Positions 1 through 64,000 of a DNA stretch of 64,000 bases are shown here, one piece after another. A program made the position numbers and the translations under genes. Within the stretch, counting starts at the first letter, position 1. The number at the start of each line of letters is the position of its first letter. The notes under the pieces were generated by a model. It saw nothing but the letters and a program-made list of their open reading frames with translations. It had not been told where the DNA came from and made no database searches. Source of the stretch: Bacillus sp. 123MFChir2 (GTDB lineage Bacteria; Bacillota; Bacilli; Bacillales; Bacillaceae_G); contig NZ_KB910924.1 of NCBI RefSeq assembly GCF_000383235.1, positions 124,001 through 188,000 on the forward strand, given 5' to 3'.

Positions 1-44
1 CCGCTTAGCTTTAATACAACACGATCATATTTTGGCTTACCCAT
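1..44 (-). CDS. pyrH: Uridylate kinase (UMP kinase), 5' end only
   Basis: Only the first 14 or so codons lie in the window; the gene runs off the left edge. The reverse strand reads MGKPKYDRVVLKLSG from an ATG at 44, the usual start of Bacillus PyrH, which phosphorylates UMP to UDP in pyrimidine synthesis. GGAGG lies just upstream (about 51-55 on this strand). Its place after rpsB-tsf agrees with the conserved order rpsB-tsf-pyrH-frr. Identification rests on this short peptide plus context. Confidence 0.85.
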   Translation of the reverse strand, partial: MGKPKYDRVVLKLS

Positions 45-75
45 AATGAACCTCCAGTACTTGCATCTTTATTTT

Positions 76-100
76 AAAAAAGGGAACACAATGTGTCCCC
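76..100 (-). terminator. Intrinsic terminator after tsf
   Basis: GGGGACACA/TGTGTTCCC hairpin with one bulged base, followed on the minus strand by six T's. It lies between the tsf stop and pyrH, so it may only partly terminate or set pyrH expression. Confidence 0.6.
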
Positions 101-109
101 CAATCTTTA

Positions 110-997
110 TTAGTTGTTACCTTTTACTTGGTTCATTACTTCTTCAGCAAAGTTGTCTTCACGTTTTTCGATACCTTCACCAACAGCGTAGCGAACGAAT
201 CCTTTTAATGTTCCGCCTTTAGACTCAACAAACTGACGAACTTTCATATCAGGGTTTTTAACGAATGCTTGGTCAAGTAAGCAAATCTCTTCGAAGAATT
301 TGCCAAGACGACCTTCAACCATTTTCGCAACGATTTTTTCTGGCTTCCCTTCATTTAAAGCTTGTTGTGTTAATACTTGACGCTCATGCTCAACTTCTTC
401 AGCTGTTACAGCATCGCGGTCGATGTATTTAGGATTAACTGCTGCAATGTGCATTGCTACATCTTTAGCAGCTGCTTCATCTGTAGAACCTTCAAGAACT
501 GTTAATACACCAATGCGTCCACCCATGTGTAGGTAAGCACCGAATGCATCAGCATCAGTTTTTGATACGATTTCGAAACGACGAAGTGTAAGTTTTTCAC
601 CAATTTTAGCGATTGCTTCGTTGATGTGCTCTTCTACTGTTTTGCCGCTTGAAATTGTTTGAGCCATAGCTTCTTCAATGTTAGCAGGTTTATTAGTTAA
701 TAAGTGAGCAGCTAATTCTTTAATTAATGTTTGGAAACCTTCGTTTTTCGCAACGAAATCAGTTTCAGAGTTTAATTCTAAGATTAAAGCGTCGTTACCG
801 TTTGCTTCGATGTAAGTTAAACCTTCAGCAGCAATGCGGTCTGCTTTTTTCGCAGCTTTCGCAATACCTTTCTCACGTAAGAAGTCAATTGCTTTCTCCA
901 TGTCACCGTTAGTTTCTGTTAGCGCTTTTTTGCAATCCATCATACCTGCGCCAGTTTTTTCACGAAGTTCTTTTACCATTTGTGCAGTAATTGCCAT
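110..997 (-). CDS. tsf: Translation elongation factor Ts
   Basis: EF-Ts is the nucleotide exchange factor that releases GDP from EF-Tu in the cytoplasm. The 295-residue protein starts [18 protein letters not shown] and has the N-terminal UBA-like segment with the MMDCKKAL motif, followed by the core (SETDFVAKN near residue 80) and dimerization regions. A longer frame exists from an ATG at 1006, but that ATG touches the Shine-Dalgarno (CCTCCT on plus at 1007-1012), so the start at 997 with 9-nt spacing was chosen. It lies directly downstream of rpsB with a hairpin between them, the usual arrangement. Confidence 0.97.
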
Positions 998-1030
998 GCT
1001 TTTCATCCTCCTAAAATATGTATATACCTT

Positions 1031-1068
1031 AAAAAAGGTGATAAAAGGCCTACCCCCTTATCACCTTT
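1031..1068 (-). terminator. Hairpin/attenuator between rpsB and tsf
   Basis: An 11-bp perfect inverted repeat (1034-1044 with 1058-1068) is followed on the minus strand by a T-run. Because tsf has no clear promoter of its own here, it probably gives partial read-through and sets the S2:EF-Ts ratio. Confidence 0.65.
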
Positions 1069-1077
1069 CTAAATTTG

Positions 1078-1895
<818 letters not shown>

Positions 1896-1902
1896 ACTGA
1901 CA

Positions 1903-1931
1903 ACTATATCACAACAAAATATCACAATCAA
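1903..1931 (-). promoter_or_regulatory. SigA-type promoter of rpsB
   Basis: On the minus strand, TTGATT (1931-1926), a 17-nt spacer and TATAGT (1908-1903). Spacing is optimal and it points at rpsB across the leader. Confidence 0.6.
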
Positions 1932-2086
1932 GTCGAAAATACATACATTGTGAAACTTTCTTTTTCATTGCTCTTTTTTGCTATGAAATCATTACTCACT
2001 CTTTATAACATTCCCATTTTTCATTCTTTTTACGCTAGTATTCCACTGAAAAGAATAGTTTTATGTCAATTTTTTAATAGGGATTT

Positions 2087-2279
2087 ATGTATGAATCCCT
2101 TTTGATTTTTCAAAACAGAGATTACTGCTATGAAAAAAGAACCTGCACTGGCTTACTCTCTAGTTTTCACTGCGCATGCGGCAGAAAAAGGCCCTGACCG
2201 CTTCTATGCACGGCCAGTTCCTCTTCCCTCCCCTAAAAAGGGGGTTTATATCCATTTTTTAACTTGTATTTATATATGC
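2087..2279 (+). repeat. bcr1-like repeat, copy 1
   Basis: About 190 bp between codY and rpsB. It shares with the other copies the AT-rich 5' end, an 'ACTGCTATG' segment, the core GGCCCTGACCGCTTCTATG (from about 2190) with a following GGCCAG, and an AT-rich tail ending in TATATA. bcr1 is a known B. cereus-group interspersed repeat; this assignment is from memory of that family plus the copies in this window. Confidence 0.75.
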
Positions 2280-2288
2280 TACTCCTAC

Positions 2289-2325
2289 TAAAAAAAGCTC
2301 TTCTGCATTACACAGGAGAGCTTTT
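2289..2325 (-). terminator. Intrinsic terminator of the codY operon
   Basis: Stem AAAAGCTCT/AGAGCTTTT with inner CTG/CAG pairs and a T-run on the minus strand, 13 bp past the codY stop. Confidence 0.8.
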
Positions 2326-2337
2326 AGTCTATTGAAA

Positions 2338-3117
2338 TTAGTTTGTTTTTAGTTTCGCAAGCTCATGTAAAAACTTGTCATTTAATACTTTGATGTATGT
2401 TCCTTTCATACCTAAAGAACGAGACTCAATTACACCAGCACTTTCTAACTTACGAAGTGCGTTTACAATTACAGAACGTGTAATACCTACACGATCAGCA
2501 ATTTTACTTGCAACAAGTAAACCTTCTGTTCCATTTAACTCTTCAAAAATATGTTCAATTGCTTCTAGTTCACTGTATGATAATGAGCTAATTGCCATTT
2601 GTACAACCGCTTTACTACGTGCTTCTTCTTCAATTTCTTCCGCTTTTTCACGTAGAATTTCCATACCTACTACAGTAGAACTATATTCAGCAAGAATTAA
2701 ATCATCATCTAAAAACTCTTGACCAAGACGTGCTAATACTAATGTACCTAGACGCTCACCACCACCAACGATTGGTACAATAGTTGTTAAACCTTGACCA
2801 AATAATTCTCTGTTTTCTACAGGGAACGCTGTATACTCACTGTTTACTTCTAAGTTTGGAGATGTTTCAGTTACATTGAATAAGTTCTTTGTATATTCTT
2901 CTGGGAACTGACGCTCCGCAAGCATTTGTTTCATGCGCTCGTTTTCGATTTGTTGGTGAATTGCATATCCTAATAATTTTCCGCGACGACTTACAATAAA
3001 CACGTTCGCTTCAATTACTTCACACATCGTGTCAGCCATTTCTCTAAAGTTTACTGGTTTTCCTGCTGCGCTCTGTAATAACGCATTTAATTTTCTTGTT
3101 TTTGCTAATAATTCCAT
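2338..3117 (-). CDS. codY: GTP/branched-chain amino acid-sensing global repressor CodY
   Basis: CodY represses nitrogen, amino-acid, competence and virulence genes when GTP and Ile/Leu/Val are plentiful. The 259 residues have the GAF sensor domain (about 1-155; ligand-pocket region around R61, F71 and YTAFPV at 95-100) and a C-terminal winged helix with recognition segment at about 203-228 ([20 protein letters not shown]). Length is exact for the family. It is last in the xerC-hslV-hslU-codY cluster, as in B. subtilis. In B. subtilis a large flagellar operon follows codY; here a repeat and rpsB follow instead. Confidence 0.98.
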
Positions 3118-3193
3118 TTCTAAATTTCCTCCTACACATTATTCACATAGTTTTAATCACTTGGAAACTAGGGCGAGTCACCTGATGATACTA

Positions 3194-4591
3194 TTACAAA
3201 ATAAACTGGCTCACATCTTTATTTTTAGCAATCGTCGCTAATTTTTCCTCTACATACTGAGGTGTTATCGTTATCTTTTCTAACGTAATTTCAGATGCTT
3301 CAAACGATAAATCTTCAAGAAGTTTTTCCATAATGGTATGAAGCCTTCTTGCTCCAATATTATCTGTGTCTTGATTGACTTGATAGGCAATCTCGGCAAT
3401 CTTACGAATAGCTTCGTCAGAAAATTCAATTTCTATACCTTCAGTTTCCAATAATGCTATATATTGTTTTACTAAAGCATTATCTGGTTCTACAAGAATT
3501 TTCACGAAATCGTCCGCTGTCAATTTCGTCAATTCTACACGAATCGGGAATCTTCCTTGCAGTTCCGGAATTAAATCTGACGGCTTTGACATATGAAAAG
3601 CACCCGCTGCAATGAATAAAACATAATCCGTTCTTATCGGTCCATATTTTGTCACAACAGTCGATCCTTCCACAATCGGTAAGATGTCTCGCTGCACGCC
3701 TTCACGTGATACATCAACACTATTCGATTGTTTACCAGCAATTTTGTCAATCTCATCAATAAAAATAATCCCAAGTTGTTCAGCACGATAAACGGCTTCT
3801 TGTGTAACTTCATCCATATCAATTAAGCGCTGTGCTTCTTCATTTGTCAAGACTTTTCTTGCTTCTTTTACAGAAAGTTTACGTTTTTTTGTTTTTTTCG
3901 GCATAAAACTTCCAAGTGCATCTTGAAAATTCATACCCATCTGTTCCATTCCTGTACCTTGGAGCATATCGAACATAGATGATTGCTGTTCTGTCACTTC
4001 AATCGTAATCAATTCATCTTCGAGCAAACCAGCAGCAAGCTGTTTTTCTACTTCTTTTCGTTTTTGCTCTACTTCTCTCTCATCCTGTTTTTCCGTTGTT
4101 GGAGCGGTGTTTTGATTTTGATATCCACCAAACAACATTTCTAACGGATTTTTAAATCCTGATTCTTTTTGTTTATGCGGCACTAAAATTTCAACAATTC
4201 GTTGATTAGCTTGCTCTTCTGCTTTGTCTTTAACATGAATCATTTTTTCTTCTTTTACAATTCGAACGGAAGTCTCTACAAGATCACGAACCATAGATTC
4301 AACATCACGACCAACATAACCTACTTCTGTAAACTTTGTTGCCTCTACTTTAATAAAAGGAGCACCAACAAGCTTTGCAATACGACGCGCCACTTCTGTT
4401 TTTCCGACCCCTGTCGGTCCAATCATTAAAATATTTTTTGGTGCAATTTCATCGCGAAGTCCTTCTGCCAATTTACTGCGGCGATAACGATTTCTAAGTG
4501 CCACTGCAACTGCTTTTTTCGCATCTTTTTGACCGATAATATATTGATCTAATTTTTCTACAATTTGTCGCGGAGTAAAATGTAAATGCAT
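3194..4591 (-). CDS. hslU: ATP-dependent protease ATPase subunit HslU (ClpY)
   Basis: AAA+ unfoldase that feeds substrates to the HslV peptidase. In the 465 residues, Walker A GPTGVGKT is at 58-65, the pore loop GYVGRD is near 92-97, and Walker B ([10 protein letters not shown]) and the C-terminal sensor domain with [15 protein letters not shown] follow. The variable I-domain (about 130-200) contains [16 protein letters not shown] and differs from the B. cereus/B. anthracis sequence I remember, while the flanks are nearly identical. It starts 22 bp after the hslV stop; codY lies 76 bp downstream. Confidence 0.97.
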
Positions 4592-4613
4592 TTAAAATGC
4601 CTCCCTTACAGTT

Positions 4614-5156
4614 CTACAGTTCTTCTACAATAATATTTTCATTTGTATATACGCAAATATTGCTAGCGATTTCTAAACTCGCCTTTGCAATTTCTCTTGC
4701 TGTGAAATGAGAACCTGCATGTTGTTTTAAAGCGCGCCCTGCCGCAAGTGCGTAATGCCCACCAGAACCAATTGCTAAAATGCCATCATCAGGTTCAATC
4801 ACTTCACCCGTTCCTGAAACAAGCAACAGCGTATTTTTATCCATAACAATTAACATTGCCTCTAGTTGGCGAAGCATCTTATCCCCCCGCCACTGCTTTG
4901 CCATTTCTACTGAAGCTCGCTGTAAATTACCATTGTATTCTTCAAGCTTCCCTTCAAACATCTCAAATAATGTAAAAGCATCAGCCACAGAACCTGCAAA
5001 ACCAGCTAACACTTTGCCATGAAATAATTTTCGAACTTTACGAGCTGTATGCTTCATAACGACAGCATTTCCAAGCGTAACTTGCCCGTCACCAGCCATT
5101 GCACATTCTCCATTATGGTGAATCGCAAATATTGTTGTAGCATGGAAGTTTCCCAT
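4614..5156 (-). CDS. hslV: HslV (ClpQ) peptidase subunit
   Basis: Proteasome-like peptidase that forms a double hexamer capped by HslU. It has 180 residues from the ATG at 5156 ([16 protein letters not shown]), chosen because AAAGGAG lies 8-9 nt upstream; the open frame extends 26 codons further without support. [15 protein letters not shown], near the C-terminal third, is typical. The conserved TTIFA segment begins at residue 7, not directly after Met. The B. subtilis orthologue is reported to use an N-terminal Ser after Met removal; here residue 2 is Gly (see findings). Confidence 0.95.
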
Positions 5157-5234
5157 AGAAAAAACTCCTTTATTTGTTTTTATCCCGCTATTCGTAGGCA
5201 GTAATACTCCCACCTCAAAATTCGGTGAAAACAT

Positions 5235-5476
5235 TGTCCAGTTCCAGTGGCTAGAATGTTCGGTGACTTCACTTCTTCCTACGAGGTAAAAAACACCTCT
5301 TCGTCAGAAGATCCATCCCCCTCACATTCTGGACGAGCCACTTCCACTTTTCTTTGTTGTCCAGCTCTAGCGGCTAGAATCTCCGGTCGTTTCGCCCCCT
5401 CGGACGAGGCAAAAAGCGCCTCTCTGCCTTGGGCGTGGGCGTCCTGCGATTCTGAGCGAGCCGCTTCCGCTTTTCT
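5235..5476 (+). repeat. Two diverged tandem copies of a ~120-bp GC-richer repeat
   Basis: Copy one starts TGTCCAGTTCCAGTGGCTAG at 5235; copy two starts TGTCCAGCTCTAGCGGCTAG at 5358 (period 123 bp). Both end with GAGC/GACGAGCC(A/G)CTTCC(A/G)CTTTTCTT. They differ at many positions, and the second is clearly richer in G+C than flanking DNA. An 83-codon open frame crosses them but has no ribosome binding site or recognizable protein. Related sequences are, to my knowledge, common between Bacillus genes. Confidence 0.65.
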
Positions 5477-5489
5477 TAAGAAGTTAGGT

Positions 5490-5586
5490 GGGAGATAAAC
5501 TGCCCGTAAAAGCCCGATTGGTGAAAGCTAACTATTAGTGATTAAGAAGAAGAATCCCCTCCACCGATAGTAGTTTCACTTTATAA
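5490..5586 (+). repeat. Family B repeat, copy 1 (ends GTTTCACTTTAT)
   Basis: Shares ACTGCCCGTAAAAGCCCGAT and GTTTCACTTTAT (5573-5584) with the copy at 20.6 kb, and the inverted form with 44.7 kb. It fills the gap between the tandem repeat and the xerC stop. Confidence 0.65.
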
Positions 5587-5600
5587 CTTTTAAAAGCAAT

Positions 5601-6506
5601 TTATGCGCGAGGATGGTGCATCATGTAAACCGAGCGTAATCTTTCTTTTGAGACGTGCGTATAAATTTGTGTCGCCGATAAATTTTCATGTCCTAATAAT
5701 TCTTGTATAGCCCTTAAATCCGCCCCTTCATTTAACATATGGGTTGCAAATGTATGTCTTAACATATGCGGACTTATATGCATTGTAAGGGATGTTTTTT
5801 TTATTAGTTCATTTAAAATATATCGAACCCCTCGATCAGTTAGCCGTGTGCCTTTCGCATTTAAAAACACCATTTGAGAGTGTTCTTGCGATTTTTTTTC
5901 CAATTGTTTTCTCCCATTTTCTATGTAAGTTAGTAAAGCATCTTGTGCATAACTACCGAAAGGAACATAGCGTTGTTTCTTTCCTTTTCCCATCACCAAA
6001 ATTGTACCTGTTGAAAAGTCAATATCCGTAAGCTGAAGCTGCACGAATTCGCTCACACGAATACCTGTCGCATACATAAGTTCCAATAAAGCTTGATCTC
6101 GTTGCCCTAGTGGTTTAGAAATATCCGAAACTTCAAATAACTTTTCTAATTCTTCATTGTACAAAAATTTCGGAATTGACCATTCTTTTTTTGGGAGCGC
6201 GGCAAGTGCAAATGGATTATCTCCCCGATATCCTTCACGCATCAAGAAGCGATACAGACTCCGCAAACTCGAGATTTTTCGCGCTACAGACTTCCTTGCT
6301 AACTTTTCATTATGCAAAGTTGTTAAATATAAACGAACATCAGCATACGTAACATCCTCAAAAGTCAAAATACCTTCTCGCTTCATAAATTGTACAAAAT
6401 GTTCTATATCGTTTTGATAACTTGCAATTGTATATTTTGAATAATTTCTTTCAATTTGTAAATATCCGACGAATAATTGTAACATTTTATTCACATCTTC
6501 ATTCAT
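5601..6506 (-). CDS. xerC: Tyrosine recombinase XerC (CodV)
   Basis: Site-specific recombinase that, with its partner, resolves chromosome dimers at dif. From the ATG at 6506 it has 301 residues; a GTG at 6515 is in frame but overlaps the Shine-Dalgarno GAGGTG, so the ATG was preferred. The SAM-like DNA-binding N-domain spans about 8-95. All catalytic residues are present: R150, K174, H247, R250, H273 and Y282 (IYTH). Being next to trmFO/topA and hslV is the standard Bacillus context, so this is the housekeeping recombinase and not a mobile-element integrase. Confidence 0.96.
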   Translation of the reverse strand: MNEDVNKMLQLFVGYLQIERNYSKYTIASYQNDIEHFVQFMKREGILTFEDVTYADVRLYLTTLHNEKLARKSVARKISSLRSLYRFLMREGYRGDNPFALAALPKKEWSIPKFLYNEELEKLFEVSDISKPLGQRDQALLELMYATGIRVSEFVQLQLTDIDFSTGTILVMGKGKKQRYVPFGSYAQDALLTYIENGRKQLEKKSQEHSQMVFLNAKGTRLTDRGVRYILNELIKKTSLTMHISPHMLRHTFATHMLNEGADLRAIQELLGHENLSATQIYTHVSKERLRSVYMMHHPRA

Positions 6507-6571
6507 TCTCTTCACCTCAATAAAGGCTACTAAATCGTATCACAATTTAGTAGCCTTTGCAAGAAACTTGA

Positions 6572-7876
6572 CTAAATATTTACAAAATTTTGAATTGTTT
6601 CTAATGCGCGATTTGCATACGCTTCATTACGCTCTTGCTTCTTTTTAATTTTCTTTTCTAGCGGTGCAAATAGCCCAAAATTGGCATTCATCGGTTGGAA
6701 ATTTTTCACATTCGTCGTTGTAATGTAATTCGCCATACTTCCCATTGCTGTTACTGCTGGTAAAACAACTGGTTCTTCACTTTTCACAAGCCGAGCTGCA
6801 TTTATACCTGCTAATAAGCCCGAAGCAGCTGATTCTACGTATCCCTCTACTCCAGTCATTTGTCCTGCAAAGAATAAATCATCACGATTTTTATATTGGT
6901 ACGTTGGACGAAGTAATTTCGGTGAATTAATAAATGTATTACGATGCATTACACCATAGCGTACGATTTCTGCATTTTCTAATCCAGGAATCAATTGTAA
7001 CACTTCTTTTTGCGGTCCCCACTTTAAGTGTGTTTGGAAACCGACAATATTGTATAACGTTCCTGCTGCATCATCTTGACGTAATTGTACAACAGCATAC
7101 GGTGTTTTCCCTGTTTTTGGGTCCTCTAATCCGACTGGCTTCATCGGCCCAAAGACTAAAGTTTGTCTACCGCGGCTTGCCATGACTTCTACTGGCATAC
7201 ACCCTTCAAAGAAAATTTCTTTCTCAAATTCTTTTAACGGCACTGTTTCCGCAGCAATTAACGCATCATAAAAACGGTTAAATTCTTCCTCTGTCATCGG
7301 GCAGTTTAAATATGCTGCTTCCCCTTTGTCATAACGGGATTTTAAATATACTTTCTCCATATCAATGCTATCTTTTTCTACAATTGGCGCTGCTGCATCA
7401 TAGAAGTAAAAATAATCCTCACCTGTTAGCTCTTTCAGTTGCGATGCTAGACTCGGTGAAGTAAGAGGGCCCGTTGCAATAACAGTAGGTCCTTCTGGGA
7501 TTTCTGTAATTTCTTCATTCATTACCGTCACGTTCGGATGATTTTTCACATATTCCGTTACTTTAGTCGCAAATTCATGACGGTCAACAGCTAGCGCACC
7601 ACCTGCTGGCACAGAACATTCGTCTGCCGCACGAATAATAACAGAATCCATACGACGCATTTCTTCTTTAATTACACCAACTGCGTTCGTTAATGTATTT
7701 GCGCGAAGCGAGTTACTGCATACAAGCTCAGCAAATTTATCCGTATGATGAGCTGGTGTTTGTTTTACCGGTCGCATTTCATATAATCTTACTTGGACCC
7801 CGCGCTTTGCAATTTGATAAGCCGCTTCACTTCCCGCAAGACCTGCACCAATTACGTTTACTACTTGTGTTGTCAT
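6572..7876 (-). CDS. trmFO: tRNA (uracil-5-)-methyltransferase TrmFO
   Basis: Folate/FAD-dependent enzyme that makes m5U54 in the tRNA T-loop using methylene-tetrahydrofolate. 434 residues from the ATG at 7876 ([20 protein letters not shown], dinucleotide-binding fold), with AAGGTGAG as ribosome binding site; three extra upstream codons were rejected. Family motifs visible are [11 protein letters not shown] (near 53), a central catalytic region, and [17 protein letters not shown] near 340. It lies between topA and xerC, as in other Bacilli. Confidence 0.97.
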
Positions 7877-7904
7877 GTATCTCACCTTTCTTTTTGCATT
7901 TCCC

Positions 7905-7935
7905 GAAAAAAATGTGAGCTGGTAGGCTCACATTT
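7905..7935 (-). terminator. Terminator overlapping the topA stop codon
   Basis: Perfect 10-bp stem AAATGTGAGC (7910-7919) / GCTCACATTT (7926-7935) followed on minus by a T-run. The topA stop (7928-7930) lies inside the stem, so termination is placed before trmFO. Confidence 0.75.
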
Positions 7936-10006
7936 GTTGTTCTTCTTCATAATCACAAGAAATACACTGTACTTGAACGCCTTTTTTCAACTTCTTCTCA
8001 ACAAGCATACCTTCGCACTTTGGACATTTTCGACCAATCGGTTTATCCCAAGAAACAAAGTCACACTCTGGATATGTACCACAACCGTAAAAAAGACGTT
8101 TCTTTTTGTTGCTTCGTCGTTCAATAATTTGTCCTTCATTACATTTTGGGCATGTAACACCGATTTCTTTTACAATCGGTTTTGTATTTCGGCAATCTGG
8201 AAAATTAGAACAAGCCATGAACTTTCCGAATTTACCCATTTTGAAGACCATTGGATGACCGCACAGTTCACAGTCTTCCCCAGCAGGTTCATCTTTAATT
8301 TCTACTTCGCGCATTTCTTTCTCTGCTTTTTCCAAACGCGGCTCAAACTCTTGGTAGAAATCATCGACAATTTGTACCCAATTCGCGTTTCCCTCTTCCA
8401 CTTCATCAAGATTTTTCTCCATATTAGCTGTAAACTCAATGTTAATAATTTCAGGGAAAAACTCTAAAATAAGTTCGGTTACAATTCCGCCAAGTTCAGT
8501 CGGAACAAATCGCTTATTGTCTAATCCTACATACCCACGTTTTTGAATTGTCTCTAGCGTCGGTACATATGTAGACGGTCTACCAATTCCCAGTTCCTCT
8601 AACGTTTTTACTAAACGTGCCTCTGTATAACGCGGTGGCGGCTGTGTGAAGTGCTGTTTTGGTTCGACATCTTTAGAAAAGACCGTTTCTCCTATATCTA
8701 GATGCGGTAACATTTTATCCTTCTCTTCTGTCCCGTCATCTTTCGATTCCACGTACACCTTCATAAATCCTGGGAACTTCACAACAGATCCATGTGCACG
8801 AAATTGAACAGAATTGTTTATCAGTGTAGCTGTAACAGTATCCATTATAGCTGATGCCATTTGACTTGCAACAAATCGCTCCCAAATCAGTTTATATAAA
8901 CGATATTGGTCACGGCTCAAATAACTTTTTAGTTCATCAGGCTTACGCAAAACAGATGACGGACGAATCGCTTCATGCGCATCTTGTGCTTTTGCTTTTT
9001 TCGATTCTTTCTTTTTTTGTGCTCCTATGTAGTCTGCACCAAATGCTTCTTCAATATAAGAACGTGCTTCTTGCTGTGCCGTTTCTGAAATTCTCGTTGA
9101 ATCCGTTCTCATATAGGTAATTAATCCAACTGTCCCTTGCTTTCCAATATCAATACCTTCATAAAGCTGCTGTGCAAGCATCATCGTTTTCTTCGCTCGC
9201 ATATTTAACTTTCTTGCAGCTTCTTGTTGCAGAGAAGATGTCGTAAACGGTAATGCCGAATTACGTTTACGCTCTTTTTTCGTTACATTTTCAACTGAAA
9301 ACGCATTTTCTCGCATTTTTTCAATGATTTCATTTACTTGTTGTTCATTTGTTAATTCAACTTTTTCCCCGTTTATTCCATAAAAGGCCGCTTCAAACGT
9401 CTCTTTCCCTTTTACAAATTCAGTTTTAATTGTCCAGAATTCTTCTGGTATAAACGCTTGAATTTCTTTTTCGCGTTCTATAATTAAGCGAACTGCAACA
9501 GACTGCACACGACCTGCACTTAATCCTTTTTTTACTTTCTTCCATAATAAAGGACTAATATTATAACCAACAAGTCTATCAAGTACACGTCTTGCTTGCT
9601 GTGCATCCACTAAATCCATATTAATTGCACGAGGATGTTTAAAAGATTCTTTAATAGCATCTTTGGTAATTTCATTAAATACAACTCGGCAATCCGACTC
9701 CACATCTACGTTCAGCGTATTTGCTAAATGCCAAGCAATCGCTTCTCCTTCGCGATCTGGATCGGCTGCAAGATACACTTTTTTCACTTTTTTTGCCGCT
9801 GTTTTCAAATCTTTTAAAACAGGCCCTTTACCACGAATGGTAATATACTTCGGGGTGAAGTTATTTTTCACATCTATCCCCGTTTGGCTTTTAGGTAAAT
9901 CGCGAACATGGCCCATTGACGCGACTACTTTGTATTTTTTTCCTAAATATTTTTCAATGGTTTTCGCCTTAGAAGGCGACTCCACGATTACAAGGTAATC
10001 TGACAT
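7928..10006 (-). CDS. topA: DNA topoisomerase I
   Basis: Type IA topoisomerase that relaxes negative supercoils. The 692 residues contain the Toprim domain (E9 in VESPSKAKT, metal motif DPDRE at 82-86), the active tyrosine Y298 in [11 protein letters not shown], and three C-terminal four-cysteine zinc ribbons (from about 590: [42 protein letters not shown]). AGGAGG-like signal just upstream of the ATG at 10006. It lies between trmFO and dprA, the usual place. Confidence 0.98.
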
Positions 10007-10019
10007 GCTAGTGCCTCCT

Positions 10020-10200
10020 TAAGAGGTGGATTCAAGTCTACATCTTTATTCACACAAAAGCTCCTTCCTCAAAGTTTCTAAAACTTTTTGGACGGATTAT
10101 TGACTAATATTATTGATTTATCTCATTTTTGTCAATCAACAATGAATATAACATACAGTGACTATCTACTATTTGTCAATAATTGTTTAATAAAAAACAT
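10020..10200. other. topA upstream region, no gene
   Basis: AT-rich spacer upstream of topA. I see no ORF and no promoter strong enough to name, though it must carry the topA promoter. A bcr1-like repeat follows. Confidence 0.5.
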
Positions 10201-10203
10201 GAA

Positions 10204-10408
10204 ATATACTGTATAAATTCAATTTAAAAAAGATATAAAACCCATTCTTTTTAGGTGGGCGGGAGCATCTGGCCATGCATAGGAGCGGTCAGGGCCTTTA
10301 TTTGCCACATGCGTGCTTCAAAACACAAGGTAGATAGCAAGTACATACTCTTTTTTTCTGCATAGCAGTAATCTATATGTCGAAAAATTAAAATGGATTC
10401 ATATTATA
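10204..10408 (-). repeat. bcr1-like repeat, copy 2, running into the dprA 3' end
   Basis: The only copy of the nine oriented on the minus strand. Minus-strand core GGCCCTGACCGCTCCTATG, followed by TGGCCAGATGCTC. Its 5' end, ATGAATCCATTTTAATTTTT then CGACATATAG, matches copy 7 (48.5 kb) and includes the dprA stop codon at 10388. Confidence 0.8.
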
Positions 10409-11275
10409 ATTTGAAAGCTCTTCTATCACATCTTCGGCACTTTGAACCAATTTTGCTCCTTGTTGGATGAGCTGATTCGTTCCAGCCGCACTCTCAATAT
10501 AATTAGGTCCCGGCATAGCAAATACTTCTCTATTTTGTTCTAAGGCGCAATCTGCTGTTATAAGAGAACCGCTGCGCGCTTTCGCCTCTACTACGAGAAC
10601 CCCTTGACAAAGCCCACTTATAATACGGTTTCGTCTCGGAAAATACCATTTTTGCGGTGTATAATGCGGAGGGTACTCCGTTAGAAGCAAAATTTTATTT
10701 TTCCATTTTTCACAAAAACCTTGATTTTTCTTTGGATACATATATTGTAGACCATGTCCTAATACTGCAATTGTCGCAAAAGACTGCTCTACTGCAATTT
10801 CATGCGCAATTGTATCAATTCCACTTGCAAGACCACTCACGATTAGCCAGTCATTATTCATAAGCGGTTGTAAAATAGATTGTATGCTTCCTTTTCCGTA
10901 TAAAGAAGGATTTCGTGTTCCAACAACAGCTATTTTTTTGGACCATTGCAATAATTCTTTCTTCCCCTTTCCATATAAAACATATGGCGGATCTGGGATT
11001 TCTCGCAATAAACTCGGATAATCATCATCCCATATCGTCATGTAAAAAACGTGTTCATCTTGTAATTGTTGAGTGTAAAAAGAAGGCGATGTTTTTTGAA
11101 GATAAGAAACGAGTGCATAGGCTTTTTGTATGGATAACCCAAGGAATTTTTCAATTTGAGGAGCTTGAAAGGAATAAATATCCGTTAACTGAGGATCAAT
11201 AACTAATAAGCGCCTCAGTACTTTCCACTGATCTGCCAAGAAGTAGTGAAGATGTAATAATCTTTCACGTTTCAT
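10388..11275 (-). CDS. dprA: DNA processing protein DprA (Smf)
   Basis: DprA binds incoming single-stranded DNA and loads RecA during natural transformation. 295 residues from the second ATG (11275), 7 nt after AAGGAG; the ATG at 11281 is only 1 nt from it. The Rossmann-like domain shows VVGTRNPSLYGKG, VSGLASGIDTIAHE and RNRIISGL, and the N-terminal helical part (1-90) is the variable SAM-like region. The final codons (..SNYNMNPF and stop) lie in a bcr1-like repeat, so the natural C-terminus may have been altered. It is followed by topA. Confidence 0.95.
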   Translation of the reverse strand: MKRERLLHLHYFLADQWKVLRRLLVIDPQLTDIYSFQAPQIEKFLGLSIQKAYALVSYLQKTSPSFYTQQLQDEHVFYMTIWDDDYPSLLREIPDPPYVLYGKGKKELLQWSKKIAVVGTRNPSLYGKGSIQSILQPLMNNDWLIVSGLASGIDTIAHEIAVEQSFATIAVLGHGLQYMYPKKNQGFCEKWKNKILLLTEYPPHYTPQKWYFPRRNRIISGLCQGVLVVEAKARSGSLITADCALEQNREVFAMPGPNYIESAAGTNQLIQQGAKLVQSAEDVIEELSNYNMNPF

Positions 11276-11320
11276 ATTCATTCTCCTTACCCATAATTTA
11301 GATTATGTTAACTAAGAAAG

Positions 11321-11356
11321 GGATAAAAGACACCCACTTTTACAGAAGGTGTCTTT
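11321..11356 (-). terminator. Terminator of sucCD
   Basis: Stem AAAAGACACC (11325-11334) with GGTGTCTTT (11348-11356); T-rich on minus after the stem. It lies just after the sucD stop. Confidence 0.75.
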
Positions 11357-11364
11357 CTAAATGA

Positions 11365-12267
11365 TTAATAATTTTTACAAGTTTCAAATAAGCCTTTTTC
11401 TTTTAAAACAGAAATTAAAGTTTCACCCATAACAGCTGGTGTTTCAGCAACTTTAATACCGCACGCTTCCATTGTTTTAATCTTTTCAGCAGCTGTACCT
11501 TTACCACCAGAAATAATCGCACCAGCATGGCCCATACGTTTTCCTGGAGGTGCTGTTTGGCCACCAATAAAGCCGACAACAGGTTTCGTCATGTTCGCTT
11601 TTACCCATTCAGCAGCTTCTTCTTCTGCCGTTCCACCAATTTCACCAATCATAATAACAGCATGTGTCTCTTCATCTTCATTAAATGCTTTTAAAGCATC
11701 GATGAAGTTTGTACCATTTACAGGGTCACCACCAATACCAACTGCAGTTGATTGGCCGATTCCTTCTTGTGTTAATTGATGAACTGCTTCATAAGTTAAC
11801 GTACCTGAACGAGATACGATCCCAACATGACCTTTTTTATGAATGTATCCTGGCATAATACCAATCTTACACTCATCTGGCGTAATAACACCTGGGCAGT
11901 TTGGCCCAAGAAGGCGTGTCTTTTTGCCATGCATATATTTCTTAACACTTACCATATCTAATACAGGGATACCTTCTGTGATACATACTACTAAATCAAG
12001 TTCTGCATCAACAGCTTCCATAATTGCATCCGCAGCAAAAGCAGGTGGAACGTATACAACAGAAGCATTTGCACCTGTCGCTTTTACAGCGTCTTCTACT
12101 GTGTTAAATACTGGTACACCTTCGATTTCAGTACCACCTTTACCAGGTGTTACACCGCCGACAATTTTCGTACCGTATTCAACCATTTGTTTTGTATGGA
12201 ATAAACCTTGAGAACCTGTAATACCTTGTACAATAACTTTTGTATCTTTATTAACTAATACGCTCAT
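11365..12267 (-). CDS. sucD: Succinyl-CoA synthetase alpha subunit
   Basis: Alpha subunit of the TCA-cycle enzyme that converts succinyl-CoA, phosphate and NDP to succinate, CoA and NTP. The 300 residues have an N-terminal CoA-binding Rossmann fold ([16 protein letters not shown]) and the phospho-histidine H247 in [15 protein letters not shown] length is normal. It begins 20 bp after sucC with its own ribosome binding site, as a two-gene operon closed by a terminator. Confidence 0.98.
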
Positions 12268-12287
12268 TTTTTCTCCCCCGCTTTCTA

Positions 12288-13448
12288 TTAGCCTACTAGT
12301 GAAACAATTTTTTGTGCACCGTCTGCCATAGATTCTGCTGCAACAATATTTAAGCCAGATTCATTTAAAATTTTCTTTCCTAGCTCTACATTTGTACCTT
12401 CTAAACGAACAACAAGCGGTAATTCAAGACCTACTTGTTTTGTTGCTTCGATAACACCTTCTGCAATTACATCACATTTCATAATGCCGCCAAAAATGTT
12501 AACAAAAATACCTTTTACATTTTTGTCAGAAAGAATGATTTTGAAAGCTTCTGTAACTTTTTCAGCTGTAGCACCGCCACCAACATCTAAGAAGTTAGCT
12601 GGGTCACCGTTATAATGTTTAATAATATCCATCGTTGCCATTGCAAGTCCTGCACCATTTACCATACAACCAATATTTCCATCTAGCGAAATATAGTTCA
12701 GGTCATATTTAGAAGCTTCAACTTCTTTCGGATCTTCTTCATCAAGATCACGAAGTTCTAAAATATCTTTATGACGATATAAAGCATTAGAATCGAAGTT
12801 TAATTTTGCATCTAACGCCATAACTTTTCCATCACCTGTTGTAACAAGTGGATTAATTTCTGCGATAGAACAGTCTTTTTCAATAAACGCACGGTATAAG
12901 CCCATCATAAACTTTACAGCTTGTCCAACAAGCTCGTTTGGAATATTGATATTAAACGCAATACGACGCGCCTGGAAGCCTTGTAGGCCTACAGCAGGAT
13001 CAATATATTCTTTAAAGATTTTTTCTGGTGTGCTCTCTGCTACTTCCTCAATTTCTGTTCCACCTTCTTCAGACGCCATTAACACAACTTGAGAAGTCGC
13101 ACGATCTAATACAAGACCAACATAATACTCTTTTTTAATGTCGCATCCTTCTTCGATAAGTAAGCGCTTTACTTCCTTACCTTCAGGACCTGTTTGATGG
13201 GTTACAAGTGTTTTCCCTAGAATTTCTTCTGCATATGTACGAACTTCTTCTAAGTTCTTTGCTACTTTTACACCGCCAGCTTTGCCGCGTCCGCCAGCAT
13301 GAATTTGTGCTTTTACTACACATACACTTGTTCCTAATTCTTTCGCTGCTTCTACAGCTTCTTCTACTGTAAAGGCAACCTTCCCGTTCGGAACGCTTAC
13401 CCCATAGTTTCTAAGGACTTCTTTACCTTGATACTCGTGGATATTCAT
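12288..13448 (-). CDS. sucC: Succinyl-CoA synthetase beta subunit
   Basis: Beta, nucleotide-binding subunit of succinyl-CoA synthetase. The 386 residues begin [17 protein letters not shown]; the ATP-grasp fold spans about 1-240 ([16 protein letters not shown] near 46), and the C-terminal CoA-ligase domain contains [15 protein letters not shown] and the [12 protein letters not shown] loop. A good AGGGGAGGAT-type ribosome binding site precedes the ATG. First gene of sucCD. Confidence 0.98.
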
Positions 13449-13620
13449 GGTCCCATCCTCCCCTATCTTCCTGTTTTACTCGAAAAGTTTTTTAATGTTT
13501 TTAAACACTACATTGACATTGTATAAAATGATTGCGATGCTGTCTACAATAAAGTGTCAGAAAACTGAAATCGCTTTATTCTTTTTTAAAAATAATAATG
13601 TTAATATACAAAAATAAAAA
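13449..13620 (-). promoter_or_regulatory. sucCD upstream region with weak promoter candidate
   Basis: On minus, TTGTAG, an 18-nt spacer and TATACA at about 13518-13547 face sucC. The match is modest. No operator was recognized. Confidence 0.3.
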
Positions 13621-13646
13621 AATAAGCTGCAAATTCACAACTTATT
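13614..13646 (-). terminator. Terminator at rnhB 3' end
   Basis: Short stem AATAAG (13621-13626) / CTTATT (13641-13646) overlapping the rnhB stop, followed on minus by a T-rich run. Confidence 0.5.
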
Positions 13647-14418
13647 ATTCAATCATATCTTTAATTGGAGCAAACGTTTTTCGGTGCTCATCTAACACAC
13701 CATAAACTTCAATCGCTTGTAAATGTTGTTTCGTTCCATAACCCATATGTTGCTCAAATCCATACTGTGGATACTGTTTCCCAAGTTCTTTCATCATGCG
13801 ATCTCTCGTGACTTTCGCAATGATAGATGCAGCTGAAATCGAAATACTTTTCGCATCTCCCTTAATAATAGACGTTTGCGGGATAGAAGCCTCAAGTTCC
13901 ATTGCATCAATTAGCAAATGCTCTGGTTTGCACGATAAATTACTTACAGCCCCTAACATCGCTTGTTTCGTTGCTTGATAAATATTTATCTCATCAATAA
14001 CGTGAGACGGGATAATTCCAATCCCAATTGCGAGCGCCTGCTCTTTAATTCCTTCATAAAATTGCTCACGCTTCGCCTCACTCAGTTTTTTCGAATCATT
14101 CAAACCAGGCATATAGAAATCTTCTGGGAGTACAACAGCAGCCGCAACAACAGGTCCTGCTAACGGACCTCTTCCGACTTCATCAATACCAGCAATAAAT
14201 TCAATTCCCTTTTGACGAAGCGCATTCTCATATGTTGACATCTCAATGAATTTTTGTCTTTCTTTTTGTTTATCCGCTTTCTGTTTTTTCCATTTCAAAA
14301 TAAGTCTCTGCACGCCTTTTCGTTCGTCTGCTAATAACATGCGAAAACGTTCATCGTCTTCCTGTTCAATTTCTTGCAATAAAGTTTCGATTTCTTGAAT
14401 TGTTTGTTTTTTAGACAT
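13645..14418 (-). CDS. rnhB: Ribonuclease HII
   Basis: Removes RNA from RNA-DNA hybrids, including single ribonucleotides in DNA. The 257 residues have an N-terminal extension (about 1-70, charged helix) then the catalytic core beginning [18 protein letters not shown] (Asp/Glu pair), with later LLIDAMEL and the [11 protein letters not shown] segment. Length agrees with Bacillus RNase HII. It starts after GGAGG at about 14427-14431. It lies next to rbgA, as in B. subtilis, but ylqG/ylqH-type genes between rnhB and sucC are missing. Confidence 0.96.
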
Positions 14419-14440
14419 ACGTAATTCCTCCTACAAGTAA

Positions 14441-14468
14441 GAAAAGGCGCGCAATAGCGTGCCTTTTC
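14441..14468 (-). terminator. Terminator after rbgA
   Basis: Stem GAAAAGGC/GCCTTTTC with additional CGC/GCG pairing, in the 165-bp gap between rbgA and rnhB. The T-tail is short. Confidence 0.55.
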
Positions 14469-14583
14469 TCCCTAGTTAATATTAGCGAGCCGTATCTTTG
14501 CATTCGAAAAAATACAAGACGCTAGGCTAAAATAACTACCCGTATAATTTATAAAATGAAGTGAACGAAATAGAAGCGTCACT

Positions 14584-15447
14584 CTATGCTTCTTCCGTAA
14601 TTTCTTCTGGTGTTTCAAATGTCATTTTCCCAAGTTTACCACCGCGAAGCTCACGAAGAACAAGTTCTGATGTTTTATCATAATCAACAAGTCCCCCGCC
14701 CATTAAACAGCCTCTATTTTTTCCAATCGCATCAAATAGTTCGACAATCTCTTCTGGAATTTCATTTAACTTATAACGATCTTTCAAACGTTCTGGATAC
14801 TGTTTCTCCATAAAGCGAAGGGCATACACAGCCACATCTTGCAAATTTAAAATAGAATCTTTAATTGCTCCAGTCGTTGCAAGACGAAGTCCAACCATTT
14901 CATCCTCAAACTTTGGCCATAAAATACCTGGCGTATCTAATAGTTCCATTTCTTTCCCTACTTTAATCCATTGCTGCGCCGTTGTTACACCTGGACGATC
15001 GCCCGTTTTCGCAATATTTTTCTTCGCTAATTTATTAATTAATGTCGATTTCCCAACGTTCGGAATACCAACAATTAAAGCACGAATTGCTCTTGGTTTA
15101 ATACCTTTTGCAATCATTTTATCAAATTTTTCTTTAACAAGTTCTTTACAAGCTGCTGTAATTTCTTTCATACCTTGTCCAGCCTGCGCATTGATAGAGA
15201 TTGCTTTATGGCCTTGTTCTCCAAAATAAGCAATCCATTCTTTTGTTACACGATCATCTGCCATATCGGCTTTATTTAAAACAACAAGTCTTGGCTTGTG
15301 CGTAATAATTTCATCAATCATTGGATTTCGTGATGATAATGGCAATCTTGCATCAACAAGTTCAATTACCACATCGATTAATTTTAATTTCTCTGTTACT
15401 TGGCGCCTTGCTTTAGCCATATGACCAGGAAACCATTGAATTACCAT
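14584..15447 (-). CDS. rbgA: Ribosome biogenesis GTPase A (YlqF)
   Basis: Essential GTPase in late 50S assembly (entry of L16/L27/L36 in B. subtilis). The 287 residues show the circularly permuted G motifs of the YlqF family: G4 NKAD near 58-61 comes first, then G1 GIPNVGKST near 128 and G3 DTPG near 174. The C-terminal ANTAR-like tail follows. It has the AGGTGG ribosome binding site, just after lepB, and lies next to rnhB. Confidence 0.96.
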
Positions 15448-15469
15448 ATTTCCACCTTCTTTTCTACAT

Positions 15470-16021
15470 TCATTTTACAATACGTGCATCTTTGAATGGC
15501 CAATACAATATATTAGCTTTTCCAATTACTTGGTCTATTGAAATGGTTCCAATTGTACGACTATCCTTACTAAAACGGCGATTATCTCCTAATACAAATA
15601 ATTCTCCCCTTGGAACTGTTGTCTTCCCTGTAATTTCTTCAAGCTTAAAATCATACGTTAATGGACCATCCGCAAGCTGCTTTTTCTGCTTATCTAAATA
15701 CGGCTCCTCATACGGTTTTCCGTTAATATAGAGTGTGTCATTTCGATATTCTATCTGATCACCAGGCAAACCAATGATACGTTTAATGTAATCCTTATCT
15801 TCGGTTGCTTGAAACACAATAATATCAAAGCGTTTTGGTTCTCCAATGTGATAACCTATTTTATTGACAATCATACGATCACGATCATGAAGAGTCGGTG
15901 ACATAGATACACCATCTACAAGAATTGGCGCAAAGAAAAACTGTCTAATAATCCAAGCTAAGACAACAGCAATCAAAATAGCTTTTGTCCATTCCCAAAG
16001 CGTACTTTTTTGTTTTGTCAT
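15470..16021 (-). CDS. lepB: Type I signal peptidase
   Basis: Membrane serine protease that removes signal peptides from secreted proteins. 183 residues from the ATG at 16021 ([11 protein letters not shown]), which has GGAGGGG upstream; 32 more codons are open upstream but overlap the rplS terminator and have no ribosome binding site. One N-terminal TM segment (about 12-29) precedes the catalytic Ser39 in GVSMSPTL and Lys80 in YIKRIIG; the [11 protein letters not shown] box is near the C-terminus. This is a single-TM SipS-type enzyme. The gene sits between rplS and rbgA, as in B. subtilis relatives. Confidence 0.95.
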
Positions 16022-16081
16022 GCGATTCCCCTCCACGATTATGTAAGCTGTTAGTATGTAAGTAAAGACACAGCTAGATTG

Positions 16082-16111
16082 GAAAAAGGGAGCTTGCAAA
16101 TACAAGCTCCC
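16082..16111 (-). terminator. Terminator after rplS
   Basis: Perfect 9-bp stem GGGAGCTTG (16088-16096) / CAAGCTCCC (16103-16111) with a T-run on minus. Confidence 0.85.
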
Positions 16112-16120
16112 ATACATGTC

Positions 16121-16575
<455 letters not shown>

Positions 16576-16606
16576 CATATTGTTCAGTTTGTTGCAATAG
16601 CATTTT

Positions 16607-17341
16607 TTACTTCTCTTCTTTAAATTCAGCTAACCATTTTTCCTCTTGTTTAGATAAACTACGTTCCTCTAATAAATCATTGCGACGCATAAAGGTACGG
16701 CGCAATGATTCTTTATGACGCCATTCTTCAATATATTTATGATTTCCAGACAGAAGTATATCCGGTACTTTCATTCCACGAAAATCCGCTGGTCTTGTAT
16801 AATGTGGATGTTCTAATAAGCCTGTACTAAATGAATCTTCTATTTGTGACTGTCGATTTCCTAAAACATCAGGTAATAAGCGAACAACGCTATCTGTAAT
16901 AACCATAGATGCCAATTCTCCACCCGTTAATACATAATCACCTATTGAAATTTCATCGGTTACAAGATACTCACGAACACGCTCATCATACCCTTCATAA
17001 TGGCCACAAATAAAAATGATATGTTCTTCTTCAGATAGTTCTTCAGCTTTTCTTTGGGTAAAACGCTCTCCTTGCGGACACATTAACACAACGCGTGGTT
17101 TACGCTCCGTTTCCTTCGTTAACTCTTCTACAGCATCAAAAATAGGCTGTGGTGTTAATACCATCCCAGCTCCCCCGCCATACGGGTAATCATCCACACT
17201 ATTATGCTTATTAGTTGAATAATCACGAAAATTAACAACTCTTAGCTGAACCGCTTCTTTTTCTTGTGCTTTTTTCAATATAGAAGAACCAAATACACCA
17301 GTAAACATTTCTGGAAACAATGTTAAAATATCAATTTTCAT
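16607..17341 (-). CDS. trmD: tRNA (guanine-N1-)-methyltransferase TrmD
   Basis: Makes m1G37 next to the anticodon, preventing frameshifts. The 244 residues begin [15 protein letters not shown]; the SPOUT knot region shows [10 protein letters not shown] (near 58), [13 protein letters not shown] and [15 protein letters not shown] (near 130). Its ATG overlaps the rimM stop by one base, so the two are translationally coupled. Confidence 0.98.
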
Positions 17342-17856
17342 TACAGTAATCCTTCCATCACGTGAATGATCACAAGCTGTTCATTGATGTTTACTTGTAA
17401 GACAACTTCCTCAATATATGGGATTAAAATATCTTGGCCTTTTGGCTGTTTAATGACCCAAACGTCATTTGCCCCAGGAGAAAGAACTTCTTTAATCGTA
17501 CCAATTGTCTCTCCGTCTTCTGTTACAACCGTACAACCAATAATTTCGTGATAATAATACTCTCCTTCAGCCAATTCTCCAAGCTGGTCCTCTGGGACTT
17601 TTAATAAAGAACCTTTCCACACTTCTACTTCATTTACATTGTTATAGCCTTCAAACGTCAATAAATCAAAAGACTTATGACTGCGATGAGAAGTAATCTT
17701 TACAGCTAATGGCTCAGCACTTTTCTCTTGCCATATGTATAATGTGTTCCCTACTTTATAACGCTCTTCTGGAAAATCTGTACGCGAAACGACACGCACT
17801 TCTCCTCTAACACCGTGAGTATTTACAATTTTCCCTACATTAAACCATTTCGTCAT
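17341..17856 (-). CDS. rimM: 16S rRNA processing protein RimM
   Basis: Binds S19 and helps mature the 30S head. 171 residues from the ATG at 17856 ([20 protein letters not shown]). A GTG at 17865 is in frame, but only 3 nt from the Shine-Dalgarno. The N-terminal barrel and the C-terminal PRC barrel (from about 95, [10 protein letters not shown]) are present. B. subtilis has ylqD between khpA and rimM; it is absent here and the gap holds a terminator. Confidence 0.96.
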
Positions 17857-17937
17857 AAACAGCACGTCACCCCTGTTCGTTATATGTCGTTAGCATCCCC
17901 ATTCTCTTTGCCGGAGATGCGATTTATCTTAAAATGT

Positions 17938-17972
17938 TAAAAAAGGGTGAGGAACAGATCCTCGCCCTTTTC
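17938..17972 (-). terminator. Terminator between khpA and rimM
   Basis: 13-bp stem AAAAGGGTGAGGA (17941-17953) / TCCTCGCCCTTTT (17959-17971), loop 5, T-run on minus. It probably lowers rimM-trmD relative to rpsP, or rimM has a promoter in the 80-bp gap. Confidence 0.8.
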
Positions 17973-17976
17973 GTAC

Positions 17977-18210
17977 TTATTGAATTTCCAGCGTGACTTT
18001 TTCATTTTGATGATGTCCCGCTGCATATAAGATCGTTCGAATTGCCTTTGCAACTCGCCCTTGTTTCCCAATGACTTTACCCACATCCTCAGGATGTACG
18101 GTTAATCGATACTTCATCTCTCCGTTGTACAGTTCCTTTGTAACCTTCACATCTTCAGGATGATCCACAAGGGGTTTAATAATCGTTTCGATTAACCCTG
18201 ACATAGCCAT
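17977..18210 (-). CDS. khpA: KH-domain RNA-binding protein KhpA (YlqC)
   Basis: Small RNA-binding protein that in Gram-positives pairs with KhpB (Jag) and affects cell elongation. 77 residues with a single KH domain whose GKVIGKQGRVAKAIR (near 43-57) contains the GxxG loop. A second Met (codon 3) could also be the start. It lies 8 bp after rpsP in the ffh-rpsP-khpA unit. Confidence 0.95.
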   Translation of the reverse strand: MAMSGLIETIIKPLVDHPEDVKVTKELYNGEMKYRLTVHPEDVGKVIGKQGRVAKAIRTILYAAGHHQNEKVTLEIQ

Positions 18211-18218
18211 TGCTTTAA

Positions 18219-18491
18219 TTACTTACCTTGTTTAGATAAGTGGAATTTTTCCATGATACCTTGCTTAGAGAAAAGGTTACGAACTGTATCAGATGGTTTC
18301 GCACCGTTTCCTAACCATTTTAATGCTGCTTCTTCGTTGATTTTAACTTCAGCTGGAACAACAACTGGATTGTAAGTTCCGATTTCCTCAATGAAACGTC
18401 CGTCACGAGGAGAACGAGAATCTGCAACAACTACACGATAGAAAGGAGATTTTTTAGCTCCCATACGTTTTAAACGAATTTTAACTGCCAT
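18219..18491 (-). CDS. rpsP: 30S ribosomal protein S16
   Basis: S16 is an assembly protein of the small-subunit body. The 90 residues begin [26 protein letters not shown] (split here: [11 protein letters not shown] then [17 protein letters not shown]), the family hallmark. A GGAGGTGC ribosome binding site lies upstream. Placed between ffh and khpA as in other Bacilli. Confidence 0.98.
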
Positions 18492-18592
18492 TTATAAAGC
18501 ACCTCCGAATATATTTCACACAGATAATAATATTAGCAAAAAGAGTGACCCTTTGTAAAGTAAAATTTCTTAACAGAGCCATCTTTTTTTCC

Positions 18593-19942
18593 TTACATAA
18601 ATGGAAACTTCAAACCACCTAGTCCTTTTTTCTTACCTTTTTGCATACCAGACATCGTTTTCATCATCTTTTTCATATCTTCAAATTGCTTCAAAAGACG
18701 ATTGATCTCTTGTACAGTCGTACCACTACCTTTAGCAATACGTTTCTTACGACTAGCGTTAATCATTTCCGGTTGTTCACGCTCTAATTTTGTCATTGAG
18801 CGAATAATCGCTTCAATGTGTCCGATTTGCTTTTCATCAACTTGGACATTTTTTAATCCTTTAATTTTCCCAGCACCAGGAAGCATATTTAGTAGCTCAT
18901 CAAGTGGTCCTAATTGACGCACTTGTCCTAGTTGCTCAAGAAAATCATCCAACGTAAAGGAAAGTGTGCGCATTTTTTGCTCAAGTTCTCTTGCTTTTTC
19001 TTCATCAACTGTCGCCTGCGCCTTTTCAATTAACGTCAGAACATCACCCATACCTAAAATACGCGATGCCATACGTTCTGGATGAAATGCCTCTAGTGCA
19101 TCTAATTTCTCACCCATACCAGCAAATTTAATCGGTGTGTTTGTAACAGCTTTAATAGATAGCGCTGCACCTCCGCGCGTATCACCATCTAATTTCGTTA
19201 ATACCACACCTGTCAAACCAAGCTGTTCATGGAAACTTTGCGCAACGTTAACCGCATCTTGTCCTGTCATTGCATCAACAACAAGGAAAATTTCATCCGG
19301 TTTCGCTACTTCTTTCACTTGTGCTAATTCATCCATAAGTTCTTCATCAATATGCAGACGACCTGCTGTATCAATAAGAACATAATCATGGTGTTCTTCT
19401 TTTGCTTTTGCAATTGCTTGTTTTGCGATTTCAACAGGACTTACTTTGTCTCCTAAAGAGAAAACTGGCATATCCAATTGTTTACCGAGTGTTTCAAGCT
19501 GCTTAATTGCCGCTGGACGATAAATATCAGCTGCAACAAGCATCGGTTTCCGATTATGCTTTTTACGAAGTAAATTCGCAAGCTTACCTGTTGTAGTCGT
19601 TTTCCCCGCTCCTTGCAAACCTACCATCATAATAACAGTTGGCGGACGGTTAGAGACAGCGATTTTGCTCTGCTGGCCGCCCATTAACTCAGTAAGTTCT
19701 TCCTGTACTACTTTAATAACTTGCTGTCCAGGCGTTAAACTTTTCATTACATCTTGTCCGACAGCACGTTCAGACACACGCTTTACAAAATCTTTTACTA
19801 CTTTAAAGTTAACGTCGGCTTCTAAAAGTGCAAGACGAACTTCTCTCATCATTTCTTTTACGTCGGCTTCGGATACTTTCCCTTTGCCGCGAATTTTTTG
19901 CATTGTCTGTTGAAGTCGGTCGGCTAATCCTTCAAATGCCAT
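18593..19942 (-). CDS. ffh: Signal recognition particle protein Ffh
   Basis: GTPase that binds SRP RNA and signal sequences to target membrane proteins to FtsY. The 449 residues contain the N domain (1-90), the G domain with GLQGAGKTTT near 105 and DTAGRLH near 190, and the methionine-rich M domain (about 300-430, ending in GMQKGKKKGLGGLKFPFM). It begins 12 bp after ylxM. FtsY, its receptor, is encoded upstream in the same direction. Confidence 0.98.
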   Translation of the reverse strand: MAFEGLADRLQQTMQKIRGKGKVSEADVKEMMREVRLALLEADVNFKVVKDFVKRVSERAVGQDVMKSLTPGQQVIKVVQEELTELMGGQQSKIAVSNRPPTVIMMVGLQGAGKTTTTGKLANLLRKKHNRKPMLVAADIYRPAAIKQLETLGKQLDMPVFSLGDKVSPVEIAKQAIAKAKEEHHDYVLIDTAGRLHIDEELMDELAQVKEVAKPDEIFLVVDAMTGQDAVNVAQSFHEQLGLTGVVLTKLDGDTRGGAALSIKAVTNTPIKFAGMGEKLDALEAFHPERMASRILGMGDVLTLIEKAQATVDEEKARELEQKMRTLSFTLDDFLEQLGQVRQLGPLDELLNMLPGAGKIKGLKNVQVDEKQIGHIEAIIRSMTKLEREQPEMINASRKKRIAKGSGTTVQEINRLLKQFEDMKKMMKTMSGMQKGKKKGLGGLKFPFM

Positions 19943-19954
19943 ATTGCCGCCCTC

Positions 19955-20287
19955 CTAATCTAAATTTTCGATAGCTTCAACAACTTGTTTTACTTGTTCA
20001 TCTACATGCTCTTCTTCGCTGATTAGCTGCTTTAACTTTGCAACAAGTTGCTGCCTTTCTTGAAACTTTTGAAGTAACAATAACTTTTCTTCATATTCTT
20101 CAAGCATCGCTTCTGTCCGTTTAATGTTATCATACACTGCTTGGCGACTTACTTCAAATTCCTCTGCAATTTCACCAAGCGATAAATCATCAAGATAGTA
20201 AAGTGACATATAACTTCTTTGTTTTGGCGTTAACAACGATTGATAAAAATCAAACAAATAATTCATTCTCGTTGTTTTTTCGAGCAT
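19955..20287 (-). CDS. ylxM: YlxM/p13-like helix-turn-helix protein, SRP-associated
   Basis: A 110-residue helical protein of the UPF0122 (YlxM) family, nearly always encoded before ffh; in streptococci YlxM binds the SRP complex. A sigma-70 region-4-like HTH is visible at about 20-60 ([18 protein letters not shown] then [19 protein letters not shown]). The C-terminal half is a charged coiled coil. It has a promoter just upstream. Confidence 0.93.
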
Positions 20288-20329
20288 GTTGAATCACCCT
20301 TTGTTAAGTGAATTACCTTTACATCGATT

Positions 20330-20358
20330 AGTTTACATGTAGAATAAAGGTGTGTCAA
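20330..20358 (-). promoter_or_regulatory. SigA promoter of ylxM-ffh-rpsP
   Basis: On minus: consensus TTGACA (20358-20353), 17-nt spacer, TAAACT (20335-20330). A strong match, about 45 bp before ylxM. Confidence 0.75.
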
Positions 20359-20387
20359 GTTTTTTTCTTAACATCTTAATTTATACT

Positions 20388-20420
20388 CAAAAAAAGAAGC
20401 GGGAAACACCGCTCCTTCTT
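20388..20420 (-). terminator. Terminator of the smc-ftsY unit
   Basis: Stem GAAGGAGCGG/CCCGCTTC (minus-strand reading) followed by seven or more T's, located between the repeats and the ylxM promoter. Confidence 0.7.
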
Positions 20421-20427
20421 TTTCTAC

Positions 20428-20548
20428 ATATGTTTTAAGCTCTTGTACGTAGCAGGGAAGAGGCTTGATCGCTTCTATGAGGCAAATGCTCTCGCTCACT
20501 TCAAACGAATAGGCTTTTTGTGTTAGTTTTTAATTTGTATTTATATAG
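20428..20548 (+). repeat. bcr1-like repeat, copy 3 (degenerate)
   Basis: Keeps GTACGTAGCAGGGAAGAGGC, GATCGCTTCTATG, AATGCTCTCGCTCA and the tail TTTTTAATTTGTATTTATAT, but the GGCCCTGACC core is mutated. Half-length remnant. Confidence 0.55.
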
Positions 20549-20572
20549 ATAAAAACTAGCACGAATCGAACA

Positions 20573-20731
20573 TTCACTTTATCCCGCATTAACGGACAGT
20601 AAGCCCCCCTCAAGCTGCAGAGAAAAGCGAAGAAGATAAACGGGAGAGAACTGTCCGTAAAAGCCCGATTGGTCCAACTAACCAGCAGTGGGAGATAAAG
20701 TCCTTCCCACTGCTGGAAGTTTCACTTTATT
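20573..20731 (+). repeat. Family B repeat, copy 2, reaching the ftsY stop
   Basis: Contains CACTTTATCCCGCATTAACG, inverted CGGACAGT/ACTGTCCG (about 20593-20600 and 20650-20657), a hairpin AGCAGTGGGA/TCCCACTGCT, and ends GTTTCACTTTATT (20719-20731). The ftsY stop (20727-20729) is inside this last motif. Confidence 0.7.
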
Positions 20732-21716
20732 GTGCTTCTATTTCTACAAAGTCGCCAAATAATCCATATACATATTGTTCTGGGTCAAATGCTTGCAAGT
20801 CATCCATTTGTTCTCCCAAACCAACAAATTTCACCGGTACATCCATCTCATTACGAATTGCCAATACGATTCCACCTTTGGCAGTTCCGTCCAATTTCGT
20901 TAAGACAATTCCCGTTACATTTGTCGCCTCACGGAATGTCTTCGCTTGGCTTAAACCATTTTGCCCTGTTGTTGCATCAATGACAAGTAATACTTCATGA
21001 GGAGCTCCAGGAACTTCCCGTTCGATTACACGTTTTACTTTCTCTAACTCTTTCATTAAGTTGACTTTATTTTGCAAACGACCTGCCGTATCACATAACA
21101 AAACATCCACTTTTCGCGATTTTGCAGCCTGAATTGCATCGTACATAACAGCCGCTGGGTCAGAACCTGATCCTTGTTTAATTACCTCTACACCAACACG
21201 TTCTCCCCACACCTCTAGCTGCTCGATCGCCCCAGCACGGAATGTATCACCAGCTGCCAATAATACAGATTTGCCGTCCGATTTAAATTTATGTGCCATT
21301 TTTCCAATCGTCGTTGTTTTTCCAACTCCGTTTACTCCGACAAATAAAATAACTGTCAATGCGTTATCTTGTACATTTAATTCATTATTAAAATTACCGT
21401 TACCTTTATAAATCTCAACTAATTTTTCAGAGATAACAGCTTGTACTTCTTTTGGGTCTTGAATATTACGACGCTTCACTTCATCTCTTAATTGGTCAAT
21501 TAACTCCATTACTACGGACACACCTACATCCGCACCAATTAAAATTTCCTCTAACTCTTCGAAAAACTCTTCGTCAACTTTCCGATAACGATATACTAAA
21601 TCATTTACTTTTTCTGCAAAGGAATTTCTTGTTTTTTCTAAACCTTGTTTAAACTTCTCTGTTACCGTATCTGTTTGCTTTGAAATTTTTTCTTTTAATT
21701 TTTTAAAAAAACTCAT
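20727..21716 (-). CDS. ftsY: SRP receptor GTPase FtsY
   Basis: Membrane-bound receptor of the SRP-ribosome complex. The 329 residues have a short charged N-terminal A region, then an N domain and a G domain with GVNGVGKTTTIGKMA near 132, DTAGRLQNK near 210 and the TKLDGTAKGG motif. Length is normal for Bacillus. It starts 15 bp after smc. Its stop codon lies in a repeat end shared with yloV and prkC. Confidence 0.97.
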   Translation of the reverse strand: MSFFKKLKEKISKQTDTVTEKFKQGLEKTRNSFAEKVNDLVYRYRKVDEEFFEELEEILIGADVGVSVVMELIDQLRDEVKRRNIQDPKEVQAVISEKLVEIYKGNGNFNNELNVQDNALTVILFVGVNGVGKTTTIGKMAHKFKSDGKSVLLAAGDTFRAGAIEQLEVWGERVGVEVIKQGSGSDPAAVMYDAIQAAKSRKVDVLLCDTAGRLQNKVNLMKELEKVKRVIEREVPGAPHEVLLVIDATTGQNGLSQAKTFREATNVTGIVLTKLDGTAKGGIVLAIRNEMDVPVKFVGLGEQMDDLQAFDPEQYVYGLFGDFVEIEAQ

Positions 21717-21731
21717 TCTTTTCCATCCTTC

Positions 21732-24700
21732 CTATTTGCTCGTAACAAGCTCTTCCCCATCATCTAAACGAACGGAAACAAGCTTGGACACACCAGACTC
21801 TTGCATCGTTACACCATATAATACATCAGATTCTTCCATCGTACCCTTTCGGTGCGTAATAACAATAAACTGCGTTTCATTACTAAATTTTTTCAAATAC
21901 TGTGCAAATCGAGCAACGTTCGCCTCATCTAATGCAGCTTCAACTTCATCTAGCACACAAAACGGTACAGGACGAACTTTTAAAATACCAAATAACAACG
22001 CAATAGCAGTCAATGCTCGTTCTCCTCCAGAAAGAAGACCTAAATTTTGCAACTTTTTCCCTGGTGGTTGCGCAACAATATCAATCCCTGTATTTAATAA
22101 ATCTTTCGGGTTTGTCATAACCAAGTCTGCACGTCCACCGCCAAATAACTCACTAAATACTAGCTGGAATTCTGTACGAATCGCTTGGAATGTATAAGAA
22201 AAACGCTTTTTCATTTCTTCATCCATCTCGTCAATTACTTGATGCAGTGTTGATTTTGCCTCTTGCAAATCATCCCGTTGCTCTAATAAAAACGTATGGC
22301 GCTCAGATACGCGCTCAAATTCATCAATAGCACCTATATTTACTGTACCGAGTTCTTCAATGGATAGTTTAATTAATTTCACTTTTTTACGAGCTTCCTC
22401 GCTAGACATTGTCATCGTATACTTTTGTTTCGCCGATTCAAAAGAAATGGTATACGTTTCCCTTAAGTGTTGCAAGCGATTTTCTAACTCCACGTCTAAA
22501 CGATTTATTTTCACTTCTTGATCTTTTAATACATCAAGCAAGTATTTATGCCTACGTTTCGCTTCTTTTACCTCTAACTCTAGATGTTCTAACCGCCCTT
22601 GTAAATCAAGACGTTGTTCACGGCGTGAGCTAATTAATTCCACAGTTTGATTTCTATCGTGTGTTTTCTTTTCAATCATACTTGTAATTTGTTCTTCGCC
22701 GCTAGAATTCGATGTCATTTCTTGTTTTAAGAATGCTAAATCTTCTTTTGTCTTTATAAGATTCTTTTTCGTTTCATCTCGTTCTCTTGTCAGGCGTTCT
22801 ACTGTTTCTTTTTGGTTTGATAATCGTTGATGCTTTTCAGCTGCTTGTACTTTTAGATCGGTAATCTCTTTCTGAACTTTTTCCCTCGAAGAATGCTGCT
22901 CATTCTTTTGTTGTGTTAACTCTGCAATCGTTATATCGAGTTCCGAAATTTTTCTTTGCAGCTCAGTAAGCGTTTCTTCCAGCTCAGTTTTTCGCCCTTG
23001 TATCTTCGCTTGATCTTGTAAAAATCCTTCTAGCTCTAAATCATAAATAGATAAACGCTCGTTAATACGATGTTCTTCCAGCTCTAACTGATTCATTTCT
23101 TCTTTGTATTTTTGTTCGTCTACACGCTTTTCTTCAATATTTTGTCTTAGTTCCTTCAACTTCACTTCTTTTTCTTGTATTTCTTGTTTTAACGCTTTAA
23201 CAAAGTTCTCTAGCTTCTCAGTCTTTTCTTCCATATCTGTCAACTTTTCATTCCACTCTTCCAATTCGCGTTGACGTCCTAATAAAGAAGAATTCGTTTG
23301 CTTCACTGCACCGCCTGTCATTGAACCACCAGGATTCACAAGATCCCCTTCTAATGTAACAATGCGATAACGATACTGCATTTGCTTCGCTAATTCATTT
23401 GCCCCTTTTAAATCCTTTGCAACTATAACTGTACCTAATAAATTTGTAATTACATTTTCATATTTATTATCGTACTGTACAAGCTCTGAAGCTATCCCTA
23501 TAAATGACGCATGCTGACTTATCATGCGAAGTTGCTCCGTATTAAGCGCTCGGCCCTTTATAACACTTTGGGGTAAAAAGGTCGCACGGCCATGGCGGTT
23601 TTGCTTTAAGAATGTAATAGCTCGGCGTGCATGTTCTTCTGTTTGTACAACCACATGTTGCATTGCTGCCCCAAGCGCGATTTCCATCGCTACCTCATAT
23701 TTTTTTGGTACAGTAAGAAGCTCTGCAACCGCACCTTCAATACCATGCAACTGGCTATCACGCGCTTTTAACACTTCACGGACACCTTGGTAAAATCCAG
23801 AATAATCTTCTTGCATTTCTTCAAGCATTTCTTTACGAGAACGAGCTTGCTGAACATATTGATATGCCTGATACAGCTTTGTCTCATTTTCACTATATTG
23901 ATCTTTACATTTCCCCAGTGCAGTTTCCGTTTGCTGCATGTTTGACAACAGATTTATAATTTGTTCTTTTATATGTTCATATTTTTCAATGAAAGTTGAT
24001 TTTTTCTGCGCAATGCCTATACGCATTTGTACATATTTTTCATTTTCTTCGTCAAGACGTTGATTTTTGAAATCTCGCTGTTTAAATTGTTCCTCTAACA
24101 TTGAAAGTTCATTTCGATAGCTTGCCTGTTGATTTAAAAGTTCAATATAATCCCCTTTTAAATGTTCAATTTTCTCATCTAAATTTTGTTCATATGTAGA
24201 CAACACTCGTTCGCTATCTTGAAGTTTCTGTTCTAACTCTTTCACATGACTTGCTAATTCCAGCAATTCTTCTGTTCCTTGCATGGCACTTCCTTCATAT
24301 ACAGAAGCTTTTTCTGTTAACTCATGAATGGATGCTTCTAACTGCGCGCAATGCGCGGTTGCATTGTTCTTTCTTTCTTTCAGCAGTTCACGTTGCCCTT
24401 CTAACTTTTCAAGTTCTTTACTAGAAAGAAGAAGAACTTCTTGTAAAGATTGAATAGACTCATCAATAGCTTGTACATTTCCGCGTATTTCTTCTAAATC
24501 CGCTTCATCTTTTTGAAGATGCGTTGATACCTTCACTTCTTCATCTTTGTTATGTTTAAATTGCTCACGAAGCGCTTCCCATTTTTCATGTAATTCTTCA
24601 ATTTCATACACAATTAATGCCGCTTCAACTTTTTCTAGTTCATCTTTTTTCTCAAGATAATCTTTTGCAATAGAAGCTTGTCTTTCAAGAGGTTCAATTT

Positions 24701-25301
24701 GCGTACTTAACTCGTAAATAATATCTTCTACACGATTTAAATTCTCTTGCGCCTCCGCTAATTTTCCTTCCGCTTTCTTCTTGCGAATTTTATATTTCAA
24801 CACACCAGCCGCTTCTTCAAAAACACTACGACGATCTTCTGCTTTGCTGCTTAAAATTTCTTCCACTTTACCCTGACTAATAATAGAAAACGCTTCACGC
24901 CCCATACCTGAATCCATGAATAAATCAACAATATCTTTTAAACGACAAGACTGTTTATTAATAAGAAAATCACTATCTCCAGAACGATATACTCGTCTCG
25001 TTACACTTACTTCGTTATATTCAATTGGTAGACGTTGATCCTCATTATTTAATGTTAATGTGACTTCTGCAATATTTAATGCTTTACGTGTATCACTGCC
25101 GGAAAAAATAATGTCTTCCATTTTCGCACCGCGCAGCGATTTTACAGATTGTTCACCCAGCACCCAACGAATTGCATCTGTAATATTACTTTTCCCGCTT
25201 CCATTCGGCCCTACTACAGACGTTACACCTGGTACAAAGTCAATCGACACACGTTCTGCGAAAGATTTAAATCCTACTATTTCTAATCGTTTTAAAAACA
25301 C
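21732..25301 (-). CDS. smc: Chromosome partition/condensation protein SMC
   Basis: SMC ATPase that forms condensin with ScpA/ScpB. 1189 residues from a GTG at 25301 (reads FLKRLEIVGFKSFAERVS), with GGGGGGAGG 6 nt upstream; eight further codons belong to the leader. Walker A GPNGSGKSN is at about 32-40, followed by a long coiled coil (170-500), a hinge (about 510-680, with LEGDLVNPGGSMTGGA), a second coiled coil (680-1000), and the C-terminal signature LSGGERALTA and Walker B FCVLDEVEAALDEANV. Confidence 0.98.
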   Translation of the reverse strand: MFLKRLEIVGFKSFAERVSIDFVPGVTSVVGPNGSGKSNITDAIRWVLGEQSVKSLRGAKMEDIIFSGSDTRKALNIAEVTLTLNNEDQRLPIEYNEVSVTRRVYRSGDSDFLINKQSCRLKDIVDLFMDSGMGREAFSIISQGKVEEILSSKAEDRRSVFEEAAGVLKYKIRKKKAEGKLAEAQENLNRVEDIIYELSTQIEPLERQASIAKDYLEKKDELEKVEAALIVYEIEELHEKWEALREQFKHNKDEEVKVSTHLQKDEADLEEIRGNVQAIDESIQSLQEVLLLSSKELEKLEGQRELLKERKNNATAHCAQLEASIHELTEKASVYEGSAMQGTEELLELASHVKELEQKLQDSERVLSTYEQNLDEKIEHLKGDYIELLNQQASYRNELSMLEEQFKQRDFKNQRLDEENEKYVQMRIGIAQKKSTFIEKYEHIKEQIINLLSNMQQTETALGKCKDQYSENETKLYQAYQYVQQARSRKEMLEEMQEDYSGFYQGVREVLKARDSQLHGIEGAVAELLTVPKKYEVAMEIALGAAMQHVVVQTEEHARRAITFLKQNRHGRATFLPQSVIKGRALNTEQLRMISQHASFIGIASELVQYDNKYENVITNLLGTVIVAKDLKGANELAKQMQYRYRIVTLEGDLVNPGGSMTGGAVKQTNSSLLGRQRELEEWNEKLTDMEEKTEKLENFVKALKQEIQEKEVKLKELRQNIEEKRVDEQKYKEEMNQLELEEHRINERLSIYDLELEGFLQDQAKIQGRKTELEETLTELQRKISELDITIAELTQQKNEQHSSREKVQKEITDLKVQAAEKHQRLSNQKETVERLTRERDETKKNLIKTKEDLAFLKQEMTSNSSGEEQITSMIEKKTHDRNQTVELISSRREQRLDLQGRLEHLELEVKEAKRRHKYLLDVLKDQEVKINRLDVELENRLQHLRETYTISFESAKQKYTMTMSSEEARKKVKLIKLSIEELGTVNIGAIDEFERVSERHTFLLEQRDDLQEAKSTLHQVIDEMDEEMKKRFSYTFQAIRTEFQLVFSELFGGGRADLVMTNPKDLLNTGIDIVAQPPGKKLQNLGLLSGGERALTAIALLFGILKVRPVPFCVLDEVEAALDEANVARFAQYLKKFSNETQFIVITHRKGTMEESDVLYGVTMQESGVSKLVSVRLDDGEELVTSK

Positions 25302-25328
25302 GAAAGGCCTCCCCCCTTTATGCACAAG

Positions 25329-25355
25329 GAATCCCCCTAAATATAAGGGGGATTC
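25329..25355 (-). other. Hairpin between rnc and smc
   Basis: Perfect 10-bp stem GAATCCCCCT/AGGGGGATTC, loop 7, without a T-tail. It lies in the leader of smc and may be a processing or stability element. Confidence 0.4.
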
Positions 25356-25356
25356 G

Positions 25357-26094
25357 CTATAAGTTCTCTTTTAATTTCTCTAACGCTTCTTGGGCAGCAT
25401 GCTGTTCTGCCTCTTTCTTAGACTTCCCACTTCCAAGACCTAATGATTCGCCATTTAGTGTAACGCGCGATACAAATTCTCGGTTATGAGCCGGTCCTTT
25501 TTCTTGCAAAATTTGATATTCTATATTCCCGCTACCATCACGCTGAATTAACTCTTGTAGTTGACTTTTAAAATCCATCACATGAGAAAAAGCACCTTCA
25601 TTAATTTTTGGATAAACAACTGTTTTTAAAAATCCCCATACCTTTTCCAAACCTTGGTCGAGGTAAAGTGCGCCAACAAATGCTTCAAAGACATCCGCTA
25701 ATAACGCTGGACGTTCACGCCCTCCTGTCATTTCTTCTCCCTTTCCTAAAAGGACAAGATTCCCAAATGATAACTCATTTGCAAAGCGCACGAGAGAAGG
25801 TTCACATACAATAGCAGCGCGAAGTTTTGTTAATTCGCCCTCACTCATTGTCGGATATTTTTGAAACAAGTATTGCGAAACTGTCAGTTCTAATACCGCA
25901 TCTCCAAGAAATTCAAGACGCTCGTTATCTTCATGTGGCTTTTTTCGATGCTCATTCACATACGATGAATGCGTAAATGCTTGAATCAACAACTTTTCAT
26001 TTGTAAATGTAATACCTATTTTCTCTTGAAACTTTTTAAAAGCCTCTCGATATTTAGTTTCATGCTTCTTATCTCTATACTTTCTGTACGGCAT
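25357..26094 (-). CDS. rnc: Ribonuclease III
   Basis: Double-strand-specific endonuclease for rRNA and mRNA processing. 245 residues from the ATG at 26094 ([17 protein letters not shown]), with GGAGGG upstream; 19 extra codons run through the preceding hairpin. The catalytic signature [14 protein letters not shown] (near 61-74) and second acidic motif [13 protein letters not shown] are intact, and the dsRNA-binding domain covers about 170-243 ([16 protein letters not shown]). Confidence 0.97.
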
Positions 26095-26118
26095 AGGTCC
26101 CTCCAGGTATATATGCTG

Positions 26119-26147
26119 AGAAAGCCCCGTATATAAACGGGACTTTA
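26119..26147 (-). terminator. Hairpin between acpP and rnc
   Basis: 10-bp stem AAAGCCCCGT (26121-26130) / ACGGGACTTT (26137-26146) with one G-U pair. T-tail is short, so likely partial termination or mRNA processing separating the very abundant acpP message from rnc. Confidence 0.5.
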
Positions 26148-26154
26148 TCAAGCA

Positions 26155-26388
26155 TTATAGATGACTCTCTATGTAAGTCACAGCATCGCCAACAGTAGCA
26201 ATCTTTTCTGCTTCCTCATCAGAAATTTCCATTTCAAACTCATCTTCTAATTGCATTACAAGTTCTACTACATCTAAGGAATCAGCACCTAAATCTTCTT
26301 TAAAGTTCGCAGCTGGTGTTACCTCTGTTTCGTCTACTCCTAGACGATCTACGATGATTTTCGTTACACGTTCTAAAACGTCTGCCAT
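26155..26388 (-). CDS. acpP: Acyl carrier protein
   Basis: Carries growing fatty acids on a phosphopantetheine arm attached to Ser37 in [15 protein letters not shown]. 77 acidic residues. The start at 26388 (MADVLERV) is 9 nt from AGGAGG; another ATG 6 nt earlier is too close. Directly downstream of fabG in the fapR-plsX-fabD-fabG-acpP cluster. Confidence 0.98.
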
Positions 26389-26520
26389 ATTCATTCACCT
26401 CCTTTAAAAAGTATAGACAAACAATTACTGTTTTTAATTCATCCGCTCTCCTCAAGACATCATATTTAATATTGTACAGAAAAACGAGATGAAATCAACC
26501 TATTTCTATAGTTTCTTCCC

Positions 26521-27264
26521 TTACATCACCATGCCGCCGTCAACATGAAGTGTTTGTCCAGTAATATAACGACTCGCATCCGATGCTAAAAAGGCAACTG
26601 CATTTGAAATATCTTTAGCTTCTCCAAATTTTGCAATTGGAATTAACTTTAGCATTTCGCTCTTTACATCTTCCGCCAATACACCTGTCATATCTGTTAC
26701 GATAAATCCAGGAGCAATCGCATTTACTGTAATGTTACGACTTGCTAGCTCTTTTGCTGAAGTTTTTGTTAATCCAATTACACCAGCTTTTGCTGCAACG
26801 TAGTTTGCTTGTCCTGGATTTCCAGTAACACCGACAACGGAAGCGATATTAATAATGCGTCCATGACGTTGACGCATCATATAACGAGATACAGCCTTTG
26901 TACATAAAAAGACACCTTTTAAGTTTGTATTAATAACCGCGTCCCATTCTTCCTCTTTCATACGCATTAACAAATTATCTTTCGTAATGCCTGCGTTATT
27001 TACAAGAATGTCAATTTGACCAAATGTATCAACAGTCTGTTTTACCATGTCAGTTACTTCTTCGCTACTTGCAACATTTGCTTTTACTGCAATTGCTTCT
27101 GAACCTAAATTTTTAATCTCATCAACAACTTCATTTGCTTTCAATTCGTTTCCTGCGTAGTTTACAACTACTTTTGCACCTTGTTTTGCCAAATCTATTG
27201 CAATTGCACGGCCAATTCCGCGAGATGCTCCCGTTACTAACGCAACTTTGTCTTTTAATAACAT
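26521..27264 (-). CDS. fabG: 3-oxoacyl-[ACP] reductase FabG
   Basis: NADPH-dependent reductase of the fatty-acid elongation cycle. The 247-residue short-chain dehydrogenase has [11 protein letters not shown] near 10, NNAG near 89, and catalytic Ser/Tyr/Lys (IASVVG, then YVAAKAG near 153). Its ATG overlaps the fabD stop (TAATG), so the two are coupled. Confidence 0.97.
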
Positions 27265-28208
27265 TAGCCTTCTCCTCTCAGTTTCGAAATGGTATCTTTC
27301 ATTGTCTCCTCATCGTATATCGCATATACTTTCGCAGACGGAGCGATTGATTTCATAAGACCAGCTAAAACTTTTCCAGGCCCAATTTCAATAAATGTAT
27401 CTACACCAAGTTCTACCATACGTTCAATGGATGGATACCATAATACAGGGGAATAGAGTTGCTCAATTAATTTTTCTTGAATGTCTTCTTTACGCGTAAT
27501 ACAATCTGCTGTTACATTTGCAACTACCGGAATTTTTGCATCTTCAATCTTAATTTCATTTAACACGCTTCGAAACTTCTCAGCCGCTGGTTTCATAAGT
27601 GATGAATGAAACGGACCGCTAACACGTAGTGGAACTACACGCTTTGCACCGTTTTCTTTCGCTCTTTCTGAAGCCAATTCTACACCTTGCTTTGTACCAG
27701 AAATTACGATTTGCTTTTTGCTATTCATATTCGCAATTTGAACAGAATAACCTTCATTTGTCACTTCCTCAGTTACCTGCTTTAACATTTCAGGATCTGC
27801 TCCCAAAATAGCTGCCATGGCACCTTCGCCATTTGGCACAGCCTCTTCCATGTATTCGCCGCGTTTTCTAACAGCATATACACCATTTTCAAATGACAGA
27901 GCACCCGCTGCTACTAGCGCACTATATTCACCTAAACTATGTCCTGCAACATAATCTGGTGTAATATCGTACTGCTCTAATACCTTTAAAATTGCAATAC
28001 TCGTCGTTACCAATGCTGGTTGTGCATTGGTCGTTAACGTCAATGCTTCTTGAGGCCCTTCAAAAATAAGTGATGAAAGAGAATCCTTTAAAATTCCATC
28101 AGCTTGACGAAATACTTTTGTAGCCTCTTCATAACTTTCTGCTAATTGACTTCCCATTCCAACTGCTTGTGAACCTTGTCCTGGAAAAAGAAATGCCAGT
28201 TTTCCCAT
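27264..28208 (-). CDS. fabD: Malonyl-CoA:ACP transacylase FabD
   Basis: Loads malonyl groups onto ACP to make the extender for fatty-acid synthesis. The 314 residues begin [19 protein letters not shown]. Nucleophile Ser91 lies in GHSLGEYS and the catalytic His is in GPFHSSLM near 200. It starts 15 bp after plsX. Confidence 0.97.
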
Positions 28209-28223
28209 TGCAAACCCTCCTCA

Positions 28224-29216
28224 TTATTGAAGCGGTTCTTCCTCCATTACACTCTGAATAGTAGGAATAACTTCCTTTGCTACCATTTCCCGTGTTTGAC
28301 GAATCGCACTAAAAATTGATTGATCATTTGAAGAACCATGCGCTTTGATGACAGGAGCTTTCAATCCAAATAAAGCTGCTCCTCCATACTCTGAATAATC
28401 CATTTTATCTTTTAATACCATTAATTTTGGTTTTAATACCGCTGCCGCTAGTTTGCTTGTAAATGAACTCATTAATTGCTCTTTCAGCATTGAGAATAAA
28501 GATATTGCAGTCCCCTCTAACGTTTTAAGAGCAATATTCCCTGTAAATCCGTCACAAACAACCACGTCAGCTACACCTTGCAATAAATCTCGTGATTCTA
28601 CATTTCCAACAAAGTTAAGCGGCGCATCTTTTAGCATTGCAAAGACTTGTTTAGAAAGCTCGTTTCCTTTTCCGTCCTCAGTTCCAACATTCAAAAGACC
28701 TACGCGAGGGTTAGAAATCCCTCTTACTTTCTCCGCATATACAGATCCCATTACAGCATATTGGTACAAATGAATTGCTTTCGCATCGACATTTGCGCCA
28801 ACATCTAGCATAACAAATCCTTTTCCATCTACTGTTGGCATCGTCGGAGAAAGAGCAGGGCGCTCTATCCCTTCTATACGTCCTACTACAAATAATCCAG
28901 CTGCCATAAGAGCCCCTGTATTCCCAGCTGAAATACAAGCATCGGCTGCACCTTCTTTTACTTGCTGCGCAGCAAGTACCATAGAAGCTTGCTTTTTCCG
29001 ACGCACCGCTCGTACAGGCTCATCTGTCCCTTCAATTACTTCATCTGTGTGCAGCACTGTAATCCGCTCTTCGCTTGTTAAATATTTGCGAATTTCATCT
29101 TCTTTTCCAACTAAAGTAATATGTAAATCTGAATATTCATTAATTGCTTTCATTGCTCCAAGCACGACAGATTTCGGCGCATGATCGCCACCCATTGCAT
29201 CTATTGCGATTCTCAT
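28224..29216 (-). CDS. plsX: Phosphate acyltransferase PlsX
   Basis: Converts acyl-ACP to acyl-phosphate, the first step toward phosphatidic acid (with PlsY/PlsC). The 330 residues begin [20 protein letters not shown], the family signature, and include [11 protein letters not shown] near 98 and [16 protein letters not shown] overlaps the fapR stop by 4 bp (ATGA). Member of the FapR regulon in Bacilli. Confidence 0.97.
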
Positions 29217-29803
29217 AAGTTGTTCCCTTCCTCACTATAGTTACTAGATCGATACATTTCAAAAGTGCCAGCAAAAACAAGTTCATCTCCAACAAAACTT
29301 TGCACTTTGACAACCGTCCGTCCTTTATCATTCTCTACATCTTCAACACGCGCTTTTGCAACAACACGCTCTCCTAATTTTACAGGACGAATATATCGAA
29401 TGGTAGACTTCGCAGTTAAAGCTAATTCTTCATCAATAACCGCAACAGCTAATGAGTTTGCTTGCGCAAATAAATGATGCCCGCGAGCAATTTGATTACG
29501 TTTAAAGACATGTTCTACTTTCACTTCAAAAATAGAAATTGCATGTCTATCTAATTCTATATCAATAATTTCTCCTACCACTTCATCAAGTGGTAAAGAT
29601 TTTACATCTTCTTCATGTTGTTTCGTTGCCACATGTTTTATTCGTTCTCGTAATTCTGGAATCGAAAGTTCCATTCGATCGAGACGAATTGTTTGTATAC
29701 TCACTTGAAATTGTTCAGCTAATTCTTCATCCGTAATAAACGGATTTACTTCTATTGTTTGTTGTAACAACTCTTGTCTTTCTTTTTTTCTTCTCTTTTT
29801 CAT
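29213..29803 (-). CDS. fapR: Fatty-acid biosynthesis repressor FapR
   Basis: Represses the fap regulon (fapR-plsX-fabD-fabG here) until malonyl-CoA binds it. 196 residues from the ATG at 29803 ([13 protein letters not shown]); 23 more codons upstream run back into the operator. The N-terminal DeoR-like HTH (about 20-45, [19 protein letters not shown]) is joined by a linker helix to a hot-dog effector domain (about 70-185) with [14 protein letters not shown]. Promoter and operator are directly upstream (29820-29869), so it is self-regulated. Confidence 0.97.
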
Positions 29804-29819
29804 TCCGCACCATCCATTT

Positions 29820-29836
29820 TTATGACTAGGTACTAA
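29820..29836 (-). promoter_or_regulatory. FapR operator
   Basis: Minus strand reads TTAGTACCTAGTCATAA, an imperfect palindrome close to the known FapR box (TTAGTACCTGATACTAA type in B. subtilis). It lies just past the -10, around +1 to +25, where binding would block initiation. Confidence 0.85.
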
Positions 29837-29840
29837 CAGT

Positions 29841-29869
29841 AGTATATAAGCATTAAATACAGAATGCAA
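29841..29869 (-). promoter_or_regulatory. SigA promoter of the fapR operon
   Basis: TTGCAT (29869-29864), 17-nt spacer, TATACT (29846-29841) on the minus strand, immediately ahead of the FapR operator. Confidence 0.8.
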
Positions 29870-29890
29870 CATTTTTTTACGTCTCGCGCT

Positions 29891-31939
29891 TTAATCCAGC
29901 TTTTCTCCTTGAAAAACACCTGATTTCTCTAAATACCTTCGCAGCATTTCATACTGTTCGCTTTGCCAAAAAGCAGTCGAATCAACAAGTAGCGCAGCGT
30001 CTTGCCTTGCTGTTTCTAACGCCCGATAATCGTGTACCATATCAGCTAATTTAAATTCAGGTAAACCACTTTGCTTACTCCCAAAGAAATCTCCAGGACC
30101 ACGCAATTCTAAATCTTTTTCCGATAAGACAAATCCATCATTTGTCTCTGTCATAATACGCATGCGTTCTTTTCCTGTTTCCGATTTCGGATCAGCAATT
30201 AAAATACAATAAGATTGTTCACTTCCACGTCCCACACGACCACGAAGTTGGTGAAGTTGCGATAACCCAAAACGTTCTGCATCATAAATAACCATCGTTG
30301 TTGCATTCGGTACGTTCACACCAACTTCTACAACCGTTGTCGAAATAAGAATTTGTACTTTATTTTCACTAAACTGATGCATTACTTCATCTTTCTCCTG
30401 AGAAGAAAGACGGCCATGCATCAGACCAACTTGAAATTTCCCTTGATAATGATGAGTCAACATACTATGCAAATCAATTGCATTTTGCACATCCAGTTTC
30501 TCTGATTCTTCAATTAATGGACAAATGACATACGCTTGTCGTCCTTTTTTTACTTCTTTCTCTACAAATCCAAGAACACGTTCAAACATATCATGTTTCG
30601 CCCAGTATGTTTCAATGACTTTGCGCCCTGCCGGCATCTCATCAATAATGGATACATCCATTTCACCAAACGCAGTAATTGCTAATGTACGAGGAATTGG
30701 TGTTGCTGTCATAAATAAAACATCGGGATTTTCACCTTTTTCCCTTAACACACGACGCTGCGCTACACCGAAGCGATGTTGTTCATCCGTAATTACAAGC
30801 CCCAGCCTGTGAAATATGACTTCATTTTGAATTAAAGCATGCGTTCCAACGAGAATATCAATTTCTCCTTGTTCTAGTCTAGCTAGTATCTCGCGGCGAC
30901 GCACTCCCTTTACAGAGCTTGTTAATAATTCAATGTTCATATTAAAATGAGAAAATATAGATACTAAAGATTGATAGTGCTGCTCTGCTAAAATTTCTGT
31001 CGGTACCATTAATGCCCCTTGATATCCAGCTAATTTGGCAGCATACAAAGCAATCGCAGCCACTACCGTTTTCCCAGAACCTACATCACCTTGTAGTAAA
31101 CGATTCATTCGATACGGGGACTGCAAATCTTTCATAATTTCTGTAACAACACACTGCTGCGCATTCGTTAACGGAAAAGGAAGAGCTCCAATAAACTCTT
31201 CTAATTGTTTAAGAGATATATCTTTTTTTGTTCCCTTCGAACTTTCTCGCTCCATTTTGCGAAGCGCTTGCATCTTCAATTGGAACAAGAAAAACTCTTC
31301 ATATACGAAGCGGCGACGCGCCTGTTTCATATCTTCTTGTCCACTAGGAAAATGCAAGGCATATAGTGCTTCATAACGAGATAATAACTTATAACGCGAT
31401 AACAACCCTTCTGGTAACACTTCTGTCACAAAAGAACCATACTCTTTAAACGCCCCTGCAATAAAGCGACGCATTTGTTTTACCGTCAATTTCCCTTTAA
31501 CTGAATATACTGGTTCTACTTCTTGTTTACGAACAACCGGCCCAAAGTGAAGTTCAGATACCGAAATCGTTTGACGATGTTGATCCCATTTCCCAGAGAT
31601 TGTTACCGTTTCATCAATATTTAATTTCTGTTTATAGTAGGGTCTGTTAAAACAAACAGCTGTAATTAAATAACGCCCAACGAGAACACGTACAGTAAGA
31701 CGAGATTTCTTCTTTCCATAATATTGCAGTAGAGGTTCGCTATGTACTTTCCCTTCCACAGTTACTCGTTCTTCATGTTTAACTTCAGCCAAATCTTTCA
31801 TCGCATAGTCTTCATAACGATATGGAAAATGCTCTAGTAAATCAGAAACCGTAAAAATCCCCATCTCATTTAGTAATACAGCTGTTTCTTCTCCAATCCC
31901 TTTCACATCCGTAATTGGAATTTGCACCACTTCATTCAA
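29891..31939 (-). CDS. recG: ATP-dependent DNA helicase RecG
   Basis: Branch-migration helicase that remodels stalled forks and Holliday junctions. 682 residues from a TTG at 31939 (reads NEVVQIPITDVKGIG), which gives the usual Bacillus length; the GTG at 31948 is not spaced from a ribosome binding site. The wedge/OB domain spans about 1-230. Motifs include GDVGSGKTVVA near 280, DEQHRFG (motif II), MTATPIPRT, and the C-terminal VEVGVNVPNA and QLRGRVGRG. In B. subtilis sdaAB-sdaAA lie upstream; here repeats do. Confidence 0.96.
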   Translation of the reverse strand: MNEVVQIPITDVKGIGEETAVLLNEMGIFTVSDLLEHFPYRYEDYAMKDLAEVKHEERVTVEGKVHSEPLLQYYGKKKSRLTVRVLVGRYLITAVCFNRPYYKQKLNIDETVTISGKWDQHRQTISVSELHFGPVVRKQEVEPVYSVKGKLTVKQMRRFIAGAFKEYGSFVTEVLPEGLLSRYKLLSRYEALYALHFPSGQEDMKQARRRFVYEEFFLFQLKMQALRKMERESSKGTKKDISLKQLEEFIGALPFPLTNAQQCVVTEIMKDLQSPYRMNRLLQGDVGSGKTVVAAIALYAAKLAGYQGALMVPTEILAEQHYQSLVSIFSHFNMNIELLTSSVKGVRRREILARLEQGEIDILVGTHALIQNEVIFHRLGLVITDEQHRFGVAQRRVLREKGENPDVLFMTATPIPRTLAITAFGEMDVSIIDEMPAGRKVIETYWAKHDMFERVLGFVEKEVKKGRQAYVICPLIEESEKLDVQNAIDLHSMLTHHYQGKFQVGLMHGRLSSQEKDEVMHQFSENKVQILISTTVVEVGVNVPNATTMVIYDAERFGLSQLHQLRGRVGRGSEQSYCILIADPKSETGKERMRIMTETNDGFVLSEKDLELRGPGDFFGSKQSGLPEFKLADMVHDYRALETARQDAALLVDSTAFWQSEQYEMLRRYLEKSGVFQGEKLD

Positions 31940-32158
31940 GATCTTCACGCCCCGTCAAATCTTATTCCTAATTTCATATATAACACACAGCTTCTGTACT
32001 TGGAGGTTATATATCAACAATTGATTACGTATTTCTATTTTCACGTGGAATACGCAATCAATATCTCTCCTATTCTACCATAGCATCAAGAAAGCAGAGT
32101 AGTCATTTCACCTTTCCCTATTCTTACATACATTCATTTTCATTTTTTAACAAATAAG

Positions 32159-32300
32159 TCCTACTATGCAAAATACAAAATAGTCTGTACTCGCTTTCTC
32201 TTTTTGTTTTAAACCTTTCATATGGTCAAAACCCTTTGATCGTTTTTATGCATAGGCAGCTCCCCAAATTGCTTTAACGAACCATAAGCTAGGGATAAAG
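32159..32300 (+). repeat. bcr1-like repeat, copy 4 (degenerate)
   Basis: Keeps ACTATGCAAAATACAAAATA, TACTCGCTTTCTC, TTTTGTTTTAAACC and TTTTTATGCATAGGCAG at the expected spacing, but the GGCCCTGACC core has decayed to ACCCTTTGATCG. Confidence 0.5.
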
Positions 32301-32317
32301 AGAACTTTACCACCAAA

Positions 32318-32360
32318 AGAAAGAGAGCCTCACCGCATCTGCTAGCAAGGCCCTCTCATC
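32318..32360 (-). terminator. Terminator of yloU-yloV
   Basis: Minus-strand stem GAGAGGGCCT/AGGCTCTC with a two-base bulge, followed by TTTCTTTT, about 80 bp after the yloV stop. Confidence 0.65.
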
Positions 32361-32435
32361 ATTTATATTTGTTCATCTCATAATAGAGTAATCACATTTT
32401 AAACAGAAATAAAACTTCATAATAAAGGTTTCACT

Positions 32436-34112
32436 TTATTCTACAGAAAAAATGAAAGAATATAAAGGTTGATTTCCATTATGAACTTCCACTTCTACAT
32501 CTTCAAATTTTTCTTCTACAAATGTTACTAATGCATCTACTTCTGCTTCTGATGCATCTTCACCCTGTAAAATTGTTAAAATTTCTGCATCTTCATCAAG
32601 CATATTTTCTAACAGTTTTTTCGCAGCTGTAATTTTCTCTACATCTGTAGATACAATTTTCCCATCTGCAATGCACATGAAGTCGTCTTTATTAATTGTG
32701 ACACCATCAATTTCTGTATCACGAACTGCATACGTGATTTGGCCTGTTTTCACATGAGCAAGCGCTTCGTTCATTTGCACTTCGTTTTCTTCAAGAGTTC
32801 CTGCTGGGTTGAACGCAAGCATTGCTGCCATACCTTGTGGAACTGTTTTTGAACGAACAACAATTACTTCTTGGTTCACTACAGAAGCCGCTTGCTCTGC
32901 AGCCATTACAATATTACCATTGTTTGGTAATATAATAACTTTTTCTGCATTCGCCTCTTCAATTGCTTTTACAATATCTTCTGTACTTGGATTCATCGTT
33001 TGACCGCCTTCAATGACTTGCGTTGCACCGATGCTTTCAAACAATTTTTTAATACCAGAACCCATTGCCACTGTTACAATTCCATAAGGCTGTTTTTCTG
33101 CAGGGTGTTGTACTTCTACATGCATTGCCGCAGGCTCATCTAATAAAGCAGTATGTTGTTCACGCATATTCTCTACTTTAATTTTGATTAAACTTCCATA
33201 ACGTTGTCCGTAGTTCATCGCATCTCCAGGATGCTCAGCGTGAATATGAACTTTTACGATTTCATCATCAGATACAACAAGCAATGAATCTCCATACACA
33301 CTAATCTCTTCACGGAATTTTTGCTCAGAGAAATTATGTTCTTTCATTTTCTCTTCGTCTAACTTAACCATAAACTCTGTGCAGTAGCCGTATTTAATAT
33401 CCTCTGTACTCAATTGGCTTTGTACACTGCGGTGATGTTCTGCACGTACCATTTCGTTCATAGATGATTGTGTTGGTGCATTCGAGGCGATTGTTTCACC
33501 TTTTAAGTCTGCTAAAAATCCTTCATAAACGACAACAAGACCTTTCCCACCGCTATCTACAACACCAACTTGCTTTAATACAGGTAATAAATCAGGTGTA
33601 CGATTTAATGATGCATTTGCTTCATTCACAACTTCTTCCATAAATGAAACAAAGTCGCGCTGTTTTTTCGCAACTGTGACTGCATGTTTACTCGTTTCCC
33701 TTGCAACTGTTAAAATTGTTCCTTCAATCGGCTTCATAACCGCTTTATATGCGGTTTCTACGCCCGCTTCTAATGCATCAGCAAAATCAATGGTTGTTAA
33801 TTCTTCTTTTTGCTCAATAGATTTTGAAAAACCACGGAACAACTGAGATAAAATAACACCCGAGTTACCACGCGCTCCCATTAACAATCCTTTGGCTAAA
33901 CTTGCTCCGACTTTACCAGCATGTTGTGAAGGATTTCCTTTCACCTCACGCGCTCCTGAAGTCATCGATAAGTTCATATTTGTACCCGTATCGCCATCTG
34001 GAACTGGAAAAACGTTTAAAGCATCAACAAGTTGAACATTGTTTGTTAAATTATTTGCTCCTTGTATAATCATTTGTGACAAACGTTTTCCATCAATTTT
34101 TTGAATTGACAC
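32436..34112 (-). CDS. yloV: DAK2-domain protein YloV, fatty acid kinase FakA type
   Basis: ATP-binding kinase subunit that with a FakB (DegV-type) lipid carrier phosphorylates free fatty acids. The 558 residues contain a DhaL/DAK2 domain at about 8-200 (NVFPVPDGDTGTNMNLSM near 31-48, with metal-binding Asp residues; GARGNSGVILSQ), a central linker domain, and a C-terminal FakA domain (about 330-558). Together with yloU (Asp23) it forms a conserved pair. Stop codon lies in the GTTTCACTTTATT repeat end. Confidence 0.93.
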   Translation of the reverse strand: MSIQKIDGKRLSQMIIQGANNLTNNVQLVDALNVFPVPDGDTGTNMNLSMTSGAREVKGNPSQHAGKVGASLAKGLLMGARGNSGVILSQLFRGFSKSIEQKEELTTIDFADALEAGVETAYKAVMKPIEGTILTVARETSKHAVTVAKKQRDFVSFMEEVVNEANASLNRTPDLLPVLKQVGVVDSGGKGLVVVYEGFLADLKGETIASNAPTQSSMNEMVRAEHHRSVQSQLSTEDIKYGYCTEFMVKLDEEKMKEHNFSEQKFREEISVYGDSLLVVSDDEIVKVHIHAEHPGDAMNYGQRYGSLIKIKVENMREQHTALLDEPAAMHVEVQHPAEKQPYGIVTVAMGSGIKKLFESIGATQVIEGGQTMNPSTEDIVKAIEEANAEKVIILPNNGNIVMAAEQAASVVNQEVIVVRSKTVPQGMAAMLAFNPAGTLEENEVQMNEALAHVKTGQITYAVRDTEIDGVTINKDDFMCIADGKIVSTDVEKITAAKKLLENMLDEDAEILTILQGEDASEAEVDALVTFVEEKFEDVEVEVHNGNQPLYSFIFSVE

Positions 34113-34134
34113 AGTTCTTCCTCCTTAATGCACA

Positions 34135-34497
34135 TTACAAGTTTATTACTTTAACTCCTTGTACGTAGATGTTTACAGAATCTACTGCTAGTCCTACCGT
34201 TTGATCAAGTGTATATTTCACTTTCGTTTGGACGTTATGTGCTACCTCTGAAATTTTTGTACCATAGCTCACGATAATATACATATCAATATGTACTTCA
34301 TCTTCGTCTTTACGAACAATAACGCCTCTAGTGAAGTTCTCTTTTCGTAAAATTTCTGTCAAGCCATCTTTTAATTGGTTTTTAGAAGCCATACCGACGA
34401 TGCCGTAACAGTCTACTGCAGCGCCTCCAGCAATTGTTGCAATTACATCTGTACTAATATCAATTTGACCGTACTTTGTCTTAATTTCAATTGACAT
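34135..34497 (-). CDS. yloU: Asp23/Gls24 family envelope-stress protein YloU
   Basis: A 120-residue cytoplasmic Asp23-family protein (MSIEIKTKYGQIDISTDVIATI). Family members associate with the membrane and affect envelope stress; the precise role of YloU is unknown. It starts with GGGGGAAACGAG upstream, 22 bp before yloV, and is divergent from rpmB. Confidence 0.93.
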   Translation of the reverse strand: MSIEIKTKYGQIDISTDVIATIAGGAAVDCYGIVGMASKNQLKDGLTEILRKENFTRGVIVRKDEDEVHIDMYIIVSYGTKISEVAHNVQTKVKYTLDQTVGLAVDSVNIYVQGVKVINL

Positions 34498-34654
34498 CTC
34501 GTTTCCCCCTTCTGAAATGGTGAAAGTGAGCTAGACTACTTTATTTACTATAATATAATCTTTTTAAAGAAAATTCCATCGTTCTTTCTTTTCGCTCTCA
34601 CATTTATATAATTAAAACAGCACTTTTTTATGGTGAGCAAAATAGTCCATTGTT

Positions 34655-34686
34655 ATTATACAACATATACCACTACAATATGTCAA
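34655..34686 (-). promoter_or_regulatory. Promoter candidate for yloU-yloV
   Basis: Minus-strand TTGACA (34686-34681) and a TATAAT (34660-34655). The 20-nt spacer is long; TTGTAT at 17 nt is the alternative -10. Confidence 0.4.
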
Positions 34687-34751
34687 GTGCTTTTTCTTGA
34701 TTTTAGCTTTTGATTTCTTACATATAGTGTCAAGTAATTTTTCTTGATTTC
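34681..34751 (+). repeat. Two direct 24-bp repeats between yloU and rpmB
   Basis: TGTCAAGTGCTTTTTCTTGA.. at 34681-34704 and TGTCAAGTAATTTTTCTTGA.. at 34728-34751 (21 of 24 alike; period 47 bp). Each has a TTGACA on the minus strand. Confidence 0.7.
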
Positions 34752-34765
34752 TTTTTTATACACTG

Positions 34766-34794
34766 TTGCATTCTCTATTTAGTTGTGTTAAATT
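34766..34794 (+). promoter_or_regulatory. Promoter of rpmB
   Basis: TTGCAT (34766-34771), 17-nt spacer, TAAATT (34789-34794), about 80 bp ahead of rpmB. Confidence 0.5.
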
Positions 34795-34874
34795 ATAGTA
34801 GTGTTTTTAGCATCGCATAAAAGACTAACATTGAAAATTACGTAGGTTACGGTAGTTAAGGGAGGGAAATATAG

Positions 34875-35063
34875 ATGGCTCGTGTTTGTGCTATTACTGG
34901 AAGAAAAGCTCGTTCTGGTAACTCTCGTTCTCACGCAATGAACGCTACAAAACGTAAATGGGGCGCTAACCTTCAAAAAGTTCGCGTACGCATTGACGGT
35001 AAAGTTCAACGTGTTTACGTTTCTGCTAGAGCATTAAAATCTGGCAAAATCGAACGTGTTTAA
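34875..35063 (+). CDS. rpmB: 50S ribosomal protein L28
   Basis: L28 is a late-assembly large-subunit protein. The 62 residues begin [20 protein letters not shown] and include [13 protein letters not shown]; only Cys5 is present, so it is the zinc-free paralogue type. GGGAGGG lies 9 nt upstream. It is the only plus-strand gene in the first 53 kb, convergent with spoVM as in B. subtilis. Confidence 0.97.
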
Positions 35064-35068
35064 TAATA

Positions 35069-35098
35069 AAAAAGAGAGCCTGTTGGCTCTTTTTTTAT
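35069..35098 (+). terminator. Terminator of rpmB
   Basis: Stem AGAGCC (35075-35080) / GGCTCT (35085-35090), then seven T's; flanking A-run makes it possibly bidirectional. Confidence 0.85.
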
Positions 35099-35107
35099 TA
35101 TGCTCAT

Positions 35108-35136
35108 GAAAAAAGCACCGATAATAGGTGCTTTTT
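35108..35136 (-). terminator. Terminator of spoVM
   Basis: Stem AAAAGCACC (35111-35119) / GGTGCTTTT (35127-35135) overlapping the spoVM stop, with T's on minus. Confidence 0.75.
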
Positions 35137-35215
35137 ATCCTTTTTTAAAAGTATTCAATACCGCGCGAACAATTCCACCAAGAAATTTCGGTAACTTAAT
35201 TGTATAAAATCTCAT
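35135..35215 (-). CDS. spoVM: Stage V sporulation peptide SpoVM
   Basis: A 26-codon gene encoding MRFYTIKLPKFLGG followed by IVRAVLNTFKKG. SpoVM is an amphipathic helix that recognizes the convex forespore membrane and anchors SpoIVA to start coat assembly; it is needed for cortex and coat formation. GGAGGG lies 6-8 nt before the ATG at 35215. The B. subtilis peptide differs by Lys for Arg at position 2 as I recall it. It sits between thiN and rpmB, the known place. It confirms a spore-forming host. Confidence 0.96.
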   Translation of the reverse strand: MRFYTIKLPKFLGGIVRAVLNTFKKG

Positions 35216-35281
35216 GGTTTCCCTCCTACCCCCCATTACTCCACTTGTTTACTATATGATGCAAAGAGCAAAAGTATTTCT

Positions 35282-35923
35282 TCAATCAGTGCTTCTTATC
35301 ACCATTAATATGCCAGAAGTAAATGAAAAAGTACCTTTTTCCACAACGAGTTCATTACTAACACAAAGTGTCGATCCCCATTTTATCGTTTTATCAGTAA
35401 GTGGATATTTAAAGCCACGAAGTGTAATTCCCGTTACTATTTCTGTCACTGGAACAAAAGATATGTAAGGAAATGATGAATTTTCTTTAATTGTATATGT
35501 ACCGGATTCCTTAACTGAAATTTCATTTTTATAATCTACAATGCTTATATTGGTATTAGATTGTAAACCTTTTATTAACATTTGAATGTTTGCTAAACTA
35601 TGATCCATTCTTCCACCTGTTGCACCAAAAATACGAATTTGTTCTGGTTGTTGTTTTAAAGCCCAGTTAATCGCAATCTCTAAATCAGTTTGATCCTTTT
35701 CTTTAGGAACAATATGCAAATCATGTTTCTGCTTTTGCATCCATACTAGTTCCTCTTTTGTAACCGAATCATAATCACCAAACGCTACTTCTGGCATAAT
35801 TCCAAACTGTAACAAATGGTATACTCCGCGATCAACAGCTGCCCATACAATCTTTTCACTCTCATATTTGGAAAAATCTGCCCAGCACTCTACTGGACCC
35901 CCAGCTAAAATATGAATAATCAC
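35282..35923 (-). CDS. thiN: Thiamine pyrophosphokinase
   Basis: Transfers pyrophosphate from ATP to thiamine to give TPP. 213 residues from a GTG at 35923 (reads IIHILAGGPVECWADF), 7 nt after AGGAGG; ten earlier codons overlap the upstream terminator. Motifs: AAVDRGVYHLLQFGIMP, AFGDYDSV (Asp-rich, near 47-54), PKEKDQTDLEIAI and FGATGGRMDHSLANI, all of the TPK family. Follows rpe. Confidence 0.95.
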   Translation of the reverse strand: MIIHILAGGPVECWADFSKYESEKIVWAAVDRGVYHLLQFGIMPEVAFGDYDSVTKEELVWMQKQKHDLHIVPKEKDQTDLEIAINWALKQQPEQIRIFGATGGRMDHSLANIQMLIKGLQSNTNISIVDYKNEISVKESGTYTIKENSSFPYISFVPVTEIVTGITLRGFKYPLTDKTIKWGSTLCVSNELVVEKGTFSFTSGILMVIRSTD

Positions 35924-35941
35924 GTTCTCTCTCCTCCTATA

Positions 35942-35980
35942 GAAAAAAGGCAATCTGCTAATAGCTAGATTACCTTTTCT
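35942..35980 (-). terminator. Terminator before thiN
   Basis: Stem AAAAGGTAATCT/AGATTGCCTTTTTT on minus, one G-U pair, strong T-run. It probably ends the rpe-side transcript after the repeat and separates thiN. Confidence 0.75.
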
Positions 35981-35995
35981 TTTTAAACAAAACTC

Positions 35996-36197
35996 CTATA
36001 TATCCATTTAAATTTCCCGACATATAAACCACTGCTATGCAGAATAAAACATGGACGCTAACTTGCTTACTCCCTTTGTTTGAAACCTCGCATGCGGCAG
36101 GAATAGGCCCTGACCGCTTCTATGTACGGCCAGATGCTTTCGTCCCCCTAAAAAGAAAAGGTTTTTTTGTCGTTTTTTAACTTGTATATACATCTAC
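35996..36197 (+). repeat. bcr1-like repeat, copy 5
   Basis: Well-preserved copy: 5' CCGACATATAAACCACTGCT, CTTGCTTACTCCCTTTGTTT, CGCATGCGGCAGGAATA, core GGCCCTGACCGCTTCTATG (36106) and TTTTTTAACTTGTATATACA tail. It fills the thiN-rpe gap. Confidence 0.8.
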
Positions 36198-36207
36198 CGC
36201 TACATTC

Positions 36208-36852
36208 TTATCCGCGAATCGCAGCAATTGCTGCTCCGCGATCTTTTTCATTATATACTGCAGATCCAGCAACAAGAACATTCGCTCCTGCTTCTACACA
36301 TAGTTTTGCTGTTTCTGTATTCACGCCGCCATCAATTTCAATCTCTACTTGTAAATTACGTTCACGAATCATATCGGCAACTTGTTTAACTTTCGGCAAT
36401 ACAGAATGAATAAATTTTTGTCCGCCAAACCCCGGGTTTACAGTCATAAGTAGCACCATGTCGATATCTTCTAATATGTGTTCAATCACGGAAGCTGGTG
36501 TATGTGGATTTAAAACTACACCCGCTTTAATGCCTTGTGATTTAATTAATTGAATCGTACGATGTAAGTGCGAGCAAGCTTCTACATGTACCGTAATAAT
36601 GTCCGCTCCTGCTTTCGCAAAAGCCTCAATATACTGATCCGGATTTTCAATCATAAGATGAACATCTAATGGTAAAGAAGTAATTGGGCGAATAGCTTCC
36701 ACAATTAACGGTCCAATTGTAATGTTTGGAACAAAATGGCCGTCCATTACATCGACATGTATGTAATCTGCTCCGCCCTTTTCCACATCTTTAATTTCTT
36801 CTCCCAATCTTGAAAAATCTGCTGATAAAATCGATGGTGCAATTTTAATCAT
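36208..36852 (-). CDS. rpe: Ribulose-phosphate 3-epimerase
   Basis: Interconverts ribulose-5-P and xylulose-5-P in the pentose-phosphate pathway. The 214-residue TIM barrel begins [36 protein letters not shown] (near 33) supplies metal ligands, with [10 protein letters not shown] and EIDGGVN later. It starts 2 bp past the rsgA stop. Confidence 0.97.
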
Positions 36853-36854
36853 AA

Positions 36855-37736
36855 TTAATACCTCGGCTTTCTCTCTCTAATTTCTTCAATAAATTGCACA
36901 TAGTGCTCATAACGATAGCTTGTAATATTCCCTTTTTCTACCGCTTCTTTCACCGCACACTTCGGTTCAGAAAGATGTGTACAACCTCTAAATTTACAGT
37001 ATTGACTCTGTTCTTTCAACTCTGGAAAACAATATGTGAGATCTTCTACTTCTATATCGATGAAATCGAGTGAACTAAATCCAGGTGTATCCGCTACAAG
37101 TCCACTCCCTACTTCAATTAATTCTACATGTCTTGTCGTATGCTTACCTCGTCCTAAATGAGCTGAAATCCCACTCGTTTTTAGCGCCAAATCTGGACGC
37201 AATACATTTAAAAGCGAAGATTTACCTACACCAGATTGACCTGCTACAACGGAAACACATCCTTCTAAAAATGGCTTTAACACTTCTATACTTTCTGATG
37301 TAGTCGTTGAAGTGAATACAACATCATATCCAATTTCCATGTAATCCTTTGCATATGCTTCAATCGTTTCACGTGTTTTCACATCTACTAAATCCATCTT
37401 ACTAATACATATAATCGGTTTAATACTATGAAATTCAATTAAAGCTAAAAACCGATCTAATAATAATGGATTGAATTCTGGCTCAACAGCCGAAAACACA
37501 AGAAGTGCTTGATCAATATTCGCAATCGGCGGACGCACAAGCTCATTTTTTCGTTCTAATATTTCTAGAACATACCCTTCACTCGGATTATCAGCTTGAA
37601 ATACAACTTGATCACCAACAAGCGGTGTAATTTTATGCTTACGAAATACGCCACGTCCTCGGCACTGTGTAATCTCTTCTTCATGCTGCACATAGTAGAA
37701 CCCACTTAAAGCTTTTATAATTTTTCCTTCTGGCAT
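36855..37736 (-). CDS. rsgA: Ribosome small-subunit-dependent GTPase RsgA (YloQ/CpgA)
   Basis: GTPase that checks late 30S maturation; in Bacillus it is phosphorylated by PrkC. The 293 residues have an N-terminal OB fold, a permuted GTPase domain (CISKMDL near 118, then [12 protein letters not shown] near 167 and DTPGF near 218), and a C-terminal zinc motif, Cys-rich (CYFPEL.., CKFRGCTH). It lies next to prkC/prpC, as in B. subtilis. Confidence 0.96.
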
Positions 37737-37836
37737 ACATTCTCTCCTTTATTTATCTTGTTCTAAAAGACACAACAATAGCCCTTCATAATCTACTTTA
37801 GAACGAGATTCGTTCAACTCACCATTTATAATTTTT

Positions 37837-38057
37837 GTAACTACTCAGTCATACATTTTGGGATTTCCCCCATATTTCAGCATCTAGATTGCTGCCATGA
37901 AGATAAAAACGGACCTACAGTTTGCTACCTTTCTCTGTTTTAAAGCTTTGCGCGTGGCAGGAAAAGGCCCTGACCGCTTCTATGCATGGCCAGTCCCTCT
38001 CACCCATTTAAAAAGGTGCTTTTCTTCCTTTTTTTCATAGAGGGGCTGAGTAGTTAC
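37837..38057 (+). repeat. bcr1-like repeat, copy 6, with terminal inverted repeats
   Basis: 221 bp bounded by GTAACTACTCAGTC (37837-37850) and its near-perfect inverse GGCTGAGTAGTTAC (38044-38057; 13 of 14). Inside lie the usual segments, AAAGGCCCTGACCGCTTC and GCATGGCCAG. Copy 8 shares the right end. This is the clearest MITE-like structure in the window. Confidence 0.8.
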
Positions 38058-38083
38058 TAATTTTTTATAATAGACGTTTCACT

Positions 38084-40057
38084 TTATTGCGTTGGATACA
38101 AAACTTCTTTTTCAATCAAGGTCGTTCCGTCACGAACAATTTTGTAACGACCCTTTTTTCCCTCTTGAATAATAAACTCAAGAGAGACTGTCGTTGACTC
38201 TGTTATCGTTCTCGTTTCAAACGGTTTATCCATAGTATTTTGCATATCTTCTTTATATATTTCAATTTTTTGTGGTGTTTTCTCTCCAGTTGCTGGCCCT
38301 TGATACTGAATTGGAATATTGTCAACTTTTACGATTTTTGTTGGTTTTTCTTTCTGTCCTTCAGAGACCGTAATCGTTACTTTTGCCCCTTCTTTTAAAT
38401 TCGTATCTGGCCTTGGTGATTGTGAAATAACAAGCCCTTTATCCACTGTATTGGAATATTCTCGTCTTATTTCCGGCACAAGTTTTTTTTCATTTAAATA
38501 GCTATTCACGCTATTTTCTGCCCAACCAGAAAAATCAACGAGTTGAATTTGTTTTGGCCCTTTACTAATCCATATCTTTACCTCTTGCTCTTTTTCAACA
38601 ATAAGTTGTCCTGCTTCTGGACTTTGTAACACAATTTCATTTTGCGGCTTTTCACTTTCAATATAATCAGGAACAACCCCTTTATATGGAGTCAATTCAT
38701 CTTTAATCTTCTCGTAATCTTTCCCTATCAAATTAGGCATTTTTTTCTTTTGCTTTCCACCAGATTGAAAAATTGTAATTTTTGTATTTTCTCGTACAAC
38801 TCGCCCTGCCGCTGGACTTGTTTTAATAACCTTACCTTCTTCTACTTCATCTGTATATATAACTTGAGGTGACGTCAATTCGAATCCTTTAAGTGTATTC
38901 ACTGCTTTTTCATATGTCATACCAGACACATCTGGCACTTTGACTTCCTTTGGAATGAAGAAACCTGGAATAACCGTCACTGCCAGTATTCCACAAACAA
39001 CTAAAAATAGAAAGATCGTCAACAAAATTTTAAGCCAACGATTACTTTTTTTCTTTTTTTGTTCTTTTTCTGAATCGTCCTGCTGTTTTTTTTCTTTCGA
39101 CTTTCCAGATAAAACAATTGTTTCTTCAGTATTTGTATTTAATAACTGTTCCTGCTGAATGATAGGAATCGCTTTTGTCGCTTCCATATCTTCTGGTATA
39201 TGAAAAGGTTGTTCATTTATTCGCTCTGGATATAAAGCAGTTTCAATATCACGTTTCATTGCATTTACAGACTGATAACGATGAAACGGATCTTTCGCTG
39301 TTGCTTTTAAAATAATATTTTCTACACTTTGCGGAATATCAGGATTCCATCTTTTTGGAGATGGTGTTTCATTTTGTAAATGTTTCAGTGCAATAGAAAC
39401 AGCAGATTCTCCAGAAAATGGCGGTCTTCCAGTTAATAGTTCAAACATTACAATCCCAAGAGAATAAATGTCTGATTGCTTATTCGCAACACCACCTCTT
39501 GCCTGTTCAGGAGATAAATAATGAACAGAACCAAGAACAGAATTTGTGTGTGTTATAGTGGTTGCACTTGTCGCAGTTGCGATTCCAAAATCTGTAACCT
39601 TCACAACACCATCATTTCGAACTAATATATTGTGAGGCTTAATATCACGGTGGACAATTTCAAAATGATGTGCATGAGCCATCGCAGCAGTTAATTGTTC
39701 CATAATAGCAATCGCTTCTTCTACAGGAAGAAGACCTCGCTGTTGTATATATTGCTTTAACGTTTGACCTGGTACATATTCCATAACAAGATAATAGATT
39801 CCATCTTCTTCTCCAACATCGTACATATTCACAATATTGGGATGCGATAACGTTGTAACTGACTGTGCTTCTCGATGGAAACGCTTAATAAATTCCTCAT
39901 TATTTGAATAGTCAAGCCGCAACATTTTTACAGCTACATCACGATCGAGTATATCATCATGCGCCAAATATACATTGGCCATTCCCCCGCCGCCAATCAT
40001 TTTAAGTAGCTTGTAACGATCATTTAGGCGTCTTCCAATCATCACGTTGTCATTCAC
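38084..40057 (-). CDS. prkC: PASTA-domain Ser/Thr protein kinase PrkC
   Basis: Membrane kinase that senses muropeptides and phosphorylates translation and envelope targets; it promotes spore germination in Bacillus. In the 657 residues the kinase domain spans about 14-275 (glycine loop GGGGMANV 22-29, Lys44, HRD 136-138, DFG 156-158, activation loop Thr-rich 161-171). A basic/acidic juxtamembrane stretch, one TM helix (342-363) and three extracellular PASTA repeats (about 373-433, 439-500, 508-567) follow. Its ATG overlaps the prpC stop by 4 bp. The stop lies in the GTTTCACTTTATT repeat end. Confidence 0.97.
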
Positions 40058-40806
40058 CTACTTTCGTTCGCCGAGTCCGCATAATCAATAATGACAAGAG
40101 TAATATTGTCTTCTCCTCCAAAATCATTTGCAAGCTGCACAAGTTGTTGACTTTTCGTTTGCAAAGACTCATCAGATTGTAAAATTCCTTGCATATTATT
40201 CATTGCAACTTTATTAGATAATCCATCTGAGCAGAGCAACAACTGATCTCCCTCTTCTAACACTAAGGTTTTTACGTCTAATATAACGGTTTCTTCCGTT
40301 CCAAGCGCTCTAAGTAAAACATTTTTTCTCGGATGATATTCAGCATCTTCTTTGGAAATTTCTCCATGCCGAACGAGTTCATTTACAAGGGAATGATCTT
40401 CTGTAACAAGTGACATATAATCATCTGATAGCATATAACAGCGACTATCTCCAATATGACCAATTGTCACAAAATTATCCGTACATATCGCAGCAACGAT
40501 TGTTGTTCCCATCCCACTACATTCTGAATGTTCTCCAGAATATTTGTATACTCGTTCATTAATAATTTGGGCATGATTATGTAACCATTGTTCTGCTTTT
40601 TTAGGCGTATTCATATTATACGTTTGTTTCCAGTAATCATGGAACAATTGGATTGCCATCGAGCTAGCAACATCGCCTGCTCGATGACCCCCCATTCCAT
40701 CTGCTACAACCGCTAAAATATCACCATCTAAGTTACAAAATACTCCTGCACTATCTTCATTATGTTGACGAACTTTCCCTTTATCTGATAGAAACACGGT
40801 TTTCAT
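40054..40806 (-). CDS. prpC: PP2C-type protein phosphatase PrpC
   Basis: Mn-dependent phosphatase that reverses PrkC phosphorylation. 250 residues from an ATG at 40806 ([18 protein letters not shown]), just after GAGGTGAG; the adjacent ATG at 40809 cannot be excluded. PP2C motifs: [15 protein letters not shown] near 35, [10 protein letters not shown] near 120, LLCSDGLSN near 188 and [11 protein letters not shown] at the end. Four bases after rlmN; coupled to prkC. Confidence 0.97.
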
Positions 40807-40810
40807 CATC

Positions 40811-41899
40811 TCACCTCGTCTCTTCTTTGCGCTCCTTTGCACGCAATTGACCGCAGGCTGCATCAATATCATGACCTTGTTCGCGACGAATTGTTACGTT
40901 AACACCACGATCTTTTAATGTTTTTTCAAACAAGAAAATTTGTTCACGCGGCGTTCTCACATAGTCACGTTCTGGTACATAGTTAACTGGAATTAAGTTA
41001 ACATGACACTTTACACCTTTTAACAGCCGAGCTAACTCTTCAGCATGTTCGACCTGGTCGTTTTCTCCGCCAAATAAGCCATATTCAAATGTAACGCGGC
41101 GTCCTGTTTTTTCAATGTAGTATTTAATAGCTTCCATTAAATCTGGCAGCTTGTACGCTCGGTTAATTGGCATTAATTTTGAACGAAGCTCTGTATTTGG
41201 AGCATGTAAAGAAACCGCAAAGTTAATTTGTATATTTTCTTCAGCAAACTTATAAATTTTCGGGATAATTCCACTTGTTGATACCGTCATATGACGCGCT
41301 CCAATGTGAAGTCCTTTTTCATGATTCACGATGCGTAAAAAGGCCATTAAACTATCATAATTATCAAATGGTTCTCCGATTCCCATCACAACAAGAGAGC
41401 TAACACGCTCATCTGTAGCGTCTAACTCACGTTGCACTTCGACAACTTGCGCAACAATCTCACCAGCTTCTAAATTACGTTTTAAGCCGCCAAGTGTTGA
41501 TGCGCAAAACGTACAGCCAATTCGGCACCCAACTTGTGTTGTCACACAAATTGAATTTCCGTATTCATGGCGCATTAATACTGTTTCAATAGAATAACCA
41601 TCATGCAGTTGAAATAAAAATTTAATCGTTCCATCTGAAGATGTTTGTTTTACTAATGTTTTTAAAGTTGTAATATCAAAGGAATTCGACAATTTTTCAC
41701 GCAATCCTTTAGAAAGGTTGGACATATCCTCAAAAGTTGTTACCCTTTTTTTGTATAGCCAATCAAAAATTTGACCAGCACGGAATTTCGGTTCCCCTTG
41801 TTCTTTTAACCATTGTTCCATATCATGAAGCTGCAAGGAATAAATAGATGGCTTTTTTTCTTCCAATTCTTTTTTTTGTTTTTTTACAGTAGTTTCCAT
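40811..41899 (-). CDS. rlmN: Dual-specificity RNA methyltransferase RlmN
   Basis: Radical-SAM enzyme making m2A2503 in 23S rRNA and m2A37 in some tRNAs. In the 362 residues the cluster-binding cysteines are in [11 protein letters not shown] (near 127-137), the methyl-carrying Cys is in the C-terminal AACGQLRA, and [11 protein letters not shown] is typical. Starts 4 bp after rsmB. Confidence 0.97.
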
Positions 41900-41903
41900 G
41901 ATG

Positions 41904-43238
41904 CTACACCTTCTTTCTTAAACAAGCAATATAAAATCCATCCGTTGCAAAGTAATGCGGCAAAATTTGCACTCCACCTTTTCCTACATATGGATGCACA
42001 GCTTTTGGCAATCGGTCTTTCATTGTTGTATCCCATTCAAATTCAGAATGTAATTGTAAAAACTGCTCGATTACTTGTTCATTTTCTACTTTCTCAATTG
42101 TACACGTACTATAAACAAGGCGTCCTCCCTTTTTCAACAAAGGAGCTACCTTTTCTAAAATAGACAGTTGAATATTGGCAAGTCTTTCACTATCTTCTTT
42201 TTGTTTTCCCATTTTAATATCTGGCTTACGGCGAAGTACCCCAAACCCAGAACACGGCGCATCTACTAATACTTTATCAAAGCTCTCTTGTTCAAAATGC
42301 TCTTGTACTTTCCGTGCATCAAGTGCTTTTGCTTCGACATTTTCTAGTTGAAGACGCTTTGCCTGCTGCTGAATTAAACGTACTTTATGTGGGTGTAAAT
42401 CAAGAGAAATAACTTTTCCCGTTCCTCCCAAACGTTCTGCAATATGCGTTGTCTTCCCGCCAGGAGCGGCGCAGCTATCTAGAATAATATCTCCTGCTTT
42501 CGGATCAAGCGCGCGAGCCACAAGCATAGAACTTTCATCTTGAATAGATAGAAATCCTTCTTGAAATGCTTCTGTATGAGCTAGATTCCCTTTTTCAATT
42601 TGAATCGCATCTTCCGATAAATCGCCATGCTTTGCTTGCAGCCCTTCTGTTTCTAACATTTTGAGCGCATCTTCTACAGACGTTTTCGCTACATTAACCC
42701 TGGCTGTTGGAACTGGCGGGAGTAAGTTTACTTCACACATTTGTCTTGCTGTTTCAATTCCGTATGCTTCTATCCACTCTTTTACAAGCCATTCTGGATG
42801 GCTTGTTGCAATAGCAAGGCGCTTTTCTGGACTTTTAATCTCATCTAGCGATAGAACTCCTTCACGCTGAATCGAACGAAGTACCCCATTCACAAGTCCA
42901 GCGATTCCTTTATGACCACGACGCTTCGCAATTTCAACTGCTTCATGAATGGCAGCATGCTCTGGAACACGATCTAAATACAGCATTTGATATAAAGAGA
43001 GACGAAGGAGTACTTTCACCCACAGTTCAATCTTTTTTCGTAAAAACGGCTGTAAATAATAATCAAGTGTATCACGTCGCTGGATTGTTCCGTATACAAT
43101 TTCAGTTAACAAGCCAACATCTTTTTTATCAATGCTACTCTTTTCAATCAGGTTGTTTAAAAGCAAGTTGCTATATGCACCGCTTTTTTCAACTTGTACT
43201 AAACCGTCAAGAGCTAATTCACGAACATTTTGTTTCAT
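41904..43238 (-). CDS. rsmB: 16S rRNA m5C967 methyltransferase RsmB (Sun)
   Basis: The 444-residue enzyme has an N-terminal NusB-like domain (1-140) and a C-terminal NOL1/NOP2 methyltransferase domain: [13 protein letters not shown] (SAM), [16 protein letters not shown] (motif IV Cys) and [12 protein letters not shown] (motif VI Cys). ATG overlaps the fmt stop by 4 bp. Confidence 0.97.
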
Positions 43239-44179
43239 GCGTCTTCTCCTAACTTCGTACCTATTTCAGGTTTTGTTCCACGTAAAAATTGTGAACAGTC
43301 CATGCGTTTTTTACCGGATGGTTGCAACTCCGTGATTTTAATTGCTGTTTCATTTCCTGTTGCGACAACGAAACCATCTTCTTCAATTGCAACAACTGCC
43401 CCAGCTTCGGCTCTATCTGTTACAGGAACTTTTTCTCCCCACCATACTTTTACAACTTGTCCTGCTAATGTCGTATAAGCTACTGGCCATGGATTTAAAC
43501 CACGAATATGATTGTAGATTTCTTCTCCTGTTTTCGTCCAATCAATCTTTTCCTGCTCACGTTTAATATTATAAGCAAATGTTGCTTCTTCCTCATTCTG
43601 TTTAATTGGTTCTAATTTCCCTTGTATTAAAAGCGGCACCGTTTCAGATAATAACTGAGCTCCCGCAACGCTTAATTTATCAAATAATGAGCCGGTTGTT
43701 TCACGTTCGGTAATTTCCACTTCTACTTGCGTTAAAATATCACCAGCATCTAATTTTTCAACCATATACATAATCGTAATGCCTGTTTTTTCTTTTCCTT
43801 GCATAATTGAGTAATGAATAGGTGCACCGCCGCGAAGCTCTGGAAGTAATGAAGCATGGACATTAATACATCCATATTTCGGCGCTTCTAAAATTTCATT
43901 TGGTACAATTTGTCCAAATGCAGCTGTCACAATTAAATCCGGCTCTAATGCCAACACCTTTTCATATTCCTCTTTTTCACGAATCTTTAACGGTTGTAAT
44001 ACCGGAATACCATGTTTTTCTGCTTCAACTTTCACAGGCGTTGGGGTTAACACCTTTTTTCTACCTACCGGACGATCGGGCTGCGTTACAACCCCAATCA
44101 CATCATATCCATCTTCAATAAGACGACGAAGCACCGGCACTGAAAAGTCCGGTGTTCCCATAAATACAACTTTCACCAT
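43235..44179 (-). CDS. fmt: Methionyl-tRNA formyltransferase
   Basis: Formylates initiator Met-tRNA with 10-formyl-THF. The 314 residues begin [20 protein letters not shown]; the catalytic core [20 protein letters not shown] (near 108) has the Asn-His pair. C-terminal OB domain from about 205. Preceded by AAAGGAG; def (the deformylase acting on the same proteins) is 16 bp upstream. Confidence 0.97.
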
Positions 44180-44195
44180 TTGAAAAACTCTCCTT

Positions 44196-44672
44196 TTACA
44201 TCTCTTCTAATTCATTTTCCTCATAATATCGCGTTACTTTAGATGTAAATAACACACCATGTAGATGATCGATTTCATGTTGAATTGCACGGGCCAAAAA
44301 GCCATCTGCTTCTAATAAAAACACTTTCCCGCGGCGATTTTGAGCACGTACTTTAATATACTCAGCACGGATTACATCACCAAAAAGTCCCGGAAAACTT
44401 AAGCAGCCTTCGGGACCTACTTGTTCACCACGTTGTTCTAATATAACAGGATTAATTAATTCAATTCTCCCGTTATCATCATCAATGTCCACAACAGCAA
44501 CTTGCAGACTTACACCAACTTGCGGTGCTGCTAATCCAACACCATCTGCAATTAACATTGTTTCGTGCATATCTTTTAAAAGCTTCACTAACTTTTTATC
44601 AAAATTTATAACACGTTCACAAGGTGTTTCTAATACTTCATTTGGATGTTTTACAATTTCTAATGTTGCCAT
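44196..44672 (-). CDS. def: Peptide deformylase
   Basis: Metalloenzyme that removes the formyl group from nascent proteins. The 158 residues contain all three motifs: [10 protein letters not shown] (near 43), EGCLSFPG (Cys ligand, near 89) and QHEIDHLHG (two His ligands, near 130). This is the short type-1 form. AAAGGAG lies upstream. Confidence 0.97.
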
Positions 44673-44705
44673 ACTGCTCTCCTTTTCAACTTACGATCGA
44701 ATTGA

Positions 44706-44817
44706 AATAAAGTGAAGCTTCCATCGATGGAGGCAGCCCACTTAACCGGGCGCATGCCAGCAGTAAGAGTACGGGCAGCGAATCTTTGCCTCCTACTAGT
44801 AACGGTTCCACTTTATT
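44706..44817 (-). repeat. Family B repeat, copy 3, with inverted ends
   Basis: 112 bp between priA and def with ends AATAAAGTGAAGC (left) and GGTTCCACTTTATT (right) that are near-inverse. It contains palindromic CCATCGATGG, GGAGGCA/TGCCTCC and, on minus, CTGCCCGTACTC..CCGGTTAA resembling copy 1 and 2 internals. Confidence 0.65.
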
Positions 44818-44846
44818 TTATCCATTTGCCTCTAAATTCAGCTTTG

Positions 44847-47252
44847 CTACATCAACATAGTTGGATTAAAATCAATCGAAATTTGCAAGTCTTTTTGCAT
44901 TTCTGCTTGATAATGTTCATTTATCATTTTAAGCACGTACTTTAAGTTTGGTTCCCGTTTGTATTTTATCATGCATTGGTAGCGATATCTATCTTTTATA
45001 CGAGGAATTGCCGAAGCAACCGGACCTAAGACCATCGTTTTCTGTGAACAATGTTGTCGTAAAAAACCAACAATTTTCTCTGTTACCTGCACTGCTTTTA
45101 ATAATTCTGGATGAGATACTGTAACTAATGCGACATAATAATAAGGTGGATATTGCCGCATTTTCCTCATATACATCTCACGTTCAAAAAACACCTCATA
45201 CTTCTGTTGTTTTGCTAATTCTATACTATAGTGCTCAGGTGTATACGTTTGAATAACTACTTCTCCTGGAAGTTCGTGACGTCCAGCTCGGCCGCTTACT
45301 TGTGTTAAAAGCTGATATGTTTTTTCACTCGCCCGAAAATCCGGCAAATGCAGCATTGTATCTGCTGTCAATACACCTACAAGCGTCACGTTTGGAAAAT
45401 CAAGACCTTTCGCAATCATTTGCGTTCCAAGTAAAATATCTGCCTCTCCTGCCCCAAATGACTTTAGGAGCTTTTCATGCATCCCTTTACGACTTGTCGT
45501 ATCCACATCCATTCGAATCACACGTGCTTCTGGGAACAATTTTGTAATTTCTTCTTCAACCTTTTGTGTCCCTGTCCCAAAGAAGCGGATATAGGTACTA
45601 TTACAAGCAGGACAAGCATTCGGTAAATTTTCCTCATAACTACAATAATGACATTTCAAGCGGTTATTCATTCTGTGATATGTAAGTGAAATATCACAGT
45701 GCGGGCATTGTACAACATATCCGCAATCACGGCACATAACAAATGTCGAATGCCCTCTTCGGTTTAAAAAAAGCACCATTTGTTCTTTTTTCTCTAATCG
45801 ATCCGCTATCTTCTCATGAAGAAGCTGAGAAAACATAGAACGGTTGCCACCCCTAAGCTCTTCTCTCATATCAATAATCTCAACTGCCGGCAAATCCCGT
45901 TCATTCATCCGTTTTGTCATTGTAAGAAGTGTATATACACCTTTTTGGGCACGAGCAAACGATTCTAATGTAGGTGTAGCACTTCCTAATACAACTGAAC
46001 AATTGTGATATTCTCCCCGCCGAATTGCAACAGAACGTGCATGGTAGCGTGGATTGTCCTCTTGTTTGTAACTCGATTCATGTTCTTCATCAATAATAAT
46101 AATTCCTAAATTCTCAAATGGTGCAAAAATTGCTGAACGCGCGCCTACAACTACTTTGACTTCTTTCCGTAAGATTTTACGCCATTCATCATATTTTTCC
46201 CCAACAGACAATGCACTATGAAGAACAGCAACTTGCGAACCAAAACGCCCTTTAAAACGATCTACCATTTGCGGCGTTAACGAAATTTCAGGTACAAGTA
46301 CAATCGCTTCTTTTCCTTTCCTGAGCACTTCTTCAATTGACTGTAAATAAACTTCTGTTTTTCCGCTCCCTGTGACACCGTACAGTAAAAACGTCTCATG
46401 CTGCTCTTCTGTAATAGAAGTTAAGATCGGTGCAATCACCTGTCGTTGCTCTTCTGTAAGCGGGAATGGTTTTGTGCGTTCAAAAGCATCATCGTCATAC
46501 GGATTCCGGTATACTTCCACATATTTTTCAGCTAACAAACCTTTTTTCACAAGAGATTTAATGGGGGCATCCGTCATTTGCAATTCTTCCATTACTACTT
46601 TTAACGGTACAGACTGATAATGTTCCATGAAATAATACAATACATCTTGCTGCTTTTTACTCTTTAGATGAAAGGCCGTTTCCTCTAATTCTTCATAAGG
46701 CAAAACAGGTTGAATCATTTTTTGTTTTTTCTTTTGCCCTTTATCCTTTACTTCGTAAACAACTTCTAGAGTCCCTTTTGCAATTTCTGTTTGCACCGCA
46801 CGATACAACTGCGGCCATTCATCAAGTACATTCCAGTCGATGCTTTCTTTTCCTTGAAAGAGCAATTTCACATTGGCCGCTATGTCTTCCGGTCTATGAA
46901 GACGTAGCTGTTTTTTATATGTCGCTTTAATTGCTGTTGGCAACATCACTTGAAATGCTGAAATTGTGAAACAAAGCGTTTCGTTTGTAAGCCAACTCCC
47001 AAGCTGCAACAATTCCTCATTTAATACAGGTGTAACATCTAACAATTCATGCAATGTTTTCAACTTGTTTACATCTACATCTACTGTATCTTTTATCCCA
47101 ATGACAAATCCTTGTAATTTTCGTGGTCCAAATGGAACAACGACTCGCATACCCGTTTGAACAAGATCTTCCCAACGTTTAGGAATAATATAATCGAATG
47201 GCCTATCCGTTTGCCTTGCTGGAACATCGACAATTACACTTGCAAATTTCAT
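44847..47252 (-). CDS. priA: Primosomal protein N' (replication restart helicase PriA)
   Basis: Restarts collapsed forks by loading the replicative helicase. The 801 residues have an N-terminal 3'-DNA-binding domain (MKFASVIVDVPARQTDRPFDY), Walker A GVTGSGKTE near 292, DEEH motif, and eight paired cysteines of the zinc-binding insert (CRDCGYVVQCPHC then CHYCSYEE..CPAC, about 505-550), then the helicase C-terminal motifs (GTQMIAKGLDFPNVTLV, QVSGRAGR). ATG overlaps the coaBC stop by 4 bp. Confidence 0.97.
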   Translation of the reverse strand: MKFASVIVDVPARQTDRPFDYIIPKRWEDLVQTGMRVVVPFGPRKLQGFVIGIKDTVDVDVNKLKTLHELLDVTPVLNEELLQLGSWLTNETLCFTISAFQVMLPTAIKATYKKQLRLHRPEDIAANVKLLFQGKESIDWNVLDEWPQLYRAVQTEIAKGTLEVVYEVKDKGQKKKQKMIQPVLPYEELEETAFHLKSKKQQDVLYYFMEHYQSVPLKVVMEELQMTDAPIKSLVKKGLLAEKYVEVYRNPYDDDAFERTKPFPLTEEQRQVIAPILTSITEEQHETFLLYGVTGSGKTEVYLQSIEEVLRKGKEAIVLVPEISLTPQMVDRFKGRFGSQVAVLHSALSVGEKYDEWRKILRKEVKVVVGARSAIFAPFENLGIIIIDEEHESSYKQEDNPRYHARSVAIRRGEYHNCSVVLGSATPTLESFARAQKGVYTLLTMTKRMNERDLPAVEIIDMREELRGGNRSMFSQLLHEKIADRLEKKEQMVLFLNRRGHSTFVMCRDCGYVVQCPHCDISLTYHRMNNRLKCHYCSYEENLPNACPACNSTYIRFFGTGTQKVEEEITKLFPEARVIRMDVDTTSRKGMHEKLLKSFGAGEADILLGTQMIAKGLDFPNVTLVGVLTADTMLHLPDFRASEKTYQLLTQVSGRAGRHELPGEVVIQTYTPEHYSIELAKQQKYEVFFEREMYMRKMRQYPPYYYVALVTVSHPELLKAVQVTEKIVGFLRQHCSQKTMVLGPVASAIPRIKDRYRYQCMIKYKREPNLKYVLKMINEHYQAEMQKDLQISIDFNPTMLM

Positions 47253-48454
47253 GCAGGATCCTCTTCCAACATTTTTTCAACATGTAGTAAAATTTCTCTC
47301 GCTACTTCCAGCTTTGTTAATAGCGGCAATTCAACCACGGCGCCATTTCGTTTATACATTGTCACAATATTTGTGTCCGTACCAAATCCTGCTCCTTCTG
47401 CTTTTACATCATTCGCAACAATCATGTCAGCATTTTTTTTACGTAATTTTTTCGTTGCATACTCTTCAACGTTCGTCGTTTCTGCTGCAAAACCAATGAG
47501 TAATTGATGCTCTTTTCGCTCACCTAATGTTTTAAGAATATCTATCGTACGTTCCAATTCGATGATTGTATCGCCATTTTTCTTTTTCATTTTTTCATCA
47601 TAAACGATTTTCGGCCGATAATCTGCAACGGCAGCTGTTTTAATCACAACATCCATACGAGAATAATGATATAAAACTGCCTCTAACATATCTTGTGCTG
47701 ATTCCACTTGGATTGTCGTTACATTCGCAGGCGGTGTTAGCGCCGTTGGACCAGAAATAAGAATGACTTCTGCACCAAGATTTGCCGCAACTTCCGCAAG
47801 TGCATATCCCATTTTTCCAGAAGAAAAATTCGTCATAAAACGAACTGGATCAATTTTTTCACGTGTCGGTCCCGCCGTCACCAATATTTGTTTTCCTAGC
47901 AGCCACTTCTCTTCTGAAAAATGCTTTTCTAACATTGCTACAATGTTTTCTGGTTCTTCTAACCGACCTTTAGCAACATATCCGCAAGCTAAAAAGCCTT
48001 CTCCAGGCTCTATAAATGTATATCCTAACTGTTTTAGCGTTTGCATATTTTTTTGGACAACTGGATTTTCATACATATGAACATTCATCGCAGGTGCAAT
48101 CCACACTGGTGCTATTGTTGCCAGAAGAGTCGTTGAAATCATATCATCTGCAAGACCATTTGCGAATTTGCCAATGATGTTTGCTGTCGCCGGTGCAACA
48201 AGTACAAGATCAGCCCAGTCTGCTAAATCAATATGAGCAATGACTGCTGAATCTTTTTCATCAAATGTATCTGTGTATACATCATGGCGAGAAAGCGCCT
48301 GAAATGTAAGTGGTGTAACAAACTTCATTGCCGACTCGCTCATTATTACTTTTACAAGCGCACCTGCCTGTGTTAACTTACTTGTTAGTGCAGCTGCTTT
48401 AAATACAGCAATGCCTCCTGTAACACATAAAAGTATTTTTTTCCCTTTTAACAT
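47249..48454 (-). CDS. coaBC: Phosphopantothenoylcysteine decarboxylase/synthetase
   Basis: Bifunctional CoA biosynthesis enzyme. In 401 residues, CoaC (1-190) shows the FMN-binding GGIAVFKA, active His in AHIDLADWADL (near 75) and PAMNVHMYENP; CoaB (190-401) shows VTAGPTREKIDPVRFM, SSGKMGYALA and KLRKKNADMIVANDV. Next to rpoZ-gmk as usual. Confidence 0.97.
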   Translation of the reverse strand: MLKGKKILLCVTGGIAVFKAAALTSKLTQAGALVKVIMSESAMKFVTPLTFQALSRHDVYTDTFDEKDSAVIAHIDLADWADLVLVAPATANIIGKFANGLADDMISTTLLATIAPVWIAPAMNVHMYENPVVQKNMQTLKQLGYTFIEPGEGFLACGYVAKGRLEEPENIVAMLEKHFSEEKWLLGKQILVTAGPTREKIDPVRFMTNFSSGKMGYALAEVAANLGAEVILISGPTALTPPANVTTIQVESAQDMLEAVLYHYSRMDVVIKTAAVADYRPKIVYDEKMKKKNGDTIIELERTIDILKTLGERKEHQLLIGFAAETTNVEEYATKKLRKKNADMIVANDVKAEGAGFGTDTNIVTMYKRNGAVVELPLLTKLEVAREILLHVEKMLEEDPA

Positions 48455-48539
48455 AAGTCTCGTCCTCTTTCTTTCATGACTCCTATCGGAACTTCAAGTC
48501 ACTTATCATCACAGCATACAAGTACAAGCTGTCGTTATT

Positions 48540-48743
48540 TTATATACTCCATGAATCCATTTTGATTTTTCGACATATAGATCGCTGCTATGCAGAATAC
48601 AACATGACCGCCACTTGCTTTCTCCCTTTGTTTTAAACCTCGCATGTGGTAGGAAAAGGCCCTGACCGCTTCTATGCATGGCCAGATGCTCTCGCCCATC
48701 TAATAAGAAAGCTTTTATGTTGTTCTTTCATTTATCTATATCG
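48540..48743 (+). repeat. bcr1-like repeat, copy 7
   Basis: Near full-length: ATGAATCCATTTTGATTTTT, CGACATATAGATCGCTGCTA, TTGCTTTCTCCCTTTGTTTT, core GGCCCTGACCGCTTCTATG with following CATGGCCAGATGCTCTCGCC. Its 5' end is the closest match to the one at the dprA stop. Confidence 0.8.
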
Positions 48744-48744
48744 T

Positions 48745-48782
48745 AAAAAAATAACAACCTACTTGTAAATAGGTTGTTACTG
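48745..48782 (-). terminator. Terminator after rpoZ
   Basis: Perfect 10-bp stem TAACAACCTA (48753-48762) / TAGGTTGTTA (48771-48780), with seven T's on minus. Confidence 0.85.
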
Positions 48783-48832
48783 TTACATAGAAAAGTATAG
48801 TATCTATGCCTCTATTTGTCGAAAAGAAAGCT

Positions 48833-49045
48833 TTACTTTTGGTTGTTATCTTCACTTGGTTCGTAGTTTAATATTTGCGCATTAATTTCTTCTAATGCTT
48901 TGCCTACAAATTTATGAGATACTGGTCGCTCAACACCACAATCGTTATGCTCTTGCATTTCACGGGCGCGCTTTGCAGCTACTGTTACTAGCGTATACTT
49001 AGAATCAATTTTTTGTAACAATGAATCAATAGATGGGTTTAACAT
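48833..49045 (-). CDS. rpoZ: RNA polymerase omega subunit
   Basis: Small subunit that stabilizes beta' in RNA polymerase. The 70 residues begin [20 protein letters not shown] and include [10 protein letters not shown], the omega signature. The ATG is one base past the gmk stop, so the two are coupled. Confidence 0.96.
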
Positions 49046-49046
49046 A

Positions 49047-49941
<895 letters not shown>

Positions 49942-50007
49942 AATTTGCGCCTCCTAGTAAGTCTATCCGATTTCTCCCTCTCGTATAACTTCGTATACAA
50001 TTGACAG

Positions 50008-50883
50008 CTACTCAATATTTTGTACTTGTTCACGAATTTTTTCAAGATTATTTTTCATTTCAACAACATATTTTGAAATTGTTAAGTCATTTGCTTTTGA
50101 ACCAATTGTATTAATTTCACGATGCATTTCTTGTACGATGAAATCCAATTTCCTTCCAATTGGCTCTTTACTTTGCAGCGTCTCTTGAAATTGTTCTAAA
50201 TGACTTTGTAAACGAACTAATTCTTCATGAATATCACAGCGGTCTGCAAATACCGCTATCTCTGTAAGTAATCGCTGTTCTTCTAATTCTTGATTATGTA
50301 ATTCTTTCAAACGGTTTTCTAAGCGTTCACGATATTTTTGAATAACTGACGGCGCATATGGGACAATGGAACGCACACACGTGTAAATGCCTTGTAAACG
50401 ATGCTCCAAATCTTTATGCAGTCGTTCTCCTTCACCATCACGCATCGTTTTCAACATACTAGCTGCGCGGCGAACTGCTTCATACAAACTATGTTCAAAC
50501 GCTTCATTTACATTTTCAACTTCCTCAATTGCTGTCACTTCCGGCATAGCAATAAGCTGCTGTAATGTAATCGAATCCTGTAATTGAAATTTCCCCTTCG
50601 CTTCTTCCATAATGAGCTTGTATTGCTCTAAAAGGGACCAATCCACGCGTAATTTCCGTTCAACGAGTCCTTCCCCTTCAACAATAATCGACACTTCAAT
50701 ACGTCCGCGGCCTAATTGTTCTGCAATTAACTTGCGGATTTTATCCTCGAACACCATCATTTGCTTTGGAAGACGAATATTCATCTCTAAAAAACGATGG
50801 TTGACCGACTTCATTTCTACTGTAATTTGAAACGCATCACTTTCTACTTTTGCGCGTCCAAAACCTGTCATACTCGAAATCAT
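50008..50883 (-). CDS. yloC: YicC/YloC family endoribonuclease
   Basis: The 291 residues begin MISSMTGFGRAKVESDAFQITVEMKSVNHRF (N-terminal YicC domain; written here as start MISSMTGFGRAK and SVNHRFLEMNIRLP) and end with the DUF1732 domain (EMHREINTIGSKAND). E. coli YicC is an RNase; activity for the Bacillus protein is by family. It precedes remA, separated by 66 bp. Confidence 0.93.
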   Translation of the reverse strand: MISSMTGFGRAKVESDAFQITVEMKSVNHRFLEMNIRLPKQMMVFEDKIRKLIAEQLGRGRIEVSIIVEGEGLVERKLRVDWSLLEQYKLIMEEAKGKFQLQDSITLQQLIAMPEVTAIEEVENVNEAFEHSLYEAVRRAASMLKTMRDGEGERLHKDLEHRLQGIYTCVRSIVPYAPSVIQKYRERLENRLKELHNQELEEQRLLTEIAVFADRCDIHEELVRLQSHLEQFQETLQSKEPIGRKLDFIVQEMHREINTIGSKANDLTISKYVVEMKNNLEKIREQVQNIE

Positions 50884-50913
50884 TTTATCACATCCAAGCC
50901 ATGATCTTACTCA

Positions 50914-50949
50914 ATGAAAAAGGTAATAGAGACTCTACTCTACTACCTT
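50914..50949 (-). terminator. Terminator of the Ca2+-ATPase gene
   Basis: 12-bp stem 50920-50931 / 50938-50949 with one G-U pair and a T-run on minus (AAGGTAGTAGAG..CTCTATTACCTTTTT). Confidence 0.85.
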
Positions 50950-50980
50950 CTCAAATTATAGCATACTTTTATGTCATTTA

Positions 50981-53701
50981 CTATTTCAAGTTTACCCCTC
51001 TTTTATATACAATTGTTTTCTTCTTTTCTGACTTCCCAGTTAGTAAAGATCCTACTAATAAAAATGTTGGAATAGAAGAAAGCCCAACAATTAAGAGCCA
51101 ATCTTTCGCTTGAATTGGCATCGTACTAAAAATCGGTTGCAACGGCGGATAATAGATCACTACTAGCATGAGTAAAATCGAAAGAATGACCGCTCCTACT
51201 AAGTACATATTCCCAAATGGATTACGGTGAAAGACAGAATGCTCACTGCGGCAATCAAACACATGAATAAGCTGAGCTAATACAAGTGTTGCAAAGGCAA
51301 CTGTTTGCGCATACTTTAATTCATTTGGATGTTGATTGTATGCAATGATAAATGCTAAGAGTGTCATCGCACCGATTAAAAAGCCTCGGCTCACAATCTT
51401 CCATGCAAGTCCTCTCGCAAATACCCCTTCTTTTGGATGACGCGGTTTTCTTCGCATCACATCACCTTCTGCCGCATCAAGTCCGAGCGCCATCGCTGGC
51501 AACCCATCCGTCACCAAATTTACCCATAAGATTTGAATAGGTACGAGCGGCAATGGCAATGCTAATATCATTGCAAATAGCATAACTAAAATTTCGCCAA
51601 CATTAGACGCAAGTAAATAACGAATAAATTTACGAATGTTTTCGTAAATGTTTCTTCCTTCTTTAATTGCCGCTTTTATAGTAGCAAAATTGTCATCTAA
51701 TAACACAAGAGATGATGCTTCTTTCGCAACATCCGTCCCAGTAACCCCCATCGCCACACCAATATCTGCCGCTTTTATAGCAGGCGCATCATTCACACCG
51801 TCGCCGGTCATTGCCACAATATGATCTTTATTTTGCAGCGCCTTCACAATTTTCAATTTATGTTCTGGAGAAACACGTGCAAAGACATATGTTTCATCAA
51901 CAATACCTTCTAATTCTTCAACCGACATGTTTGCAAGTTCGATTCCCTCTACAACACGACCGCCATGTGGTAAAATCCCAAGCTGCTCAGCGATCGCCAT
52001 CGCTGTTACTTTATGGTCTCCTGTAATCATAATTGTTTTAATACCTGCATCTTTACATTCTTGCACCGCTTGCTTCACTTCCGGTCTTGGTGGATCAATC
52101 ATTCCTTGCAATCCAATAAACATTAAATCTTGTTCTGCTTCTCGTTCCCCTTGCAAATGATCTGTTATTTTTAATGGTTTAAATGCAATTGCCATTGTAC
52201 GAAGTGCTTGACTTCCTAAATGATGAATCGCCGCTTGTACTTCATTTCGATACAATTCCGTTAACGGCTGCTGTTTATTTCCCCATAAAATAGTTTGACT
52301 CATTTGTAATAAAACATCAGGTGCTCCCTTTGTTACTACAAATTTTTTCCCTGCCTTATCACGAACAATTACACTCATCATTTTCCTCGTTGAATCAAAT
52401 GGAAATTCGTGAATGACTTCAAATTGATCCTTTATTCCTTCTCTTGAAATACCAGCCTTCATCGCTGCCGCAACGAGTGCGCCTTCTGTCGGATCACCAT
52501 CTAATACATATGTTTTTTTCTTTTTCACGATATTTGCGTTGTTACATAGGCACCCAAATGTGAGAAGCTGATATAAAGAACGAACCGCTGACGGATTTAT
52601 TTTCTTATCATCTTTCATAAATTCGCCTTTTGGTTCATAGCCTTGCCCCGTTACATTCCACGTTTCACCACTCGCCCATACATGTGTGACCATCATTTTA
52701 TTTTGCGTCATTGTCCCTGTTTTGTCTGAACAAATGACAGATGCGCATCCTAAAGTTTCAACCGCAGGCAACTTTCTTACAATTGCTTTTTTCTTAATCA
52801 TCCGCTGCACACCAAGTGAGAGTGCTACTGTCACAATGGCTGGCAATCCTTCAGGAATCGCTGCAACGGCAAGCGAAACACCTGCTAAAAACATATGGTA
52901 CATTTCATTTCCTTGATAAACACCAACTAATACAACGAGTGCCGTTAAAATTAATGCAACAATAATTAAAATTTTGCCTAACTGTTCAAGTCTTCTCTGC
53001 AACGGCGTTTCATTTTGCTGTGCATTTTGCAGCATATTTGCAATTTGTCCCATCGCTGTATTCATTCCTGTTCCAATAACAACTCCAATACCGGATCCCC
53101 TCGTAATCATTGTTCCCATGAATGCCATATTTGTTTGATCACCAATTGAAACATCCGCGCCTTGCAGAACATCAATTCTCTTTTGGACCGGCACTGATTC
53201 TCCAGTTAATGCTGACTCTTCAATGTTTAGACTGGAAGCTTCAATGAGACGTACATCCGCACCGATACGATCCCCGCTTGAAAATTTAATAATATCTCCA
53301 AGCACAAGACCTTTCGAAGGAATCTTCAGCCACTTCCCATTTCGAAGTACAGTTACTTGCGGGGCGGCAAGTTCTTTTAATGCTTCCAGTGATTTTTCTG
53401 CTTTTCTCTCTTGAAAAAAGCCAAGAATTCCATTGATAATGACAATTGCCACAATCGCAATTGCATCCACATATTCTCCTAAAAAAGCAGAAATAATCGT
53501 TGCCCCAAACAAAACAAGTACCATAAAATCTTTAAATTGCGCCAAGAACACAACAAGTGCAGAAGGCCGCTTTGCTTCTTGCAATTCATTTGGGCCAAGT
53601 TTTTTCAGCCGAATTTCCACCTCTTGCTCCGTCAATCCTGTTTTTACATTTGTATTCGTTCGTTCTTCTACTTCATGTGCACGCAGTTCATACCAATTCA
53701 T
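50981..53701 (-). CDS. yloB: Cation-transporting P-type ATPase, Ca2+ type (YloB)
   Basis: The 906-residue P2A-type pump resembles SERCA and B. subtilis YloB, a Ca2+ ATPase. The N-terminal cytoplasmic segment precedes about ten TM helices (first pair at about 48-96; M3-M4 at 243-262 and 270-295 with PEGLPAI; six near the C-terminus, 690-890). TGES (167-170) is the dephosphorylation motif, Asp326 in SDKTGTMTQN is phosphorylated, and GDGVNDAPA forms the hinge. M6 shows NLVTDGLPA. AGGAGG lies before the ATG. Divergent from rqcH. Confidence 0.95.
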   Translation of the reverse strand: MNWYELRAHEVEERTNTNVKTGLTEQEVEIRLKKLGPNELQEAKRPSALVVFLAQFKDFMVLVLFGATIISAFLGEYVDAIAIVAIVIINGILGFFQERKAEKSLEALKELAAPQVTVLRNGKWLKIPSKGLVLGDIIKFSSGDRIGADVRLIEASSLNIEESALTGESVPVQKRIDVLQGADVSIGDQTNMAFMGTMITRGSGIGVVIGTGMNTAMGQIANMLQNAQQNETPLQRRLEQLGKILIIVALILTALVVLVGVYQGNEMYHMFLAGVSLAVAAIPEGLPAIVTVALSLGVQRMIKKKAIVRKLPAVETLGCASVICSDKTGTMTQNKMMVTHVWASGETWNVTGQGYEPKGEFMKDDKKINPSAVRSLYQLLTFGCLCNNANIVKKKKTYVLDGDPTEGALVAAAMKAGISREGIKDQFEVIHEFPFDSTRKMMSVIVRDKAGKKFVVTKGAPDVLLQMSQTILWGNKQQPLTELYRNEVQAAIHHLGSQALRTMAIAFKPLKITDHLQGEREAEQDLMFIGLQGMIDPPRPEVKQAVQECKDAGIKTIMITGDHKVTAMAIAEQLGILPHGGRVVEGIELANMSVEELEGIVDETYVFARVSPEHKLKIVKALQNKDHIVAMTGDGVNDAPAIKAADIGVAMGVTGTDVAKEASSLVLLDDNFATIKAAIKEGRNIYENIRKFIRYLLASNVGEILVMLFAMILALPLPLVPIQILWVNLVTDGLPAMALGLDAAEGDVMRRKPRHPKEGVFARGLAWKIVSRGFLIGAMTLLAFIIAYNQHPNELKYAQTVAFATLVLAQLIHVFDCRSEHSVFHRNPFGNMYLVGAVILSILLMLVVIYYPPLQPIFSTMPIQAKDWLLIVGLSSIPTFLLVGSLLTGKSEKKKTIVYKRGVNLK

Positions 53702-53766
53702 CTCGCTACCTCCTGATTGCAGACATACTCTAATGAAAGCTTATTCAGCCTCGTCCGAAAAAATGC

Positions 53767-53772
53767 TATAAT
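53767..53772 (+). promoter_or_regulatory. Extended -10 promoter of rqcH
   Basis: TGCTATAAT at 53764-53772 is a perfect extended -10; the -35 (TTCAGC at 17 bp) is poor, as is usual for extended -10 promoters. Confidence 0.6.
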
Positions 53773-53801
53773 TAACTTTTAGTGAGAAAGGAGTGTTCAA
53801 C

Positions 53802-55511
53802 GTGGCATTCGATGGATTATTTACAAGAGCAATCACACATGAAATTTCAAACTCTCTTCAAACAGGAAGAATTTCAAAAATATATCAACCGTCAAAATAT
53901 GAAATTTTATTACATATTCGGGCAAACGGAAAAAATCAAAAGTTACTTCTTTCCGCGCACCCAACATATGCACGGATGCATCTAACAACACAAAACTATG
54001 ACTCCCCTGCATTACCGCCAATGTTTTGCATGCTTCTTCGCAAACATTTAGAAGGTGGATTCATTGAACAAATTGAACAAAATGAATTAGAACGAATGAT
54101 TCAAATTACCATTCGCAGCCGTAATGAAATTGGTGATGAATCATTAAAAACATTAATCATTGAAATTATGGGACGTCATAGCAATATCATTTTAGTAGAC
54201 TCTAAAACAAATATCATTTTGGATAGCTTAAAACACGTTTCTTTAGCGGTAAACCGTCACCGCACTGTATATGCCGGGGCTGAATATGTTGCACCACCAA
54301 CGCAACAAAAAATCAATCCCATGCAAATTGAAACGCAAGAAGAATTTATCAGGCCGCTCGACTTTTTATCAGGAAATATGGATAAACAACTCGTAGGTGC
54401 TTTTACAGGAATCTCCCCATTATTTGCAAAAGAAGTAATTGCAAATGCTGGCATGGTAAATGAACAGACATTATCTGAAGCATTTTTCACATTACAAAAA
54501 CCGCTCTTACAACATCAGTATACACCTTCCATGATTGTAGCAAATGGGAAAGAATTCTTTTATTTATTCCCACTTGCACACTTAAAAGGTGAAGAGAAAA
54601 CATTCTCATCTATAAGTGAATTACTAGATCGATTCTTCTTTGGAAAAGCGGAGCGTGACCGTGTAAAGCAACAGGCCCATGATTTAGAACGGTTTATGCA
54701 AAATGAAAAAGCAAAAAATGTAAAAAAGTTAATTAAATTACAAAAAACGTTAGAAGACGCGGGCAAAGCAGATAAATATCAACTGTTTGGTGAATTACTT
54801 ACAGCTAATATGTACGCTATGAAAAAAGGCGACAAAGAACTTGAAGTTATCAATTATTATGATGAAAATAGCGGCACTGTAAAGATTACTTTAGATCCAC
54901 TGCGCACACCATCAGAAAATGCACAGCGTTATTTCCAAAAATATCAAAAAGCGAAGAATTCTATCGCAATCGTGGAAGAACAAATCGAAAAAACAAACGA
55001 AGAAATCATTTACTTTGACAGCTTACTCCAACAAATGGAAGCTGCTTCTTCTAAAGATATTGAGGAAATTCGCGAAGAACTAGCCGAAGAAGGATATATG
55101 CGGAATCGCAAGGCGAAAAACGTAAAGAAAAAACCATCTAAACCTATATTAGACAAATACATTTCAAGTGATGGAACAGAGATTTTAGTCGGGAAAAATA
55201 ACAAACAAAACGATTATTTAACGAATAAACTTGCACGCCGGGATGAAATTTGGCTTCATACGAAGGACATTCCAGGATCCCACGTAGTCATCCGTTCATT
55301 AGAGCCAAGTGACGAAACATTAGTGGAAGCAGCAAAGCTCGCTGCCTACTTTAGTAAAGCAAAAGAATCGAGCTCAGTTCCAGTCGATTATACGAAAATT
55401 CGTCATGTGAAAAAGCCAAGCGGAGCAAAACTTGGGTTTGTGACATATGATAATCAACAAACAGTATATGTAACACCGGATGCAGACACAGTGATGAAAT
55501 TAAAGGCTTAA
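53802..55511 (+). CDS. rqcH: Ribosome quality control factor RqcH (NFACT, YloA)
   Basis: Binds stalled 50S-peptidyl-tRNA and adds alanine tails that mark the peptide for degradation. 569 residues from the GTG at 53802 (reads [15 protein letters not shown]), 8 nt after AAAGGAG; a GTG three codons earlier overlaps that signal. NFACT-N spans about 1-180, HhH 180-260, a coiled coil 270-430 and the NFACT-R domain about 445-560 ([18 protein letters not shown]). At the position of the essential Asp97-Arg98 of B. subtilis I read Glu97-Arg98. Confidence 0.95.
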
Positions 55512-55519
55512 AAATACGA

Positions 55520-55566
55520 AAAGAAGTTGTCCAAAAAAGTAGTAACTTAGGGCAACTTCTTTTTCA
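55520..55566 (+). terminator. Terminator of rqcH
   Basis: Stem AGAAGTTGTCC (55522-55532) / GGCAACTTCT (55551-55560), followed by T's. Confidence 0.8.
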
Positions 55567-55874
55567 TGAAAACCTTTTTCTGTCACACACAAGGGTTACA
55601 ACAAAGAGCGAAAGCGAACTACATGTTGAAAAATTTTAATGAAACTTTAAAGATTCTCTATATTCCCTTACAAAAAAGATAGTTATTTCATTCATTTTTA
55701 CACAATTACTTTTCTATCAAAAAATATAGACACAAACTCATCTTGTGTGTCTATATTTTTTGACAGAGATTTAATAAAACTCTTTTCACAGTAGATTTTT
55801 ACTCCCCATTCATGCTGGATAAAATGTTGGCATTATTCTTGCTTTATATAAGGAGATGAAAGGGAGGAATTAAA
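55567..55874. other. 308-bp gap with an orphan hairpin
   Basis: No ORF. A strong symmetric hairpin lies at 55721-55758 (AAAATATAGACACAA / TTGTGTGTCTATATTTTT), with A's before and T's after, so it could terminate in both directions, but rqcH already has its own terminator. Confidence 0.6.
55721..55760. terminator. Orphan bidirectional terminator-like hairpin
   Basis: See positions 55721-55735 and 55743-55760. No annotated gene ends directly before it on either strand. Confidence 0.5.
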
Positions 55875-56942
55875 ATGAATTCAAGAATTAAAAAAATTCA
55901 AGAACAGCTACATCAATTTGGAATAGACGGATTACTTATTACAAAAAAAGAAAACCGCAGGTACGCTACTGGATTTACAAGCACTGCTGGAGTTGTCTTA
56001 ATCTCTCCTACAAATGCCGTATTTATTACAGATTTCCGTTATACAGATCAAGCGAAATCGCAAGTACGCGAAGCGGAAATTATTATGCATAAAGGAAACA
56101 TGGAAAAAGAAATTGCGGCTCAAATAGACAGGTTACAAATTAAAAAACTAGGTATAGAAGAAAATAATATGACGCTAAAGCAATACACAGCGTTAAAAAA
56201 ATATACAAATATCGAACTTGTTCATGTAAATGAAATAATCGAGACGATTCGTACTGTAAAAGAAGACTTCGAAATCGAAATGATTAAAATTGCCGCTCGC
56301 ATCGTGGATGATGCTTTTGAGCATATTATAACGTTCCTAAAACCTGGCGTATCTGAACGTGATGTCAGAGATGAATTAGAATTTTTTATGCGAAAACAAG
56401 GGGCTTCCTCTTCATCATTTGACATTATCGTTGCGTCCGGCACTCGCTCTTCTCTCCCGCACGGAGTAGCTACAAGTAAAATCATTGAAGACGGTGACAT
56501 TGTTACATTAGACTTCGGTGCACTTTATAACGGATATTGCTCTGATATAACGCGTACTGTTGCAATCGGCAGTTGTTCCGAGGAATTCGTAAAAATATAC
56601 AACATTATACTTGAAGCTTTAAAACGAGGTACTGCAGCAATTCGCCCAGGTGAGTCAGCAAAAACAATCGATGACATTACAAGAAATTACATTACTGAAC
56701 ATGGATACGGTGAATATTTCGGTCATTCAACAGGCCATGGACTTGGATTAGAACTTCATGAACCTCTTCGATTATCAAAAGACAGTACAGACACACTGCA
56801 AGAAGGAATGGTTGTAACTGTAGAACCAGGTATTTATATCCCAAACTTTGGCGGTTGCAGAATTGAAGATGATATTGTCGTGACAAAAACTGGACATGAA
56901 GTGATTACACATGCGAATAGAGAACTTATCGTTATAGGCTAA
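55875..56942 (+). CDS. M24-family Xaa-Pro peptidase
   Basis: Two-metal 'pita-bread' aminopeptidase/dipeptidase that cleaves X-Pro bonds. The 355 residues have an N-terminal creatinase-like domain (1-125) and a catalytic domain with His196 (LPHG), Asp213 (LDFGA), Asp224 (SDITRT), His288 (STGHGLG), Glu317 (VEPG) and Glu331 (RIED), so all ligands are present. Good GGGAGG ribosome binding site. It is monocistronic, between hairpins. Whether aminopeptidase P or prolidase cannot be decided by sequence reading alone. Confidence 0.9.
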   Translation: MNSRIKKIQEQLHQFGIDGLLITKKENRRYATGFTSTAGVVLISPTNAVFITDFRYTDQAKSQVREAEIIMHKGNMEKEIAAQIDRLQIKKLGIEENNMTLKQYTALKKYTNIELVHVNEIIETIRTVKEDFEIEMIKIAARIVDDAFEHIITFLKPGVSERDVRDELEFFMRKQGASSSSFDIIVASGTRSSLPHGVATSKIIEDGDIVTLDFGALYNGYCSDITRTVAIGSCSEEFVKIYNIILEALKRGTAAIRPGESAKTIDDITRNYITEHGYGEYFGHSTGHGLGLELHEPLRLSKDSTDTLQEGMVVTVEPGIYIPNFGGCRIEDDIVVTKTGHEVITHANRELIVIG

Positions 56943-56982
56943 AAAGAAGTTTTTCGTTTTTTATCCCTCAACTACTACTTAT

Positions 56983-57020
56983 AAATAGCGGTTATATTTA
57001 GATGAATATAACCGCTATTT
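56983..57020 (+). other. 16-bp perfect hairpin after the M24 peptidase
   Basis: AAATAGCGGTTATATT (56983-56998) and its exact inverse (57005-57020), loop 6. No T-tail on plus or minus, so it may be a stability element, an operator, or a decayed terminator. Confidence 0.55.
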
Positions 57021-57126
57021 AATCCTATTTCTCCCTCCTTCATTATTCTCATACAATTCCAAATTAATATTTTTTATGCTATCGTTATAGCAATAATAAA
57101 AACTACAAAACGAGGTTGCTTTCAAA

Positions 57127-57756
57127 TTGAGAATTGAGAATTTAGAATGTATCATTGGTGATCCTTTTCAGTTTATTCATATTCATTTACGTTCTATTTT
57201 CTACTACAATTTTTCATACGCTTATTTTTTCATGTGTTTTCTTTATCCTTTTATTCAAAGGGAATATATCTTTAGTAGAAAAATTTACTTTTTCTGCGTA
57301 TCACAACTTCCCTATATACTTATTGGAGTAACAGGTTTATTTCTAATGAGTTATGTCGTCTATCGTATTGTAAAACGAAAAAACGGATTAGAAGTAAAGG
57401 AAACGAACATACTCCCTGCTGTATTTATGCCAAGTAAAGTCACAAATGGAACAAAAAATAAAAAAAGCAAGGCACCTGAAAATCCATTTCGTTATATCGT
57501 TTTTCGATTGGAAAAACAATTGAAACATCCGTACTCTCGAAGGCGTAGGGAAACGTTAGAAGATTGGTTATTTCGTTTAAAAAGACTAGAAATTTCAATC
57601 AATGAAGTGCTTATCATTCAGTCTTATAACGAAGCTCGTTATTCACAAAATAAACTAGATTCTCATCTACTGACCTCGCTAGAAAAGAAGTTGAACATAT
57701 TATTGCTCAACAAAAAAGCGGCAAAGGAAGTTGATTCCACAAAAATTGAAATTTAA
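57127..57756 (+). CDS. Membrane protein with DUF4129-like C-terminus, possibly truncated
   Basis: A 209-residue frame opened by TTG at 57127 (ACGAGG 11 nt upstream, weak). The N-terminal 60 residues are aromatic and hydrophobic (irregular), and a clear TM helix is at about 62-84 (YILIGVTGLFLMSYVVYRIV). The cytoplasmic tail has ETLEDWLFRLKRLEI..NEARYSQ, like the DUF4129 tail of transglutaminase-type membrane proteins, in which a long N-terminal multi-TM and transglutaminase part normally precedes it. It could be a stand-alone small protein or the remnant of such a gene. Confidence 0.5.
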   Translation: MRIENLECIIGDPFQFIHIHLRSIFYYNFSYAYFFMCFLYPFIQREYIFSRKIYFFCVSQLPYILIGVTGLFLMSYVVYRIVKRKNGLEVKETNILPAVFMPSKVTNGTKNKKSKAPENPFRYIVFRLEKQLKHPYSRRRRETLEDWLFRLKRLEISINEVLIIQSYNEARYSQNKLDSHLLTSLEKKLNILLLNKKAAKEVDSTKIEI

Positions 57757-57854
57757 AAGATTATTTTCCGCTTTATTCCTATGCATAAAAAAGGATTCTC
57801 TTCCTATTTGGAGAAATGAAATAAAAGTCTACATTTCATAACAGGGGGATTACA

Positions 57855-58385
57855 ATGGAGAATTTATTTTTAATTGATAAAATTGACGGATTAAGCGACG
57901 ATTTTTCTAAACTTGTTTCGATGATGAACTATGCACGCTTCTCAACACTACATGCAGTTCAAGATTTAACAATTGAAGAATTAGATTACTTAAATGATGA
58001 AAATGCAAATTCAATCGGTATGCTTCTGTATCACATGGCGGCTATCGAATTTTATTATCAAATTCATACCTTTGAAGACAGAGAGCCAACAGAAGAAGAA
58101 CTAGAACGCTGGTTACCAGGTGTTGAACTCGGTAATCTTGGACGGGAGAAAATCAAAAACCAACCGCTAGACTTCTACATCAACACATTACAAGAAGTAC
58201 GCGAGAAAACAATCGCTACATTTCAATCACTTCCAAACGAATGGTTATTTAAAACAACTCCATTTTGGGAGGGCAAGCCAGCAAACAATTATTTCAAATG
58301 GTTTCATGTGTTTGAAGACGAACTAAATCACCGTGGACAAATTCGCATGATTAAAAAAATGCAACAGGCTCAATCCGTAAAATAA
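57855..58385 (+). CDS. DinB-family protein (DUF664/putative metal-dependent)
   Basis: The 176-residue four-helix-bundle protein of the DinB/YfiT superfamily, which includes metal-dependent thiol transferases and nucleases of unknown role. Metal-binding histidines are seen in LLYHMAAIE (near 59) and FHVFEDELNHRGQIR (near 143-157), matching the three-His pattern. AGGGGG ribosome binding site 8 nt from the ATG. Function not known. Confidence 0.8.
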   Translation: MENLFLIDKIDGLSDDFSKLVSMMNYARFSTLHAVQDLTIEELDYLNDENANSIGMLLYHMAAIEFYYQIHTFEDREPTEEELERWLPGVELGNLGREKIKNQPLDFYINTLQEVREKTIATFQSLPNEWLFKTTPFWEGKPANNYFKWFHVFEDELNHRGQIRMIKKMQQAQSVK

Positions 58386-58389
58386 TATG

Positions 58390-58435
58390 TAAAAAAGCTG
58401 TATTACTTTATACGTGAAGTAATACAGCTTTTTGT
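58390..58435 (+). terminator. Terminator of the DinB gene
   Basis: 17-bp perfect stem AAAAAGCTGTATTACTT (58392-58408) / inverse (58417-58433). Confidence 0.85.
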
Positions 58436-58530
58436 TATGACTTTGATTCATTTTATTAAACTCTTATTTCAGTAAATGAAATTATATATTTTTTTGCCCC
58501 AGACTACACTTTTTATCTTCAAACATGACA

Positions 58531-58562
58531 GAGCATGCTTATTCAATAAAAGCGTGCTCTGA
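58531..58562 (-). other. Hairpin downstream of the permease
   Basis: CAGAGCATGCTT / AGCGTGCTCTG stem (about 11 bp, one mismatch), about 80 bp after the permease stop on minus, without a proper T-tail; possible weak terminator. Confidence 0.4.
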
Positions 58563-58643
58563 TGATTATTAGATGAATGTCCCTACTCTATCAAATTTAA
58601 TAATATACTTCATTATTCCGCTCATAAATTTAGCTTATATGCT

Positions 58644-59990
58644 TTAATTGTGTTTCTTCTTTCTATTCCGTCCTTTAAATAAAGCAAAACCAATTAAAAT
58701 TGCTAAAGTTGTAAAACAAACCACTGTTCCGACTGAAATTCCATTACTAAACGTTGAGCCTATGAAAATAATACACAATCCTACAATTCCAATAATAGTT
58801 GTAGTTGGAAATAACTTCATTTTAAAATTAGGCATCGTTGCATAGTTAGGACGTAATTTAAGTTGCGCAAAGCAAATACTTAACCAAAGCAATAACATTG
58901 TAAACCCTGGAATTGTCATCATTGTTCCGATAATACTATTTGGAGCAAAGAATGCTAGGCCTGCCCCTATCAATAGTAATAAGCCATTCAAAGAAATTGC
59001 AATGATTGGTGCACCTGATTTCGCAGTCTGTTTCAATATTTTTGGTGCTTCTCCTTTTTCAGCTAACGCAACCATTGTTCTGGAAGTAGCAAAAACTCCT
59101 GAATTCGCAGCTGAAAGAACTGCAGTTAATAAAACAAAATTCATAATGTGTGCAACACCTGGAATACCAATGGCATTCATTACTTGTATAAATGGACTTT
59201 CATTTCCTGCAACTTCATTCCAAGGTATTAACCCCGCAATAATTGTAATGGGTAAGATATAAAATATGATAACGCGCCAAACAACACCCTTTATCACTTT
59301 AGGTAACACCTTTTCAACGTCTTTTGTCTCAGAAATTGCGACACCTATTAACTCAGATCCTCCGAACGAAAACATTACAATAAAACAAGCACTAAATACT
59401 CCTTTTATACCATTTGGAAAGAATCCCCCATGTCCAAGTAAATGTTCCGTTGGTGTTGATGGAGCAAAACTCGTTAGTCCAAATAAGACTGCTCCTCCTA
59501 AAAGGATGAATAATACAAGTGCCAAAATTTTTATACTAGCAAACCAAAATTCCATTTCGCCATAAAATTTCACTTGAAAGCTGTTAATCCCCACAACTAA
59601 TAGTGCACAAATAGCACTTAGTAACCAAAGAGGTACATTTGGAAACCAAAATTGTAAAAAAGATCCTGCAGCTAATATTTCTACAATTGTAACAAGCGTC
59701 CAGTTAATCCAGTATAGCCATCCAACTACAAATGATACGTGAAATCCAAAAGCCTTATGAACTAAATGTTGAACATTTTGATTTGGATAAACAACAGCCA
59801 TTTCAGCTAAAGCCACCATAACAATCATCATTAATAATCCACCAAGTAAGTACGAAATAATTACGCCAGGCCCGGCAATCCCTAAAGTATCTCCACTACC
59901 TTTAAAAATACCCGTACCAATCATTCCCGCTAACGCTAAAAATTGCACATGTCTAGGTAATAACTCTTTCTTTAAACCATCTTTCTTCAT
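58644..59990 (-). CDS. APC-family amino acid permease, probable tyrosine transporter (YvbW-like)
   Basis: The 448 residues form about 12 TM helices of the amino acid-polyamine-organocation family: the GMIGTGIFKGSGDTLGIAGPG unwound-helix motif is in TM1 (written here GMIGTGIFKGSG, near 22-33), FSFGGSELIG in TM6 and a basic C-tail RNRKKKHN. It resembles B. subtilis YvbW. ATG at 59990 after GAGGAG (6 nt). Three tandem T-boxes with tyrosine specifiers lie upstream, so the substrate is inferred to be tyrosine or a related aromatic acid. A 37-codon ORF overlaps the start in a different frame. Confidence 0.88.
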   Translation of the reverse strand: MKKDGLKKELLPRHVQFLALAGMIGTGIFKGSGDTLGIAGPGVIISYLLGGLLMMIVMVALAEMAVVYPNQNVQHLVHKAFGFHVSFVVGWLYWINWTLVTIVEILAAGSFLQFWFPNVPLWLLSAICALLVVGINSFQVKFYGEMEFWFASIKILALVLFILLGGAVLFGLTSFAPSTPTEHLLGHGGFFPNGIKGVFSACFIVMFSFGGSELIGVAISETKDVEKVLPKVIKGVVWRVIIFYILPITIIAGLIPWNEVAGNESPFIQVMNAIGIPGVAHIMNFVLLTAVLSAANSGVFATSRTMVALAEKGEAPKILKQTAKSGAPIIAISLNGLLLLIGAGLAFFAPNSIIGTMMTIPGFTMLLLWLSICFAQLKLRPNYATMPNFKMKLFPTTTIIGIVGLCIIFIGSTFSNGISVGTVVCFTTLAILIGFALFKGRNRKKKHN

Positions 59991-60066
59991 TCTGTTCTCC
60001 TCTTTCTGTTCTTAATTTTCCAAGTTGTTTTGCAAGTGATTTTACATAGTAATAGCCATCTTCCAT
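59953..60066 (-). CDS. 37-codon leader ORF with Tyr-Tyr-Tyr, overlapping the permease start
   Basis: ATG at 60066, 9 nt after AGGAGG (AAAGGAGGTGA, the best ribosome binding site in this region). Peptide begins MEDGYYYVKSLAKQLGK and is charged toward its end. Codons 5-7 are TAT TAC TAT. It ends with TAG at 59953, 37 nt inside the permease frame (+1 relative). A ribosome translating it would cross the permease ribosome binding site (about 59997-60002). With Tyr T-boxes upstream, it looks like a tyrosine-sensing leader peptide, but it could be a small conserved protein. Existence of the ORF is direct; function is inference. Confidence 0.6.
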   Translation of the reverse strand: MEDGYYYVKSLAKQLGKLRTERGEQNEERWFKERVIT

Positions 60067-60099
60067 AGCTATTCACCTCCTTTACATCACTACTTTCAC

Positions 60100-60258
60100 T
60101 TAATAATGAACCTACACCTTGCTGCCTTTCTTTGTTTTAAAACTTTGCACGTGGCAGAAATAAGCCCTGACCGCTTCTATGCCCGACCAAGCCCTCTCAC
60201 CCATTTAAAAAAATGCTTTTCTACCTTTTTTCATAGAGTGACTGAGTAGTTACTAGTT
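60100..60258 (+). repeat. bcr1-like repeat, copy 8, inside the permease leader
   Basis: Contains ACCTTGCTGCCTTTCTTTG, CGTGGCAGAAATAAGCCCTG, ACCGCTTCTATGCCCGACC, and the right end GACTGAGTAGTTAC shared with copy 6. The left end is missing. It sits between the last T-box terminator and the leader ORF, so it would be transcribed as part of the leader. Confidence 0.7.
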
Positions 60259-60271
60259 GTTTTGAAAACAC

Positions 60272-60532
60272 AAAAAAACCCTACTGAAATTAATCAGTAG
60301 GGACGATTTTATTCGCGGTACCACCCTAGTTATTGACAAACTTTATATGCCAATCTCTTCATTATCTATAACGGCTCTTCACCGTCTTCCCCTTACTATT
60401 CGCTCGAAGAAGATGCTCCTGGACTGTAATTCATGTTGTTCTATGTACTGACTTACACCAACCGCCAGCTCTCTTTAACAGGGAGAACATACACTACTCT
60501 ATTCCATTCATCGCTTATCTATTATTTAATTG
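60272..60532 (-). ncRNA. Tyrosine T-box riboswitch 1 (nearest the permease)
   Basis: On minus: stem I region with AGAGAGCTGGCGGTTGGTG, specifier segment GAATTACAG (UAC, Tyr), T-box AGGGTGGTACCGCG (60327-60314) with UGGU, and terminator stem CCCTACTGA (60279-60287) / TCAGTAGGG (60294-60302) before a T-run (60278-60272). Uncharged tRNA-Tyr should favour read-through. Confidence 0.93.
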
Positions 60533-60544
60533 TTATGAAAATGC

Positions 60545-60805
60545 AAAAAATCCCTACTGAAATTAATCAGTAGGGACGATTTTATTCGCGGTACCACCCT
60601 AATTATTGACAAAGTTTATATGTCAATCTCTTCATTATCTATAACGGCTCTTCACCGTCTTCCCCTTACTATTCGCTCGAAGAAGATGCTCCTGGACTGT
60701 AATTCATGCTGTTCTATGTACTGACTTACACCAACCGCCAGCTCTCTTTAACAGGGAGAACATACACTACTCTATTCCATTCATCGCTTATCTATTATTT
60801 AGTTG
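60545..60805 (-). ncRNA. Tyrosine T-box riboswitch 2 (middle)
   Basis: Same parts, exactly 273 bp away: T-box at 60600-60587, terminator stem 60552-60560 / 60567-60575 and T-run 60550-60545. Specifier segment GAATTACAG (UAC). Very few differences from unit 1. Confidence 0.93.
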
Positions 60806-60817
60806 TTATGAAAATAC

Positions 60818-61078
60818 AAAAAATCCCTACTGAAATTAATCAGTAGGGACGATTTTATTCGCGGTACCACCCTAATTATTGGCAAACCTTATATGCCAAT
60901 CTCTTCATTATCTATAACGGCTCTTCACCGTCTTCCCCTTACTATTCGCTCGAAGAAGATGCTCCTGGATCGTAATTCATGTTGTTCTATATACTGACTT
61001 ACACCAACCGCCAGCTCTCTTTAACAGGGAGAACATACACTACTTTATTCCATTCATTGCTTATCTTATTTACTTAAT
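60818..61078 (-). ncRNA. Tyrosine T-box riboswitch 3 (promoter-proximal)
   Basis: T-box at 60873-60860, terminator stem 60825-60833 / 60840-60848 with T-run. Specifier segment GAATTACGA (UAC followed by G). Slightly more diverged, and its 5' end leaves the 273-bp repeat near 61060. Confidence 0.92.
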
Positions 61079-61082
61079 GATT

Positions 61083-61111
61083 ATCCTATAATAAATAAGG
61101 TAAAAAAGCAA
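61083..61111 (-). promoter_or_regulatory. Promoter of the T-box/permease transcript
   Basis: On minus: TTGCTT (61111-61106), 17-nt spacer, TAGGAT (61088-61083), just before T-box 3. Confidence 0.5.
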
Positions 61112-61117
61112 TATTTT

Positions 61118-61498
61118 TTATACATGAAATGTATCGTCATGTAATAACAACTTTCTATTCACTGTGGAAACAATCATTCCAGAAACGATTAAAATTACAA
61201 ATATATAAATGAATTTCGCTAAAAATAACCACTCTTGAAAAAGTGACATATCGGCCATTTTTTTCTGACCTTCTATTAATAGAAATGCTACAGTAGGTAC
61301 TAGAATGATAAATTCAATCGTAAAAATTAGTTTCTTTTTTTTACTTAATTTTCGAATATCGTCCCACCTGTATAGCAAAGCAAAAATAATTCCAGTAATA
61401 AAAACAATGTTTATCCAATTGCCTGCAATTCGATGATTTAAAATAATAGATAAAATTAGACTACCCATTAAACCGTAAAAACCTACTTTTTTCGCCAT
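61118..61498 (-). CDS. Small four-helix membrane protein, unknown function
   Basis: 126 residues from the ATG at 61498 (MAKKVGFYGLMGSLILSIIL), after GGAGGGGG; five extra codons upstream overlap this signal. Four TM helices (about 6-20, 26-42, 57-76, 92-112) and a short positively charged loop KLSKKKK. No family recognized. It lies upstream of the T-box promoter and in the same direction, so it could read into it; no terminator is evident between them. Confidence 0.7.
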   Translation of the reverse strand: MAKKVGFYGLMGSLILSIILNHRIAGNWINIVFITGIIFALLYRWDDIRKLSKKKKLIFTIEFIILVPTVAFLLIEGQKKMADMSLFQEWLFLAKFIYIFVILIVSGMIVSTVNRKLLLHDDTFHV

Positions 61499-61513
61499 TA
61501 AATCCCCCTCCAT

Positions 61514-61745
61514 ATTTCCATATTCAGGATTACCTTTATTATAACATTTACTCGTTATATTTTCTGTATGTCGTTCTTATTACATTACGGTGAATGAAAT
61601 TATTTCCCCTACTTTATATCGCCCCACCAATTAGAGTAAACCTGTTATTTATACTTCTAAATACCAATTCTGCCTTCTACTATAACCCATTCATAAATAT
61701 AAAATAATATTTTGAAATGAATGAATTATTTTACAAATCTCGTAA
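61514..61745. other. Divergent promoter region between membrane protein and MOSC gene
   Basis: About 230 bp of AT-rich DNA without an ORF. Promoters for the flanking divergent genes must be here, but no match is good enough to name. Confidence 0.45.
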
Positions 61746-61790
61746 TTCTGTCTTTGTATATGGTAATATAAACCATATATAAAGACAGAA
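61746..61790 (+). promoter_or_regulatory. 19-bp inverted repeat touching the MOSC ribosome binding site
   Basis: TTCTGTCTTTGTATATGGT (61746-61764) and ACCATATATAAAGACAGAA (61772-61790), 18 of 19 complementary with the odd pair G-U in RNA, loop 7. The right arm overlaps the first bases of the Shine-Dalgarno AAAGGAG (61789-61795). Confidence 0.7.
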
Positions 61791-61803
61791 AGGAGTAATA
61801 TTT

Positions 61804-62478
61804 ATGCCACACATCATTTCCCTCAATATCGGAACACCGCAAAAATTACAGTTCCAAGGAAAAGAAATTAAAACAGGTCTTTTTAAAGAAAGTATTAACA
61901 GACCGTTATATTTATCAACACTGAACTTTGAAGGTGATGGCCAAGCAGATTTAAAGCACCATGGTGGGAAGGACAAAGCTGTTTGTGTATATGCCTTTGA
62001 ACATTATCCATATTGGGAACAAGAATTAGCACAACAACTTTCATACGGAGCATTTGGAGAAAATTTAACAATTACAGGATTACTGGAATCAGATGTATGC
62101 ATTGGTGATATATATAAAATAGGAGAAGCGCTTGTCCAAGTAACGCAGCCAAGGCAACCTTGCTATAAGCTATCTTATCGTTACGATCGAAAAGACTTCC
62201 CGCTTCTCGTTCAAAATACGGGATTTACTGGATTTTATGTAAGAGTACTAACAGAAGGAACTGTTTCCCCATCTGATGAAATAAAATTAATAGAACAAAA
62301 TAAACACCGCATCACAATAGCCTTCGCAAATGAAATCATGCACCGCGATAAACAAAATATTGAAGGTATACAACGCATATTAGCAGTTGATTCTTTATCA
62401 GAAAGCTGGCGTAATACATTTACGAAGCGTTTAGAAGGAAAGGAAACGAGTACAGAAAAACGCTTAACAGGAAAATAA
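61804..62478 (+). CDS. MOSC-domain protein (YiiM/YflK-like)
   Basis: The 224 residues have a MOSC beta-barrel (about 1-150) with GQADLKHHGGKDKAV, FGENLTITG and the conserved Cys in QPRQPCYKL, then a C-terminal '3-alpha' domain (165-215, with RITIAFANEIMHRDKQN). MOSC proteins handle sulfur or molybdenum cofactor; E. coli YiiM helps detoxify hydroxylated bases using Moco. Substrate here unknown. The start is ATG at 61804, 8 nt after AAAGGAG, behind a long hairpin. Confidence 0.88.
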   Translation: MPHIISLNIGTPQKLQFQGKEIKTGLFKESINRPLYLSTLNFEGDGQADLKHHGGKDKAVCVYAFEHYPYWEQELAQQLSYGAFGENLTITGLLESDVCIGDIYKIGEALVQVTQPRQPCYKLSYRYDRKDFPLLVQNTGFTGFYVRVLTEGTVSPSDEIKLIEQNKHRITIAFANEIMHRDKQNIEGIQRILAVDSLSESWRNTFTKRLEGKETSTEKRLTGK

Positions 62479-62505
62479 CAAACTTGTAAGAAAAGAGGAC
62501 AACGC

Positions 62506-62760
62506 ATGAGTGAATTTATATTCGTATTATTTGTTTGTCCATTACTTATCTTTATTCTTTCTGTTATTGGTACACGGATTACAAAAACGTATTATGTGAT
62601 GCCTATTATTACGTTTGCGATTTTTCTTATTTTGGCAGTAACCTTATTTAATCGAACATTTTTCTTTTGGGTAGGAATGTATAGTATTTTTTCATTTCTT
62701 GTTTCTTATATAACACTATTATTTGAAAAGGGAAAAAAAGAAGTAGATAAAAAGCAATAA
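62506..62760 (+). CDS. DUF2651-like small membrane protein
   Basis: 84 residues with three TM helices (about 3-22, 29-46, 51-72) and a basic tail KGKKEVDKKQ. It resembles the YbeF/DUF2651 family by the pattern TKTYYVMPIITF..LFNRTFFFW. Function unknown. AGAGGAC ribosome binding site is weak. It follows MOSC by 27 bp and may be co-transcribed. Confidence 0.65.
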   Translation: MSEFIFVLFVCPLLIFILSVIGTRITKTYYVMPIITFAIFLILAVTLFNRTFFFWVGMYSIFSFLVSYITLLFEKGKKEVDKKQ

Positions 62761-62762
62761 CT

Positions 62763-62962
62763 ATATAAATCCAAATCGACTTTCCAACACACAATTTGCC
62801 GCCATGCAAAGCAAAAGGTAACTTGCTACTTTCTTCTTTATTTGAATATCGCATGTGGAAGAAACAGGAACTGACCGCTTCTACGAGTGGCCAGACGCTC
62901 TCGTCCATCTAAAAAGAAAAAGGTTTTATGTCAGGTTTTTAATTTGGATTTATATATATCAT
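62763..62962 (+). repeat. bcr1-like repeat, copy 9, forming the HAD gene leader
   Basis: AAATCCAAATCGACTTTCCA, TTGCCGCCATGCAAAGC, ACTTGCTACTTTCTTCTTT, GACCGCTTCTACGAGTGGCC, ACGCTCTCGTCCATCTAAAA and tail TTTTTAATTTGGATTTATAT. Ends about 10 bp before the HAD ribosome binding site. Confidence 0.75.
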
Positions 62963-62988
62963 TACATGTTACTAAAGGAGCACTATTC

Positions 62989-63669
62989 ATGATTTTCTTT
63001 GATATTGATGGTACTTTACTTGATTATGAGCTTGCTGAAAAAAATGGTATTCTTGACTTCTTTCGTAAACATAATTCCGTTTTTTCTGGCAAAGAATTCG
63101 AAGCTAGTAAACTATGGAATCGACTCTCAGAACGATACTTCAATCTATTTTTATGTAATGAGTTATCGTTTCAAGAGCAAAAAAGATTACGAATGAAAGA
63201 CCTTTTTCAACAGTACGGTATTCATTTAACGAACGAAGAAGCTGATCAGAAATTTAACCTATATTTATCCTCATATAAAGAAAACTGGACAGTGTATGCA
63301 GATGTAATCGATGTATTGAAGAGCTTAAAACAAAAAGGTTATCTATTAGGAATTATTAGTAATGGAGATTACAATCAACAAATTGAAAAACTAAGTCGTT
63401 TACATATCCTACATTATTTTCATCCAGTCATCGCCTCTAGTAGGGTAGGGGTGGCAAAACCAAATATGGCTATCTTCCAAGCAGCTAGTAAGACAGCAAA
63501 GTGCCGGGTTCAAGATTGCTATTATATCGGAGACAGATTAGAAACAGATGCTCTTAGCAGTAAAAATGCTGGTATGCACGGAATATGGTTAGATCGAGGT
63601 AATAAAAAACAACAATGTAGTGTCCCTACTATACAACACTTATATGAGCTAAATCATATACTTACATAA
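62989..63669 (+). CDS. HAD-superfamily hydrolase
   Basis: 226 residues from ATG at 62989 (MIFFDIDGTLLDYELA), 8 nt after AAAGGAG; a longer open frame upstream passes through the repeat and is rejected. HAD motifs: DxD (Asp5, Asp7), ISNGD (motif II), GVAKPN (Lys, motif III) and YYIGDRLETD (motif IV). The helical cap (about 15-95) is of subclass I. Related to YjjG-type phosphatases; substrate unknown. Confidence 0.88.
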   Translation: MIFFDIDGTLLDYELAEKNGILDFFRKHNSVFSGKEFEASKLWNRLSERYFNLFLCNELSFQEQKRLRMKDLFQQYGIHLTNEEADQKFNLYLSSYKENWTVYADVIDVLKSLKQKGYLLGIISNGDYNQQIEKLSRLHILHYFHPVIASSRVGVAKPNMAIFQAASKTAKCRVQDCYYIGDRLETDALSSKNAGMHGIWLDRGNKKQQCSVPTIQHLYELNHILT

Positions 63670-63729
63670 ATTTTCTTGTACAAACATTTAGACTACCTAT
63701 TATAAAACCGTAAAAGGAAAGGGAAATAT

Positions 63730-64000
63730 ATGTTCTCATCATTAAAAATTCTAGTCACTCTCATTTTAGTTTGTTGCCTCTTCTTGTTAGCATTTACATT
63801 TGATAAAACCGAGCAATTTCTTAATGCAACTATTTTTAAAAAGTTTAGTGAAAAGTGGAGAAAGATAATCTTAACAGCCATGACCATCTTATTCGAATTA
63901 CTTGTGATATGGCGCTTTTCAATTTCGTTCAAAGCATCTGTCTTAGAAAGTTTAGTTATGGGAAGTATTTTATTATTATGTTGCATTTGGCTTATTCCCT
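63730..64000 (+). CDS. Membrane protein, N-terminal part (cut by window end)
   Basis: ATG at 63730 with AAAGGAAAGGG upstream; the frame stays open to the last base. It encodes MFSSLKILVTLILVCCLFLL and so on, with three TM helices so far (about 5-22, 47-65, 72-90). No family recognized. Opposite-strand frame 63693-63986 is its shadow. Confidence 0.65.
   Translation, partial: MFSSLKILVTLILVCCLFLLAFTFDKTEQFLNATIFKKFSEKWRKIILTAMTILFELLVIWRFSISFKASVLESLVMGSILLLCCIWLIP

Follow-up and report, generated by a model that had tools for sequence, protein, structure and literature searches.

A conserved tyrosine-codon leader ORF between three tyrosine T-boxes and an amino-acid permease gene, a probable second sensor of tRNA charging with counterparts at other T-box genes in Bacilli

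The amino-acid permease gene in this study is preceded by three T-boxes and a short leader ORF carrying a run of tyrosine codons, an arrangement that is best explained, with a probability of about three in four, as a leader peptide that senses charged tRNA-Tyr beneath three Tyr T-boxes. If this is the case, one signal, the charging of one tRNA, would be read twice on each mRNA, by the riboswitch and by the ribosome. From the T-boxes, the ORF, the conservation of its codons and frame, the match between specifier and leader codons, and the spacing, all of which are legible in the DNA itself, we infer that the leader is translated, that ribosomes stall within it and that tyrosine may be the substrate of the permease. 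Comparison with other loci gives evidence that a sensor combining a T-box with a leader peptide may be broader than the one published case, the leader of anti-TRAP (rtpA) in Bacillus subtilis. An earlier note on this DNA knew of no described case of the pairing, which the rtpA leader contradicts; the rest of its interpretation is partly supported: the leader does exist, it is conserved, and stalling with occlusion is the best reading of it.

The window, that is, the whole 64,000-nucleotide stretch of Bacillus sp. 123MFChir2 DNA that was analysed, contains the locus on its minus strand, in the order three T-boxes, leader ORF and permease gene. The T-boxes are located at 60842..61066 (distal), 60569..60793 and 60296..60520 (proximal), and match RF00230 with 144.5, 147.5 and 145.3 bits, respectively, all exceeding the gathering score of 93 bits. 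Each possesses the Tyr specifier UAC (60974-60972, 60701-60699 and 60428-60426, taken from the specifier column of the Rfam alignment), in agreement with the earlier note, which had read all three as Tyr. The leader ORF (59953..60066) comprises 37 codons beginning MEDGYYY, with the full peptide MEDGYYYVKSLAKQLGKLRTERGEQNEERWFKERVIT, and its three successive Tyr codons, TAT TAC TAT at codons 5–7 (60046..60054), are the proposed stall site, again as described previously. Its Shine-Dalgarno sequence (SD), AAAGGAGGT, is at 60075..60083, with AGGAGG at position -15 relative to the leader start, and the start region reads AAAGGAGGTGAATAGCT-ATG. The leader crosses the permease SD (AGGAG, 59997..60001) and start codon and stops within the permease gene. 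The two overlap in different frames, as the earlier note had claimed, by 38 nt with the leader stop codon counted rather than by 37 nt, and its description of the leader as having the strongest ribosome binding site in the region holds only in the sense of AGGAGG compared with AGGAG at the permease. The locus therefore shows the three features of a tandem sensor, namely a leader ORF that lies between T-box and gene and has a separate SD, Tyr codons matching the UAC specifiers, and a leader end lying over the gene SD.

The permease gene (58644..59990) encodes a protein of 448 aa in the APC family (PF00324 AA_permease, 320 bits), which scores under the cut-off of every NCBIfam equivalog shown, so that no substrate is called. 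The regulated function is thus placed at family level only, by PF00324, and it is the UAC specifiers in 3/3 T-boxes alone that suggest Tyr as the substrate. The leader peptide has no match in Pfam or NCBIfam. A further ORF of 30 codons, MGERAWSGIEAVRAYFCHVQSFKTKKGSKV, is present at 60112-60204 on the minus strand. It lies in the interval that separates the leader from the terminator of the proximal T-box, and this interval is shorter in the relatives seen. A small hairpin, AATAGCTAT-GGAAG-ATGGCTATT, can form at 60083-60046 on the same strand and include the leader start codon; a similar one is predicted in relatives whose leaders begin MEDGYFY, and not in those beginning MDDD.

Related permeases were sought in genome contigs, which gave 11 loci, and in whole genomes. 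The family and the order of the Ectobacillus genome gave matches in 18 of 19 genomes (E-value 1e-100) and 23 of 397 genomes (1e-175), respectively, and the family of the first Terribacillus-type genome in 10 of 159 (1e-175). Following the removal of duplicates, 14 distinct loci with permease identity of at least 79% were retained, these being the window, Ectobacillus antri, two adjacent copies in Gottfriedia endophytica, and 10 Terribacillus-family genomes, seven of which are named (six Terribacillus and one filed as Virgibacillus sp. 7505). The leader ORF was found at all 14 loci, across four genera. Its N-terminus reads MEDGYYY in the window and in Ectobacillus, MESDYYY and MESDYYFF in Gottfriedia, and MDDDYYY (six loci), MDDDYHY (one) or MEDGYFY (three) in the Terribacillus-family loci. 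Codon 5 is Tyr at 14/14 loci, codon 6 at 10/14 (Phe at three, His at one) and codon 7 at 13/14 (Phe at one), which answers the earlier note's proposal to look for the Tyr codons in orthologous loci. The Tyr run is not strictly kept, with three loci under Tyr T-boxes reading Tyr-Phe-Tyr and one Tyr-His-Tyr. Where codon 6 is Tyr it is spelled TAC at five loci and TAT at five, and this synonymous variation suggests that the codons are kept rather than a fixed DNA word. Past codon 7 the leader peptides are strongly divergent between genera.

The leader frame, which the earlier note had expected to remain intact in relatives, is free of stops up to the permease start at all 14 loci, whereas at least one of the other two frames contains stops at 14/14 loci and both do at nine. 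The distance from leader start to permease start is 67, 73, 76 or 77 nt; the first three share one relative frame, and the 77 nt spacing of Ectobacillus puts the leader in a different frame, where its stop overlaps the start of the permease as ATGA. Of the 14 loci, 13 show T-boxes, with two or three at related loci, and 12 have a readable specifier; the remaining cases are cut by contig ends. On this comparative evidence, the window leader ORF is real and conserved above chance, and its peptide is probably functional.

More distant permeases lack the leader, with none found at 40 distinct places with 50–64% identity. One of these (L029) has a short ORF with YY but no SD. Another permease, 64% identical (L014, permease start at 1501), lies behind two tandem T-boxes, one with a specifier read as UAC, and keeps the strong SD AAAGGAGGTG, but no start codon follows the SD and there is no leader, making this locus a counter-example. 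On three Priestia plasmids a T-box permease of ∼51% identity was present, with no leader seen in the stretch inspected. No relative was found in viral contigs, and phage records contained permeases of <60% identity only. Locus L014 could possibly be a case of leader decay.

The tandem permease copies of Gottfriedia (408 identical residues over 466 aligned columns) allow leader and specifier to be compared within one genome. In copy one both T-boxes have UAC and leader codons 5–8 read Tyr-Tyr-Tyr-Leu, while in copy two both T-boxes have the Phe specifier UUC in the Rfam alignment and the leader reads Tyr-Tyr-Phe-Phe. The two leaders differ at nine positions, and random placement of nine changes gives at least two Phe codons within codons 5–9 in 0.9% of cases, or 1.5% with A+T bias. 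The leader codons may therefore have changed in step with the T-box specifier. The evidence for this is moderate, because it is a single event and because Tyr-Phe-Tyr leaders occur under Tyr T-boxes, so that Phe can arise without a change of specifier.

The closest described system is the rtpA (yczA) leader of B. subtilis, rtpLP. The original papers on this leader are those of Chen and Yanofsky from 2003 and 2004, and the published rtpLP reportedly has 10 residues with three Trp codons. As in rtpA, T-box specifier and leader codons at the permease name the same amino acid, the leader SD is strong, the cognate codons begin at codon 5 behind an N-terminus of the form M-[E/D/Y]-[E/D/S]-[G/D], and the leader reaches or crosses the gene SD. 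The permease locus differs in reading Tyr rather than Trp, in controlling a permease rather than a regulator gene, and in having three T-boxes rather than one. The gap from the cognate codons to the gene SD is 35 nt at the Tyr leader compared with 10–25 nt at rtpA, and some rtpA leaders, unlike that of the window, stop just upstream of the gene SD. Translational induction of rtpA by tRNA-dependent stalling is stated in passages of PMC11255114 and PMC4027176.

A match to rtpA was obtained in 25 of 44 genomes, and 23 of these 25 loci have a leader that follows an SD and carries Trp at codon 5; the remaining two have neither leader nor T-box core. The 23 leaders contain WW or WWW (eleven, for instance MYDGWWWHSR at L335 among rtpA loci), W..W (five) or a single Trp within codons 2–9 (seven). 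At three loci (L332, L333 and L341) leader and rtpA form one continuous reading frame, and simple occlusion does not account for these. A longer anti-TRAP protein could be made at the same three loci. An rtpA-type leader, MESDWSRTNKQK..., was also seen at L317 (G135:C14), with no T-box core by rule and a negative rtpA search in the same genome.

Other T-box genes were surveyed using 220 matches in 8 genomes, of which 100 regions were picked by eye, one per cluster and with the known Tyr permease loci excluded; 99 were analysed, 46 of them with a specifier assigned by rule. Some short ORF was present at 31 loci by a loose rule, all but one of which were rejected by eye, starting inside the terminator or being unlike a cognate leader, and one further cognate leader (L162) remained among the 99. 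This locus has the Asp specifier GAC, the SD AAAGGAGGTGAG and a leader reading MDDGDDDNKN..., which extends past the start of a gene whose product resembles aspartate--tRNA ligases (PRK05159 as best NCBIfam match, at 109.8 bits with a 126-residue fragment and under the full-length cut-off). Relatives occur in 5 of 397 genomes, and the leaders of all six loci are rich in Asp: MDDGDDD, MDDDDDAND, MDDDDDNDN, MEDDDDNDN, MDDDDDNDD and MNSESDDYDDD. The GAC specifier was read at five of the six, and a T-box was confirmed at all four that were scanned (L162, L204, L205 and L208). A second Asp T-box with the leader MDDNDNANKY... is present at L255 (G393:C103:9545-10380); the gene behind it looks truncated, and an intact-looking copy is on the same contig.

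Two pattern searches were also applied. A pattern without amino-acid information, consisting of a T-box core, 45–75 nt, GGAGGT and a start codon, matched in 139 of 397 genomes (0 in the reversed control). Among the matches listed, 90 were opened (30, and 60 chosen against look-alikes), giving 81 ordinary genes and nine short ORFs. Two of these ORFs, of 5–7 codons, arise within the terminator, and the other seven all have residues that match the T-box, with Tyr at three, Trp at three (all rtpA) and Asp at one, a second copy. A leader-only pattern, without the T-box, matched in 43 of 299 and 46 of 245 genomes, with 8 single matches in each reversed control, and mostly hit ordinary genes; of 30 matches opened in the 299-genome set, seven had a T-box core upstream and all seven were cognate leaders, with L317 as one more leader, of the rtpA type but lacking a core by rule. 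Tryptophan versions were found ahead of tRNA synthetase genes as well as at rtpA, with MEDGWWW preceding a TrpRS gene under the specifier UGG (L321) and MEDGWW or MEEGWW preceding TrpRS genes under T-boxes in four further genomes (L375-L378), for a total of five TrpRS loci. The matched strings at G581:C1:2935039-2935107 and G752:C1:2932518-2932586 read MDDGWWWR... and would be further leaders of the Trp type.

Taken across these genes, it is somewhat favoured that in Bacilli a T-box with a cognate leader peptide is a recurrent, portable device reading tRNA charging in two tiers, serving Trp (rtpA and TrpRS), Asp (AspRS-like genes) and Tyr and Phe (permeases). The leader would keep SD-M-[D/E]-[D/E/S]-[G/D]- while the codons that follow swap together with the T-box specifier, as in the two Gottfriedia copies. 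As to common descent of the leader cassettes, the comparison of leader tails between families is not convincing (one pair with p = 0.008, uncorrected, which is Asp against TrpRS and does not involve Tyr) and the shared SD and N-terminus were seen by eye.

Spacing was compared at 39 loci including the window (13 Tyr, 1 Phe, 6 Asp and 19 Trp), a set that omits four rtpA loci and one more (start rule failed) and L375-L378. With the last cognate codon of codons 2–9 in the A site and the 3' edge of the ribosome footprint assumed at 12 nt beyond it, the edge of the modelled stalled ribosome lies 10–35 nt ahead of the gene SD in 39/39 loci. The leader stop lies past the gene start at 35 loci, being 35 nt past it at 12 of the 14 permease loci and 50 nt past it at one, and at the other four of the 39 it lies 5–23 nt before the start, where a ribosome at the stop is still close enough to reach the SD. 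The spacing therefore suggests that stalling spares the gene SD, and that full translation of the leader reaches or crosses it. When the 14 leader regions were folded, none was more stable than its shuffled versions (z from -0.33 to 2.31), and placing a stalled ribosome in the model made the permease SD more accessible at some loci and less so at others without any rule, so a masking hairpin is not the likely route. Inspection by eye showed no terminator between leader and permease.

Binding of uncharged tRNA to a T-box permits transcription readthrough, and at the window locus, where the T-boxes are assigned by family match, uncharged tRNA-Tyr would act in this way as the first tier. On the transcripts that escape, ribosomes would initiate at the strong leader SD and reach Tyr codons 5–7. 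With charged tRNA-Tyr scarce, a ribosome would stall there with its 3' edge ∼35 nt short of the permease SD; this SD is A-rich and lies in no conserved hairpin, and a second ribosome could initiate on the permease during the stall. With Tyr plentiful, leader ribosomes, reading in another frame, would pass over the SD and start codon of the permease, reducing initiation. The proposed mechanism is that of rtpA, with Tyr as the signal and the permease as the target, and is assigned because the window leader shares every testable layout feature with the rtpA system; the step of SD occlusion is inferred from the geometry and from the anti-TRAP precedent.

Leader translation might instead bring ribosomes to the permease start by positive coupling, in which case Tyr starvation would lower permease synthesis. 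The ATGA overlap in Ectobacillus is the classical arrangement for reinitiation, but coupling would oppose the T-boxes, and the permease has its own SD (AGGAG or AAGGAG) with no conserved masking structure. A stop codon located 35 nt past the start of the next gene (12 of 14 permease loci), or 50 nt past it (one), is also unfavourable for reinitiation. Passages of PMC4027176 describe translation of rtpA, the precedent, as rising with uncharged tRNA, and on balance coupling is unlikely here. An explanation that we consider a little less probable again is that the strong SD and the stalled ribosome chiefly shield the processed 5' end of the mRNA from decay, with occlusion of the permease SD being secondary. 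Ribosome-bound 5' ends stabilise mRNA in Bacillus, and locus L014 retains its strong SD without a leader start codon; protection alone, however, leaves unexplained both the ORF held open across the gene start at 14/14 loci and the agreement between codons and specifier at loci of all four types, Tyr, Phe, Asp and Trp.

Attenuation of the ErmC or Trp type, in which the stalled ribosome shifts a hairpin responsible for masking the permease SD or for transcription termination, would find some encouragement in the SD pairing predicted at single loci, such as L030 with 0.24 unpaired. It is nevertheless improbable given that 0/14 leader regions were more stable than shuffles, that the effect of the stalled ribosome on SD access was inconsistent, and that no terminator was visible by eye between leader and permease. 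The explanation we regard as least credible is that of a chance ORF without function: a single ORF has a probability of ∼0.17–0.47 of staying open when its middle is shuffled (8 loci), but SD, start, Tyr5 and open frame are kept at 14/14 loci and cognate versions occur at unrelated T-box genes.

The tandem sensor proposed here also differs from other known systems. Like tandem Tyr T-box leaders (RF00230), the window has complete T-boxes, in this case three, but it differs from regulation by T-boxes alone in the presence of the leader ORF; double T-boxes are described in parts of PMC9413887 and PMC4342826. Leader-peptide transcription attenuators likewise have a run of cognate codons in a short ORF (passages of PMC9413887 and PMC2965389), and a passage of the latter states that His leaders of some Firmicutes replace T-boxes. 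The his and trp attenuators of Proteobacteria and the Firmicutes His leaders control a terminator or hairpin, whereas here the leader lies under T-boxes with no conserved hairpin. As in ermC-type attenuation, stalling in the leader would control initiation at the next gene, but stalling there is induced by a drug and acts through a hairpin that masks the SD, neither of which applies to the window leader; no conserved hairpin of this kind was found when the 14 leader regions were compared with shuffles. The transporter table as printed in the T-box census (PMC2494555) has no APC entry under Tyr. No description of the Tyr, Phe, Asp or TrpRS versions was found in a set of open-access full texts that does not include the main T-box reviews or the anti-TRAP originals.

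If the proposed sensor is confirmed, the double reading of tRNA charging would serve a transporter and tRNA synthetases, beyond anti-TRAP, and short ORFs under T-boxes, which are usually left unannotated, could belong to the switch. Codon swaps could test directly the rule that leader codons follow the T-box specifier, given the Tyr and Phe copies in one genome and the versions for Asp and Trp. Elsewhere in the window, at 16487-16532 on the minus strand, there is a match to the Rfam L19 leader with 37.4 bits, barely over the cut-off of 36.
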